Notes under the pieces: generated by a model
What the model saw: the letters and a program-made list of their open reading frames with translations, nothing else
What the model was told of the DNA's origin: nothing
The model's database searches: none
Program-made: the position numbers and the translations under genes
Part shown: positions 1 to 52,935 of the stretch, in pieces
Numbering within the stretch: position 1 is the stretch's first letter
Layout of the letters: the number at the start of each line of letters is the position of its first letter
Assembly (NCBI GenBank): GCA_902517535.1
Contig: CABYCK010000005.1
Span: forward strand, 1 to 52,935
Length of the DNA stretch: 52,935 nucleotides
Source: an uncultured Pelagibacteraceae bacterium
GTDB lineage: Bacteria > Pseudomonadota > Alphaproteobacteria > Pelagibacterales > Pelagibacteraceae
Reading direction: 5' to 3'

Positions 1-205
1 CGATGCTTAGTATATTATTTTTAACCGTTTTTGGCAAACTATCTGCAACGGGGCAGTTAGGTGTTGTTAAAGTCATATCAATTTTAACAATATTATTTTC
101 TATTTCTATTTTATAAATAAGCCCAAGTTCATAAATGTTTACTGGGATTTCAGGGTCGTAAATTTTTTTTATCTCTTTTATAATTTTATCTTTTAAGTTG
201 TCCAT
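1..205 (-). CDS. sufT: SufT-like DUF59/MIP18 family Fe-S assembly protein (3' end cut by window)
   Basis: Translating the minus strand from the ATG at 205 gives a protein beginning MDNLKDKIIKEIKKIYDPEI and containing DPEIPVNIYELGLIY followed by TLTTPNCPVAD. This is the N-terminal half of the DUF59 (MIP18) fold, including the Thr-rich loop with the conserved Cys. Family members help mature or deliver Fe-S clusters. It overlaps the end of sufU by 20 bases and is the last visible gene of the suf operon, the usual place for such a gene in alphaproteobacteria. The gene continues beyond base 1, so its full length and any C-terminal extension are unknown. The family assignment is strong; the name sufT rests on context. 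Confidence 0.85.
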   Translation of the reverse strand, partial: MDNLKDKIIKEIKKIYDPEIPVNIYELGLIYKIEIENNIVKIDMTLTTPNCPVADSLPKTVKNNILSI

Positions 206-653
206 AGTTATCTACTTTTTCATTAAGAGCTGAGAGCACTGTATGCCAAGCCATTGTTGCGCATTTAATTCTCATTGGAAATTCCTGAACACCTGATAAA
301 GAGTTGATCGTAGTAATCTGATCATCTGAGAGACTATTAATAGTAATTTTAGTTTTATGAGTAAGCATTTTTAAAAAATCAGATATGATTTTTTTTGTAA
401 AAGACAAATCTTTTCCTTTTAAAGTATCTGTTAATATTGATGCTGAAGCTAGAGAAATTGCACATCCTTCTCCTTCAAAACTTAATTCTTTTATATTCTT
501 ATCTTGATCTAAATTTAAAAAAATATGTACTTTATCTCCACACAAAGGATTGTGAGCTTTAGCATCGTGATTATATCCTTCGCATTTACCTTTATTACGA
601 GGATTTTTAGCATGGTCTAAAATTATTTCTTGATATAATTCTTTTAATTCCAT
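186..653 (-). CDS. sufU: SufU-type Fe-S scaffold / sulfur-transfer protein
   Basis: A 155-residue NifU_N (IscU-like) protein. The three conserved Cys of the family are visible: C38 in NPLCGDK (with D40), C64 in GEGCAIS and C131 in RIKCATM. The stretch between C64 and C131 is longer than in IscU, which is the SufU hallmark. In studied SufU proteins these residues bind zinc and accept persulfide sulfur from SufS, passing it to SufBCD. Here the gene lies directly after sufS with no intervening base, which fits that partnership. No iscU/iscA/hscBA genes are visible around it. The main alternative is a true scaffold role, which sequence alone cannot exclude. Confidence 0.93.
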   Translation of the reverse strand: MELKELYQEIILDHAKNPRNKGKCEGYNHDAKAHNPLCGDKVHIFLNLDQDKNIKELSFEGEGCAISLASASILTDTLKGKDLSFTKKIISDFLKMLTHKTKITINSLSDDQITTINSLSGVQEFPMRIKCATMAWHTVLSALNEKVDNYGQLKR

Positions 654-1871
654 TTAAATTTTAAAAACTTTCTTACAATTATCAATTGCTTTACATAAAA
701 TATCTATGTCATCTTTCGAGTTGTAAACTCCAATAGACGCTCGAGCAGTAGCTGAAATTCCTAACTTATCGTGTAAAATTTGACAACAATGATGACCTGC
801 TCTTATTGCAACTCCATCTTCATCTAAAATTGTAGCGATATCATGAGGATGAACTCCTTTCATCGTAAAACAAATAACAGAACCTCTTACTTTTGGATTG
901 CCAATTAAATTAATTGAATTATTTTTTCTTAATTTTTCAATACCGTATTCAAGTATTTCGTTTTCATGTGTTTGAATATTCTTAATTCCTAAATTTTCAA
1001 TAAACCTGATGGACTCGGAAAAAGCTACAACTTCTGCTGTTTGCATTGTGCCTGCTTCAAATCTTGTAGGAGAATTTGCAAAAATTACATTGTCTTTTAA
1101 AACTTCACTAATCATACCTCCACCACCTTGGTAGGGAGGTAATACGTCTAACCACTTTTTTTTTGCAAAAAGTATTCCTAATCCATTTGGACCATACATT
1201 TTATGACACGATATAGCGTAAAAATCACATCCTAATTCCTCCATATCTATTTTTAAATGTGGAGCTCCTTGGGTTCCATCTACTAAAACTGGAATATCTT
1301 TCTCTCTTGCTAAATCAACAATTTTTTTTATCGGCATAATAGCTCCGGTTACATTTGAAATGTGAGTTATAGCTATAATTTTTGTTTTAGAATTTATAAG
1401 TCTTTTAATTTCATCAATTTCAACTTCTCCTCTCTCATTAACAGGTGCAAATTTAATTTTTGCTCCTTTTTTTTGTCTTAAAAAATGCCAAGGGATGTAA
1501 TTTGAATGATGCTCCAATTCTGTTGTAAGGATTTCGTCACCTTTACTTATAAATTTTTCACCATAAGAGGAGGCAATTAGATTGATTGACTCAGTTGCTC
1601 CTTTGGTAAAAACGATTTCCTCTCTATGTTTTGCATTTATATAATTTTTAACCTTATCTCTGGAGTCCTCAAATCTATTGGTTGCTTTCACAGCTAAAGT
1701 ATGAACGCTTCTGCCTACATTAGAAAACTCCGTTTCATAAAAATTTGCCATCCTATTTATTACTATTTGAGGTTTTTGAGAGGAATTTGCGCTATCTAAA
1801 TAAACCAAAGGTTTGCCATTAATTTTTTGTTTAAATATTGGAAATTCAGATTTAATTTTTTTTATATCCAT
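654..1871 (-). CDS. sufS: Cysteine desulfurase SufS
   Basis: A 405-residue class V aminotransferase-fold enzyme that removes sulfur from cysteine as an enzyme-bound persulfide for Fe-S assembly. The PLP-binding Lys is in AISCHKMYGPNGLG, the PLP-stacking His region is TELEHHSNYIPW, and the catalytic Cys is C362 in RAGHHCCQ. The length and the short active-site loop match SufS (group II) and not IscS or NifS. It is the fifth gene of the operon and overlaps the end of sufD by 20 bases. It probably works with SufU, encoded immediately downstream, since no SufE gene is seen. Confidence 0.96.
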   Translation of the reverse strand: MDIKKIKSEFPIFKQKINGKPLVYLDSANSSQKPQIVINRMANFYETEFSNVGRSVHTLAVKATNRFEDSRDKVKNYINAKHREEIVFTKGATESINLIASSYGEKFISKGDEILTTELEHHSNYIPWHFLRQKKGAKIKFAPVNERGEVEIDEIKRLINSKTKIIAITHISNVTGAIMPIKKIVDLAREKDIPVLVDGTQGAPHLKIDMEELGCDFYAISCHKMYGPNGLGILFAKKKWLDVLPPYQGGGGMISEVLKDNVIFANSPTRFEAGTMQTAEVVAFSESIRFIENLGIKNIQTHENEILEYGIEKLRKNNSINLIGNPKVRGSVICFTMKGVHPHDIATILDEDGVAIRAGHHCCQILHDKLGISATARASIGVYNSKDDIDILCKAIDNCKKVFKI

Positions 1872-3111
1872 TTAATTGATCCGCTAATTTTTTTTTCAAG
1901 AAATTCTTCATTGAGTCACTTTTAATAGACTCGATTACTTCACTAAGAAAACCGTTAACTAATAATTCGACTGACTCATTTTCACTTAAACCTCTTGTCA
2001 TTAAGTAATATATAGAGTCTTTGTCAAGACTGCCTGATGAGGATCCGTGAGAACATTTTACGTCATCTGCATAAATTTCTAACTCTGGTTTTGAGTCAAA
2101 CTCTGATCTTTCACTTAATAAAATAGCTTTACTTAGTTGATATGCGTCTGTTTTTTGTGCAACATCCTTAACAAAAATTTTTCCTTGATAAATACCTTTG
2201 CTTTCTGAATCTAAAACGTTTTTTACTTTTTGATAACTTTTACAATTTGGAGAATTGTGATTAACTCTTGTTTTTATCTCTTGATGATCAATTTTATTTA
2301 GAAAAGATGCTGATTGTAAATTACATTCACAATTTTCACCGTTAAGATTAAACTCTAAATCTAATTTATTAAACTTTAATCCAGACGGAAATATAAAAGT
2401 CGTCAAATTTGAAGCATTAGATAATTCATGCTTCGAGTATTTGTGAAAATATCCAGAACTCTTGTTGTTTTGAACGCAAATATTTTTCAATATTGCTGCT
2501 TTTTCTAAAACTACATTTTCATAAACATTATTAAAAAAATTCTTTTCTGACTGGTTTATAATTAAATTTAGAGTATGTAATTCTGAATTTTTTCCAATTT
2601 TAATCTTATTTTTACTGTTTAGAATTATCTCATTTAAATCATTTGTAAATAAATTATATATTACCAAAATTTTTTTAAATTTATAATTTTCTTCAATTTC
2701 TAAAAAAAAACCTTTGTCAGACAATGCATGATTTAGATTAATTAAGGGATTGTTCTCTTTTCTGTCGGCAAAGTCATTATTTGTGAAAGATTTTAATTTA
2801 ATCTTATCATTTTCCTCAAATCTAAAATCACTAACTGTCAATCTACCATTAATAACAACGATGTAATTGTGTTCAAAATCTTTGATAAAATTAATTTTTG
2901 ATTTTTCTTGCTCTGACGATTTTATGTTTAATTTTGAAAAGTTTTTCGAAACTATCTCTCTAAGATCAGAAAATTTCCAGTCTTCTTGTTTTTTGTTGGG
3001 AAATCCAACATTGTTAAAATAATTTAAATTTTTTAATCTAAAATCTTTTTCCTCTTTTGAGAATTTTCCAATTTTATCTATTTCGTTCAAATTTATCTTA
3101 AAGTTCAACAT
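1852..3111 (-). CDS. sufD: Fe-S cluster assembly protein SufD
   Basis: A 419-residue SufBD-family protein. The recognisable family core is in the C-terminal half: SPNCKSYQKVKNVLDSESKGIYQGKIFV, then DAYQLSKAILLSERSEFDSKPELEIYADDVKCSHGSSSG, containing the conserved Cys and His of the SufD C-terminus. SufD pairs with SufB and the ATPase SufC in the SufBC2D complex that builds clusters. The N-terminal half is divergent and Lys/Asn-rich, as is common in AT-rich genomes. The gene lies between sufC (one base away) and sufS (20-base overlap). It is distinguished from SufB by its weaker N-terminal conservation and its position. Confidence 0.95.
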   Translation of the reverse strand: MLNFKINLNEIDKIGKFSKEEKDFRLKNLNYFNNVGFPNKKQEDWKFSDLREIVSKNFSKLNIKSSEQEKSKINFIKDFEHNYIVVINGRLTVSDFRFEENDKIKLKSFTNNDFADRKENNPLINLNHALSDKGFFLEIEENYKFKKILVIYNLFTNDLNEIILNSKNKIKIGKNSELHTLNLIINQSEKNFFNNVYENVVLEKAAILKNICVQNNKSSGYFHKYSKHELSNASNLTTFIFPSGLKFNKLDLEFNLNGENCECNLQSASFLNKIDHQEIKTRVNHNSPNCKSYQKVKNVLDSESKGIYQGKIFVKDVAQKTDAYQLSKAILLSERSEFDSKPELEIYADDVKCSHGSSSGSLDKDSIYYLMTRGLSENESVELLVNGFLSEVIESIKSDSMKNFLKKKLADQLNGYKKN

Positions 3112-3112
3112 A

Positions 3113-3847
3113 TTAATTAATTCCTTTGTATCCAGTTTTTTCTAATTGAATTGCAAGTTCGCTAGTTCCTGATTTAACTATTTTTCCATCAGCTAATACA
3201 TGGACGAAGTCTGGTTTAATAAAGTTTAATAATCTTTGGTAGTGAGTAATAACTAGAAAAGATTTTTTATCATTTCTTGAAGAATTTACTCCGTCAGCTA
3301 CGATTTTTAATGCATCGATGTCGAGGCCTGAGTCAGTTTCATCAAGAATGACTAGATTTGGTTCTAAAATTTTCATTTGTAAAATTTCATTCTTTTTTTT
3401 TTCTCCTCCTGAAAAACCAACGTTTAGTTGTCTGGATAACATTTTTTCATCCATCCCTAGTTCATTCGATTTTTCCTTTAATATTTTTAAAAATGATAGT
3501 GCGTCCAATTCTTTTTTTCCTTGTGCCTTTCTAACTTTGTTAAAAGATGTTTTAAGAAAATTTCTCGTATTAACGCCTGGTATTTCAGTAGGATATTGAA
3601 AGGCTAAGAAAATTCCTTTTTGCGCTCGCTCGTCAATAGAGATTTCATTTAGGTTTTTTCCTTGGTATTTTAATTCACCCGATACTTTGTATCCTTCTCT
3701 GCCAGAAAGAACATTTGCTAAGGTGCTTTTGCCTGAACCATTAGGACCCATGATTGCATGCAATTCGCCGGGCTTAATATTTATATTCACTCCTTTTAGT
3801 ATTTCTTTGTTGTTAATTGAAGCGCTTAAATTTTTTATGCTTAACAT
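3113..3847 (-). CDS. sufC: Fe-S assembly ATPase SufC
   Basis: A 244-residue ABC-type ATPase. Walker A is GPNGSGKST (34-42), the Q-loop is LAFQYPTEIPG (81-91), the signature is FSGGEKKK (145-152), Walker B is LVILDETDSGLD (165-176) and the switch His is H202 in ITHYQR. The FSGGEKKKNEILQM signature and the ETDSGLD Walker B are typical of SufC and not of transporter ABC subunits. SufC is cytosolic and powers the SufBC2D complex. Its start overlaps the sufB stop by one base (TAATG), so translation is probably coupled. Confidence 0.97.
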   Translation of the reverse strand: MLSIKNLSASINNKEILKGVNINIKPGELHAIMGPNGSGKSTLANVLSGREGYKVSGELKYQGKNLNEISIDERAQKGIFLAFQYPTEIPGVNTRNFLKTSFNKVRKAQGKKELDALSFLKILKEKSNELGMDEKMLSRQLNVGFSGGEKKKNEILQMKILEPNLVILDETDSGLDIDALKIVADGVNSSRNDKKSFLVITHYQRLLNFIKPDFVHVLADGKIVKSGTSELAIQLEKTGYKGIN

Positions 3848-5283
3848 TAGCCTACGCTTCCTTCCAAGCTTATGCCCACAAGCTTTTGAGCCTCAACAGC
3901 AAATTCCATTGGTAATTGCTGTAAGACATCTTTACAAAAGCCATTAACTATAAGACTCACTGCTTCCTCTTGATTTAATCCTCTTTGATTACAATAAAAT
4001 AATTGATCTTCATTAATTTTTGAGGTCGTTGCCTCATGTTCAATAGTCGATGAAGAATTTTTATTCCTTATATACGGAATAGTGTGGGCCCCACATTTAT
4101 TACCCATCAATAATGAGTCACATTGAGTATAATTTCTTGAGTTTAAAGCTTTTCTTCCAATATCAACTAGTCCTCTATAAGTATTATCGGCTTTTCCAGC
4201 TGATATACCTTTTGAAATAATTTTACTTTTTGTATTCTTTCCTAGATGAATCATTTTTGTTCCTGTATCAGCTTTTTGGTGATTGTTAGTGATGGCTATT
4301 GAATAAAATTCTCCAACAGAATTGTCTCCTTGTAAAATACAGCTAGGATATTTCCAAGTTATAGCAGAGCCTGTTTCAACTTGTGTCCAAGAAATTTTAG
4401 AATTTTTTCCTCTGCAAGCTCCTCTTTTTGTTACAAAATTATAAATACCGCCTACTCCATTTTTATCACCAGGGTACCAATTTTGAACTGTAGAATACTT
4501 TATTTCAGCGTCATCTAAAGCTACTAGTTCAACATTAGCAGCGTGTAATTGATTTTCGTCTCTCATGGGGGCAGTGCATCCTTCTAGATAACTTACGTAA
4601 CTACCTTTGTCTGCAATTATCAAAGTTCTTTCAAATTGACCGGTTTCAGAAGCATTAATTCTAAAATATGTAGATAATTCCATAGGACATTTTATGTTGG
4701 GAGGTATGTATACAAAAGATCCATCAGTAAAAACTGCAGAATTCAGGGTAGCAAAATAATGATCAGTTATTGGTATTACAGATCCTAAATATTTTTTTAC
4801 TAGCTCGGGATGTTTTTGTATAGCCTCTGAAATTGGACAAAATATAATACCTTTTTTAGTCAATTCATCTTTAAAAGTTGTAGCCACTGAAACTGAATCA
4901 AACACAGCGTCTACTGCGACTCCACTTAATTTTTTTTGTTCATTTAAAGGAATTCCAAGTTTTTTATAAGTTTCTATAAGTTTTGGATCAATTTCGTCTA
5001 AACTCTTAGGTTTGTCTTTCATACTTTTTGGGGCAGAATAGTAATATAAATCTTGATAATTAATTTTTGGAAACTTTGGTTTTTGCCAATTTGGTTCTTT
5101 TAATTTTTTAAGCCTGTTAAATGCTTTTAATCTCCAATCTAACATCCATTTAGGCTCTTTTTTTATTTTTGAAATAAAGTGAATTGTTTCCTCTGAAAGC
5201 CCTTTTGGAGCTTTAATATTTTCAATATCGGTTGTAAAACCATATTTGTACTCTTGATTATTTTGTAAATCTTGATTTTTCAT
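3847..5283 (-). CDS. sufB: Fe-S cluster assembly protein SufB
   Basis: A 478-residue SufB, the usual length. Typical blocks are visible: YYYSAPK near residue 80, [20 protein letters not shown] mid-protein, [20 protein letters not shown], and the C-terminal [20 protein letters not shown]. SufB is the main scaffold subunit of SufBC2D. It is the second gene of the operon, one base after iscR, and ends overlapping the sufC start by one base. No truncation or frameshift is seen. Confidence 0.97.
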
Positions 5284-5284
5284 T

Positions 5285-5704
5285 TTAATAATTTTGATTT
5301 TGTTTCACTAAATCTTGTAACTTTATTTTTTCAAAGAAACCATTAATATGTTGATCCAGTTGATCCCATAAATTATGCGTAATACATTTCGATGATTTGT
5401 TGTTACAACCTTTTTTTGAATTTTTTTTACAACTTAACATTCTGACTTCTTCATCAACTGCAAATATTATATTTGATAATTTTATTTCTGTAGCAGGTTT
5501 TTCCAAAATATATCCCCCGTTGGCCCCTCTTACACTTTTTACTAATTTTTTTCTTTTAAGTTTAATAAAAATTTGCTCTAAGTAAGCAAGAGAAATATTT
5601 TGTCTTAAAGATATTTCGGCTAAACTTATCGGACCTACACTAGTATTTAGAGCTAAGTCAGCCATAGCCATTACAGCATATCGTCCTTTAGTAGTGAGTT
5701 TCAT
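5285..5704 (-). CDS. iscR: Rrf2-family Fe-S regulator IscR
   Basis: A 139-residue Rrf2 regulator beginning [19 protein letters not shown], with a winged helix-turn-helix and the wing [14 protein letters not shown]. The likely [2Fe-2S] ligands are C92, C100, C107 and H110. The CITHNLW block corresponds to the CLTHALW block of E. coli IscR, so this is IscR and not the related RirA. The Cys spacing (C-x7-C-x6-C-x2-H) is longer than the E. coli C-x5-C-x5-C-x2-H. It heads the suf operon and a good IscR operator lies upstream, so autoregulation of the whole operon by cluster status is likely. The operator link is inference. Confidence 0.93.
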
Positions 5705-5736
5705 AAATTAGTGTTGTAATACAATAATTTTAACTC

Positions 5737-5761
5737 AATTCCTACTACTTTAGTCGGGTTT
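5737..5761 (-). promoter_or_regulatory. Probable IscR type-1 operator upstream of iscR-suf
   Basis: On the minus strand this 25-base stretch contains CCCGACT, four bases, then AGTAGG. It follows the E. coli type-1 IscR consensus (ATASYYGACT, four bases, AGTCRRSTAT) with few mismatches, including the imperfect inverted repeat CCCGACT/TCCTACT. It sits about 33-57 bases upstream of the iscR ATG. It would cover a candidate -35 element (GACTAA) that lies 17 bases upstream of a TAAAAT -10 box. Holo-IscR bound here would block polymerase, giving negative feedback. The match was read by eye; binding and the promoter boxes are inferred. Confidence 0.6.
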
Positions 5762-5836
5762 AAAAAAATTTATTTGACGCATTAAAACATGTTATAAAGA
5801 CTATCTTTTTTTTGAAATTAATAATCATTATTAAAA

Positions 5837-6493
5837 ATGAAACCAAAAAGTTTAGAAATTTTTATACCAGGACCAGCGGGAAGACTTGAGGCCAAATATT
5901 ATAAAAATCCCAAATTTGGATCACCAGTTGCAATTGTTTTGCATCCTCACCCTCAATATGGAGGAACAATGAATAATAAAATTGTTCAGTCAATGTATAA
6001 TATTTTTTTACAAAATGGATTTTCAGTAATTAAAGTAAATTTTAGAGGTGTAGGTAAAAGTGATGGTGTTTTTGATAATGGTCAAGGAGAACTTTCAGAT
6101 GCGGCAGCAGCTCTAGATTGGATTGAAAGACAAAATTTAGATTATAGCCAATGCTGGGTATCTGGTTTCTCCTTTGGTTCGTTGATATGTATGCAATTAA
6201 TTATGAGAAGACCGGAAGTAAATAATTTCATAGCAATATCTCCTCAACCAAATGTTTATGATTTTTCTTTTTTAGCTCCTTGCCCAACATCAGGGCAAGT
6301 TGTGTATAGTGAAAATGATGAGTTAGTTACTAAAGAAAGTATCATAGAACTTGATAATAGAATTAAAAATCAAAAGGGTGTTGAAGTTATTTTTTCAAAA
6401 ATAAAAAATTCAAATCATTTTTTTAAAAATAAAGAAAAAGAATTAGCTTTAGAAGTTGAAAAATATATTAAAGAAAAGACTGCCCTTATCTAA
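5837..6493 (+). CDS. Alpha/beta hydrolase (COG2945-type)
   Basis: A 218-residue alpha/beta hydrolase with HPHPQYGGTMNN near residue 36, NFRGVGKSDG, the nucleophile elbow GFSFGS (GxSxG), an Asp in SENDELV and a late His in NSNHFFKN that completes the catalytic triad. This pattern matches the small COG2945 family, whose natural substrate is not established. There is no signal peptide, so it is probably cytosolic. It is divergent from iscR, and a hydrolase of this type beside iscR/suf is a recurring alphaproteobacterial arrangement. It ends with an 8-base overlap with the convergent anmK. I cannot name a substrate. Confidence 0.85.
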   Translation: MKPKSLEIFIPGPAGRLEAKYYKNPKFGSPVAIVLHPHPQYGGTMNNKIVQSMYNIFLQNGFSVIKVNFRGVGKSDGVFDNGQGELSDAAAALDWIERQNLDYSQCWVSGFSFGSLICMQLIMRRPEVNNFIAISPQPNVYDFSFLAPCPTSGQVVYSENDELVTKESIIELDNRIKNQKGVEVIFSKIKNSNHFFKNKEKELALEVEKYIKEKTALI

Positions 6494-7610
6494 ATTTAAT
6501 AATCTCTCCTCCTGAAACAGGTTTTTTACAACCAGTGGTGTTAGGAAAAGAAATGGGTAATTTTAATATTGACCTTATTGCAAGAAAAGCAAATGCTTGA
6601 GACTCTATAAAATCACCATTAATTCCATAATCGTCAATAGGTTTGATAACTTTACTTGAAGAAATATTTTTTTTAATACATTCAATTAAAAAATTATTTT
6701 TTCTACCACCACCACAAGTAATAATTTCAATATTTTCATTTTCTGAACTGCCAAATGTAGATTTCAATGAATTTCCTATTACACTTGCTGTAAAACTTGT
6801 TAAGGTTGCTGCTCCATCCTCTAGCGACAATCCTCTGGCAAACGAAATATCAAAATCTTTTACATCATAAGATAAAATATCCTGATCAGGTTTATTTGAA
6901 AACAATTCCTGAGCTTGTTCAAATATTATTTCGTTTATCGTCCCTCTGGAGGCTAGGTTCCCATCTCGATCAAATTTATCTTGAGAATTACATCGTATCC
7001 AAGCATCAATCATGCAATTACCTGGTCCAATATCTCTACTAAAAAAATTTTGAGTTTTTACAAGGTTGTTTATTAAAGTATAGTTTGAAATACCTCCGAT
7101 ATTTAAAAAACATACTGGTAGCTTCAATTTTAATTGTTTTGAAATTAATAGATGGAATATAGGAGACAAAGGAGCACCTTCTCCTCCATTCTTTAAATCT
7201 TCATTTCTAAAATTAAATACTATATTTTTTTTTGTCAATTGAGACAAAAGTCTTCCATCACCAAGCTGTAGAGAAATCTTTTCTTTGCCATTATGGTAAA
7301 TTGTCTGGCCGTGAAAACCAATTAGTTCAATTTCGGACTCCGTTCTAATTTCATGTATAACTTTTGCATGAAATATTGTTATTTTTTTTTCTAATTTTTC
7401 AATCTCTTTGTGAAATTTCTTTAAATCTTCTTTTGAATTAATTTTTTCTCTTAACCTATGTATATTTTGAAAAATATCATTATCATATTCAAAATATTTA
7501 TCTTTGATAACCTTAAATTTCGTGTCTCCATCAGATTTTATTATAGAAGCATCCACCCCATCTCCTGAAGTGCCGCTCATTAAACCCAAAGATGTGTATT
7601 CTTTGACCAT
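6486..7610 (-). CDS. anmK: Anhydro-N-acetylmuramic acid kinase
   Basis: A 374-residue AnmK. The N-terminal ATP-binding loop GLMSGTSGDGVDASI, the FHGQTI block, NIGGISNYT and GPGNCMIDAWI are all family signatures. The enzyme opens the 1,6-anhydro ring of anhydro-MurNAc and phosphorylates it, returning peptidoglycan turnover sugars to metabolism in the cytosol. It is divergent from tyrS with 55 bases between them, as in many alphaproteobacteria, and its last 8 bases overlap the end of the hydrolase gene. Length is normal and nothing is missing. Confidence 0.95.
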   Translation of the reverse strand: MVKEYTSLGLMSGTSGDGVDASIIKSDGDTKFKVIKDKYFEYDNDIFQNIHRLREKINSKEDLKKFHKEIEKLEKKITIFHAKVIHEIRTESEIELIGFHGQTIYHNGKEKISLQLGDGRLLSQLTKKNIVFNFRNEDLKNGGEGAPLSPIFHLLISKQLKLKLPVCFLNIGGISNYTLINNLVKTQNFFSRDIGPGNCMIDAWIRCNSQDKFDRDGNLASRGTINEIIFEQAQELFSNKPDQDILSYDVKDFDISFARGLSLEDGAATLTSFTASVIGNSLKSTFGSSENENIEIITCGGGRKNNFLIECIKKNISSSKVIKPIDDYGINGDFIESQAFAFLAIRSILKLPISFPNTTGCKKPVSGGEIIKFR

Positions 7611-7637
7611 ATTTTTATTTATTTATAATAATTTTTG

Positions 7638-7643
7638 TATAAT
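7638..7643 (+). promoter_or_regulatory. Candidate -10 box for tyrS
   Basis: A perfect TATAAT preceded directly by TG lies 22 bases before the tyrS ATG, inside the 55-base gap to anmK. A convincing -35 is not visible (TTATTT at 7615-7620 is weak). The resulting transcript would have a very short leader. Assigned by eye only. Confidence 0.45.
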
Positions 7644-7665
7644 AGTGGATTAAAAAAATTGTTCT

Positions 7666-8907
7666 ATGAAAAATGCCTTTTTATTAGAAATGCAATCACG
7701 AGGTTATCTAAATCAATGCACAAATTTAGATAGATTAGACGATATCTGTAATAAGCAGAAGATAACAGCTTATATTGGCTTTGATTGTACGGCTAGCAGT
7801 CTACATGTGGGAAGCCTATTGCAAATAATGATTATTAAATTAATGCAAAAACATGGGCATCGTCCAATTATTCTTTTAGGAGGCGGAACAACTTTAATAG
7901 GTGATCCTTCTGGTAAAGACTCTACAAGAAAAATTTTGACACAAAAAGATATTCAAAAGAATATAAAAAGCATAAAAAAAGTTTTTTCTAAAATTTTAAA
8001 TATGTCAAATAAAAAAACTAAACCGATATTTGTTGATAATTTTAATTGGTTACAAAAATTGAATTACATCGATTTTTTAAGAAATGTAGGAAGTCATTTT
8101 ACAATTAATAAAATGCTAACTTTTGATAGTGTTAAATTAAGATTAGAGAGAGAACAGTCTTTAAGTTATATGGAGTTTAATTATATGATTTTACAAGCTT
8201 ATGATTTTTATCAATTATTTAAAAAGAACAATTGTTTATTACAAATAGGTGGTTCTGATCAATGGGGAAATATAGTAAATGGAGTAGAATTGATAAGAAG
8301 AATGCTTCAAAAAGAGGCTTACGGCCTTACCACCCCTTTAATAACTTTAGCTTCAGGAGCTAAAATGGGGAAATCTGAAAAAGGAGCTGTATGGTTAAAT
8401 GAAAATTTATTTTCTTCATACGAGTATTGGCAATTTTGGAGAAATACAGATGATAGAGATATAGAAAATTTTTTAAAGTTTTTTACAGAAATAAAAGTAT
8501 CTAAAATTGAAGAATTGATGCGAAGCGAAAAAAATATTAACAATCTAAAAATATTGCTAGCTAATGAAGCAACTAAAATGCTACATGGACCATTATCTGC
8601 AAAGAAAGCTGAGTCGACAGCGAAGAAAACTTTTGAAAGTGGTGGTTTTGGAAAAGATTTGCCAGAAATAAAATTAAAAGAGAGTCATGTAACAAAAGGT
8701 ATAAATATTCTAGAACTGCTATCTTCAAACAATATAATGACTTCTAAAAGTGAAGCTAGAAGAGCAATCAAAAACAGAGCCATTAGAATAAATAATTTAA
8801 TTATTTCTGATGAAAAAAAAGTATTAGATATAACTGATTTTAATAATGAAAAAATTTTAAAAATATCTTTTGGCAAAAAAAAACATTATTTAATTAAAAT
8901 TATTTAG
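7666..8907 (+). CDS. tyrS: Tyrosyl-tRNA synthetase
   Basis: A 413-residue class I synthetase. The HIGH-like motif is LHVGS in YIGFDCTASSLHVG, the tyrosine-binding region includes YDFYQLF and GGSDQWGN, and the KMSKS-like loop is KMGKS near residue 230. The C-terminal S4-like RNA-binding domain covers roughly residues 345-410 (SKSEARRAIKNRAIRIN). Length and architecture are standard for the bacterial enzyme. The stop codon is inside an 8-base overlap with the convergent AsmA-like gene. Confidence 0.96.
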   Translation: MKNAFLLEMQSRGYLNQCTNLDRLDDICNKQKITAYIGFDCTASSLHVGSLLQIMIIKLMQKHGHRPIILLGGGTTLIGDPSGKDSTRKILTQKDIQKNIKSIKKVFSKILNMSNKKTKPIFVDNFNWLQKLNYIDFLRNVGSHFTINKMLTFDSVKLRLEREQSLSYMEFNYMILQAYDFYQLFKKNNCLLQIGGSDQWGNIVNGVELIRRMLQKEAYGLTTPLITLASGAKMGKSEKGAVWLNENLFSSYEYWQFWRNTDDRDIENFLKFFTEIKVSKIEELMRSEKNINNLKILLANEATKMLHGPLSAKKAESTAKKTFESGGFGKDLPEIKLKESHVTKGINILELLSSNNIMTSKSEARRAIKNRAIRINNLIISDEKKVLDITDFNNEKILKISFGKKKHYLIKII

Positions 8908-11095
8908 ATTTTTTTGCTTTTTCTAAAGCTTTAGTAATAAATCTCGGTGTTAAAGTTTTAATTGGATTAATTGTTGTTTTGACTTCACCGGGCATTCCTT
9001 TTATCTTAAAACTTACACCAAAAAGGCCTTCTCCAACATCTTTTGGGATAACAATTTTTCCAATTACAGGAATCTTGGAGATAAACTTATTTAAATTTTT
9101 TGCAGGAACAAGTGTTCCTCTTAAGCTAATTAGTCCGCTAGATTCTTTGTACCCCTCCATAAGGACGGAGATACTTGGGCCGACTGCATAAAGTTCTTCG
9201 AGCTTTAAAAAACCTTTATTGTTATTCATTATCATTTCTAATTTTTCAAAAGACAAACCTTCGCCTTCAGCTAAATCTGCAAGCCCACCAAAATCTGCCA
9301 GTGATAACAATTTAACTAATCCAGGTGCATTTTTAATTTTAAAATTTTCTATGGTTAATTTAGAATTAGTTTCTGTCAATTCTATAACTGAGGAAAATGT
9401 TAAAGTTCCCCCTATTAAACCTTTAAAAAAATTATATTCGGACAATAATGGACGTGGTAAATCAGAATAGATTTCAAGATATTTTTTTTTATTATTATTA
9501 TCATTTTTGAGAGTAATATCTAAAAATTTATTATTTCCAAAATCTCCCTTGGAAGATATTTTTGTAAATTTTCCCTTTTGAATTTTTCCAAGAAGTTTGA
9601 AATTATTAAGTTCGTTATCTAGAGGTGTTTCGATTTTTTCTAATTCAATGTCAATGTTTTTAGTTATATTTTCAAAAAAACTATTGTTTCCTTTTTGATT
9701 TATAATCCGGTTAAGATTTGTAGCATCATATCTATTTCCATTAATTTTGATAGATTTTCCAATTTCAATACTGAAGTCATTATTTATATTATTTTTATTG
9801 TTTGTTTTTACTTTAATTTTTTTTAAAGAAATAATTCTCTTTTTATTAATTTTGAGCTCACGGACTAAAATTTGGTTGCTAGAGTCTTCGTAATCTAAAT
9901 CTTTTATAAAAAATTCATTATCTTTTTTTAGGACATTTAATAAAACTCGAGCTTTATTTCCCTCCTTTTTTTTAAAATTAATAACATCTAACTTTAAAGT
10001 ATCTTCATATTCAATCTCTGAGCTGATGTTGGAAGACCTGTCTAAAAATTTATTTTTAAATTTGAAATTCTGATATTTAATATTATCTAAAGTGTAAGTC
10101 CCCTCAATATTAATAATATTTTCTTTTTTAGGGTTGTAATTAAAACTTAAATTAGTTTTGTTTAAACTTATATCTTGGATTTCTTTTTTTAAAAATTGAC
10201 TTTTGTAAGGTTTTTTTAATCTTAGGGATAGCTTTTCAATTATTCCTTTTGTGTCATATGAGAAATCAATCAACTTGAATGTTTGATCAAAATTTAATTC
10301 TAAATTATGTTTTAAATTTGCTAATAGAAATATTTTTTCTTCATTAAAAATATTTATATTTTTTAAAAATTTAGAATATTTTCTAAAATTTTCTTGATCA
10401 ATTTTCACCTTTGAAAAAAAATTAGATTTTAAAACTATTAATTCTTTTTTTTCCACTCTGACATCTCCATCTTCAATTTCAAATCCGTCTATATTAGAAT
10501 TAAAATTTTTGATCAATATGTCTGTAGGATCTGCAAAAAAATCAAAATTTGTATTTAGTAAATTCAAATTATCATCAATACTTGCGCTCATTTTTTTTAC
10601 TTTTCCTCGAACAATTATATTTTCGATTTCTAAATTTTCAGATAAATATAATTCTAATTCTGCTTTTAAAGTACCTTTGTTGATTTTATTAACAATCAAA
10701 CTATTTAAATTGGAAGGTTTTGTTTTTAAAATAATCTTTTTTAATTCATCTGCATTTATTTCACCAGAGATTACATTAATTTTTTCAATTTTAGTTTTAG
10801 ATTTTATAAATGAAAATATGTCTAAATACATTTTTACTTCTTGGATTGGCAAATTTAATTTTTGATATTTAATTATTGGGTTGTAGGTTTTCAAAAATAA
10901 ACTAAAATTTTTAATATCGAATTTAAACTTAATTTTTTTTAATTGTATGGAAATATCGTTGTCACTATTTTCTATTTTTTGATAAATAATTTTGTTAAAT
11001 TTACTTGTCTCTATACCTTTTGTTGATAATATAATAATTAAACTTACTAAAATGAAAATTAAAAAAGAAAGGGAAATTTGAAAAAATTTTTTCAT
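8900..11095 (-). CDS. AsmA/YhdP-like envelope protein (DUF3971 / AsmA C-terminal type)
   Basis: A 731-residue protein with one N-terminal membrane segment (about residues 5-24) and a long, presumably periplasmic, beta-rich body. The C-terminal 150 residues are the most conserved: FKIKNAPGLVKLLSLADFGG, LEELYAVGPSISVLMEGY, GLISLRGTLVPAKNLNKF and a terminal GVSFKIKGMPGEVKTTINP. This matches the AsmA-like C-terminal region of alphaproteobacterial DUF3971/YhdP relatives. AsmA-like proteins in other bacteria are implicated in moving phospholipids to the outer membrane; that role here is inference. It begins with a TAATG overlap of prfB and is probably cotranscribed with mrcA-prfB. Confidence 0.75.
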   Translation of the reverse strand: MKKFFQISLSFLIFILVSLIIILSTKGIETSKFNKIIYQKIENSDNDISIQLKKIKFKFDIKNFSLFLKTYNPIIKYQKLNLPIQEVKMYLDIFSFIKSKTKIEKINVISGEINADELKKIILKTKPSNLNSLIVNKINKGTLKAELELYLSENLEIENIIVRGKVKKMSASIDDNLNLLNTNFDFFADPTDILIKNFNSNIDGFEIEDGDVRVEKKELIVLKSNFFSKVKIDQENFRKYSKFLKNINIFNEEKIFLLANLKHNLELNFDQTFKLIDFSYDTKGIIEKLSLRLKKPYKSQFLKKEIQDISLNKTNLSFNYNPKKENIINIEGTYTLDNIKYQNFKFKNKFLDRSSNISSEIEYEDTLKLDVINFKKKEGNKARVLLNVLKKDNEFFIKDLDYEDSSNQILVRELKINKKRIISLKKIKVKTNNKNNINNDFSIEIGKSIKINGNRYDATNLNRIINQKGNNSFFENITKNIDIELEKIETPLDNELNNFKLLGKIQKGKFTKISSKGDFGNNKFLDITLKNDNNNKKKYLEIYSDLPRPLLSEYNFFKGLIGGTLTFSSVIELTETNSKLTIENFKIKNAPGLVKLLSLADFGGLADLAEGEGLSFEKLEMIMNNNKGFLKLEELYAVGPSISVLMEGYKESSGLISLRGTLVPAKNLNKFISKIPVIGKIVIPKDVGEGLFGVSFKIKGMPGEVKTTINPIKTLTPRFITKALEKAKKSK

Positions 11096-12184
11096 TATTT
11101 ATTAATAATTCCAGCTTCGATAAATTGATCAATATTTCCGTTTAATACGTCATTCGGATTAGTATTTTCCTCTTTATTCCTCAAATCCTTAACTAGCTGA
11201 TATGGTTGCAATATGTAAGATCTTATTTGGTGTCCCCATCCAATGTCAGTTTTAGAACTTAATGTTTTTTGATTTTCTTGCTCTCTTTTTTGCAATTCAT
11301 GCTCATATAATCTAGATTTAAGCATTTTATAACAAGTCTCTTTATTTTTATGTTGAGATCTTTCGTTTTGACATTGAACAACGATCTTAGTTGGAAAATG
11401 TGTAATTCGTACTGCGCTGTCTGTAGTATTAACATGCTGTCCTCCAGCCCCGCTTGATCTATAAGTGTCTATTCTTAAATCTTTTTCCTCAATCTTTATA
11501 TTTATATTATCCTCTACATCGGGATAAACCCACACACTAGCAAAACTTGTGTGCCTTCTAGCTCCACTATCAAAGGGAGATATTCTAACAAGTCTGTGAA
11601 CACCGGACTCTGCTTTCATTAACCCATAAAGATAATTTCCTTGAACCTTTAATGTCGAAGATTTGATTCCGGCCTCCTCTCCCTTGTGCTCACTAATTAT
11701 CTCATACTTAAACTTTTTCTTATCAAACCATTTAAGATACATTCTTCTAAGCATGTCAGCCCAGTCTTGGCTCTCTGTTCCACCTGCTCCTGCGTGAATT
11801 TCTAAAAAAATATTATAGTCGTCATTTTCTCCTGATAAAAAACAACTTATTTCATTTTTTTTTATATATTCTAACAATTGATTAATTTTATTGTTACAAT
11901 CTTTTAAGATTTCTTCATTTTTTTCTTCTAAAGCTAAATTATACAGATCTTTGAGATTATCAATTTCTTCACAAGACTCTTTAAAGGAACTTAGAATTTC
12001 TTCAAAAATTTTTTTTTCTTTTACTATTTTTTTAGCTTTATCTTGATCTTTCCAAAAATTATCAGCTAATAAAATTTGTTCTAATTCTGCTATTCGTGAA
12101 GAAATTTTATTTTTTTCAAAGATACCCCCTAATATTATTTAGGGTTTTCTCAGCTATTTCTAGATTATTTTCAAAAGTTTGCAT
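11095..12184 (-). CDS. prfB: Peptide chain release factor 2, with programmed +1 frameshift
   Basis: Full RF2 is made only by joining two frames. Frame 1 runs from the ATG at 12184 for 22 codons (starting MQTFENNLEIAEK, ending NIRGYL) to an in-frame TGA at 12118-12116. After a +1 slip at CTT the second frame continues (EKNKISSRIAELEQ) to the stop at 11095, giving 362 residues, close to 365 in E. coli. The stop-recognition tripeptide SPF is at 202-204 and the peptidyl-hydrolysis motif GGQ at 247-249. RF2 ends translation at UGA and UAA. The start overlaps the mrcA stop by one base and the end overlaps the AsmA-like start by one base. A gene call beginning at 11877 would lose the first 102 residues. 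Confidence 0.96.
12116..12130 (-). promoter_or_regulatory. Programmed +1 frameshift cassette of prfB
   Basis: On the minus strand the sequence reads AGGGGG TAT CTT TGA. It has a Shine-Dalgarno-like AGGGGG (12130-12125), a three-base spacer, the slippery CTT (12121-12119) and the in-frame TGA (12118-12116). It is identical to the E. coli core cassette. The base after TGA is A here, whereas E. coli has C. When RF2 is scarce, the ribosome pauses at UGA, CTT slips to UUU and full RF2 is made, which is an autoregulatory loop known in many bacteria. Confidence 0.95.
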
Positions 12185-14550
12185 TAATAAAACTGCCTAT
12201 ATTTAATTAATTTATCATAACTACCAATCGAAATTAATTTGTTATTGTCTATATTGTTAATATCTTTGAATTTTAAAGCCTCTATAATTGTATTTTTTTC
12301 TCCTAAAGAAGATTTTGTGCCAGTGTCATAATTAATAGAAGTTAAATATATACCTTCAGGTATATCAAACTCTTTGAATTCTTCTTTAAATATAGCATTT
12401 TTAACAAAATCTTTAAAAATGGGTAGTGCCGCTTTAGAACCTGTTTCATATTTACCTAATGATTGAGGGCTATCAAAACCAACGTATACTCCTATTACTA
12501 AATCTGAAGTAAAGCCAATAAACCAAGCATCATAATTATTATTTGTAGTTCCAGTTTTTCCCGCTATTGGAACTTTCATGTCTCTTAATTTTTTTGCAGT
12601 CCCCCTTTTAACAGCTCCTTCCAGGATAGATGTAATTTGATAAGCTGTTTCTTTGCTTAATATTCTCTCATTATTATATCTAATAATTGGATAATCTGTT
12701 GACTCACTTAAAAATTTATCACACCCAACACATTCTTTATTTTTTAATTTAAAGATTGTCTTACCTCTTCTGTCTTGAATTCTGCTTATTAAATTTGTTT
12801 CAATTTTATTTCCCCCATTTACAAATGAACCGTAAGCAGATGTAAGTTTGATTAAAGTAGTCTCAGCTGATCCAAGAGTGACAGATAAAAGTTCAGGAAT
12901 TTCATCATAAATTTCTAATTTGTTTGACAATTCAAGTATCTTCTTTAAACCTAATGACTTTGCAATTCTTACTGTCATCAAATTTCTAGAATATTCAATT
13001 CCTTTTCTTAGTGTAGTTGGTCCATAAAATTTTTTTCCATAATTTTCGGGTTTCCAATTTTTAAGTCCCACACCTTGCGCCTCTACAAATGGCGCATCTA
13101 GAACTATTGAGTTAGGTGAAAATCCATTTTCTAGAGCAGCGGCATAAACTATTGGTTTGAAAGCTGAACCTGGTTGTCTCTTAGCTTGTGTTACTCTATT
13201 AAATTCACTTGACTTAAAATTAAAACCTCCAACCAAAGCTTTAACATTTCCAGAAAATGGATCAATAACAACTATTCCTCCATTAACTTTAGGATATTGT
13301 TTTAAATCCCATAAATTTTTTTCTTTTTTTACTAGAATAATATCTCCAATTTTAAAAACATTATTTATAGTTTTTTTTTTTGGAATAGCCCATTTAAGTT
13401 TTCTGGTCTGAATACTGCCCTTTTGATCTTCAAAAGTTTTAAAAAAAATACCGCCTTCTTGAATTTCTATGATTTCTGCTTTTTTCCAATTTAAAGTTGG
13501 ATCAATTTTAAATTTATCTACTATATCTTTCCAATTGGCATCTTTATTTTTATTAGTAATAACACCTCTCCAACCATGTCTTCTATCGTAAGACTCTATT
13601 CCTTTTCTTAAGGATTTAATTGCTTGTATCTGATAATCTATGTTTAAAGGGGTTCTTATTGACAGTCCTTCAGAATATAGAGTTTTAAAACCATACTCAT
13701 TTTTAATGGATCTTCTTACTTCTTCGGTATAGGAATTTGCTTCATTAACAATTTCTATCTTCCGTCTTTTAAGTTTTATTGGTGAATTCTTATATTTTTT
13801 AAATTCTTTTTTACTTATATAATTATTATTTTTAAGATTTTGTAAAACTAAATCTCTCCTAAATTTTGCTAATTCACTAAATTTGAATGGATCGTATTTA
13901 CTTGGAGCTTTGGGTAATGCTGCTAATAAGGCGGCCTCAGAATAATCTAAATCTTTTACAGACTTGTCAAAATATTCTAAACTTGCTGCAGCTATACCAT
14001 AAGTGCCTTGGCCTAAATAAATTTGATTTAAATACAATTCTAAAATTCTTTCTTTAGAATAAGCTCTTTCAATTCTAAAAGCTAAAATAGCTTCTTTAAA
14101 CTTTCTCTTTAAAGAAACTTCGTTGGTTAACAAAAAGTTTTTTGCAACCTGCTGAGTAATTGTAGACGCTCCTACCAACCTTTTATTTTTTGATATGTTT
14201 TTTAAATTTTTGATAATTGCTCTTATAATCCCTTTTGCGTCTACCCCTGGATGATTAAAGAAATTTTTGTCTTCTGCAGATAAAAATGAATTAATCACTT
14301 TCTTTGGAACAGACTCATAAGGAATAAATAATCTTTTCTCTATCGCGTATTCTGCAATTAATTTTCCATCTTGAGAATATACTCTGCTTGAAATCGGAGG
14401 TTGATATTTCGATAATTTCTTATAATCAGGTAATCCTATCGAAAAATACCAAAAAGTGGAGAAAACAAAAAAAATACATATTAGAATAAATGTAATTATA
14501 AATTTTAACGAGAAATTTAAAAATTTAAACATTTGATTAAGCATATTCAT
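12184..14550 (-). CDS. mrcA: Penicillin-binding protein 1A (class A PBP)
   Basis: A 788-residue bifunctional peptidoglycan synthase. One membrane segment lies at about residues 12-34. The glycosyltransferase domain has SAEDKNFFNHPGVD (catalytic Glu) and STITQQVAKNFLL. A PCB_OB-like insert follows. The transpeptidase domain has SxxK in RQPGSAFKPIVY, SxN as EYSRNLMTV and KTGT in IAGKTGTTNN. It polymerises and cross-links peptidoglycan at the inner membrane. A second ATG lies two codons in (14544). It leads the mrcA-prfB-AsmA-like operon, a common alphaproteobacterial pairing. Anhydro-sugar recycling by anmK a few kb away is functionally related. Confidence 0.95.
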   Translation of the reverse strand: MNMLNQMFKFLNFSLKFIITFILICIFFVFSTFWYFSIGLPDYKKLSKYQPPISSRVYSQDGKLIAEYAIEKRLFIPYESVPKKVINSFLSAEDKNFFNHPGVDAKGIIRAIIKNLKNISKNKRLVGASTITQQVAKNFLLTNEVSLKRKFKEAILAFRIERAYSKERILELYLNQIYLGQGTYGIAAASLEYFDKSVKDLDYSEAALLAALPKAPSKYDPFKFSELAKFRRDLVLQNLKNNNYISKKEFKKYKNSPIKLKRRKIEIVNEANSYTEEVRRSIKNEYGFKTLYSEGLSIRTPLNIDYQIQAIKSLRKGIESYDRRHGWRGVITNKNKDANWKDIVDKFKIDPTLNWKKAEIIEIQEGGIFFKTFEDQKGSIQTRKLKWAIPKKKTINNVFKIGDIILVKKEKNLWDLKQYPKVNGGIVVIDPFSGNVKALVGGFNFKSSEFNRVTQAKRQPGSAFKPIVYAAALENGFSPNSIVLDAPFVEAQGVGLKNWKPENYGKKFYGPTTLRKGIEYSRNLMTVRIAKSLGLKKILELSNKLEIYDEIPELLSVTLGSAETTLIKLTSAYGSFVNGGNKIETNLISRIQDRRGKTIFKLKNKECVGCDKFLSESTDYPIIRYNNERILSKETAYQITSILEGAVKRGTAKKLRDMKVPIAGKTGTTNNNYDAWFIGFTSDLVIGVYVGFDSPQSLGKYETGSKAALPIFKDFVKNAIFKEEFKEFDIPEGIYLTSINYDTGTKSSLGEKNTIIEALKFKDINNIDNNKLISIGSYDKLIKYRQFY

Positions 14551-14676
14551 TAAATTTGGCTATCTTTGGGCATTAAATATTTATTATGTATGCAATTTAT
14601 TAAAAAATGTATATTATTAAAATATGTCAAAAAACAAAATTTTACAATTTAACTCTTTAAAAGGAATTCAACCAAG

Positions 14677-16506
14677 ATGGAAAAAAATTTATATATTGAT
14701 GCTTCGCATCCAAATGAAACTCGTATTGTTCTTAAATCTGACACTTCGATTGAGGAGTATGAATTTGAAGACAAGAATAAATTAAATTTTAAAAACAATA
14801 TTTACTTAGGTACAATCAGTAGAGTTGAGCCTTCGTTGCAAGCTGCATTTGTTAATTACGGCAGAATTAGACATGGTTTCCTAGCTTTTAACGACATTCA
14901 ATCAGATTATTATCAAATACCTTCTGAAGACAAAGAGAGAATTAAAGATGCAGAAGAAAAAATAAGAGAAAACCTTAAAAACAAAACTCTTGAAGAGGTT
15001 AGTAATGATAAACAAGTTTTGAGTCAAGATGAAAAAACAACAGAAAACGGCGAAGAAAAAAATCAAGTTAAAACTGATGAAGAGTCAAAAAAAGAATACA
15101 GAGAAGAATTAAAATCTTCTTACGGATTAAAACGATATAAAATTCAAGAAGTGATTAAACCTGGGCAGGTAATTTTAATTCAAGTTATGAAAGAAGAAAG
15201 AGGGCAAAAAGGTGCTGCACTAACAACTTTTATTTCTTTAGCAGGTAAATACATGGTGTTAATGCCAAACACTCCGAAAGGAGGTGGTATATCTAGAAAG
15301 ATATTTAATTCTACGGACAGACAAAAAATAAGAGCTATACTTAATCAAATCGAGATACCAAAAACAATGGGAGTTATAGTCAGAACTGCTGGAGCAAATA
15401 AAACAAAAAATGAAATCGAAAAAGATTTTCAAAATACTCTTAAAACCTGGGAAGAGATTAGAAATAAAGCGTTAAATTCAAACGCTCCCTCACTAGTATA
15501 TGAAGAGGGAGATATTATTAAAAGAACACTAAGAGACACGTATGATAATTACACAAAAAATATTTATATTGATGGTAACGATGCATATCAAAAGGCAAAA
15601 AAATTTATGAAAGAATTAATGCCTAAAAATGTGAAGAATGTAAAAAAATACCGTGGAAAAATTCCTTTATTTCATGAAGCTAATATTGAAAAGGAACTTA
15701 ATAATATATTTGAACCTACTGTAAAATTAAAATCGGGAGGATACTTGGTCATCAATCCAACAGAGGCTTTGGTGTCCATAGACATTAACTCTGGTCAATC
15801 TACAAAACAAATTAATATTGAAAAAACAGCACTTAATACAAATTTAGAAGCTGCTGAAGAAATTGCAAGACAGATAAAACTCAGAGACCTGTCAGGACTT
15901 ATTGTAATAGATTTTATAGATATGATGAACTTTTATAATAGAAGAACAGTGGAAAAAAAGATGAGAGAAAGTATTAGAAAAGATAGAGCAAGAATCCAAG
16001 TGGGAAAGATAAGTAATTTTGGTTTGTTAGAGATGACAAGACAAAGATTAAGACAGGCGTCAATAAATTGGGAAACTGTTCTATCCTTAGAGTCGTTTTC
16101 TCAAAAAATAATTAAAAAGATTGAACTTCTAGCTTTTACAAACAAGGTAAAAATAATTAAAGCTTTTATCCCTGAAAAAGTTAAACTTTATATAGAAGGA
16201 ACATTAAGTAAAGAAATTGATTATTTTCAAAAAAAATTCTTATTTAAGATAAATTTTTTGTCAGACTCAAAACTAATTATCCCAGAATATAAGATTGAAC
16301 TCCTAAACAAATCAAAGAAAATAATAGATGTTTTTGAAAATGTTAATAAGATAAATGCAACTCTTAAAAAAAACAATAATAATGAATTAAAAAAAACTAG
16401 CTCAAATGAAATTAAAACTAATTTAAAAAAATCAAAAAAAATTAAAGTTACAAAGAAGAAAAAAAAATTAAGAACATTGTGGGTAAGAAGAAAAAAAAGT
16501 GTTTAA
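14677..16506 (+). CDS. rne: RNase E/G family ribonuclease, short form without zinc link
   Basis: A 609-residue RNase E/G. The N-terminal S1 domain (about residues 36-185) is split by a charged insert rich in Glu and Lys, as in other alphaproteobacteria. The catalytic DNase I-like region has SIDINSGQ and [10 protein letters not shown], which hold the two metal-binding Asp. After MTRQRLRQ the usual CPxCxG zinc-link motif is absent and the chain continues with [11 protein letters not shown] Lys-rich tail (about the last 60 residues) replaces the long degradosome scaffold of E. coli RNase E. Single-stranded RNA cleavage and rRNA processing are expected. An ATG at 14624 is out of frame. Its stop shares TTAA with the convergent thiG. 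Confidence 0.9.
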
Positions 16507-17276
16507 ATTAATCCATCATTTGAAGTGCTAGGTATAGCAAAGTAATTTTTTTTCATTCTTCCAGCTAAAAAAGCGTTTCTTCCAGATACCACAGCATTTT
16601 TGAATGCCTTTGCCATAATTAATGGATTTTTTGATTTTGCAATAGCACTATTTACTAAAACCCCATCACAACCCATTTCCATAGCTATAGTAGCATCTGA
16701 AGCAGTGCCAATTCCTGCGTCGACAATAACTGGAACTTTTGATTGTTTAATTATTAAAGATATATTTATTTTGTTTTTAATTCCTAATCCTGAGCCAATT
16801 GGCGAAGCTAATGGCATAATTGCAGATGCTCCGCAATCCTCCAATTTTTTTGCTAACAATGGATCATCTGTACAGTAAACCATGACTTTAAATCCCTCTT
16901 TAACTAGAACTTTCGTAGATTTAATCGTCTCTATCATATTTGGATATAAAGTTTTTTTATCTCCTAAAACTTCGAGTTTAACTAATTTCCATCCACCCAT
17001 TTCTCTTGCAAGTCTTAAAGTTCTAAGTGCTTCATTAGATGAAAAACACCCTGCCGTATTAGGTAAAAAAATTATTTTTTTTGGATTTAGATAATCTGTC
17101 AACATAGGTTTTCTTTTGTCTGTAATATTTACCCGCCTAACAGCTACAGTTACCATATCCGCACCTGACTCCTTGACGGCTAAGGCTGTTTCTTTGAAAT
17201 TTTTATATTTGCCAGTTCCAACGATCAGTCTTGATTTAAGTTTTATTTTTTCAATTTTAAATATATCTTTTTTCAT
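16503..17276 (-). CDS. thiG: Thiazole synthase
   Basis: A 257-residue TIM-barrel ThiG. Visible signatures include [10 protein letters not shown] near the start, LPNTAGCFS, the Schiff-base Lys in [26 protein letters not shown] and [11 protein letters not shown], with a phosphate-binding GVLVNSAIA block. It forms the thiazole phosphate of thiamine from deoxyxylulose 5-phosphate, dehydroglycine and ThiS-thiocarboxylate sulfur. Its start overlaps the thiS stop by one base. No other thi gene is in the window and no TPP riboswitch fits the 34-base upstream gap. Confidence 0.96.
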
Positions 17277-17479
17277 TAACCTCCACCTATAAAATGAACA
17301 ATTTCTATTTTATCTTTATTTTTTAAAAGTTTTTTTTTAAAAATCATTTTTGGTATAATGGTTCCGTTATATTCAATTGCTATTTTTGTATTATTTAGCT
17401 TCAATTTTTTTAACAAGCTATAAATAGTTTCTTTAGGTTTGATAGTTATTTTTTTTCCATTTAATTGTATTTTTGCCAT
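17276..17479 (-). CDS. thiS: Sulfur carrier protein ThiS
   Basis: A 67-residue ubiquitin-fold sulfur carrier beginning [10 protein letters not shown] and ending in the diagnostic HFIGGG; the C-terminal Gly-Gly is thiocarboxylated to donate sulfur to ThiG. I chose the ATG at 17479 because it gives the normal ThiS length. A longer in-frame reading up to 17644 would add a hydrophobic, unrelated N-terminus and run across aroQ. The stop overlaps the thiG start by one base. It is divergent from aroQ with only 34 bases between, so the two promoters must overlap. Confidence 0.94.
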
Positions 17480-17513
17480 AATTGAGTTAATTAAGTACTC
17501 TATAAATTCTAAG

Positions 17514-17960
17514 ATGAATAAAATTATAATTCTTAATGGTCCAAACCTCAACCTTTTAGGTGAAAGAGAAAAAGAAAAATACGGTAATATTTCACTGAAA
17601 GTTATAGAAAAAAATTGTGAGGAATTTGCTAAAAAAAATGACATTTTATTAAGCTTCTTTCAATCAAACATTGAGGGAGAATTGGTTGAAGAAATTCAAA
17701 AATCAAGAAATAAGCAGAGTGGTTTAATTATAAATGCCGGAGGTTACACACACACCTCGGTCGCTATACATGATGCATTAAAAATACTTAAAATACCTAT
17801 TATTGAATTGCATATTACTAACATTTATAATAGAGAAGAGTTTAGACAAAAATCACTAATTAGTAATCTGGCTACTAGTGTTCTATGTGGTTTTGGAACT
17901 GAAGGTTATATCATGGCGTTACAAGCAATGAAATCATTTTTGAAAAATGAAAATAGATAA
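17514..17960 (+). CDS. aroQ: Type II 3-dehydroquinate dehydratase
   Basis: A 148-residue type II enzyme beginning MNKIIILNGPNLNLLGERE. Active-site regions are NGPNLNLLG, the loop Arg/Tyr segment REKEKYG, NAGGYTHTSVAI (about residues 75-86) and ELHITNIYNREEFR. It makes 3-dehydroshikimate in the shikimate pathway. The start at 17514 matches the family N-terminus; an upstream in-frame start at 17439 would add 25 atypical residues overlapping thiS. It overlaps the accB start by 14 bases. The aroQ-accB-accC order is conserved in alphaproteobacteria. Confidence 0.95.
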   Translation: MNKIIILNGPNLNLLGEREKEKYGNISLKVIEKNCEEFAKKNDILLSFFQSNIEGELVEEIQKSRNKQSGLIINAGGYTHTSVAIHDALKILKIPIIELHITNIYNREEFRQKSLISNLATSVLCGFGTEGYIMALQAMKSFLKNENR

Positions 17961-18372
17961 AAAACTAATTAAAGAATTGGTAGATCATTTAAGTGAGTTC
18001 AATTTAACTGAACTTGAATATCAAGAAGGTCAAACCAAAATTAAAGTATCAAAAGCATCAAAAGGAATTGAACAAATTAAATCTGCTTCGGTTGTTTCTC
18101 CTAATAAAGCTGTTTTAAACAAATCAGATGATGGAGATGAAATTAGAGTTAAATCTCCAATTATTGGAACTGCGTACTTGGCTCCAGAACCTGGTGGTAA
18201 AAAATTTGTTGAAATTGGAGATAAAATAAAAAAAGGGCAGACTGTTATGATAGTAGAAGCGATGAAAACTATGAATCATGTTCCATCAACTAGTGACGGT
18301 ACAGTTAAAAAAATTTTAGTAAATGATGGTCAACCAGTTGAGTTTGGTCAATCTTTAATTCTTCTAAAATAA
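17947..18372 (+). CDS. accB: Biotin carboxyl carrier protein of acetyl-CoA carboxylase
   Basis: A 141-residue BCCP. The biotinylated Lys is K107 in VEAMKTMN, within a C-terminal biotinyl domain (about 67-141) that has the SPIIGTAYLAPEPG start of the family and its protruding thumb region. The N-terminal 35 residues form the dimerisation segment, followed by a short linker. EAMKTMN in place of EAMKMMN is usual for alphaproteobacteria. It carries the carboxyl group from AccC to the carboxyltransferase for malonyl-CoA synthesis. accC starts six bases downstream. Confidence 0.96.
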   Translation: MKIDKKLIKELVDHLSEFNLTELEYQEGQTKIKVSKASKGIEQIKSASVVSPNKAVLNKSDDGDEIRVKSPIIGTAYLAPEPGGKKFVEIGDKIKKGQTVMIVEAMKTMNHVPSTSDGTVKKILVNDGQPVEFGQSLILLK

Positions 18373-18378
18373 AACATA

Positions 18379-19716
18379 ATGTTTAAAAAAGTTTTAATAG
18401 CTAATAGAGGGGAGATTGCTGTTAGAATTATACGAGCTTGTAAAGAATGGGGTATAGGGACAGTGGCTGTTCATTCTGATGTCGACTCTGACTCAATGCA
18501 TGTTAGACTAGCTGACGAGAGTGTTTGCATCGGATCTCATCAACCTCAAAACAGTTATTTAAATGTTTCTTCAATCATGTCAGCTGTAGACTTAACTGGT
18601 GCAGAAGCAATACATCCTGGCTATGGTTTCTTATCTGAAAATGCTAAATTCGCAGAAATAGTAAACAAACATGGAATTAAATTCATTGGACCAAAAGCAG
18701 ATCTTATTTCCAAAATGGGAGACAAAATCCAAGCTAAAAAAATTGCAAAAAAATATGGTTTACCAGTAATTGAAGGATCTGAGGGAGGGGTAAAGTCAAT
18801 TTCCGAGGCCAAATCTATTTGTAAAGAGATTGGTTATCCAGTCTTAATTAAAGCTGCGGGAGGAGGTGGAGGAAAAGGAATGAAAATTGTCGAAGAAGAA
18901 AAGAAATTAGAAAATTTATTTTTATTAGCTAAGAGTGAAGCTAAAAAATATTTTGGAAATGACGAACTTTACATTGAAAAATACTTTAAGCATCCAAGAC
19001 ATATCGAAGTTCAAATTATGTCTGGAAAAAGCAAAACAATTCACTTAGGTGAAAGAGATTGCTCTGTTCAAAGACGCCACCAAAAATTAATAGAAGAAAC
19101 TCCAAGCCCTGTACTTACTGAAAAACAAAGAAAAGATCTTTTAGACAAAACAGTCAAAATGGTTGAGCAAATTGGTTATGAAGGTGCTGGGACTGTAGAA
19201 TTTATTTTTGAAAACGGGAAATTTTATTTCTTAGAAATGAATACTAGGGTTCAAGTTGAACATCCTGTTACAGAAGTTCAAACTGGAATTGATATTGTAA
19301 AGGAACAACTCTGGATAGCTTTTACCGGAGAAACAGCATTAAAACAAAGTGATATAGACCCGAGGGGACATTCGATTGAGTGTAGGATTAATGCAGAAAA
19401 TCCAGCTCTAGATTTTCAACCAAGTCCAGGAGTAATTAGTGTGTGTCATCAACCATCTGGCTTTAGAACACGTGTAGATGGTTCAATATTTCAAGGATGT
19501 AAGATTACTCCTTACTACGATAGTTTAATAGCCAAAGTTATTTGCAAAGGAAGAAATAGAACCGAGGCGATACAAAGAACATTAAGATCCTTAGACGAAT
19601 TTGTGTTAGAGGGAATTACAACAACTATTGATCTACATAAAAAAATTTTAAATCATGAAAAATTTATTAAATCTAATTTCGATACCAATTGGTTAGGTAT
19701 TGAAAAATTTTATTAA
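18379..19716 (+). CDS. accC: Biotin carboxylase subunit of acetyl-CoA carboxylase
   Basis: A 445-residue biotin carboxylase. It starts MFKKVLIANRGEIAVRIIRACKE, has the ATP-grasp Gly-rich loop KAAGGGGGKGMKIV (about residues 159-172), GERDCSVQRRHQKLIEE and the catalytic block FLEMNTRVQVEHPVTE, with the C-terminal biotin carboxylase domain complete. It carboxylates biotin on AccB. It forms an operon with accB and probably aroQ. The stop shares TTAA with the convergent DUF2155 gene. The aat gene often found between accC and DUF2155 is not here. Confidence 0.97.
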   Translation: MFKKVLIANRGEIAVRIIRACKEWGIGTVAVHSDVDSDSMHVRLADESVCIGSHQPQNSYLNVSSIMSAVDLTGAEAIHPGYGFLSENAKFAEIVNKHGIKFIGPKADLISKMGDKIQAKKIAKKYGLPVIEGSEGGVKSISEAKSICKEIGYPVLIKAAGGGGGKGMKIVEEEKKLENLFLLAKSEAKKYFGNDELYIEKYFKHPRHIEVQIMSGKSKTIHLGERDCSVQRRHQKLIEETPSPVLTEKQRKDLLDKTVKMVEQIGYEGAGTVEFIFENGKFYFLEMNTRVQVEHPVTEVQTGIDIVKEQLWIAFTGETALKQSDIDPRGHSIECRINAENPALDFQPSPGVISVCHQPSGFRTRVDGSIFQGCKITPYYDSLIAKVICKGRNRTEAIQRTLRSLDEFVLEGITTTIDLHKKILNHEKFIKSNFDTNWLGIEKFY

Positions 19717-20219
19717 ACTTTTTTACAACTTACTAATTGAAGATCATAAATAGCATGATCGAAAGGAGTTAAAGTTGGGTCTGAAGAAAAAGTCCACCCA
19801 TTGAAAATAAAAACTTTTTCATTTTCATTTTTAGTTGAGTCTTTTACCTGAAGATACGCTACATTGTTTGAAGAACTTTTGGAATTTATTTTACCACATT
19901 TTAAAACTTTAATTTCAAGGGGACCAAATCTTTTTAATTCACCAAGATTTAAATTAATCTCTGTAGTTTTGGCAGTAATTTTATCTAACCCTATCAATTT
20001 TACAAATGAAGAATTATTCTCTTTTATTGTTTTTTTATTTAAAGAAATATTATTTGGAGTGCTTTCTTTTATATTTTTTTCTTCTAACTCAAAACTGGGT
20101 TCCAAATTTTCTAAATTAATGAGGGGTGTAGAAATAATTTTGTCTTCAGCTCCCAAATTAATGATAGAAATTACGAAAAGAGTTATCGTTAACAAAAAAA
20201 ATTTATTTCCAAATTTCAT
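19713..20219 (-). CDS. DUF2155 secreted protein
   Basis: A 168-residue protein with a likely signal peptide (MKFGNKFFLLTITLFVISII, cleavage near residue 24), a low-complexity linker, then a C-terminal domain with FGPLEIKVLKCGK, AYLQVKD and KVFIFNGWTFSSDPTLTPFDHAIYDLQLVSCK. These blocks are the DUF2155 signature, including the two conserved Cys that could form a disulfide in the periplasm. Function is unknown. In alphaproteobacteria it regularly follows the NDUFA12-like gene, as here, where the two overlap by 17 bases. Confidence 0.88.
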   Translation of the reverse strand: MKFGNKFFLLTITLFVISIINLGAEDKIISTPLINLENLEPSFELEEKNIKESTPNNISLNKKTIKENNSSFVKLIGLDKITAKTTEINLNLGELKRFGPLEIKVLKCGKINSKSSSNNVAYLQVKDSTKNENEKVFIFNGWTFSSDPTLTPFDHAIYDLQLVSCKKV

Positions 20220-20556
20220 ATTTTTTTAATTTTATATTTTTTTTCAATTTAATTGGTTGATGTTTTTCATTAGTACCAGTTTTATTTTCTAAGTGACCCT
20301 TCTGCCAGGAATATTTTTTATCAATATTTTTATCTGGAATTGAGTCAATTGTATGATGAATCCATAAAAACCAATCTGACGTAATTTTTGTAGACTCTAT
20401 TTGACCAGCATATATTACCCATCTTTCATCTTTATTATTTTTATAATATTTATTACCAAATTCATCCTTTCCAACTAATTTTCCAAAAAAAAGCGTTTTT
20501 AGAAAAGTTCCGAATGTCTGTCTGTTCCACCAGGTAAAAAATATTTTTAAATTCAT
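20203..20556 (-). CDS. NDUFA12 (B17.2)-like complex I accessory subunit
   Basis: A protein of about 117 residues starting MNLKIFFTWWNRQTFGTFLKTLFFGKLVGKDEFGNKYY, followed by RWVIYAG and WFLWIHHTIDSIP. These match the 17.2-kDa NADH:ubiquinone oxidoreductase subunit found in mitochondria and alphaproteobacteria. It binds peripheral complex I near the inner membrane. I prefer the ATG at 20556, where family homology begins; an in-frame ATG at 20580 would add eight residues. The C-terminus is Lys-rich and shorter than many relatives. The pair NDUFA12-DUF2155 is a good alphaproteobacterial marker. Confidence 0.9.
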   Translation of the reverse strand: MNLKIFFTWWNRQTFGTFLKTLFFGKLVGKDEFGNKYYKNNKDERWVIYAGQIESTKITSDWFLWIHHTIDSIPDKNIDKKYSWQKGHLENKTGTNEKHQPIKLKKNIKLKKYEIWK

Positions 20557-20592
20557 TTTTAAGTTTCTATAAATCCACACACCTAATAAGTG

Positions 20593-20598
20593 TATAAT
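20593..20598 (+). promoter_or_regulatory. Candidate -10 box upstream of the NrdJ-like gene
   Basis: TATAAT lies in the 101-base divergent gap between the NDUFA12-like gene and the gene at 20658. No strong -35 is seen at the right distance. It would give a leader of about 50 bases. Read by eye and weakly supported. Confidence 0.25.
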
Positions 20599-20657
20599 TA
20601 TTTATATCAGACACTCATCATATTTGCTATATATCAATCTTTACGGATTCCTTTTAA

Positions 20658-21479
20658 ATGAAAAAATTTATTGTAGAAACTTATTATACTTGCACATTTA
20701 AAACTGTGCACACCTTAGACAGTCTGAATGATCAAGAATTATCAAAAATTGATGCTAGAACTGACGGAGATGTTGAAGTTATTGACGTAAAACTAAATAA
20801 TCGTAAAACAAAAAAAATAGGTGACAAGAAAAAATCATTAGAAAAATCAAAAGAAATTGAAGACTCTTTGCCATCATCACTTTCCAAACAAATTACTACA
20901 AATAATAAACCCACAACTGAAGATTTTAAAAACCCAATTAAAGTAAAAAATAATTCAAGGTTTAAAATGCCCGACCGTAGAAAAGGTTATATACAAAAAG
21001 CACAAATTGGTGATCATAAGGTCTACTTACATACTGGCGAATATGATGATGGAAAAATTGGTGAAATTTTTATTGATACAAACAAAGAAGGTGAATTGGT
21101 GAAAGCGATGATGAATAATTTTGCTATAGCGATATCGCTTGGTTTGCAGTACGGAGTTCCTCTAGATGAATATGTTGACGCATTTATTGATACTAAATTT
21201 GAACCATCTGGAAATGTTTTGGGTAATGATAGAATTTTAAGTGCTTCCTCTATTTTGGATTACGTGTTCAGAGAACTGGCTATTTCTTATTTAGGAAAAG
21301 AAGAACTGGCTCACACACCTTCAATTGCTAGCACAAAAGACATAAGTAGTGAAACTACAGACGACAAATTTTTGAAAATTGTAAAAAATATAACCTCAAA
21401 AGGTTTTGTAAGAAGCAATTACGAAGAAAAGTTAGTTGACCTCTCGGATGTTAGAATTAATTTAAAATCTAAAAACTAA
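20658..21479 (+). CDS. Stand-alone protein resembling the C-terminal region of class II (B12-dependent) ribonucleotide reductase
   Basis: A 273-residue protein. Residues 102-215 contain [73 protein letters not shown] and [16 protein letters not shown]. From memory of the family this closely follows the C-terminal region of alphaproteobacterial NrdJ. The catalytic barrel, the B12-binding regions and the paired C-terminal Cys are absent; the only Cys is C12. Residues 1-50 form a small separate segment and 50-100 a charged Lys/Ser linker. It cannot be a reductase alone. It could act as a regulatory or partner subunit, or have an unrelated job. There is no operon partner; aspS converges with a CTAA overlap. 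Confidence 0.7.
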
Positions 21480-23263
21480 TCTTTTTTTGTGATAATTTTT
21501 ATACCAAGTTCTTTAAGTTGATTATCTTCAACTTTAGAAGGCGCCTTCATCATCAAATCCTGAGCATTTTGATTCATTGGAAAAAGAGTAACTTCTCTGA
21601 TGTTTTTTTCATTTGCAAGTAACATTATTATTCTATCCAAACCCGGAGCTATTCCACCGTGAGGGGGAGCTCCATAACTTAAAGCATTAAGCATTCCGCT
21701 AAATTTTTCCTCAACTTGTTTTTTGTCGTACCCTGCAACAGAAAAAAGCTTATACATTAAATTAGGTAAGTGATTTCTAATAGCTCCAGACGATAATTCG
21801 ATTCCATTACAAACTATATCATATTGAAAAGCTTTGATGTCTAATGGTTTTTCGAAATCTATTTTATCTATATCTCCCTGAGGCATGGAGAAAGGATTGT
21901 GGCTAAATTTAACTTTTTTAGTTTGTTCGTCCAGCTCATACATTGGGTAATCAACAATCCAGCAGAATGCAAATTCATTATCATTTATAATTTTTAACTC
22001 ACTGGCTATTTTATTTCTAGCAACTGACAAAATTTTCAACACATCTTGTATTTTTCCACAAGATAAAAATATGCTATCTCCTTCTTCTGCATTACAAATT
22101 TTCATTATTTCTTTTAGTGATTCCTCGCTAAAAAATTTGCCTATTGGGCCTTTTCCAGTAATTGTTTTAACCTTCTCAATTGTAAAATAAGCAAGGCCTG
22201 ATGAACCTTGTTCCTTTGCCCACTTATCAATATTATCAAAAAAACTTCTGGGTTTATTTTTTGTATTTTTTGTTACTATACATCTCACTTTTGAGCCTGA
22301 GCTTACCAACTTTTTGAAAATATCAAATTTTACATCTTCTCTTTTAAAAATTTCTGTTATGTCGTAAATTAAAAGAGGATTTCTTAAATCAGGTTTGTCA
22401 GTCCCATATTTCAATAAAGTTTCTTTAAAAGTAATTTTTGGAAATTTCTCATGTAAAATTTTTTTGCTAGAAAATTTCTTAAATAAATTTACCATTAATT
22501 TTTCTACAACTCTAAAAATATCCTCCTGTTCTACAAAAGACATTTCGATATCCAATTGATAAAATTCACCAGGACTTCTGTCAGCTCTAGCATCTTCATC
22601 TCTAAAACAAGGAGCAATTTGAAAATATTTATCAAAACCAGATACCATTATTAATTGTTTAAATTGTTGAGGCGCTTGAGGTAAAGCGTAAAATTTTCCT
22701 GGATTTAATCTGCTTGGTACCAAAAAATCTCTTGCTCCTTCTGGGCTAGACGAAGTTAAAATTGGAGTTTGATATTCAAGGAATCCCAATTTTAACATTT
22801 CAGATCTTATAAATGAGATAATTTTAGATCTTAATATAATATTTTTATGCATTTCGTCTCTTCTCAAATCTAAAAATCTATATTTAAGTCTTATATCTTC
22901 AGGATATTCTTGTTCTCCAAAAACTGGCATGGGCAATTCTTTTGCATCAGATAAAATCTCAATAGTATCAATGATTACTTCTACTTTGCCTGATGCTAAT
23001 TCTAAATTTTCTGTATCTTTGCTTCTCTTTACAACTTTTCCACTTACTGTCAAAACTGACTCAGGTTTGATTTTTTCTAAAGTTTTAAAAAATTTATTAT
23101 TATTTTCAATAACACATTGGGTTAAACCATAATGATCTCTTAGATCAATAAAAAGAAGATTTCCATGATCTCTTTTTCTATGTAACCATCCAGATAACGA
23201 GACTTTTTTTTCAACATCAGTTTCGTTTAATTCTGAACAATTATGAGTTCTATATTTATTCAT
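21476..23263 (-). CDS. aspS: Aspartyl-tRNA synthetase, probably non-discriminating
   Basis: A 595-residue class IIb synthetase with an N-terminal OB anticodon-binding domain (to about residue 105), motif 1 around [14 protein letters not shown], motif 2 [21 protein letters not shown], the bacterial GAD insert, and motif 3 [14 protein letters not shown]. In the OB domain the stretch [16 protein letters not shown] has His where the discriminating E. coli enzyme has Leu (RRRDLG). That His is associated with enzymes that also charge tRNA-Asn, used together with GatCAB. hdaA lies upstream and overlaps by 8 bases. Confidence 0.95.
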
Positions 23264-23915
23264 TTAATAGTATTTTTTTTATTAAATTAATATTTATTGA
23301 TTTGCCAGAAGATAAAGACAATTCGTCAATTTCCTTTATAAATTTAGACACTTTTTCGTAAGAACGATCAATATTTTTGATAATATATTCAGATACCTTT
23401 GGGTCTACTCTGATTTGTTTATCCGAGAAATGTTTAGAAATAATAACTCTTAGTAAATCATCTGTTGGGGACTCTATACCTAAGCTAACAAAACTTTGCG
23501 CTCTTGATTTTAAATCAACAAGGTTAAAATTCATTTTTTTCATAGGAAAAAGTGAATTAATCACTAAAAAACAATCAAGTTGTTTTAAATGATTCAAAAT
23601 AGAATAAAGTATTTTTTCATTTATATCTTTTTGATAATTGTCAATTATTAAACATTCTATTTTATCGACGTTTAGAAAAGTTTCATTGCTAATATCTTTT
23701 GCATTAATCATTTTAGTAAAATTAACTTTTTTTTGTATTATACTTGATAAATGAGTTTTTCCACATCCTGCAGGTCCATGGATATTAATCCATTTGCCTG
23801 GCCAATTTGGCCAACTTTCAATTAACTTATAAGCAGAAAAATTATTGCTGGAAATGTAATAATCTTGTTCATAATACTTCGTTTTAAAAGGAAATTTAAA
23901 TGTTAATTGATCCAT
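23256..23915 (-). CDS. hdaA: DnaA-related regulator HdaA
   Basis: A 219-residue DnaA-domain III-like AAA+ protein without a DNA-binding domain IV. The P-loop is GPAGCGKTHLSS near residue 45, Walker B is CLIIDNYQ, and sensor/arginine regions follow (LKSRAQSFVSLGIESP). It begins MDQLTFKFPFKTKYYEQDYYIS; the QLTF stretch resembles the beta-clamp-binding motif at the N-terminus of Hda proteins. Hda/HdaA with the clamp promotes ATP hydrolysis by DnaA and limits re-initiation. It overlaps the DUF2066 gene by one base (TAATG). Position after DUF2066 and opposite purM-purN matches the Pseudomonas arrangement. Confidence 0.88.
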   Translation of the reverse strand: MDQLTFKFPFKTKYYEQDYYISSNNFSAYKLIESWPNWPGKWINIHGPAGCGKTHLSSIIQKKVNFTKMINAKDISNETFLNVDKIECLIIDNYQKDINEKILYSILNHLKQLDCFLVINSLFPMKKMNFNLVDLKSRAQSFVSLGIESPTDDLLRVIISKHFSDKQIRVDPKVSEYIIKNIDRSYEKVSKFIKEIDELSLSSGKSININLIKKILLNE

Positions 23916-24955
23916 TAATTTAAATTAATTTGCCATTCTCCATCAGCTTTTTTTAATTTAATTTTTTGAGTATTAAGTTTACTCATAATTTTACTTATTT
24001 TTCCGTGATATTTAATTTTTATTAAAACATAATCTTTGTTTAATTTTTGTATAAAATAATTCTCTACTAAATCTATATTTATTAACCTTTTTTCAAATTC
24101 AAATAAATTGTTATTTTTTTCTAATCTTAATTTAACGTTTAAAAAAGATGGTGTTCTTACATCAATTAAGTTTTGAGATTTTATCATATCTTTTAATGTA
24201 TTTTTTATTTCATTAATAATATGATTATAAAATATTTCTTTTTTTTTCCCTTCTCTTTTTACAAGAAGATTTTTGTTCAATTTTTTTCCTGATATAATTG
24301 AATTAAGAAAAACCTTCGCTGTATCACCATCAAGTTGAATAATAGCAAATACTTTGTTTTCATTTTCATACTCTTTAAAAAAATTGACAAGATCCAACTT
24401 TAAAATATTCTCTTTATTCATTTCAATTTGTCTTATGTTTTCTAAAGTTTCTACAGGTAAAACATATTGTATCGCTCCCTCTGACTCATTTTTATTCCAA
24501 TTATCATAAAAATAATTTTTAGTATAAAAGAAAAATTGTTTATTATTTTCCAATAAAGGAAAAAGCATAACTTCAACATCCAGTACATCAGAGTACAAAA
24601 TATTATTTTCATAAAAGAAATTATGTATTTTTTCTTTATCAAAATAAATATTCACATTAAAATTTTGATTATCTTCTTTAAAATTTGGGCTTATTATTTG
24701 ATAATGAGAAATTAATTTCTTTATTTGATCTAAATTTGTGGTTGAAATTTTTTTAAAATCTTCTTTTAATAACAACCTATCAGTTAATTCGTTAAACCCT
24801 TTTTTAAAGGCTCTATTAACTAAATTTTCTTTATTTTTAATTTTTTTACTTCCTATCTCAATATTATTAACACTAAATAAGTTTGAATTTGATAAAACAT
24901 TTCCAGTTTTAAATAAAACAATTATTATACAAAATATATATATAAGATTTTTCAT
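23915..24955 (-). CDS. DUF2066-like exported protein
   Basis: A 346-residue protein with an N-terminal signal or anchor segment (MKNLIYIFCIIIVLFKTG, cleavage near residue 23). The body begins LFSVNNIEIGSKKIKNKENLVNRAFKKGFNELTDRLLL and continues IKKLISHYQIISPNF and NVNIYFDKEKIHNFFYENNI, matching the DUF2066 pattern of a beta strand, a long helix and a strand. No catalytic motif is visible. Function is unknown. The neighbourhood hda-DUF2066-purM-purN is also known from pseudomonads, so the association is old. It is divergent from purM with only 25 bases between. Confidence 0.65.
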   Translation of the reverse strand: MKNLIYIFCIIIVLFKTGNVLSNSNLFSVNNIEIGSKKIKNKENLVNRAFKKGFNELTDRLLLKEDFKKISTTNLDQIKKLISHYQIISPNFKEDNQNFNVNIYFDKEKIHNFFYENNILYSDVLDVEVMLFPLLENNKQFFFYTKNYFYDNWNKNESEGAIQYVLPVETLENIRQIEMNKENILKLDLVNFFKEYENENKVFAIIQLDGDTAKVFLNSIISGKKLNKNLLVKREGKKKEIFYNHIINEIKNTLKDMIKSQNLIDVRTPSFLNVKLRLEKNNNLFEFEKRLINIDLVENYFIQKLNKDYVLIKIKYHGKISKIMSKLNTQKIKLKKADGEWQINLN

Positions 24956-24980
24956 AACTAGCTAATTATCATTTTTATTG

Positions 24981-26009
24981 ATGAAAAAAATACAAAATAG
25001 TTACAAAAAAAGCGGTGTAAACGTTTCTGTGGCAAATAAATTTGTTAGTCACATAGCTAAATTATCAAAAAAAAATGTCAAAAAAACTGCAAATTCTTTT
25101 GATAAAGATAATATTGGTGCTTTTGGATCTGCTTTTGACTTAAGTAACATAAAAATAAAAGATCCTGTAATTGTTTCTTGTACAGATGGAGTAGGTACAA
25201 AAATTGATCTAGCAAATAGATTTAACAAATTTGATACAATCGGAATTGATTTAGTAGCGATGTGTGTAAATGATTTAATAGTGCAAGGCGCGAAACCATT
25301 ATTTTTTTTAGATTATATTGCAGTTGGAAAACTAAAATTAAAAAAAATAAAACAAATTTTAAAAGGAATATTAAAAGGATGTAAAACAGCGGGTTGCAAT
25401 TTAATAGGTGGTGAGACAGCAGAAATGCCTGGTATTTATTCTAAGGATAAATTTGATTTAGCTGGATTCAGTGTAGGCCTTGTATCCAAAAAAAAAATTT
25501 TAAATAAGAAAAATGTTAAAAAAGATAATTTAATTTTGGCTATTCCTTCTAATGGTATTCACTCTAATGGATACTCATTAGTTAGAACAATATTGAAAAA
25601 AAAAAAAATCTCTCAAAAAATTAAAAAAGAGTTACTAAGACCAACAAAAATATATACGAATGAAATATTAAAACTTACTAATAAAAATTTAATAAATTCT
25701 TCTGCTCATATAACTGGAGGGGGAATAATCGAAAATATAGTAAGATCAATTCCTAATAATTTATCAATAAATATAGACCTATCAAAGATTAAAACAAAAA
25801 AAATATTTAGATGGTTAAAATCAAATAATGTATCAGATCTTGAAATGCTGAAAACTTTTAATTGTGGAGTTGGATTTTGTATAATAGTAGATAAAAAAAA
25901 TATCAATAAAATTAAAAAATATTTTAATAAAGACTACATGCCTTACGAAATTGGTTATATATCTCAAAATATCAAAAAATTAAATCTTTTCAATTCTATA
26001 AAATGGTAA
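24981..26009 (+). CDS. purM: Phosphoribosylformylglycinamidine cyclo-ligase (AIR synthetase)
   Basis: A 342-residue PurM. Recognisable blocks are DNIGAFGSAFDL, VSCTDGVGTKIDLA, IGIDLVAMCVNDLIVQGAKPLFFLDYIAVGKL, CNLIGGETAEMPGIY and IPSNGIHSNGYSLVR. It closes the imidazole ring to make AIR in purine synthesis, using ATP in the cytosol. I place the start at the ATG at 24981; a TTG directly before it (24978) is possible but not needed. The coding strand has a 13-A run at 25596-25608 (Lys codons). purN follows with a 7-base overlap. Confidence 0.96.
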   Translation: MKKIQNSYKKSGVNVSVANKFVSHIAKLSKKNVKKTANSFDKDNIGAFGSAFDLSNIKIKDPVIVSCTDGVGTKIDLANRFNKFDTIGIDLVAMCVNDLIVQGAKPLFFLDYIAVGKLKLKKIKQILKGILKGCKTAGCNLIGGETAEMPGIYSKDKFDLAGFSVGLVSKKKILNKKNVKKDNLILAIPSNGIHSNGYSLVRTILKKKKISQKIKKELLRPTKIYTNEILKLTNKNLINSSAHITGGGIIENIVRSIPNNLSINIDLSKIKTKKIFRWLKSNNVSDLEMLKTFNCGVGFCIIVDKKNINKIKKYFNKDYMPYEIGYISQNIKKLNLFNSIKW

Positions 26010-26566
26010 AAAAAAATGCTTGTGTTTTTATTTCAGGTAATGGATCAAATTTAAGATCTTTAATCAATCATTCAAGAAATCAAACTTTTCCGATTAATAT
26101 TAGTCTTGTTGTTTGTAATAAGATAAATGCTAAAGGAATTTTTTACGCTAAAAAATATTCTATTCCGTATTTAATTATTAATACGAAAAAAAGAAATTTT
26201 GAAAACATAGTTCTTCAAAAACTAAAAAGATACAAAATCTCTTTGATTTGTCTTGCTGGATATATGAAAATTATTTCAAAAAACTTTTTAAAAAGTTTTG
26301 GAAAAAAAATAATTAATGTACATCCCTCTTTGCTACCAAAGTTTAAGGGATTAAATACTTTTGAAAGAGTGTTAAAAGATAAAGAGAAAAAAACAGGATG
26401 TACCATTCACTATGTTAATGAAAAATTAGATAATGGTAAAAATATTATTCAGAAAAGTTTTTTTATTAGTAAAGAAGATAATGTAAAGTTTTTAAAAAAA
26501 AAAACTCAAAGTTTAGAACACAAAGCATTTTCAGAAGCTATAATAAAAATTTATAGATATACCTAA
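26003..26566 (+). CDS. purN: Phosphoribosylglycinamide formyltransferase
   Basis: A 187-residue PurN (GART). It starts CVFISGNGSNLRSLI, the phosphoribosyl-binding loop, followed by LICLAGYMKIISKNFL, the catalytic INVHPSLLPKFKGLNTFERVL (Asn and His) and GCTIHYVNEKLDNGKNIIQ (catalytic Asp). It transfers a formyl group from 10-formyl-THF to GAR. It is the second gene of purMN, with a 7-base overlap suggesting coupled translation. The stop shares CTAA with the convergent ndk. Confidence 0.96.
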   Translation: MVKKNACVFISGNGSNLRSLINHSRNQTFPINISLVVCNKINAKGIFYAKKYSIPYLIINTKKRNFENIVLQKLKRYKISLICLAGYMKIISKNFLKSFGKKIINVHPSLLPKFKGLNTFERVLKDKEKKTGCTIHYVNEKLDNGKNIIQKSFFISKEDNVKFLKKKTQSLEHKAFSEAIIKIYRYT

Positions 26567-26973
26567 CTTTTAAAGAAAAAATTAATTTCTTTTTTTGCGT
26601 TATCTATTGAGTCAGATCCGTGAACAGAATTTTTATCGATTGATATTCCATATAGTTTTCTTATTGTATTTTCTTCTGCATTTTTTGGGTTTGTGGCACC
26701 CATTAATTTTCTATTGTGAACCACGGCATTTTCGCCCTCTAAAATCATTACTACTATTGGACCAGAGGATAAATAAGTACATAAATCATTGTAAAAAGGC
26801 TTAGATTGGTGGACTTTGTAAAATTCAGCCGCTTCATCTTTTGTAATATGAATTTTTTTATCTTCTTTAATTGTTAGATTATTTTTTGTAAATATTGATT
26901 TAATTTTCTCTATCAAATTTCTTTCTACCGCATCAGGTTTAATTATTGAAAGCGTTTGTTCTATATTACTCAT
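26563..26973 (-). CDS. ndk: Nucleoside diphosphate kinase
   Basis: A 136-residue NDPK. It opens EQTLSIIKPDAVERNLIEKI; the phosphorylated His is H118 in NSVHGSDS, and the nucleotide-binding ATNPKNAEENTIRKLYG is present. It balances NTP pools with ATP as donor. Length is slightly shorter than the usual 140-143 residues but the fold appears complete. It lies downstream of pepA with an 8-base overlap and ends in a CTAA overlap with purN. Confidence 0.96.
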   Translation of the reverse strand: MSNIEQTLSIIKPDAVERNLIEKIKSIFTKNNLTIKEDKKIHITKDEAAEFYKVHQSKPFYNDLCTYLSSGPIVVMILEGENAVVHNRKLMGATNPKNAEENTIRKLYGISIDKNSVHGSDSIDNAKKEINFFFKS

Positions 26974-28423
26974 AATTTTCTTCTATTAATTGGTTTAACA
27001 ATCTTACTCCAAACCCAGTTGCTCCCCCCGAATTTAAAGCACCACCGTATTTCGAAAAAGCCATACCAGCAATATCAAGATGCGCCCAAGGAGTTTTGTT
27101 TAAAATAAATCTTTGTAAAAATTGAGCAGCCGTTGTTGATCCTGCACCGCCAACATAGTTTATATTTTGAACATCGGCATTTTTAGAATTCATAAGCTTA
27201 TCATAATTTTTATGAAGAGGCATTCTCCACAGTTTCTCTTCGACATTTTCACCAGCGGTTAAGATTTGTTTAGATAACATGTCATCGTTTGAAAAAAGTC
27301 CAGCGTATTCTGATCCTAAACAAACTATTATAGCGCCTGTTAAAGTAGCTAAATCAACAATAAATTTTGGTTTAAATTTTCTTTCTGTAAAAGTCAATGC
27401 ATCAGCTAAAACAAGTCGACCTTCAGCATCTGTATTTAAAACTTCTATAGTTTTACCGCTATAAGATTTAACAATATCTCCAGGTCTTTGAGCGACACCA
27501 CTCACCATATTTTCTACAAGTCCTACGACGCCAACAGCATTTATTTTTGCTTTTCTTAACGCCAAACTTTTCATTAAACCAACTACTGCGGCAGAGCCTG
27601 CCATATCATAAGTCATATCTTCCATAAATCTTGCTGGTTTTAATGAATAACCACCGGTGTCAAAAGTAACTCCTTTTCCAACAAATGCTAAAGGTTTAGA
27701 ATTATTCTTTGCTCCATTCCATTCCATAGTTACAAGATACGATCCTCGAATACTTCCCATCCCTACTCCTAGCAAAGCATTCATACCAAGTTTTTTTAGT
27801 TTTTTTTCATCATATATATTAACTTTTAATCCATCTTTTTTTAAAGAATATAATCTTTTAGCATATTCATCTGGATGAAGAATATTTCCTGGCTCTGAAA
27901 CTAAATCTCTTGCATAAAAAGTTCCTTCTTCTAAAGCTTTAAATTTTAATTGGTTTTGAGCTGAGGTTTTATTTTTATTTCCTATTATATTGATAGAAAT
28001 AAGTCTTGTTTTTTTTTTTGTTTTATATTTATCAAACTTATAAGACTTTAATTTTAGTCCATGGAGAAAGTGACCTAGAAAGTTATCATGTTTACTATTT
28101 ATGCTATCAGAGTTGATAAAGTATTCACTATTTTTTCCGTAATTAATCCGCCCGTAAAATTCTGCGCCTAAACTTTCTACGTCTGAGATCTTTGAATTGT
28201 TTTTAATTGATATTAAAACTATCTTTTTTTTCGAGCTGACCTCAAAAACGAATAATTTTTTTTTTAAATCATTAGTTTTTAATAAATCATTTATGTAAGA
28301 AAACTCAGAATTAGAAAGATACTTTTTAAGACCATTTAGGTCAAATTTATCGTTAGAAAATAACACCAGGTTAGCCGAAGACTTACTGCTTATTTTGTTT
28401 AGATACTTAATTTTAATAGACAT
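26966..28423 (-). CDS. pepA: Leucyl aminopeptidase (M17)
   Basis: A 485-residue M17 peptidase. The metal and catalytic residues are in GKGVTFDTGGYSLKP (conserved Lys and Asp), EDMTYDMAGSAAVVG and the family signature NTDAEGRLVLADAL. The N-terminal 170 residues form the variable macro-like domain, followed by DLVSEPGN. It removes N-terminal residues from peptides in the cytosol; in E. coli PepA also binds DNA, but that is not inferable here. It is divergent from lptF, a frequent alphaproteobacterial layout, with a 137-base gap. Confidence 0.95.
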   Translation of the reverse strand: MSIKIKYLNKISSKSSANLVLFSNDKFDLNGLKKYLSNSEFSYINDLLKTNDLKKKLFVFEVSSKKKIVLISIKNNSKISDVESLGAEFYGRINYGKNSEYFINSDSINSKHDNFLGHFLHGLKLKSYKFDKYKTKKKTRLISINIIGNKNKTSAQNQLKFKALEEGTFYARDLVSEPGNILHPDEYAKRLYSLKKDGLKVNIYDEKKLKKLGMNALLGVGMGSIRGSYLVTMEWNGAKNNSKPLAFVGKGVTFDTGGYSLKPARFMEDMTYDMAGSAAVVGLMKSLALRKAKINAVGVVGLVENMVSGVAQRPGDIVKSYSGKTIEVLNTDAEGRLVLADALTFTERKFKPKFIVDLATLTGAIIVCLGSEYAGLFSNDDMLSKQILTAGENVEEKLWRMPLHKNYDKLMNSKNADVQNINYVGGAGSTTAAQFLQRFILNKTPWAHLDIAGMAFSKYGGALNSGGATGFGVRLLNQLIEENYE

Positions 28424-28515
28424 ATATTTTTAAATAAATTCCAATAGAGTTGAATGGTATATATGTTCAAATATATCAGATTTCAATGGGAAATTGATCA
28501 TTGTTAAACCATAGA

Positions 28516-28544
28516 TTGAATTTTATCTAATGTTGCTTTATTTA
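28516..28544 (+). promoter_or_regulatory. Candidate promoter for the lptF operon
   Basis: TTGAAT (28516-28521) and TATTTA (28539-28544) are separated by 17 bases in the 137-base gap between pepA and lptF. The start point would fall about ten bases before the lptF ATG, giving an almost leaderless transcript. The boxes are imperfect and AT-rich sequence gives many such matches. Confidence 0.3.
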
Positions 28545-28560
28545 TATACATTAAATTGTA

Positions 28561-29697
28561 ATGCTACAAAACAAAATTTATCAAAATTTTACTTTAGAAA
28601 TAACTAAAACATTTTTAGTTATTCTATTCGGCTTAAGTGTTATTGCTTGGACTGTAAGAGCGGTTAATTTTTTAGATTTAATTGTTGAAAGTGGCTACTC
28701 TGTTGTAACTTATTTTCAATATTCTTTTTTAAATTTGTTTGGTATAATGACTAAGTTTATACCTTTGTCTTTTTTAGTAGCTTTAATTATTTTTATTTTA
28801 AAACAAATTCAAGAAAATGAGTTTATCATTTTATGGACCTCGGGTGTTAAAAAAATTAAAGTGATAAATCTTTTTTTTTTAATCTCTTGTTTTGTAGTAT
28901 TTTTTTACATTATCTTCTCTTCCTTTGTAACTCCTTTGGCTTTAAATAAGTCACGACATTTATTGAATCAAGATGGTTTTAACTCTTTTTTACCGACTAT
29001 TAGAATTCAACAATTTAGTGACTCATTTCAAGGTTTTACATTCTTAGTAGAAAAAAAAATTAAAAATGAAATTAAAAATGTTTTTATTCATGACAATTCT
29101 AATGTTTTAAAAAACTTAACATCGGGTGAATTAAAAAAAAAAACAACAACAATAATCGCTAAAGAAGGAATTGTAGATGAAAAAAAGATGATTCTTTTTA
29201 ACGGCCAGATTTTATCTACAGAAAAAGATGACTTTAGTAGTAATGTAATTAAGTTTGAACAATTAAATATTGATTTAAAAAATTTACAAACTGATACTAT
29301 TAAAGTTCCTAAATTACAAGAAACAGGTACAAAAGATCTTATAAAATGTATTACCAAAGTATCATCAGAGGAAATTATTAATTGTAAAAAAAATGCTCAT
29401 AAGGAAATCGTGACAGTGCTTAACAGAAGAATTGTGCTTCCTTTTTATATTCCTATCATAGCTTTATTAAGTTCCTTTCTTCTTATAAAAGTTAATTCCA
29501 AAAAAAATTATCTTTTCAATAAATATACAATTTTTTCATTAAGCTTTTTAATTTTATTATATGCTGAACTAATAATTCGATTTACAGGAATTTCTAAAAT
29601 TTTTGGTATTATATTTTTAATCACCCCTTTTTTCTTAGTGCCTATAATCTATCTTTTTTTAATAATAAAACTATCAAAGGAGTCATTGAGAGTTTAA
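28561..29697 (+). CDS. lptF: LPS export permease LptF
   Basis: A 378-residue YjgP/YjgQ-family permease. Three membrane segments occur in the first 110 residues and three in the last 90, with a periplasmic beta-jellyroll domain between (about 115-280). It begins with FTLEITKTFLVILFGLS and contains SFVTPLALNKSRHLL just after the third segment. With LptG and the ATPase LptB it extracts LPS from the inner membrane. lptG follows after five bases, which together with position decides F over G. Confidence 0.92.
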   Translation: MLQNKIYQNFTLEITKTFLVILFGLSVIAWTVRAVNFLDLIVESGYSVVTYFQYSFLNLFGIMTKFIPLSFLVALIIFILKQIQENEFIILWTSGVKKIKVINLFFLISCFVVFFYIIFSSFVTPLALNKSRHLLNQDGFNSFLPTIRIQQFSDSFQGFTFLVEKKIKNEIKNVFIHDNSNVLKNLTSGELKKKTTTIIAKEGIVDEKKMILFNGQILSTEKDDFSSNVIKFEQLNIDLKNLQTDTIKVPKLQETGTKDLIKCITKVSSEEIINCKKNAHKEIVTVLNRRIVLPFYIPIIALLSSFLLIKVNSKKNYLFNKYTIFSLSFLILLYAELIIRFTGISKIFGIIFLITPFFLVPIIYLFLIIKLSKESLRV

Positions 29698-29702
29698 AAA
29701 AA

Positions 29703-30791
29703 ATGAACAAAATTTTATTCAATTATCTTTTATCTGGTTACTTTAAATCTATAGTAAAGGTAACATTAATTTTTTATTGTTTTGGTTTAATATTAAATTT
29801 ATTTGAAGAAATCGAATTTTTCAAAAATTTGAATGTTAGCGTATTTTTACCAATATCATTAACAGCGTTATATATACCAAGCTTAATGATAAAATTATTA
29901 CCGTTTATTATTTTTATATCGAGTTTGTGGTTTTTGTTAAACTTAAGAAACAGTAAAGATCTGCTTACATTAAAAGTTTATGGGTATTCAAATTTTAAAA
30001 TTTTCTTTATATTGGCTTTTACTTCTTTTATTTTCGGTTGGATAATCTTATTTGCTTTAAATCCAGTAACATCTGCAATGGTGAAATTTTATGAGCAAAA
30101 AAAATCTGAATACTCCAAAGATATTGACCATTTAGTATCTATTAATAAAAACGGATTATGGATTAAAGAAAATACATTAGAGGGTCACAGATTTGTCTCT
30201 GCTGATGAAACAAGAAACTTTATTTTGAAAAATGTAACAATTTTAAATCTAGATAGTGAATTTAATTTGATAGATAAAATTTATTCTAAAACAGCAAATA
30301 TTTCTAATAATAAATGGGAGCTTAAAAATGTTATAATAAATAAATTTGATAATGGAATATTGAAAGAAACAAAAAAAACAAATTTTTCAGTTATTTCCAA
30401 ATATGACTACAAAAAAATTAATAATTTGTTTAAAAATTTTGACACAATGTCATTTTTAGACCTAATTTTAAATTACAAAGAACTCCAAAATCAGGGCTAT
30501 AACAAGGCCTATTTAGATCAAAATTTGAATTCTATGTTATCTTTGCCATTTTTCTTATTTATAATGACAGCTTTGGCTTCAATATTAACCATGAATACTC
30601 TAAAAAAATCAAATAATTTTAAATTTATTTTGGTAGGTTTAATCTCTTGTGTAATAATTTACTACTTTAAAGATTTATCATTAGCTCTAGGTCAAACAAA
30701 TAGGGTTTCATTATCTTTATCTGCTTGGATACCTGTTGTTACAATTGGTTTATTTAGCTCTATAGGGATTTTACAAATAAATGAAAAATAA
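29703..30791 (+). CDS. lptG: LPS export permease LptG
   Basis: A 362-residue partner of LptF with the same six-helix plus jellyroll layout. The start LFNYLLSGYFKSIVKVTLIFYCFGL and the segment SLWFLLNLRNSKDLLTLKVYGYSNFKIFF, an LptF/G coupling-helix region that contacts LptB, are visible. The last 90 residues give three more membrane helices. It overlaps the start of lptD by 11 bases. The F-G-D-surA order makes this an outer-membrane LPS delivery operon. Confidence 0.92.
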   Translation: MNKILFNYLLSGYFKSIVKVTLIFYCFGLILNLFEEIEFFKNLNVSVFLPISLTALYIPSLMIKLLPFIIFISSLWFLLNLRNSKDLLTLKVYGYSNFKIFFILAFTSFIFGWIILFALNPVTSAMVKFYEQKKSEYSKDIDHLVSINKNGLWIKENTLEGHRFVSADETRNFILKNVTILNLDSEFNLIDKIYSKTANISNNKWELKNVIINKFDNGILKETKKTNFSVISKYDYKKINNLFKNFDTMSFLDLILNYKELQNQGYNKAYLDQNLNSMLSLPFFLFIMTALASILTMNTLKKSNNFKFILVGLISCVIIYYFKDLSLALGQTNRVSLSLSAWIPVVTIGLFSSIGILQINEK

Positions 30792-33090
30792 ATTTATTTT
30801 AATATTATTTTTTATAATACATCTTGATCCTTTGTGGGCTGAAAATCTAAATATTGAGTCATCTAGCATCTCAATAGAAAAAAAAAATAAACTTACGATT
30901 TTTAAAGACAATGTAATAGCTAAAGATAATAAAAATAATAAATTCTTAACTGATTATGCAGAATACTACAAAGATCTTAATTTGTTAATAAGTAAAGGTG
31001 ATACTAATTTAACAACATCTGAGGGATTTGAAGTAATCGGAAGTAATATAACTTTTGATAATTTGAAAAATATAATCAAATCTTCTGACTCTGCTGTCAT
31101 TATAGATAAAGAAAAAAATAAAATTTATCTAGAAAAATTTGAATATTCCACTGCAAATAAATTTTTTAAGTCAACTGGAAAAATAAAAGTTATAGATGTA
31201 AGAAATAATATTTATAATTTTTCACAGATTTACATTGACGAAAAAAAAAGAGAAATTATAGGTTCTGACATAAAAGCTTTTTTGAATGATAAGAATTTTA
31301 AAATAAATGATAAGAATAAACCAAGGGTATTTGCTAACACAGTAAGTATAAAAAATACAAATTCAGAATTCGATAAAAGTATTTTTACGTTATGTGATTA
31401 TAGAGAAAATGATAAATGTCCCCCTTGGAGTGTTCAAGCGTCAAATATGAGACATGATAATAAAAAAAAAACTATTTATTATGATAATGCTCTTATTAAG
31501 GTTTATGATATACCAATTTTTTATTTTCCAAAACTTTCACATCCAGACCCAAGTGTAAATCGAAGATCTGGGTTTTTACCTCCTTCTTTTACAGATACAA
31601 AAAATCTAGGAGAGGGTATATCCATTCCATATTATTGGAATATAGGAAAAGATAGAGATTTAACTTTTACTAACAAACTATTTTTAGATGAGAACCCTCT
31701 TTTTTTAGGTGAATATAGACAAGCTTTTAAAAATACTAATTTAATTTTTGATTTTGGTTACTCAGAAGGATACAAAAATACAACGGATACCAAAAAGGCT
31801 GGGAGTAAAAGTCACTTCTTTTCTAAAATTATTAATAATTTTCAAGGAAAAAATAATTCTGATAATAATTTAAAATTAACTGTTCAAAAAGTTTCGGATA
31901 ATAAACATCTTAAACTATATAGGATTGATACAAACTTAGTTAAATACGAAACAGATACTTTAGAAAACACTCTAGACTTTTCGCACAGCAATGAAGATCT
32001 TTTTTTAGGTTTTAGAGCGAGTGCATATGAAACTCTAAAAGATACATATAATGACAAATATGAGTATATTTTACCTGATGTTGTTTTCTCAAAAAATATT
32101 TTTAGTAGTGATAAACTTGGAATTGCAGATTTTCAATCTAACTTAAAAATTCATAATTACGATACTAATAAATTAGCCAAGTTTTTTATTAATGACATAA
32201 ATTGGAAGGCAAAAAATTTCAATTTTGAATCAGGTTTAACTGGACAATTTTTAGGTAAAATAAAAAATGTTAACTATGAATCAATCAATATTTCAAATTA
32301 TAAAGACAATACAACAAGTGAGCTTTTTGGTGCTTTGGGTTATCTAACTGAATTAGATTTAATTAAAGAAAATGACTTATCAAAACATACTTTAACCCCA
32401 AAAATTCTATTAAGATACGCACCCGGCCATATGCGTAATGAAACTAATAAACTTCGTCTGAAACACACCAATGTTTTCAGCTTAGACAGGTTAAATACAG
32501 CAAATAACTTTGAAAATGGATTAAGCTCTAGTATTGGGTTTGATTATTCTTTTAAAAATAATAAAAATGAATTTAATTTTTCAGGAGGACAAATAATAAA
32601 TGAAAAAGAAAATCCTAACATGCCTTCTTCATCAAGTCTGGACGAAAAATTATCAGACTTTGTAGGACATTCTGAGTTTAAAATGAACGAAAAATTTACC
32701 TTAAATTATGATTTTTCATTAGACCACAATTATAGGAATATTAATTATAACGAAATTGGAACAAATATTGATCTCAATCCAGTAAAATTTGATTTCAGTT
32801 ATTTGCAAGAAAAAAAACATATTGGAAATCAAGAATATTTTCAAGGAAATATAGAATTTAGAAAAGGGGAAAATGGAATATTCACTGCACAAACTAAAAG
32901 GAACTTAATTACTAACTCTGCGGAATTCTACAATTTAAGTTATGAATATATAAATGATTGTTTAAGAGCTGGAGTAGTTTATAGAAGAGAATTTTATGAA
33001 GACTCAGAATTAGAAGCAGAGAATTCTTTAATGTTTAGAATTACATTAACACCTTTTGGAAATATAAATTCACCATCATTTAGTCAATAA
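30781..33090 (+). CDS. lptD: LPS-assembly protein LptD
   Basis: A 769-residue outer-membrane beta-barrel protein. A signal peptide (MKNKFILILFFIIHLDPLWA) precedes an OstA/LptA-like jellyroll (about 25-200), then the barrel. Family markers are CDYRENDKCPPWSVQA, HPDPSVNRRSGFLPPSFTDT and the C-terminal YEYINDCLRAGVVYRREFYED. The Cys in these blocks should form the structural disulfides. It inserts LPS into the outer leaflet with LptE; no lptE is visible here. A periplasmic SurA-type chaperone is encoded directly downstream. Confidence 0.95.
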   Translation: MKNKFILILFFIIHLDPLWAENLNIESSSISIEKKNKLTIFKDNVIAKDNKNNKFLTDYAEYYKDLNLLISKGDTNLTTSEGFEVIGSNITFDNLKNIIKSSDSAVIIDKEKNKIYLEKFEYSTANKFFKSTGKIKVIDVRNNIYNFSQIYIDEKKREIIGSDIKAFLNDKNFKINDKNKPRVFANTVSIKNTNSEFDKSIFTLCDYRENDKCPPWSVQASNMRHDNKKKTIYYDNALIKVYDIPIFYFPKLSHPDPSVNRRSGFLPPSFTDTKNLGEGISIPYYWNIGKDRDLTFTNKLFLDENPLFLGEYRQAFKNTNLIFDFGYSEGYKNTTDTKKAGSKSHFFSKIINNFQGKNNSDNNLKLTVQKVSDNKHLKLYRIDTNLVKYETDTLENTLDFSHSNEDLFLGFRASAYETLKDTYNDKYEYILPDVVFSKNIFSSDKLGIADFQSNLKIHNYDTNKLAKFFINDINWKAKNFNFESGLTGQFLGKIKNVNYESINISNYKDNTTSELFGALGYLTELDLIKENDLSKHTLTPKILLRYAPGHMRNETNKLRLKHTNVFSLDRLNTANNFENGLSSSIGFDYSFKNNKNEFNFSGGQIINEKENPNMPSSSSLDEKLSDFVGHSEFKMNEKFTLNYDFSLDHNYRNINYNEIGTNIDLNPVKFDFSYLQEKKHIGNQEYFQGNIEFRKGENGIFTAQTKRNLITNSAEFYNLSYEYINDCLRAGVVYRREFYEDSELEAENSLMFRITLTPFGNINSPSFSQ

Positions 33091-33092
33091 TT

Positions 33093-34022
33093 ATGTTAAA
33101 TTTAATTTTTAGGATTACAATTATTTTCTTCTTTTTTCAAAATTCTAATGCAGTTATAAAAAATAAAGTTATTGCTAAAATAGATAATGAAATAATAAGT
33201 TCGTATGAATTGAAAAATAAAGTTAAAACAATCTTAATTTTGAGCAATCAGGAATTAAACCAGAAAAATATCGATAAAACAAAAAATTTAGCTTTAAAAA
33301 CACTCATAAATTATAAATTAAAAAAAATAGAAGTAGAAAAATATAATATTTCCACTAACTCTGCAGCTGTTGCAAATCATTTAAATAATTTTTATCTTAA
33401 ATTTAATACTGATTTAAAAGGATTTAAAAAAATTTTTGAGATTAACAATATTGATTATGATTATTATTTAAAAGAAATAGAAAATGAATTCGCATGGCAA
33501 AATTTAGTTTTTAAACTTTACGCTAACAAATTGGAAATTAATGATTCTGACATTGACCGTCAATTAAACGAGATTATAAAAAATCAAAAAAATGTAAATG
33601 AATATGAGTTAGCTGAAATAGAAATTTTGATAGAAAAAGATCTAGGCTCTGACCAACAAATTAAAGAAATAGAAAGCCAAATTGCAAAAATTGGATTTGA
33701 AAATACAGCAATAAAATTTAGCTCTTCTACATCTGCTTTAGAGGGTGGAAACATAGGTTGGATCAACTCAAATATAATTTCAAAAAGGATTTTAGATATA
33801 ATTAATGAAATGAATATTGGAGATGTTTCAAGACCACTTATTCAAGCTAATTCTATTACTTTTTTTAAATTATTAAATAAAAAATCTGTTGAGATAGACG
33901 TTACAAATTTAGACAAAATAAGAGAAACAATAATTAACAATAATAAAAATGATATGCTTAATTTGTATTCAAATAGTCATTTGTCTAAAATAAAAAATAA
34001 TGCTTATATAAATTTCAAATGA
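33093..34022 (+). CDS. surA: SurA-like periplasmic chaperone / peptidyl-prolyl isomerase
   Basis: A 309-residue protein with a signal peptide (MLNLIFRITIIFFFFQNSNA). A SurA N-terminal-like chaperone domain includes KVIAKIDNEIISSYELKNKV, the classical SurA/PpiD opening. A single parvulin (PpiC) domain (about 165-275) contains FSSSTSALEGGNIGWI and MNIGDVSRPLIQANSITFFKLL. E. coli SurA has two parvulin domains; only one is seen here, as in many alphaproteobacteria. It is expected to escort outer-membrane proteins, including LptD. It lies two bases after lptD and overlaps pdxA by four bases. Confidence 0.88.
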   Translation: MLNLIFRITIIFFFFQNSNAVIKNKVIAKIDNEIISSYELKNKVKTILILSNQELNQKNIDKTKNLALKTLINYKLKKIEVEKYNISTNSAAVANHLNNFYLKFNTDLKGFKKIFEINNIDYDYYLKEIENEFAWQNLVFKLYANKLEINDSDIDRQLNEIIKNQKNVNEYELAEIEILIEKDLGSDQQIKEIESQIAKIGFENTAIKFSSSTSALEGGNIGWINSNIISKRILDIINEMNIGDVSRPLIQANSITFFKLLNKKSVEIDVTNLDKIRETIINNNKNDMLNLYSNSHLSKIKNNAYINFK

Positions 34023-34987
34023 CAAAAAATAAGATTGTTTTAATAGCTGGAGATCCTAATAGTATTAATTCTGAGATAATATACAAAACTTGGAAAAAAA
34101 TTAACAATAATATAAAAAAAAAAATTTACTTGATTGTAAATTTCGAGTTGTTTCGTTTACAATTGAAAAAATTTAATTTCAAAATAAAATTAATTAAAGT
34201 AAAAAATTTTCATAATGACCAAAAGATTAATGGACTGAAAATTATTGATGTACCACTAAACTTTTCTAATCCATTTAAAGTCACTCATAAAAATTCTTCG
34301 GAATATATTAGAAAAAGTTTAAATTTAGGTCATAAACTTTCTAATGATAAAAAATTTAAAGGATTGATAAATTGCCCAATTAATAAAGGCCTTATTCATA
34401 AATCAAAAAAAACTGGTGTAACGGAGTATTTAGCCTCTAAATGTAAAATAAAAGATAGATCTGAACTAATGCTAATCTACAATAAAAAACTTTCAGTAGC
34501 GCCTGTTACTACTCATATTGATATAAAAAAAGTTTCAAAAAAGATTACTTCAAAATTAATCATTAAAAAAATGCTTACTTTAAATACTCAATTTAAAAAA
34601 TTATTTAAAAAAAAACCAAAAATTTGTCTTCTTGGTTTAAACCCTCATAATAGTGAATTATTAGATGGTTCAGAAGAGGTTAAAAAAATTAAGCCATCAG
34701 TATTATTTCTTAAAAAAAAAAGACTTGTCATAGAGGGGCCTTTTGCAGCAGACAGTATTTTTATAGATAATTATAAAAATTATGACGTTGTTGTAGGAAT
34801 GTATCACGATCAAGTATTAGCTCCATTTAAATCTATGTTTAAATATGACGCAATTAATTTAACTCTGGGTTTAGACTATATACGTGTTTCACCAGACCAT
34901 GGAACAGCTACTAATATAATTGGTAAAAATAAATCTAATTATACAAGTTTATTACAATGTATTAAATTTATAAATAATTTGAAATAA
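34019..34987 (+). CDS. pdxA: 4-hydroxythreonine-4-phosphate dehydrogenase
   Basis: A 322-residue PdxA. It begins IVLIAGDPNSINSEI, and the metal-binding His are in VTTHIDIKKV, GMYHDQVLAPFK and VSPDHGTATNII. It oxidises 4-phosphohydroxythreonine in the DXP-dependent pyridoxal phosphate pathway using NAD(P). It sits between surA (4-base overlap) and rsmA (TAATG overlap), the conserved surA-pdxA-rsmA order. The N-terminus is short but the fold appears complete. Confidence 0.95.
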   Translation: MTKNKIVLIAGDPNSINSEIIYKTWKKINNNIKKKIYLIVNFELFRLQLKKFNFKIKLIKVKNFHNDQKINGLKIIDVPLNFSNPFKVTHKNSSEYIRKSLNLGHKLSNDKKFKGLINCPINKGLIHKSKKTGVTEYLASKCKIKDRSELMLIYNKKLSVAPVTTHIDIKKVSKKITSKLIIKKMLTLNTQFKKLFKKKPKICLLGLNPHNSELLDGSEEVKKIKPSVLFLKKKRLVIEGPFAADSIFIDNYKNYDVVVGMYHDQVLAPFKSMFKYDAINLTLGLDYIRVSPDHGTATNIIGKNKSNYTSLLQCIKFINNLK

Positions 34988-35769
34988 TGCAATTTGCAAA
35001 AAAGTCACTAGGTCAAAATTTTTTAACAGATCAAAATATTTTAAAAAAAATCATAAGCTTAAAAGATATCGCTAATAGGGAAATATTAGAAATTGGTCCA
35101 GGAAAAGGTGCTTTAACAAAATATATCTTAAGTCAAAAACCAAAATCTTTAATTGTTATTGAAAAAGACAATTTATTTGCGAAAGAATTAGTATTTAAAT
35201 TCAAAAAAGAAAAAAATATAAAAGTTTTTAATAAGGATGTGCTAAAATTTAATTTTGATAAGATAATAAAAAAAAACACTATAATATTTGGAAATCTTCC
35301 TTACAATATTTCCTCTCAAATTTTGATAAAATTAATTAAAAGCCAAGTTTGGCCACCAAAATTTACAGATTTAATTTTGATGTTTCAAAAGGAAATGGCA
35401 CAAAGAATAATTGGAAAATTTGGAACTAAAGACTATGGAAGACTATCTATTTTAAGTAACTACAGGCTCAAGTATAAAGAAAAATTTAATGTTTCTCCAA
35501 ATTGTTTTTTTCCAAAACCAAAAATAAACTCTACGGTTTTACACCTCCAACCTAAAAATAGAAAAAACGAAATTAGAAAAATAGAGAATTTGGAAAAAAT
35601 TACAAGTATTTTTTTTTCTCAAAGAAGAAAAATGATAAAACAAAGTATTAAGAAGATTTTTAAAAAAAAAAGTTCAGATTTATTTTATAATTTAGATCTA
35701 AAATTGAGACCAGAAAATTTAACTCCTGACCAATATTATGATATTACTAAGAAGTATGAGTTAAATTAA
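34987..35769 (+). CDS. rsmA: 16S rRNA adenine dimethyltransferase (KsgA)
   Basis: A 260-residue rRNA methyltransferase. It starts FAKKSLGQNFLTDQNILKKI; SAM-binding motif I is EIGPGKGALTKYIL, motif IV is the NLPYNIS active site, and GRLSILSNY and FFPKPKINSTVLHL follow. It dimethylates two adjacent adenines near the 3' end of 16S rRNA. Its last 23 bases overlap the end of the convergent gmk, the longest convergent overlap in the window. Confidence 0.96.
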   Translation: MQFAKKSLGQNFLTDQNILKKIISLKDIANREILEIGPGKGALTKYILSQKPKSLIVIEKDNLFAKELVFKFKKEKNIKVFNKDVLKFNFDKIIKKNTIIFGNLPYNISSQILIKLIKSQVWPPKFTDLILMFQKEMAQRIIGKFGTKDYGRLSILSNYRLKYKEKFNVSPNCFFPKPKINSTVLHLQPKNRKNEIRKIENLEKITSIFFSQRRKMIKQSIKKIFKKKSSDLFYNLDLKLRPENLTPDQYYDITKKYELN

Positions 35770-36343
35770 TTGAACTTTCTTTGTTAGATAAAATAATTCT
35801 TTCAATTTGTTTATAGCAATTCTCGAGATTATCATTTACAAGTACATAATCATAATCGCTCCAATGTTTAACATCTTCATCGAAAGATTTATATCTTTTT
35901 GTAACTTCTTCAGGAGTATCTTGATTTCTTTTAATTAAACGATTTTTTAATTCATCTTTATTAGGTGGCAATAAATAGATTTTAATCAATTTTAAATTAG
36001 TAAATTTTGACAGTTGTTTTGTTCCTTGCCAATCTATATCAAAAATTATATCGTTTTTTTTAATTAACTCATCAACATTTGTTTTTAGAGTTCCATAAAA
36101 ATTATTAAAAATTTTTGCATATTCGTAAAATTTTCCTTCGTCTATAAGCTTCTTGAATTCATTGTTAGAAATAAAATGATAATCGACGCCATCGACTTCA
36201 TTTGGCCTTGGTTTTCTAGTTGTATGAGATACTGAAATTTTAAAAGACTTATATTTTTCTTGAATTTTTTTTGTTATTGTTGTTTTTCCTGCTCCTGATG
36301 GAGATGATAATATAACCATGATATTATTTGTACCGTCACCCAT
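35747..36343 (-). CDS. gmk: Guanylate kinase
   Basis: A 198-residue guanylate kinase with P-loop SSPSGAGKTTI near residue 13, SVSHTTRKPRPNEVDGVDYHFI (GMP binding) and DIDWQGTKQL. It phosphorylates GMP to GDP. An in-frame ATG eight codons in (36319) also gives a complete enzyme beginning MVILSSPSGAGKTT, and may be the real start since the first eight residues look unconserved. It is downstream of acpP with a 19-base gap. Genes usually found between them in alphaproteobacteria (fabF, mltG) are absent. Confidence 0.95.
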   Translation of the reverse strand: MGDGTNNIMVILSSPSGAGKTTITKKIQEKYKSFKISVSHTTRKPRPNEVDGVDYHFISNNEFKKLIDEGKFYEYAKIFNNFYGTLKTNVDELIKKNDIIFDIDWQGTKQLSKFTNLKLIKIYLLPPNKDELKNRLIKRNQDTPEEVTKRYKSFDEDVKHWSDYDYVLVNDNLENCYKQIERIILSNKESSINLTHTS

Positions 36344-36362
36344 CTAAGAATTAACTAATAAC

Positions 36363-36605
36363 CTATTGGTTTGTCTTACTTTCTATAAATTTAATAGCAT
36401 CGCCAACTGTCAATATTTTTTCAGCTTCGCTGTCTGATATCTCAGATCCAAATTCTTCCTCGAAAGCCATTACTAATTCGACAGTGTCCAAACTATCTGC
36501 TCCTAAATCATCAATAAAACTTGCTTCTTCGGTAACTTTTTCTTCTTCAATACCGAGGTGATCAGCGACTATCTTTTTAATTTTTGCTTTTATATCGTTT
36601 GACAT
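36363..36605 (-). CDS. acpP: Acyl carrier protein
   Basis: An 80-residue acidic four-helix carrier. S38 in [10 protein letters not shown] is the site that receives 4'-phosphopantetheine. It opens [24 protein letters not shown], typical of AcpP. It shuttles acyl chains among fatty acid synthesis enzymes and feeds lipid A synthesis. It follows fabG by 55 bases, the largest gap in the fab operon, which might hold a separate signal though I see no clear promoter. Confidence 0.97.
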
Positions 36606-36660
36606 TAGTTCCTTTTTTTATATTTATGATATTTTCTTATTAGATTATTAGATAGAATTG

Positions 36661-37392
36661 TCAAGCCATATACATTCCACCATTAACATGAATTGTTTCT
36701 CCATTAATATAATTTGCCATATCTGAAGCTAAAAATACTGCGCAATTGGAAACGTCATCACCTGTTCCTAAATCACCAGACGGTATCTTGCTTATTAGAT
36801 TTTTTTTAAATTCTTCATTAATTTTATCGGTCATTTCTGTTTTAATAAAACCTGGAGATATACAATTAATATTAATATTTTTTTTTGCATATTCTATCGC
36901 TAGACTTTTTGAAAAAGCAACCATCCCTGACTTTGAAGCTGAATAATTTGCTTGACCAATATTTCCTGTGTGCCCAACGATAGAAGAAATATTTATAATT
37001 TTACCAAATTTATTTTTTAACATTTTTTTAATCGAATACTTACACATTAAAAAAGATGCAGTTAGATTTATGTCCAAAACTTTTTTCCAATTCTCCTCTG
37101 TTAGTCTTATCGACAAACTATCTAAAGTTATTCCCGCGTTATTTATTAATACATCAAGACCTCCCAGATCTTTTTCTACACTTTCAATAAATGATTCAAT
37201 TTTATCATGTTCTTCTAATCTGAATTGTTTAATAGTAATATCACTAAATTCTTTTTTGAGATTATCTAATTTTTGTTGATTAGTTCCACTAGCACAAATC
37301 TTTGATCCATGTTCAGAAAATTTTTTCACTAAGCTAAAACCAATTCCTCCCGTCGCGCCAGTAATAAGTACTTTTTTATTTTTTAGATTCAT
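36661..37392 (-). CDS. fabG: 3-oxoacyl-ACP reductase
   Basis: A 243-residue short-chain dehydrogenase. It has the NADPH loop TGATGGIG near residue 12, NNAGIT, the catalytic Ser in INISSIVGHTG and YSASKSG (Tyr and Lys), and ends ETIHVNGGMYMA. It reduces 3-oxoacyl-ACP in fatty acid elongation. Position between fabD and acpP makes FabG secure among many SDR relatives. It overlaps the fabD end by four bases. Confidence 0.96.
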   Translation of the reverse strand: MNLKNKKVLITGATGGIGFSLVKKFSEHGSKICASGTNQQKLDNLKKEFSDITIKQFRLEEHDKIESFIESVEKDLGGLDVLINNAGITLDSLSIRLTEENWKKVLDINLTASFLMCKYSIKKMLKNKFGKIINISSIVGHTGNIGQANYSASKSGMVAFSKSLAIEYAKKNININCISPGFIKTEMTDKINEEFKKNLISKIPSGDLGTGDDVSNCAVFLASDMANYINGETIHVNGGMYMA

Positions 37393-38315
37393 GTAATTAT
37401 TTTTTTAATATCATTTATTGAATTTATACTAAAGCAATTTATGTCTTTAAGTGTTCGTTTTACCATACCACTTAAAACTTTTCCTGGCCCTATTTCTATA
37501 TAATCAGTAACTTTTTTTTCTGACATGTTAATAATGCTTTCTCTCCATCTTACAGTAGAACAAATCTGACTAATAAGTAATTTTTTGATAGTATTTGGAT
37601 CATTTTCTGGTTTTGATGAAACGTTACTTACGATGTCGATATTAGGTTTTTTAAAAACTATTGAATTTATTTTTTCAGCCATGTGTTCAGCAGCGGGTTT
37701 CATTAAAGAACAATGAAATGGCGCGCTAACATTTAATGGAATAAATTTTTTTTTATTTTCTTTTAATCTTTCTTGAAGTAAATTAATGCTTTCTTTATCT
37801 CCACTAATAATAGTTTGTCCGAATGCATTGTCATTAGCAATTTCACAAGCTTTTTTAATTTTTATTTTTTTAATTAATTCATTAATTTGTTCGATACTCA
37901 TTCCAAGTATTGCTATCATGCTCCCTTCGTCCACCGGAACAGCTTCCTGCATAGATTTTCCTCTTTCAAATAGTAAATATAATGCGTCATTAAATTTTAG
38001 AGACTCAGAACATACTAATGCACTGTATTCTCCTAATGAATGTCCCGCAAAGTATTTTGTAAATTTTAAATCATAATTAAATTCATCTCTAAGAACTTTA
38101 AAAATAGCGTAACTAACAGTTAAAATTGCTGGTTGTGTGTTTTTTGTTAATTTTAAATCACTGTCAGGACCCTCTAGAATTAATTTAGACAATTTGAAAT
38201 TAAGTTTATCGTCTGCTTCTTCAAAGATTTTTTTTACTATATCAAAATTGTTAAAAAATTCAGAAGCCATGCCTACTACTTGAGAACCTTGGCCTGGAAA
38301 TAAAATAGCTTTCAT
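37389..38315 (-). CDS. fabD: Malonyl-CoA:ACP transacylase
   Basis: A 308-residue FabD with FPGQGSQVVGM at the start, the nucleophile Ser in AGHSLGEYSAL and the active-site His in SAPFHCSLM. A conserved Arg is in FERGKSMQEAV. It loads malonyl groups onto ACP, linking acetyl-CoA carboxylase (accBC in this window) to chain elongation. It is first in fabD-fabG-acpP-gmk and divergent from rpsF with 115 bases between. Confidence 0.96.
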   Translation of the reverse strand: MKAILFPGQGSQVVGMASEFFNNFDIVKKIFEEADDKLNFKLSKLILEGPDSDLKLTKNTQPAILTVSYAIFKVLRDEFNYDLKFTKYFAGHSLGEYSALVCSESLKFNDALYLLFERGKSMQEAVPVDEGSMIAILGMSIEQINELIKKIKIKKACEIANDNAFGQTIISGDKESINLLQERLKENKKKFIPLNVSAPFHCSLMKPAAEHMAEKINSIVFKKPNIDIVSNVSSKPENDPNTIKKLLISQICSTVRWRESIINMSEKKVTDYIEIGPGKVLSGMVKRTLKDINCFSINSINDIKKIIT

Positions 38316-38344
38316 TTATTAGTATTTATTAGCAATAATTAGTG

Positions 38345-38372
38345 TTGATATAAATGATTATTATAGTATAAA
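38345..38372 (+). promoter_or_regulatory. Probable promoter of the rpsF-rpsR-rplI operon
   Basis: TTGATA (38345-38350) and TATAAA (38367-38372) with a 16-base spacer lie in the 115-base gap between fabD and rpsF, predicting a leader of about 50 bases. On the other strand a TATAAT (38365-38360) could serve fabD, so the two divergent promoters would physically overlap. Read by eye; no experimental support. Confidence 0.5.
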
Positions 38373-38430
38373 ACTTTTTCTATATTTATGTACTTAAAAG
38401 CTAACTAATTTACAACAAACTATATAATTT

Positions 38431-38757
38431 ATGTCATTTTACGAAAATACCTTGGTAACTAAACAAGACTTACCTAAAACAGAGTTTAATAAAATAAGAG
38501 ATAAATATAACGAATTAATAAATAATAATTCAGGAAAAGTTATTAAAATCGAGGAATGGGGATTGTTAAATTTAGCAAGAAAAATAAAGAAATATAATAA
38601 AGGTTTTTATATCCACTTTAAGTTTGAAGGTAACAAAGACACTCTGCAAGAAATTAATAAAAAAATGAAAGTAGACACTTCTATTATAAGATATCTTACT
38701 GTTAAATATAAAAAATTAGATATTAAGAACGAATACTTTACAAAAGAAAAAAGATGA
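38431..38757 (+). CDS. rpsF: 30S ribosomal protein S6
   Basis: A 108-residue S6 starting MSFYENTLVTKQDLPKTEFN, with the family strand WGLLNLARKIKKYNKGFYIHFKF. It binds 16S rRNA with S18, the next gene, which overlaps by four bases. I looked for the S6:S18-binding leader motif in the roughly 50-base 5' region and do not see a clear one. Confidence 0.96.
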   Translation: MSFYENTLVTKQDLPKTEFNKIRDKYNELINNNSGKVIKIEEWGLLNLARKIKKYNKGFYIHFKFEGNKDTLQEINKKMKVDTSIIRYLTVKYKKLDIKNEYFTKEKR

Positions 38758-39026
38758 AAAGACGAGGAAAAAAATTTCAAAAAAAAGGATCTACTTCTCT
38801 AAATAAGTTAAGTTTATTTCAGAAACCTGAGGGTAGATTTAATAGATCCTGCCCTCTTTCGAGTAAAAACGCTCCTATAATAGATTACAAGAATATAAGT
38901 TTATTAAAAAAATATATATCTGAAAATAGCAAAATTCTTTCATCAAAGATTACTTCGGTTTCTAGTGGCAAGCAAAAAAAATTAACTAAAGAGATTAAAA
39001 AAGCAAAATTGCTTGGTTTAATATAG
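38754..39026 (+). CDS. rpsR: 30S ribosomal protein S18
   Basis: A 90-residue basic protein. The core CPLSSKNAPIIDYKNISLLKKYISENSKIL and ITSVSSGKQKKLTKEIKKAKLLGLI match S18. It has an extended Lys/Arg-rich N-terminus. It follows rpsF with a four-base overlap and precedes rplI by two bases, the standard order. Confidence 0.96.
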   Translation: MKRRGKKFQKKGSTSLNKLSLFQKPEGRFNRSCPLSSKNAPIIDYKNISLLKKYISENSKILSSKITSVSSGKQKKLTKEIKKAKLLGLI

Positions 39027-39028
39027 TT

Positions 39029-39484
39029 ATGGAAATTATACTTTTAGAAAATATAATAAATTTAGGAAATATTGGTGACAAAGTAGAGGTAAAAAATGGA
39101 TATGGTAGAAATTTTTTATTAAAAAAAGGTAAAGCTCTTAGATTTAATAAAGAAAATTTAGATTACGTTACAAAAAAGAAAGATGAATTAAATAAAAAAA
39201 ATTTAGAACTAAAAAAGAAATTTAAAGAAACTGCTCAAACAATAAATAATAAAATATTTAATTTTAAAAAAGAAAGTAAAGATAATGGAGATTTATATGG
39301 TTCAATCAAACCCAAAGAAATTTCAACAACAATATATAATAGCGCGAAACTAGAGGTAAAACCATCGCAAATAATTTTGAAAGAAGAATTAAATAAAATT
39401 GGCAAATTTATCGTAGAAATAAAATTCCACTCCGAAGTATCTGCAAAAATTACAATCAAAATAGATAAGATTCAATCAGCTTAA
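39029..39484 (+). CDS. rplI: 50S ribosomal protein L9
   Basis: A 151-residue L9. The N-terminal rRNA-binding domain is MEIILLENIINLGNIGDKVEVKNGYGRNFLL, a very clear signature, followed by the long connecting helix and the C-terminal domain (GDLYGSIKPKEIS). It is the last ribosomal gene of the operon; dnaB follows after 73 bases without an obvious hairpin. Confidence 0.97.
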   Translation: MEIILLENIINLGNIGDKVEVKNGYGRNFLLKKGKALRFNKENLDYVTKKKDELNKKNLELKKKFKETAQTINNKIFNFKKESKDNGDLYGSIKPKEISTTIYNSAKLEVKPSQIILKEELNKIGKFIVEIKFHSEVSAKITIKIDKIQSA

Positions 39485-39557
39485 CTTTTCCACAGGCGGA
39501 TCAAAAAGTGTGTAACTTTAGACTTTAATTACATTTAGGTAAACCTATTATAAATGT

Positions 39558-40982
39558 GTGGAAGAAATCAAACTTAAAGAAAATAATTTAAACAAAAAAC
39601 AACCTTCGAATATTGAAGCTGAACAAGCGTTAATAGGTTCAATTTTAGTAAACAATGATATCATTGATGAAGTTTCTACAATAATTGGTTCAAACAGTTT
39701 TTATGATCCTGCACATATAAAAATTTTTGAAGTAATTGAAACTTTAAATAATAAAGGGATGATAGCTAATCCTATAACATTAAAAAATTTTTTTGAAAAA
39801 GACAATATGTTAAACGAAGTTGGAGGCACAGAATATTTAGTCAAATTAACAAGATTCTCTGGCTCTTCCAAACAAGCAGTTGATTATGCTAAAGTAATCC
39901 ATGAGATGTATTTAAGAAGAGAACTTATTTTAATTTCAGATAAACTTTCTTCGGACACTCTAAACTCTCAAGAAGATGATGCAGAAAGTATAATTGAGAA
40001 TACGGAAAAATCACTTTTTGATTTAGCTGAGAGAGGAAGTTTTTCTCAATCATTTTTGAAATTCAATAAAGCGTTGGATCAAACTATTGAAATGGCTACT
40101 TTGGCCATGAAAAATGACAGAGGTATAGTTGGAGTTCCCACTGGTTTAACAGAACTGGATGAAAAACTTGGAGGATTGCATAAGTCTGATTTAGTAATAT
40201 TGGCTGGAAGGCCATCAATGGGTAAAACTGCTTTAGCAACAAATATAGCTTATAATGCCGCTCAAAATATATTAAGCAGACAAGAAAAATCTTCGGTTGC
40301 TTTTTTTTCTTTAGAAATGTCCTCTGAACAATTATCTACAAGAATTTTATCTGAACAAGCAAGAATTAAATCGGACGATATTAGAAGAGGAAAAGTTACT
40401 GAAGAGGAAATTAATCGATACATAGAGACATCTAGAAACATTTATAATCTTCCTCTTTTTATAGACGAAACTCCTGCTATTACTATTGCTACTTTAAGTA
40501 ATAGAGCTCGACGAATAAAAAGATTGTTTGGAGTTAATTTAATAGTTGTAGACTATATTCAATTGATGAGAGCCAACTCAATAAAAAAAAATGAAGGTAG
40601 GGTTCAAGAAATTTCAGAAATTACTCAAGGTCTTAAAGCATTAGCAAAAGAGTTAAATGTTCCAATTTTAGCATTATCACAACTATCCAGAGCTGTAGAA
40701 CAAAGAGATGATAAGTTACCTCAATTAGCAGACTTAAGAGAGTCAGGATCTATAGAACAAGATGCTGACGTAGTAATGTTCGTTTACAGAGAGGAATATT
40801 ATCTAGAGAGAAAACAGCCAAAATTAGGTTCCATTGAGCACGCAGAATGGCAGTCAAAAATGAATGATGTAAATGGACTTGCTGATATTATTTTAGGGAA
40901 ACAAAGACATGGTCCAACTGGGACTGTGAAGGTTGAGTTTGAAGGCATTTATACGAAATTCAAAGATTTAACAAAAAATTAA
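39558..40982 (+). CDS. dnaB: Replicative DNA helicase DnaB
   Basis: A 474-residue DnaB. The N-terminal domain starts PSNIEAEQALIGSIL; the RecA-like domain has Walker A GRPSMGKTA (217-225), Walker B LIVVDYIQLM and the H4/arginine region LRESGSIEQDADVVMFVYRE. It unwinds DNA at the fork. The only start that keeps the family N-terminus is GTG at 39558. Alphaproteobacteria often carry alr and radA after dnaB; neither is here. Confidence 0.96.
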   Translation: MEEIKLKENNLNKKQPSNIEAEQALIGSILVNNDIIDEVSTIIGSNSFYDPAHIKIFEVIETLNNKGMIANPITLKNFFEKDNMLNEVGGTEYLVKLTRFSGSSKQAVDYAKVIHEMYLRRELILISDKLSSDTLNSQEDDAESIIENTEKSLFDLAERGSFSQSFLKFNKALDQTIEMATLAMKNDRGIVGVPTGLTELDEKLGGLHKSDLVILAGRPSMGKTALATNIAYNAAQNILSRQEKSSVAFFSLEMSSEQLSTRILSEQARIKSDDIRRGKVTEEEINRYIETSRNIYNLPLFIDETPAITIATLSNRARRIKRLFGVNLIVVDYIQLMRANSIKKNEGRVQEISEITQGLKALAKELNVPILALSQLSRAVEQRDDKLPQLADLRESGSIEQDADVVMFVYREEYYLERKQPKLGSIEHAEWQSKMNDVNGLADIILGKQRHGPTGTVKVEFEGIYTKFKDLTKN

Positions 40983-41037
40983 GCTTAATTTTAACTTTTA
41001 AGTCATCAATGTTTTAAGATATATCTGAAATGTGTCT

Positions 41038-43509
41038 ATGTTTGATAAAATTTATAGAAAGTTTGTAATTGATTTTCCGAAAATAACTCTATTTCTGATT
41101 TTATCAATTCTAATCTTCAGTTTATACCATTCTAAAGATTTTAATCTTGATGCATCTTCTGACGCTCTAATTTTAGAAGGAGATAAAGATTTAAAATATT
41201 TAAGAGAAATAAACGAAAGATATGAGTCAAAAGATTTTTTAGTATTAACCTATTCTCCAGTTTCTAGCTTTGAAGAAAAAGAAACAATCTTAAATTTACA
41301 ACTCCTCAAATCAAAAATTGAAAAATTGTCTTGGGTTGACAGTGTTATTACTATTATAGATGTTCCCCTGCTCAAAAATACAGATGAAAACTTAATGGAT
41401 AGACTGAAAAATTATAAGACGTTGGCTCATCCAGAAATAGACAAAAAAAAGGGTTTTGATGAAATTTTAAACAGTCCTATTTATAAAAATTACGTGATTA
41501 GTGAAGACGGCAAAACATCGGGGATAGTTGTATATCTTAAAAAGGATGAAAGATTATCTGAATATATAAAAGTAAAAGATAAATTTTATAATCAATTATT
41601 AGAGGGAAAACTTAATAAAGAAGAAAAAAATAATTACAAAATATTTTTGAAAGAATATGAGGAATATAAAAATTTATATAACTTAAGAAATCACCAAAAT
41701 ATTAATGAGATAAGAGACGTGATCAACAAGTATGGAGAAAACGCTAAAATTCATTTGGGTGGAATTCCAATGATAGCCGATGATATGATTGGTTTTATTA
41801 AAAAAGATATAATTGTATTTGGATTGGGGGTATTTTTATTTATCGTATTAACACTTTGGATTGTTTTCAAAAATATTAGATGGGTGATAATACCGCTAGT
41901 TGGTTGTGCATCTTCAGTAATAATAATGATTGGGTTGCTTGGTTTGATTGGTTGGAAGGTAACTGTTATCTCATCAAATTTCATAGCATTAATGTTAATC
42001 TTAAATATGGCAATGAATATCCATGTTACTGTTAGATTTCTTCAGTTAAAAAAAGAGTTAAATGAACTTTCAAACTCAGAAATAATCTTAGAAACTAGTA
42101 GAAAAATGTTCCTGCCAATCCTTTACACTGTTCTCACAACCATTTGTGCTTTTTTGTCATTAATATTTAGTGGAATAAAACCAATAATAGATTTTGGGTG
42201 GATGATGACAATGGGATTAATAGTTTCAATCTTAATTACTTTTTTTCTTTTACCTTCACTTCTTACTTTGTTTACTACACATGAAAGCATTAATTTACAG
42301 AGTTCAGAAAAATCAAAAATTACTTCTGCACTTGGAAATTTTTCAAAAAAAAATAAGATTTTAATTTTAGGTCCAACTTTTATCATATTAATACTTAGTT
42401 TGTTTGGTATATCAAAACTTGAGGTAGAAAATAGTTTTATAAACTACTTTGACAAAGATACAGAAATTTACAAAGGTATGAAAAAAATAGATGAAGAGTT
42501 AGGGGGTACAACTCCTCTCAATGTAATAATAAATTTTCCGATAAAAGAGAAAAAAGTTATTAATAGTGATGATGAATTTTCTGAATGGGACGAGGAAGAA
42601 AGCAATGAAAATAAAGCCAAATATTGGTTTACCAGAGATAAAATGGATAAAATTTTAAAAGTCCATGACTATTTAGACTCTTTGCCAGAAATTGGCAAAG
42701 TTTTATCATTTGGTTCTATTTTGAGAGTTGCAGAGGATCTAAATAACAAAGAATTACAGAGTTTAGAAATTGCAGTATTGTTTAGTAAAATACCTGAAGA
42801 GATTAAAAAGGAAATTGTATCCCCTTATATATCAGTAGAAAAAGATGAGGCAAGGATAAACGTTAGAATTAAAGACTCTCTGAAAAATCTTAAACGTAAT
42901 GATTTAATAGATAAAATAAATCAAGAACTTAACACAAAACTTGGTTTTGAAAAAAATGAATATAAGCTATCTGGGGTTTTAATTCTGTTCAATAATTTAT
43001 TACAAAGTCTTTTTAAATCTCAAATATTAACTTTGGGAATTGTTATGTTGGGAATTTCAGCAATGTTTTTTATTTTATTTAGAAATTTAACTCTATCATT
43101 TATCGGAGTAGTTCCAAATTTTATAGCAGCTTTCTTGATATTGGGAATAATTGGTCTGAAGGAAATTCCTTTAGACATGATGACTATTACGATAGCAGCT
43201 ATTACAATTGGGATAGCAGTGGATAATAGTATCCATTATATATATAGATTTAGAGAAGAGTTTAAGAAAATCAAAAATTATGAATTAACTATAGATCGTT
43301 GCCACAATACAGTTGGTATAGCTATACTAAATACCTCCATAACAATAGTTTTTGGTTTTTCAATTTTAGTTTTATCAAATTTTATACCAACAATTTACTT
43401 TGGTATTTTTACCGGAATAGCAATGTTGTTAGCGATGATTTCTGTTTTGACACTTTTGCCTAAACTTATATTAATATTTAGGCCATTTGGACAGGAAAAT
43501 TTAAATTAA
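41038..43509 (+). CDS. RND superfamily (COG1033 / MMPL-type) membrane transporter
   Basis: An 823-residue membrane protein with the two-fold RND layout. It has TM1 at about residues 15-31, a large periplasmic loop, a five-helix block (about 258-413), TM7 near 435-455, a second periplasmic loop, and a final five-helix block (about 658-815). The stretch TIAAITIGIAVDNSIHYIYRFREEF is the conserved RND TM4-like motif. Relatives export lipids or hopanoid-like molecules, but the cargo here cannot be read from sequence. No membrane-fusion or outer-membrane partner is adjacent. GTG at 41032 is an alternative start two codons up. It sits between dnaB and cvpA-purF. Confidence 0.85.
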   Translation: MFDKIYRKFVIDFPKITLFLILSILIFSLYHSKDFNLDASSDALILEGDKDLKYLREINERYESKDFLVLTYSPVSSFEEKETILNLQLLKSKIEKLSWVDSVITIIDVPLLKNTDENLMDRLKNYKTLAHPEIDKKKGFDEILNSPIYKNYVISEDGKTSGIVVYLKKDERLSEYIKVKDKFYNQLLEGKLNKEEKNNYKIFLKEYEEYKNLYNLRNHQNINEIRDVINKYGENAKIHLGGIPMIADDMIGFIKKDIIVFGLGVFLFIVLTLWIVFKNIRWVIIPLVGCASSVIIMIGLLGLIGWKVTVISSNFIALMLILNMAMNIHVTVRFLQLKKELNELSNSEIILETSRKMFLPILYTVLTTICAFLSLIFSGIKPIIDFGWMMTMGLIVSILITFFLLPSLLTLFTTHESINLQSSEKSKITSALGNFSKKNKILILGPTFIILILSLFGISKLEVENSFINYFDKDTEIYKGMKKIDEELGGTTPLNVIINFPIKEKKVINSDDEFSEWDEEESNENKAKYWFTRDKMDKILKVHDYLDSLPEIGKVLSFGSILRVAEDLNNKELQSLEIAVLFSKIPEEIKKEIVSPYISVEKDEARINVRIKDSLKNLKRNDLIDKINQELNTKLGFEKNEYKLSGVLILFNNLLQSLFKSQILTLGIVMLGISAMFFILFRNLTLSFIGVVPNFIAAFLILGIIGLKEIPLDMMTITIAAITIGIAVDNSIHYIYRFREEFKKIKNYELTIDRCHNTVGIAILNTSITIVFGFSILVLSNFIPTIYFGIFTGIAMLLAMISVLTLLPKLILIFRPFGQENLN

Positions 43510-43510
43510 A

Positions 43511-44059
43511 ATGATTTCTGAATTTTTTGAATATCTTACAAATAATATTAATTGGTTTGATGTAGTAGTTAGTGTCATAATTGTTTACAGTATTATCGAA
43601 TGCTATTCCAAAGGATTTTCTTTAAGTTTAATGTCATTTATGAAATGGATTTTTTCTATAGTGGTAACAATAATAATGGTTCCTAAACTTCAACCTTGGG
43701 TAAGTGACTATATTAAATCTCAGTTTCTTAATGACGTAGGTATAGGTGTAGTAATATTTATTAGCACATTATTTTTAACTATTGTTATGGGAAAGGCATT
43801 GAGTAGAGCTGTAACTTGGACTGGTGTGGGTTCAATAGATAAAACTTTTGGCTTATTTTTTGGTATTTTTAAAGGTTATGTAGTTTCAGTATGTTTATTT
43901 TCTATATTAAATTGGTTTTATCCATACCAAAATTGGGGTATATCAACTGATGAGTCTATTTCTTTTAACTTTGTTAAAAAAGGTAGTGAAGTACTAGTGG
44001 AAGAGTTTCCTTCAGGTGAAGACTTTAAAGATACAAAAGAAAAAATTGAAAAAATTTAA
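43511..44059 (+). CDS. cvpA: CvpA-family membrane protein
   Basis: A 182-residue protein with about four membrane segments. NINWFDVVVSVIIVYSIIECYSKGFSLSLMSFMKW matches the CvpA start. CvpA affects colicin V production in E. coli and envelope stress in others; its molecular role is not settled. It begins one base after the RND gene and its end overlaps the putative purF start by 44 bases. The cvpA-purF pairing is conserved widely. Confidence 0.9.
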   Translation: MISEFFEYLTNNINWFDVVVSVIIVYSIIECYSKGFSLSLMSFMKWIFSIVVTIIMVPKLQPWVSDYIKSQFLNDVGIGVVIFISTLFLTIVMGKALSRAVTWTGVGSIDKTFGLFFGIFKGYVVSVCLFSILNWFYPYQNWGISTDESISFNFVKKGSEVLVEEFPSGEDFKDTKEKIEKI

Positions 44060-45497
44060 TTTAGATAAATTAAGAGAAGAGTGTGGTGTGTTTGGAATTT
44101 CAAATCACGAAGATTCATCTGCTTTAGTTGCGTTGGGATTGCATGCTCTACAACATCGTGGTCAAGAGGGTTGTGGAATAGTTTCGTATGATGGAAAAAA
44201 TTATCATTCGGAAAAAAGACAAGGTTTAGTTGGAGATCATTTTACGAAAAGTGAAGTAATTAAAAAACTTCCAGGAAAATTTGCTATTGGACATAATCGT
44301 TATTCGACAACGGGGGAAACTTCTTTAAGAAATATTCAGCCTTTTTTTGCAGATCTACACATGGGTGGGTTGAGCGTAGCCCACAATGGAAATCTTACAA
44401 ATGCTTTAGCTTTGAGAGAAACTTTAGTAAAAGATGGTGCTATTTTTAGAACAACAAGTGATACTGAAACCATAGTTCAATTAATTGCCAAATCCAAAAG
44501 AGAGAAAATAATAGATAAATTGATAGACGCTCTTTTTCAAATCAAAGGTGGTTACTCTTTAATATTAATGACTAATAAAAAACTCGTAGGTGTTAGAGAC
44601 CCTTTTGGGATACGACCTTTGGTAATTGGAAAATTAAAAAACTCTTACATATTAGCATCTGAAACATGTGCTTTAGATATTGTTGGAGCAACTTTTCTTA
44701 GAGAGGTTGAAAATGGTGAAATAGTCATTATTGAGAATAATGAAATACGCTCAATTAAACCCTTTCCAAAACAAAAAGCTAGACCTTGTGTTTTCGAATA
44801 TATTTATTTTGCAAGACCAGACAGCATTGTTGAGGGAAAATGTGCTTACGAATATAGAAAGAATTTTGGTATTCAACTCGCTAAAGAAACTAATACAAAT
44901 GCTGAGATTGTAGTGCCTGTCCCTGACTCGGGAGTACCTGCCGCTTTAGGTTATGCAGAGTACTCAAAAAAAAAATTTGAGCTAGGTCTCATAAGAAACC
45001 ACTATGTTGGAAGAACTTTTATTGAACCAACTCAAAGCATCAGGAGTTTAGGGGTTAAATTAAAGCTAAGTTCTACAAAATCAATAGTAGAAAATAAATC
45101 CATTGTATTAATCGATGATTCACTTGTTAGAGGCACTACCTGCCACAAAATAGTAAAAATGCTTTATGAAGCTGGAGCTAAAGAAGTGCATGTAAGGATT
45201 GCATGTCCAGAAATAAAATTTCCAGATTTTTACGGTGTAGACATGCCAACAAAAAAAGAACTTTTAGCGAATGAAAAAAGCAACAACGAAATTTGTGAAT
45301 ATATTAATGCAACATCACTTAAATTTTTAAGTTTAGATGGTCTTTACGAAGCTTTAGGTAAAGGCAAAAGAAATGATCTATATCCGCAATTTAGTGACCA
45401 TTATTTCACAGGAGATTACCCAGTAAAACCGGAAGATAATTTGGGAGAAGAAAAAATTAAACAATTATCCTTATTAAGTGGAAAATCAAATAATTAA
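44016..45497 (+). CDS. purF: Amidophosphoribosyltransferase
   Basis: A PurF of about 493 residues. The N-terminal nucleophile Cys (C23 in LREECGVFGI) follows a short propeptide; glutaminase blocks include GHNRYSTTGE and AHNGNLTNA; the PRPP loop is VLIDDSLVRGTT. It makes phosphoribosylamine, the first purine step, supplying purM/purN products. The start is uncertain: GTG at 44016 lies 44 bases inside cvpA, and TTG at 44046 is the next candidate; there is no ATG. The C-terminal Cys ligands of the Fe-S cluster in B. subtilis-type enzymes are not seen. The stop shares TTAA with bamB. Confidence 0.94.
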   Translation: MKTLKIQKKKLKKFNLDKLREECGVFGISNHEDSSALVALGLHALQHRGQEGCGIVSYDGKNYHSEKRQGLVGDHFTKSEVIKKLPGKFAIGHNRYSTTGETSLRNIQPFFADLHMGGLSVAHNGNLTNALALRETLVKDGAIFRTTSDTETIVQLIAKSKREKIIDKLIDALFQIKGGYSLILMTNKKLVGVRDPFGIRPLVIGKLKNSYILASETCALDIVGATFLREVENGEIVIIENNEIRSIKPFPKQKARPCVFEYIYFARPDSIVEGKCAYEYRKNFGIQLAKETNTNAEIVVPVPDSGVPAALGYAEYSKKKFELGLIRNHYVGRTFIEPTQSIRSLGVKLKLSSTKSIVENKSIVLIDDSLVRGTTCHKIVKMLYEAGAKEVHVRIACPEIKFPDFYGVDMPTKKELLANEKSNNEICEYINATSLKFLSLDGLYEALGKGKRNDLYPQFSDHYFTGDYPVKPEDNLGEEKIKQLSLLSGKSNN

Positions 45498-46819
45498 TTT
45501 ACTATTATCAACTTATTTTTTTTATCTAAATACATAATTGAGTCATTTACAAAAATTGGATCGGAATTAATTTTTGATTTAAACTTATAAATATCTTCAA
45601 TTTTACCCAGAACATTAAATTGTATAAAATAAGAATTTTTTAAAAAAATGTAAAGATCATTATTTAAAATTGCTGCAGATTTTATATTAATCGATTTTTT
45701 CTTAGTTTCATAATATTCCGCAACCATTTGACTTATATCAATAGAATAAACTACCTTTTTTTTGACTATATCAAAACAAACCAATAAATTATTTTTAGTT
45801 ATAAAAAAAATATTTTTTTTCGTAACTATTGGTTTAATTATTGAAGAAATAGTATTTTTATATTCAATTGTTCCTGTGTTGTAATCTAAAATATATAAAT
45901 TTGGATCAGAAGATATAATTAATTTATTTTTATATATAACTATGGGATTCGAAAAAAATAAATTATTTGATCTGGAACTAATTGACTCATTTAAATTTAA
46001 AAACCAATTTATTCTCTCATTATTGGCATTAATTGAGTACAAAGATCCATAATTGTTTAAAAAAAGTAAATTATTTCCTTTTAATGCAAGAGAATTAAAA
46101 AAATTATTTTTAAGGATTACTTGTTCTGTAGGAATTACTTTAATTCTATCTCCATTAATCTTATTTATAAAAAAAAGTTTATTATCTTGATTTGCTAGTA
46201 TTATTTTATCTTTAAATATTTTTAGATTAGAACGGAAAGGGATATTAAAATTTTTTGCCCATAATAATTTTCTGTCTACATAATCTAGAGCATAAATAAA
46301 TCCAATATTATCTGACACATAAATAATATTATTTTCCACTTTTATTGAAATTCTCTTTTGAATGTTTTTATATTTTTTTTTATAAAAATTATATTTATAA
46401 ATGATATCTTTTGAAGCAGTTGAATAAACTAGAATATTACCTTTGATATCAGTTAAAATTATTTTGTTTTCAAGATATAAAATTTTATCTTTTGTTGCAT
46501 ATCTGGTTATTCTTTTACTTTTTGAAATTTCCTGATTAAGATTATTATAACTAAAGTTTAGAAAATTATTTGAATTATTAAAATACTCATCATTCCACTT
46601 AAAAACTTTAAATACTGGGTTCATAGGGACTTCTAAATTCATTGGTTTTTCTATTATTTCATTAAAAATTTTTGTCTTAAGATTTATATCTTCAAATTCT
46701 TTATACTTATCCTCTTGTTTTGAAGTTACCTCATTCTCATTTGTCCAGATACCAGTTTTGTTGTCAAAAGAACAATTTGATAAAATTACAAATAATATTA
46801 AAAGTTTTCTCATTATCAT
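45494..46819 (-). CDS. bamB: BamB-like outer-membrane assembly lipoprotein (PQQ-type propeller)
   Basis: A 441-residue protein with a lipoprotein signal peptide (MIMRKLLILFVILSNC, lipobox Cys at 16). A repeated beta-propeller body follows with strands such as GNILVYSTASKDIIYKYNF, GFIYALDYVDRKLLWAKNF and PNLYILDYNTGTIEYKNTI. This is the PQQ-repeat pattern of BamB/YfgL, a periplasm-facing member of the BAM complex. The upstream YfgM-like gene supports this. ATG at 46813 is an alternative start. The der gene that usually follows is absent; purF converges instead. Confidence 0.8.
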   Translation of the reverse strand: MIMRKLLILFVILSNCSFDNKTGIWTNENEVTSKQEDKYKEFEDINLKTKIFNEIIEKPMNLEVPMNPVFKVFKWNDEYFNNSNNFLNFSYNNLNQEISKSKRITRYATKDKILYLENKIILTDIKGNILVYSTASKDIIYKYNFYKKKYKNIQKRISIKVENNIIYVSDNIGFIYALDYVDRKLLWAKNFNIPFRSNLKIFKDKIILANQDNKLFFINKINGDRIKVIPTEQVILKNNFFNSLALKGNNLLFLNNYGSLYSINANNERINWFLNLNESISSRSNNLFFSNPIVIYKNKLIISSDPNLYILDYNTGTIEYKNTISSIIKPIVTKKNIFFITKNNLLVCFDIVKKKVVYSIDISQMVAEYYETKKKSINIKSAAILNNDLYIFLKNSYFIQFNVLGKIEDIYKFKSKINSDPIFVNDSIMYLDKKNKLIIVN

Positions 46820-46842
46820 TTTGATTTTAAGCTAAACATATT

Positions 46843-47349
46843 TTATCTTAAAATTTGTATAGCCGTATCTTTCCAGATTGAGTCTTCATCAATAATTTCT
46901 TGAAGTAATTTTTTTCCCTCGATATCTTTGGAAATATTAATTAAATATAAACCTTTTTTTAGTTTGATTAAATTTTTTTGTTTTTTACCTAATTTTATTT
47001 TTTCTACGACATTAAATAAATTCAAGACTTCAGTTTCATTTTTTTCTAATTCATGTTCTATTATGTTATTAAGTGCTAGAGGCGAATAAAACTTATTTTT
47101 TTTCATAATAATTTCTTTATAAATTTTATTTGACTCTTCAATTTTTTTTGATGATAAATAAATTCCTGCTTTTATAAATTGTTCAGAAATTTTTATATTT
47201 TGTTTTTTTTGTTGATAATTTAAATATAAAAAACTTATTAACAAAATAATTAAGATTATTAAAAAAGATATTAATGTCTTTCTAAATTTTATGACATTTT
47301 CTTTTATTCTTTGAATTAAATTAATCTTGTTTTCTAAATTATTTTCCAT
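46843..47349 (-). CDS. YfgM-like membrane-anchored TPR-type protein
   Basis: A 168-residue protein with a cytosolic Lys-rich N-terminus, one membrane helix (about residues 28-47) and a helical periplasmic region resembling degenerate TPRs (SEQFIKAGIYLSSKKIEESNKIYKEIIMKK). It sits immediately upstream of bamB, where many proteobacteria place yfgM, whose product assists periplasmic protein handling at the Sec translocon. The match is by layout and position more than by residues. It overlaps panB by 11 bases. Confidence 0.6.
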   Translation of the reverse strand: MENNLENKINLIQRIKENVIKFRKTLISFLIILIILLISFLYLNYQQKKQNIKISEQFIKAGIYLSSKKIEESNKIYKEIIMKKNKFYSPLALNNIIEHELEKNETEVLNLFNVVEKIKLGKKQKNLIKLKKGLYLINISKDIEGKKLLQEIIDEDSIWKDTAIQILR

Positions 47350-48121
47350 ATAAATAGTTTTGTTTTTTTGGAAATTTTTTGCCTATAATTTCTTTACTAT
47401 ATTTTTTTACAGCTTTTTCAATTGCTGTATTCAAATTCACATATTTTTTTACAAATTTTGGATAGAAACCGCTTAATCCTAAAATATCATCTGTAACTAA
47501 TATTTGGCCATCGCAATATAATGAAGATCCTATTCCAATCGTTGGTATTTTAAGTGCGTCTGTAATTTTTTTCGCTGTACTAGGTATAATACACTCCAAC
47601 ACTATTGAAAATGCTCCCGCCTTTTCTATTTTGAGAGCGTCTTGTATTAATTTATCTCTTTCAAAAATTGTTTTGCCAGCTACTTTAAATCTACTTTTAA
47701 ATTGTGGTGTATATCCAGTATGACCCATTACAGGTATTTTAGCCTTAACTAGTGATCTAATTATATTTGAATTCTTATAATTGCTTTCAATTTTTACAGC
47801 ATCACACTTTGTGTTTTTTAAAATTAATTTAGCATTCTTTACAGCGTCATGGGTGCTATTGTAAGTATTTTTTGGCATATCTACTACCAGCAAAGACTTT
47901 TTAACGCCTTTTCTTACGCTTAATCCATGTTGTATCATGTTACTCAAGGTTGTTTGATGAGTATTGTCCATTCCGTAGAGAACGTTTCCTAAAGAGTCTC
48001 CAACTAAAATTATATCACAATATTTATCTAAAATTTTAGCAATATTCTTTGAATATGCTGTCAAACTAACAATTTTTTTTCTATTTTTTTTTTTTACGAT
48101 TAATTTTATTTTATTTAGCAT
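47339..48121 (-). CDS. panB: 3-methyl-2-oxobutanoate hydroxymethyltransferase
   Basis: A 260-residue TIM-barrel PanB. Motifs are SLTAYSKNIAKILD, LVGDSLGNVLYGM, KIPVMGHTGYTPQ and IPTIGIGSSLYCDGQILVTDDILGL. It makes ketopantoate for pantothenate and CoA. panC is not in the window. It starts with a TAATG overlap of guaA. A 12-base A run in the coding strand (48084-48095) encodes Lys near its N-terminus. Confidence 0.95.
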   Translation of the reverse strand: MLNKIKLIVKKKNRKKIVSLTAYSKNIAKILDKYCDIILVGDSLGNVLYGMDNTHQTTLSNMIQHGLSVRKGVKKSLLVVDMPKNTYNSTHDAVKNAKLILKNTKCDAVKIESNYKNSNIIRSLVKAKIPVMGHTGYTPQFKSRFKVAGKTIFERDKLIQDALKIEKAGAFSIVLECIIPSTAKKITDALKIPTIGIGSSLYCDGQILVTDDILGLSGFYPKFVKKYVNLNTAIEKAVKKYSKEIIGKKFPKKQNYLYGK

Positions 48122-49683
48122 TATTCAAGTTCTATTGTACTCGGAGGTTTTGAAGTAATGTCATAAACCACTCTATTTATTCCAGGTACACCATTTACTA
48201 TTTTGTTTGAGATTTTGTCAAAAAAATCTTTAGGAAAATTAAAATAGTCTGCAGTCATACCATCTTCTGAGGTTACAGCTCTTAATAAACATGTGTATTC
48301 GTATGTTCTTGAATCACCCATTACACCTACAGTTTTGATAGGAAGTAAAGCCGCGTAGGCTTGCCAAATTTTATCGTATAAATTGTTATCAATTAACTCA
48401 TTTATAAAGATATAATCTGCATCTTGAAGAATTTTTACTTTTTCAGAGGTTATGTTTCCAACTATTCTTATTGCCAAACCTGGTCCAGGGAAAGGATGTT
48501 TGTTTTTTACTTGATCAATTAAACCCAATGATTTACCTAAAATTCTTACCTCGTCTTTAAATAATTCATTTAAAGGTTCAAGTAATTTTAAATTCATTTT
48601 TTTTGGAAGACCACCTACATTATGATGAGATTTAATTTTAGATGATTTACTACCAGTTGTTGACCGGCTTTCAATAACATCTGGGTATAATGTTCCTTGA
48701 GCAAGATATTTAATACCTTTGAATTTCTTGGCTTCCTTTTCAAAGATTTTAATAAATAAATTTCCAATTATTTTTCTTTTTTTTTCAGGATTTTTAACAT
48801 TATTTAATTTTTTCAAATATAACTTTGAAGCATTTATTAATTTAACGTTAAGTTTATATTTTTTTTTAAAAATATTGTAAGTATATTTGAATTCATTTTT
48901 TCTCATAAGACCAGTGTCAACCATGACGCAAATCAATTTTTTTTTAATTGCTTTATTTATTAATAATGCAACAACACTACTATCTACTCCACCAGATAAA
49001 GCACAAATAACCTTGTCATCCTTAACTTGTTTTTTAATGTTGTAAATTAATTTATTTTTTTCTGAAGATATTTTCCATTTATCTTCAATTTTACAAATTA
49101 AAAATAAAAAATTAGAAAAGATTTTTTTTCCTTTTTTAGTGTGTGTTACTTCGGGATGAAACTGAATACCATATATTTTTTTTTTTTTGTTTTCAATTAT
49201 TGTAAATTTAGATTTATTTGTTGAAGCAATTGCTTCAAAATTTTTTGGAAGTTTTGTAACTGCATCCTGATGGCTCATCCAAACTAAAGTGTTATTTTTA
49301 TTTATAAAATTTTTTGTAAGTAAAGAATTTCTTTTTTTTATCAAAATAGCTCTACCAAATTCTCTTTTTTTTTTTGAAGATTTTATAGACCCCCCAAATA
49401 ATTTAGTAATCAACTGTAAACCATAGCATATACCCAAAATTGGAATTTTTTTCTGGAAAATTTCTATTGGAATACTCGGAAATTTTTTTTTAGTTACAGT
49501 TGATGGACCTCCAGAAAGTATAATACCTTTTATTTTATCGAAATTTTTAATATTTTTTAAATTATTTATTGTAATTATTTCTGAAAAAACACCGAACTCT
49601 CTTATTCTTCTTGCTATTAACTTTGTTACTTGAGAACCAAAATCAATTATTATAATTTTTTCTTTTTGATTTTGAAGTAGCAT
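48121..49683 (-). CDS. guaA: GMP synthase (glutamine-hydrolysing)
   Basis: A 520-residue GuaA. The class I glutaminase domain has the nucleophile C86 in GICYGLQL and HPEVTHT; the ATP pyrophosphatase P-loop [10 protein letters not shown] lies near residue 230; the dimerisation domain ends PPSTIELE. It converts XMP, made by GuaB encoded just upstream, to GMP; Gmk in this window then acts on GMP. The coding strand has a 13-A run at 49176-49188. It begins immediately after the TPR gene. Confidence 0.97.
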
Positions 49684-50106
49684 TTAATTTTTAATTGAAT
49701 TTTCAATTTCTAATTTTAATTTTTTGCTTTTTTGACAATAGTTTTTACAAAAAACTATTAATTTTTCTATTAACATTTTACTTTCTTGAAAATCTGATTT
49801 TTCAAGCTTTAATTTTGCGAGATTAAAAGTTGCCTCTTCATTTTTTGGATTTAATAAAATCACTGTATTTAAATTTTGTTCCTCTAAATCTTTTTTTTTT
49901 TGAAAATTAAATATTTTTGAAAGATATAAATAAGATTTTTCACTTTTTGGATTCATGACTAAATCTTGTTCGAATTTAAATTTTGCTTTTTCAAATTCTT
50001 TTTTTTCAAAAAAAATTAAGCCTTGTCCAAAATTATCTGTATTAGCAAATAAATTAGACGGCAATAGAAAAATTAATATAATTAATATCTTATTTTTTAT
50101 ATTCAT
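49684..50106 (-). CDS. Small secreted TPR-repeat protein between guaB and guaA
   Basis: A 140-residue protein with a signal peptide (MNIKNKILIILIFLLPSNLFA) and two to three TPR-like helical pairs: FGQGLIFFEKKEFEKAKFKFEQDLVMNPK, YLYLSKIFNF and ATFNLAKLKLEKSDFQESKMLIEK. Two Cys near the end (FCKNYCQ) could form a disulfide. TPRs mediate protein contacts; no specific partner can be named. It overlaps guaB by four bases (ATGA) and abuts guaA, so it is cotranscribed with GMP synthesis genes although it appears exported. Many alphaproteobacteria carry rsmB at this spot. Confidence 0.7.
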   Translation of the reverse strand: MNIKNKILIILIFLLPSNLFANTDNFGQGLIFFEKKEFEKAKFKFEQDLVMNPKSEKSYLYLSKIFNFQKKKDLEEQNLNTVILLNPKNEEATFNLAKLKLEKSDFQESKMLIEKLIVFCKNYCQKSKKLKLEIENSIKN

Positions 50107-51182
50107 AACTTGAAGTTAAAATCCGGTTCAATTGTTTCAACACTGTGTACCATGCTCTCATAAAATCCTGCTTTAGTAATTTTTATAAATTTAGCGTTTT
50201 TACTTATATCATTTAATTTCTTTGCGCCAATATATCCCATAGAAGATTTAAGACCTCCTTTTATTTGATAAATAATTTTAGAGACTGTTCCTTTAAATTC
50301 TACCCTTCCTTCTACACCCTCTGGAACAAATTTAGATTTGTCCTTATAATTTTTTTGAAAGTACCTATTGGAAGAACCTGCTGACATAGCTCCTATTGAT
50401 CCCATTCCTCTATAATTTTTGTAAAATTTATTTTTAATTTTAAATTTTTTTCCTGGACTCTCCTCTGTGCCCGCAAATATAGAACCCATCATTATTGCAT
50501 TTGCTCCAGCCGCAATAGCTTTCGCGATGTCTCCCGAAAATTTTATTCCACCGTCCGAAATAATTTTTATTTTTTTGCCTTTAAGTGCTTTGCTTACTTC
50601 GATTATGGCTGTAACTTGGGGTACACCTATACCTGCTACCATTCTTGTTGTGCAGATAGAGCCTGGACCAATTCCAACTTTTATTATGTCTGCTCCACAA
50701 TTGTATAGTTTTTTTGCAGCCTCTCCGGTTGCAATGTTGCCTACACAAATTGGAATTTTTGAAAAATTTTTTTTTATCTTTGACAAAGTTTTTAAAACTT
50801 TTTCGCTATGACCGTGAGCTGTATCAATAACGATGAGATCTACACCATTTTTTACTAATATTTTTGCTCTATCAATATCCTCAACACTAGTTCCTATTGC
50901 TGCCCCAACAACTAAATTTTTTTTCTTTACTTTAGCAACTTCTTGACCTTGTTTAATTATATTTAGGTTTCTATGAATAACCCCTATGCCTCCTGATTTT
51001 CCCATGGCTATTGCCATTCTAGATTCGGTTACAGTGTCCATCGCAGATGACAAAAAAGGGTTTTTAAGTTTTATGTTTTTGGATAGATCAAGTGATATAT
51101 CCGCATCTGTTGGTAAAACATTTGAAAAGCGAGGCATGAGAAGTACATCGTCAAAAGTTAATGCTTCTTTAATTGCTCCCAT
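50103..51182 (-). CDS. guaB: IMP dehydrogenase lacking the CBS (Bateman) module
   Basis: A 359-residue catalytic barrel. It starts MGAIKEALTFDDVLLMPRFS, has SSAMDTVTESRMAIAMGKSGGIGVIHRN, the catalytic Cys C177 in GIGPGSICTTRMVAGIG, and the flap region YRGMGSIGAMSAGSSNRY. The usual CBS pair of about 120 residues between VKK (about 85-88) and VVGAAIG is missing; the chain goes from EVAKVKKKN directly to LVVGAAIG. It oxidises IMP to XMP with NAD. GMP reductase is a less likely alternative, since guaA follows. I prefer ATG at 51182 over GTG at 51188. Confidence 0.92.
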   Translation of the reverse strand: MGAIKEALTFDDVLLMPRFSNVLPTDADISLDLSKNIKLKNPFLSSAMDTVTESRMAIAMGKSGGIGVIHRNLNIIKQGQEVAKVKKKNLVVGAAIGTSVEDIDRAKILVKNGVDLIVIDTAHGHSEKVLKTLSKIKKNFSKIPICVGNIATGEAAKKLYNCGADIIKVGIGPGSICTTRMVAGIGVPQVTAIIEVSKALKGKKIKIISDGGIKFSGDIAKAIAAGANAIMMGSIFAGTEESPGKKFKIKNKFYKNYRGMGSIGAMSAGSSNRYFQKNYKDKSKFVPEGVEGRVEFKGTVSKIIYQIKGGLKSSMGYIGAKKLNDISKNAKFIKITKAGFYESMVHSVETIEPDFNFKL

Positions 51183-51208
51183 AAACACTTATATACAATT
51201 TTTAAAAA

Positions 51209-51835
51209 TTATAAAGTATTTAATATAGCGCAGTGTACATAAGTCTCTTTTGACTCGTTTCTGCTCGCTTCTGGTTTGAAAAACTGCACTTTTTTAAATT
51301 TTGATCTAGCTAATTCTTTAACTTGTAAAAAATCTTCCCCCATAAATAATTTTGATACTAAAATTCCATTCGGTTTTAAGCATTTGCTAGAAAATTCTAT
51401 TACTTCAGCGCATAATTGATTTGTTCTTATGCAATCTAATGATTTATTTCCTGTAGTATCTGCGGCCATATCAGATAATATCACATCTAATCTAGTTCCA
51501 AAAAAATTAGTAATTTTTTCTTTTGATTTTTCTTCAAGAAAATCACATTGCAGAAAAGATACTTTTTCTATTTCATCGATCTTTTGAAGGTCTACAGATA
51601 AAACTTTTCCTGATGTAATAATTTTGCTTGAAACTTGAGACCACCCACCTGGATACGAACCAATATCAAGTAAATTTGTGTTTTTTTTAATAAATCTAAA
51701 TTTATTATTTAATTCTATTAATTTGAAAGCGGCTCTTGAACGATAACCTAATGTTTTAGACTTTTTAAAAAATTGATCTCTATGTTGTTTAATTTTCCAA
51801 GTGTTGCTTTTTTTGTGCTTTTTTGATTTTTTCAT
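51209..51835 (-). CDS. rlmE: 23S rRNA 2'-O-methyltransferase RlmE (FtsJ/RrmJ)
   Basis: A 208-residue Rossmann methyltransferase. It has YRSRAAFKLIELNNKFRF (catalytic Lys), the SAM loop LLDIGSYPGGWSQV, SDMAADTTG (catalytic Asp), SKLFMGED (Lys) and SKETYVH (Glu). It methylates the 23S A-loop uridine. It starts with a one-base overlap of pssA and is followed after 26 bases by guaB. Confidence 0.95.
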   Translation of the reverse strand: MKKSKKHKKSNTWKIKQHRDQFFKKSKTLGYRSRAAFKLIELNNKFRFIKKNTNLLDIGSYPGGWSQVSSKIITSGKVLSVDLQKIDEIEKVSFLQCDFLEEKSKEKITNFFGTRLDVILSDMAADTTGNKSLDCIRTNQLCAEVIEFSSKCLKPNGILVSKLFMGEDFLQVKELARSKFKKVQFFKPEASRNESKETYVHCAILNTL

Positions 51836-52626
51836 TATAAAACATCTTCATGGTCATCTTCAGATGTTTCTAAAATTTCTTTTTTATTTTGGTTTCTGTA
51901 CATAATAAAACTTATTGGGATAGAAAATAAATATAGTGCTCCGAAAACTAGTAAAGTTTCAAAAGTATAGAATAATAATGAAATAAATATTGTGCCAATT
52001 CCTAACAAGATAAAAACAGTAGTTTTTGGAGAAATTGATATTTTTTTCAATGATAAAGTTGGTAATTTGCTAACTAATAAAATTGCTATGAAAGCTGTTA
52101 AGAATGGTGTCAAATTTTTAAAATTAAAGTCGAAATTTAAATCTGAAAGTTCAAAAATTAAAGGCATTAGAATTAACAATCCTCCTGCAGGTGAAGGCAC
52201 TCCTTCAAAATAATTATTTTTCCAAATATGCTGATCGTTACTTTTAGTTAAATTAAATCTTGCTAATCTCAATACACAACATACTGAATATATTAATGTT
52301 ATTGCCCAGCCAAGTTTTCCATATTTATTTAATTCCCAAAAATATAAGATAAAAACTGGAGCTATTCCAAAGCTTACAAAATCAGTTAACGAGTCCAATT
52401 CTTTTCCGAATTCTGAAGTACCTTTGATGAGTCTTGCAACTCTTCCATCTAGTGCATCTAAAATAGCTGCAAACAAAATAAATATTACTGCTAAACTATA
52501 ATTTCCATCTATTGAAAATTTTATTGAACTAATACCAAGGCAAACTCCTCCTAAAGTAAGAATATTAGGTAAAAGATATCTAGTCTTTTTTGACGAAACT
52601 ATTTTGAATTTTTTGTTTTCTACCAT
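51835..52626 (-). CDS. pssA: CDP-diacylglycerol-serine O-phosphatidyltransferase
   Basis: A 263-residue polytopic membrane protein with the CDP-alcohol phosphotransferase motif DGRVARLIKGTSEFGKELDS, continuing LTD (pattern DGx2ARx8Gx3Dx3D), near residue 60. About seven membrane helices are visible. It makes phosphatidylserine, which Psd encoded just upstream converts to phosphatidylethanolamine. The neighbouring psd decides serine over glycerol-phosphate as acceptor. It overlaps both neighbours by one base (TAATG). Confidence 0.95.
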   Translation of the reverse strand: MVENKKFKIVSSKKTRYLLPNILTLGGVCLGISSIKFSIDGNYSLAVIFILFAAILDALDGRVARLIKGTSEFGKELDSLTDFVSFGIAPVFILYFWELNKYGKLGWAITLIYSVCCVLRLARFNLTKSNDQHIWKNNYFEGVPSPAGGLLILMPLIFELSDLNFDFNFKNLTPFLTAFIAILLVSKLPTLSLKKISISPKTTVFILLGIGTIFISLLFYTFETLLVFGALYLFSIPISFIMYRNQNKKEILETSEDDHEDVL

Positions 52627-52935
52627 TATACTGAAGCAATGAAACTTTCTCCTGCAACTACGTTTTGGCCGATTTTAGCTAAAGTTTTTTTGTTTTTAAA
52701 ATAAATGTCTACCCTACTTCCAAATCGTATCATTCCAATTTTATCACCTTGATTCAATTCTTGTCCTTTTTCTACTTCACAAACTATTCTTCTGGCAATT
52801 AGACCTGCAATTTGTACAATTATGATTTCTTCTCCAGTTTTGTTGCACTTAACTCTGTAATAATTCCTTTCATTATCTTCACTTGCTTTGTCAAGAGAAG
52901 CGTTTAAAAATTTACCAGGTTTATAATATACATCT
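52626..52935 (-). CDS. psd: Phosphatidylserine decarboxylase (5' part outside window)
   Basis: The minus strand reads in frame from 52934 to the TAA at 52628-52626, giving the last 102 residues. They contain YYKPGKFLNASLDKASEDNE, IVQIAGLIARRIVC and the processing site region GMIRFGSRVDIYF, in which the Gly-Ser bond is cleaved to make the pyruvoyl group. It decarboxylates phosphatidylserine to phosphatidylethanolamine at the inner membrane. The C-terminal features match the short bacterial Psd type. The stop overlaps the pssA start by one base. Confidence 0.93.
   Translation of the reverse strand, partial: DVYYKPGKFLNASLDKASEDNERNYYRVKCNKTGEEIIIVQIAGLIARRIVCEVEKGQELNQGDKIGMIRFGSRVDIYFKNKKTLAKIGQNVVAGESFIASV

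Follow-up and report, generated by a model that had tools for sequence, protein, structure and literature searches.

A predicted IscR operator of genus-specific form upstream of the iscR-suf operon in a Pelagibacteraceae genome

The window, by which we mean the whole stretch of 52,935 nucleotides analysed here, belongs to an uncultured Pelagibacteraceae bacterium whose genome comprises 865 kb in 34 contigs (78% complete). Its minus strand carries the operon iscR-sufBCDS-sufU, of which iscR (5285-5704, 139 aa) is the first gene. The NCBIfam models recognise sufB (3847-5283) at 897.6 bits and sufU (186-653; TIGR01994) at 146.8 bits over cut-off, while sufC (3113-3847), sufD (1852-3111) and sufS (654-1871), all likewise on the minus strand, are open reading frames in operon order that owe their identity to sequence and synteny. 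The contig end falls within the gene after sufU. On the plus strand an alpha/beta hydrolase gene (5837-6493) diverges from iscR, an arrangement that other members of the family share and that recurs in a second family of the order. The control region between the two genes measures 132 bp in all, and the order of its elements is fixed in the genus: a Fur-box-like block, the -10 of the hydrolase gene, an A/T tract, the IscR site and an iscR -10-like element. The putative extended -10 of the hydrolase gene, TGTTATAAA (5790-5798, plus strand), is conserved in the genus and is also found as TTATATCA, on the other strand, in genera without IscR. The genus alignment shows the A/T tract to be conserved as well; it precedes the operator at 5760-5769 on the minus strand. 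A third strongly conserved block spans 5770-5800 and reads TTTGACGCATTAAAACATGTTATAAA on the plus strand; its end resembles the extended -10 of the hydrolase gene, and its TTGNCGC part is conserved, but at a spacing that fits no -35.

TIGR02010 is the best family for the regulator, which scores 187.6 bits against an equivalog cut-off of 207.55 and passes the superfamily cut-off; solved E. coli IscR structures match it at 1e-33. The first-pass annotation had credited this protein with all three cysteines and the histidine that bind the cluster, and indeed C92, C100, C107 and H110 are all present, in a motif whose spacing is the same in 80/80 sequences checked. The DNA-binding surface is kept at Y41, E43, Q44 and R59, with S40 replaced by A (residue roles taken from PMC5411485 and PMC11475020). 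In the 78% complete genome, IscR is the only Rrf2 protein found.

The predicted operator is a 25-bp imperfect inverted repeat, AAACCCGACTAAAGTAGTAGGAATT, at 5737-5761 on the minus strand, 32 bp upstream of iscR. It had been described as a close fit to the enterobacterial type-1 site, with four bases between CCCGACT and AGTAGG; the sequence has five (AAAGT). The site agrees with the type-1 consensus of E. coli, given in PMC6599224 as ATASYYGACTRWWWYAGTCRRSTAT, at 19/25 positions, which is no better than chance: three other places in the window equal it, making four that reach 19/25, and about 3.4 are expected per window in sequence simulated with its dinucleotide composition. The E. coli consensus was consequently rejected as sole evidence for an operator. 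The type-2 consensus AWARCCCYTSNGTTTGMNGKKKTKWA (PMC11475020), when compared with the site by eye, agrees at about half of the positions, and a type-2 site was rejected on this account. Rfam gave no known structured RNA at the operator.

Relatives provide a firmer basis. Conservation upstream of iscR in close relatives had been set beforehand as a point on which the site could fail, and the site was found there in tens of relatives; since it is so conserved, we accept 5737-5761 as a real site, and very probably the operator of iscR-sufBCDS-sufU. In the named relatives, about 27-33 bp separate its end from the start of iscR. Its form in seven further genera of the family is TTGAC(T/C)-N4 or 5-(A/G)(G/C)T(A/C/G)(G/A)G, or nearly so. 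Genome G250 carries ATACTTGACTAATTTAGTCAGGTTT in front of its iscR-suf operon. In the second family the site lies upstream of cysE-iscR and is mostly ATAGTTGACTAAATTAGTAGGTTAT, nearly the E. coli consensus; there cysE precedes iscR in the operon (L120, 1671-2351, and L121, 1175-1846). In genus g147, a second, IscS-like cysteine desulfurase gene is found between iscR and sufB (L272, 4667-5803, in genome G230). A position weight matrix was made from the sites of the seven other genera and the second family, with the window's own genus excluded, and scanned over the 52.9 kb window as the first-pass annotation had proposed. It ranks 5737-5761 first at 17.1 bits, with the runner-up at 10.1; in simulated sequence, the top score has a per-position P of about 2e-7. 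Some other members of the genus score low with this outside matrix (5.7, 7.8 and -1.8 bits).

The site is also absent where iscR is absent. Searches of genera g5, g149 and g153 gave no IscR hits, and the complete genome G182 gave no Rrf2 protein, while these genera retain the divergent hydrolase-sufB arrangement. With the outside matrix, the best intergenic score is -5 to -11 bits in the IscR-less genera versus 12 to 35 bits in IscR-bearing genera outside the window's own genus. In a tree of the divergent hydrolase, the IscR-less genera fall on one branch (support 89/85), adjoined by the IscR-bearing g147, and this grouping fits a single event in which regulator and operator would have been lost together. 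The suf operon itself is kept, divergent from the hydrolase gene and without IscR, in G182, G246, G264 and G236 (g5, g153) and in G245 and G254 (g149).

How many targets the regulator has can be approached in the same genomes. In g144, g146 and g147, a type-1 core pattern matches the iscR promoter, the sole other match being in G274; the variant site of G241 escapes the pattern, and in the IscR-less G182, G246 and G264 it matches nothing. The sites of the window's own genus do not fit the type-1 core, and there the zero-mismatch matches of a genus-specific pattern lie at iscR wherever they could be placed. As candidates for further strong sites in the genus, we inspected three one-mismatch matches away from iscR and set them aside, all being in coding sequence (the start of mnmA, rpoB and a gene in L124). 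From these pattern searches, IscR seems to have one strong target here.

The operator of this genus has diverged from that of its relatives. Outside the genus, positions 5-6 are TT in 59/59 sites and the other half carries CC (50) or CT (9); within it, position 5 is C in 66/66, and the palindrome score, 5.1 of 10 outside the genus, is 7.4. The window operator is CC in both halves, and so departs from the type-1 rule, under which a TT half is paired with a CC half. As judged by these alignments, it is type-1 by descent and position, yet not a canonical type-1 site. Its left half, CCCGACT, is identical to that of E. coli site A; because all relatives outside the genus have TT, the comparison indicates that this half is a derived state rather than an inherited likeness.

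The promoter appears to have moved as well. The best -10-like column lies about 16 bp after TTGACT in the other genera versus about 29 bp after the equivalent position in the genus, a comparison that is approximate in that its set included 14 TT-type sequences misaligned by one base. The -10 of the genus is thus shifted about 13 bp downstream. In the window, the putative iscR -10 hexamer is TGTATT (5718-5723, minus strand; genus form TRTAWT), the best -10-like column in the genus. Its distance from the site is constant there, and in the window it follows the right half-site AGTAGG after 17 bp. That the site overlaps the -35 of iscR, as first annotated, can be read only from its position and from relatives in which TTGACT is part of the site, as the window itself has no visible TTGACA-like hexamer and AGTAGG is a poor -35. 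A generic promoter scan yielded candidates no more numerous than in shuffles. Loss of the Shine-Dalgarno sequence was considered as support for the promoter shift and discarded as weak, most genera outside g144 being also without one.

From the position of the site, its co-occurrence with iscR and its near-single occurrence per genome we infer binding, repression and a dependence on the cluster; it is highly probable that IscR represses its own operon, iscR-sufBCDS-sufU, through 5737-5761. When clusters are sufficient, [2Fe-2S]-IscR, with its cluster held by C92, C100, C107 and H110, would bind the inverted repeat, occlude the iscR promoter around its -35 and keep RNA polymerase out. When clusters run short, IscR would lose its cluster and leave the site, and suf would be transcribed until clusters are restored. 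Where the left half includes the -35-like TTGACT, in SAR11 genera other than this one and in the second family, the operator would cover the -35; in the window's own genus, where the left half is now CC-type and the -10 about 13 bp further downstream, it would be the right half-site that takes up the -35 position. A second iron input probably comes from Fur, through a box at 5819-5833 and with the divergent hydrolase gene as its first target. The complete Fe-S feedback loop envisaged in the first-pass annotation is thus sustained to the extent that a conserved predicted operator adjoins an IscR with all its ligands; it is not the whole of the regulation, given a conserved Fur box in the same intergenic region, which that annotation had overlooked.

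Two other explanations of the locus need to be weighed. Rather than binding a regulator, the conserved block could serve mainly as a promoter element, either the iscR -35 with its upstream region or an upstream element for transcription of the hydrolase gene, as might be expected from the -35-like TTGACT within the block in other genera, the -10 about 16 bp downstream of it and the A/T tract that adjoins it. However, the conserved inverted repeat extends past the hexamer, and the genus has lost the TTG of the hexamer while keeping both half-sites. In addition, genera that lost IscR are the only ones without the block, though sufB there still needs a promoter. We regard a pure promoter element as very improbable.

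The other explanation turns on the predicted Fur box at 5819-5833 (plus strand), a 7-1-7 repeat with the sequence TAATAATCATTATTA and the consensus TGATAATNATTATCA. Iron control of the operon could run mainly through Fur at this box, leaving the IscR site as a relic. The box is indeed conserved, scoring 13/14 in 3/4 further members of the genus, and the repeat was found to recur in iron-uptake promoters of these genomes: directly 5' of the gene for an Fe(III)-binding protein, two copies of the motif are arranged in tandem with a spacing of 27 bp in this genome and two relatives (L266, 1654-1695; L267, 1456-1497; L269, 1630-1671). Full-length Fur is present in most relatives, and the box is missing from the g147 genomes G230 and G252, in which full-length Fur is also missing and only a weak Fur-family protein (43-46 bits) is found. 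Against this, G182, G246 and G264 keep Fur and have no box, g147 retains the IscR site without it, and the IscR site is strongly conserved where a relic would decay freely. The box adjoins the start codon of the hydrolase gene, more than 100 bp upstream of iscR and too far for direct repression of iscR. Since it lies between the -10 and the start codon of the hydrolase gene, that gene is the likelier Fur target from the layout of the region, although no hydrolase is among the iron-induced transcripts of P. ubique (PMC2864753), which speaks against a strong Fur effect there. Control of the operon chiefly by Fur thus has very little probability, and repression by IscR at 5737-5761 is the reading that we carry forward.

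A bolder extension of repression by IscR can be offered with considerable doubt. The TT half is the reason that apo-IscR does not bind type-1 sites (PMC5411485). In this genus, the operator may have been rebuilt, its TT half becoming CC-type as the promoter slid by about one half-site. Apo- and holo-IscR might then both bind, and the feedback would shift from cluster sensing towards control by the level of IscR, with a single strong target. We think this unlikely.

Few cells in the ocean are as abundant as those of SAR11 bacteria, which are often short of iron and possess few transcription factors. Here, comparison across the family points to an operator of a known type in a genus-specific variant, with a regulon of probably one target. 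An IscR loop with a single target, which one clade has lost along with the operator and another genus has remodelled, would constitute a natural test of the co-evolution of a repressor and its site. The sites of the genus could also serve to test the TT/CC rule, by which type-1 and type-2 IscR sites are thought to be distinguished. Some of the sites may have been predicted already in the work of Rodionov et al. 2006 on alphaproteobacterial iron regulons. Finally, the IscR operator could account for the iron response already known from the suf operon of P. ubique. In that organism, mRNA from SAR11_0738 (a transcriptional regulator that goes by the name sufA) to SAR11_0745 rises 1.76-2.44-fold under iron limitation, and the suf proteins, unlike the mRNA, do not rise (PMC2864753).

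The locus can be compared with several characterised systems. As at the E. coli iscR promoter with its sites A and B, a type-1-like inverted repeat lies at the promoter upstream of iscR; the left half, CCCGACTAAA, is identical to that of site A, and the ligands of the regulator are likewise three cysteines and one histidine. Unlike in E. coli, there is one site rather than two, with two CC halves in place of CC/TT or TT/CC, and it fronts suf rather than isc, with no further strong targets seen. Sites A and B of the Pseudomonas aeruginosa isc promoter are also type-1 sites lying over a promoter, where binding needs cluster-bound IscR, but there two sites serve the isc operon and a wider regulon (PMC6599224). 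The isc-suf operon of Caulobacter crescentus is, like the one described here, an alphaproteobacterial operon led by iscR, with iron control and a regulator with four cluster ligands; its IscR differs in a wider cysteine spacing, an estimated 302-gene regulon and other motifs, where the present genome has one strong site (PMC11475020). In Rhodobacter sphaeroides, IscR has a single cysteine and acts on a 19-bp Iron-Rhodo-box to control many iron-uptake genes, unlike what we find here; nevertheless, iscR is again the first gene of isc-suf and repression is exerted through a palindromic box (PMC4618611).
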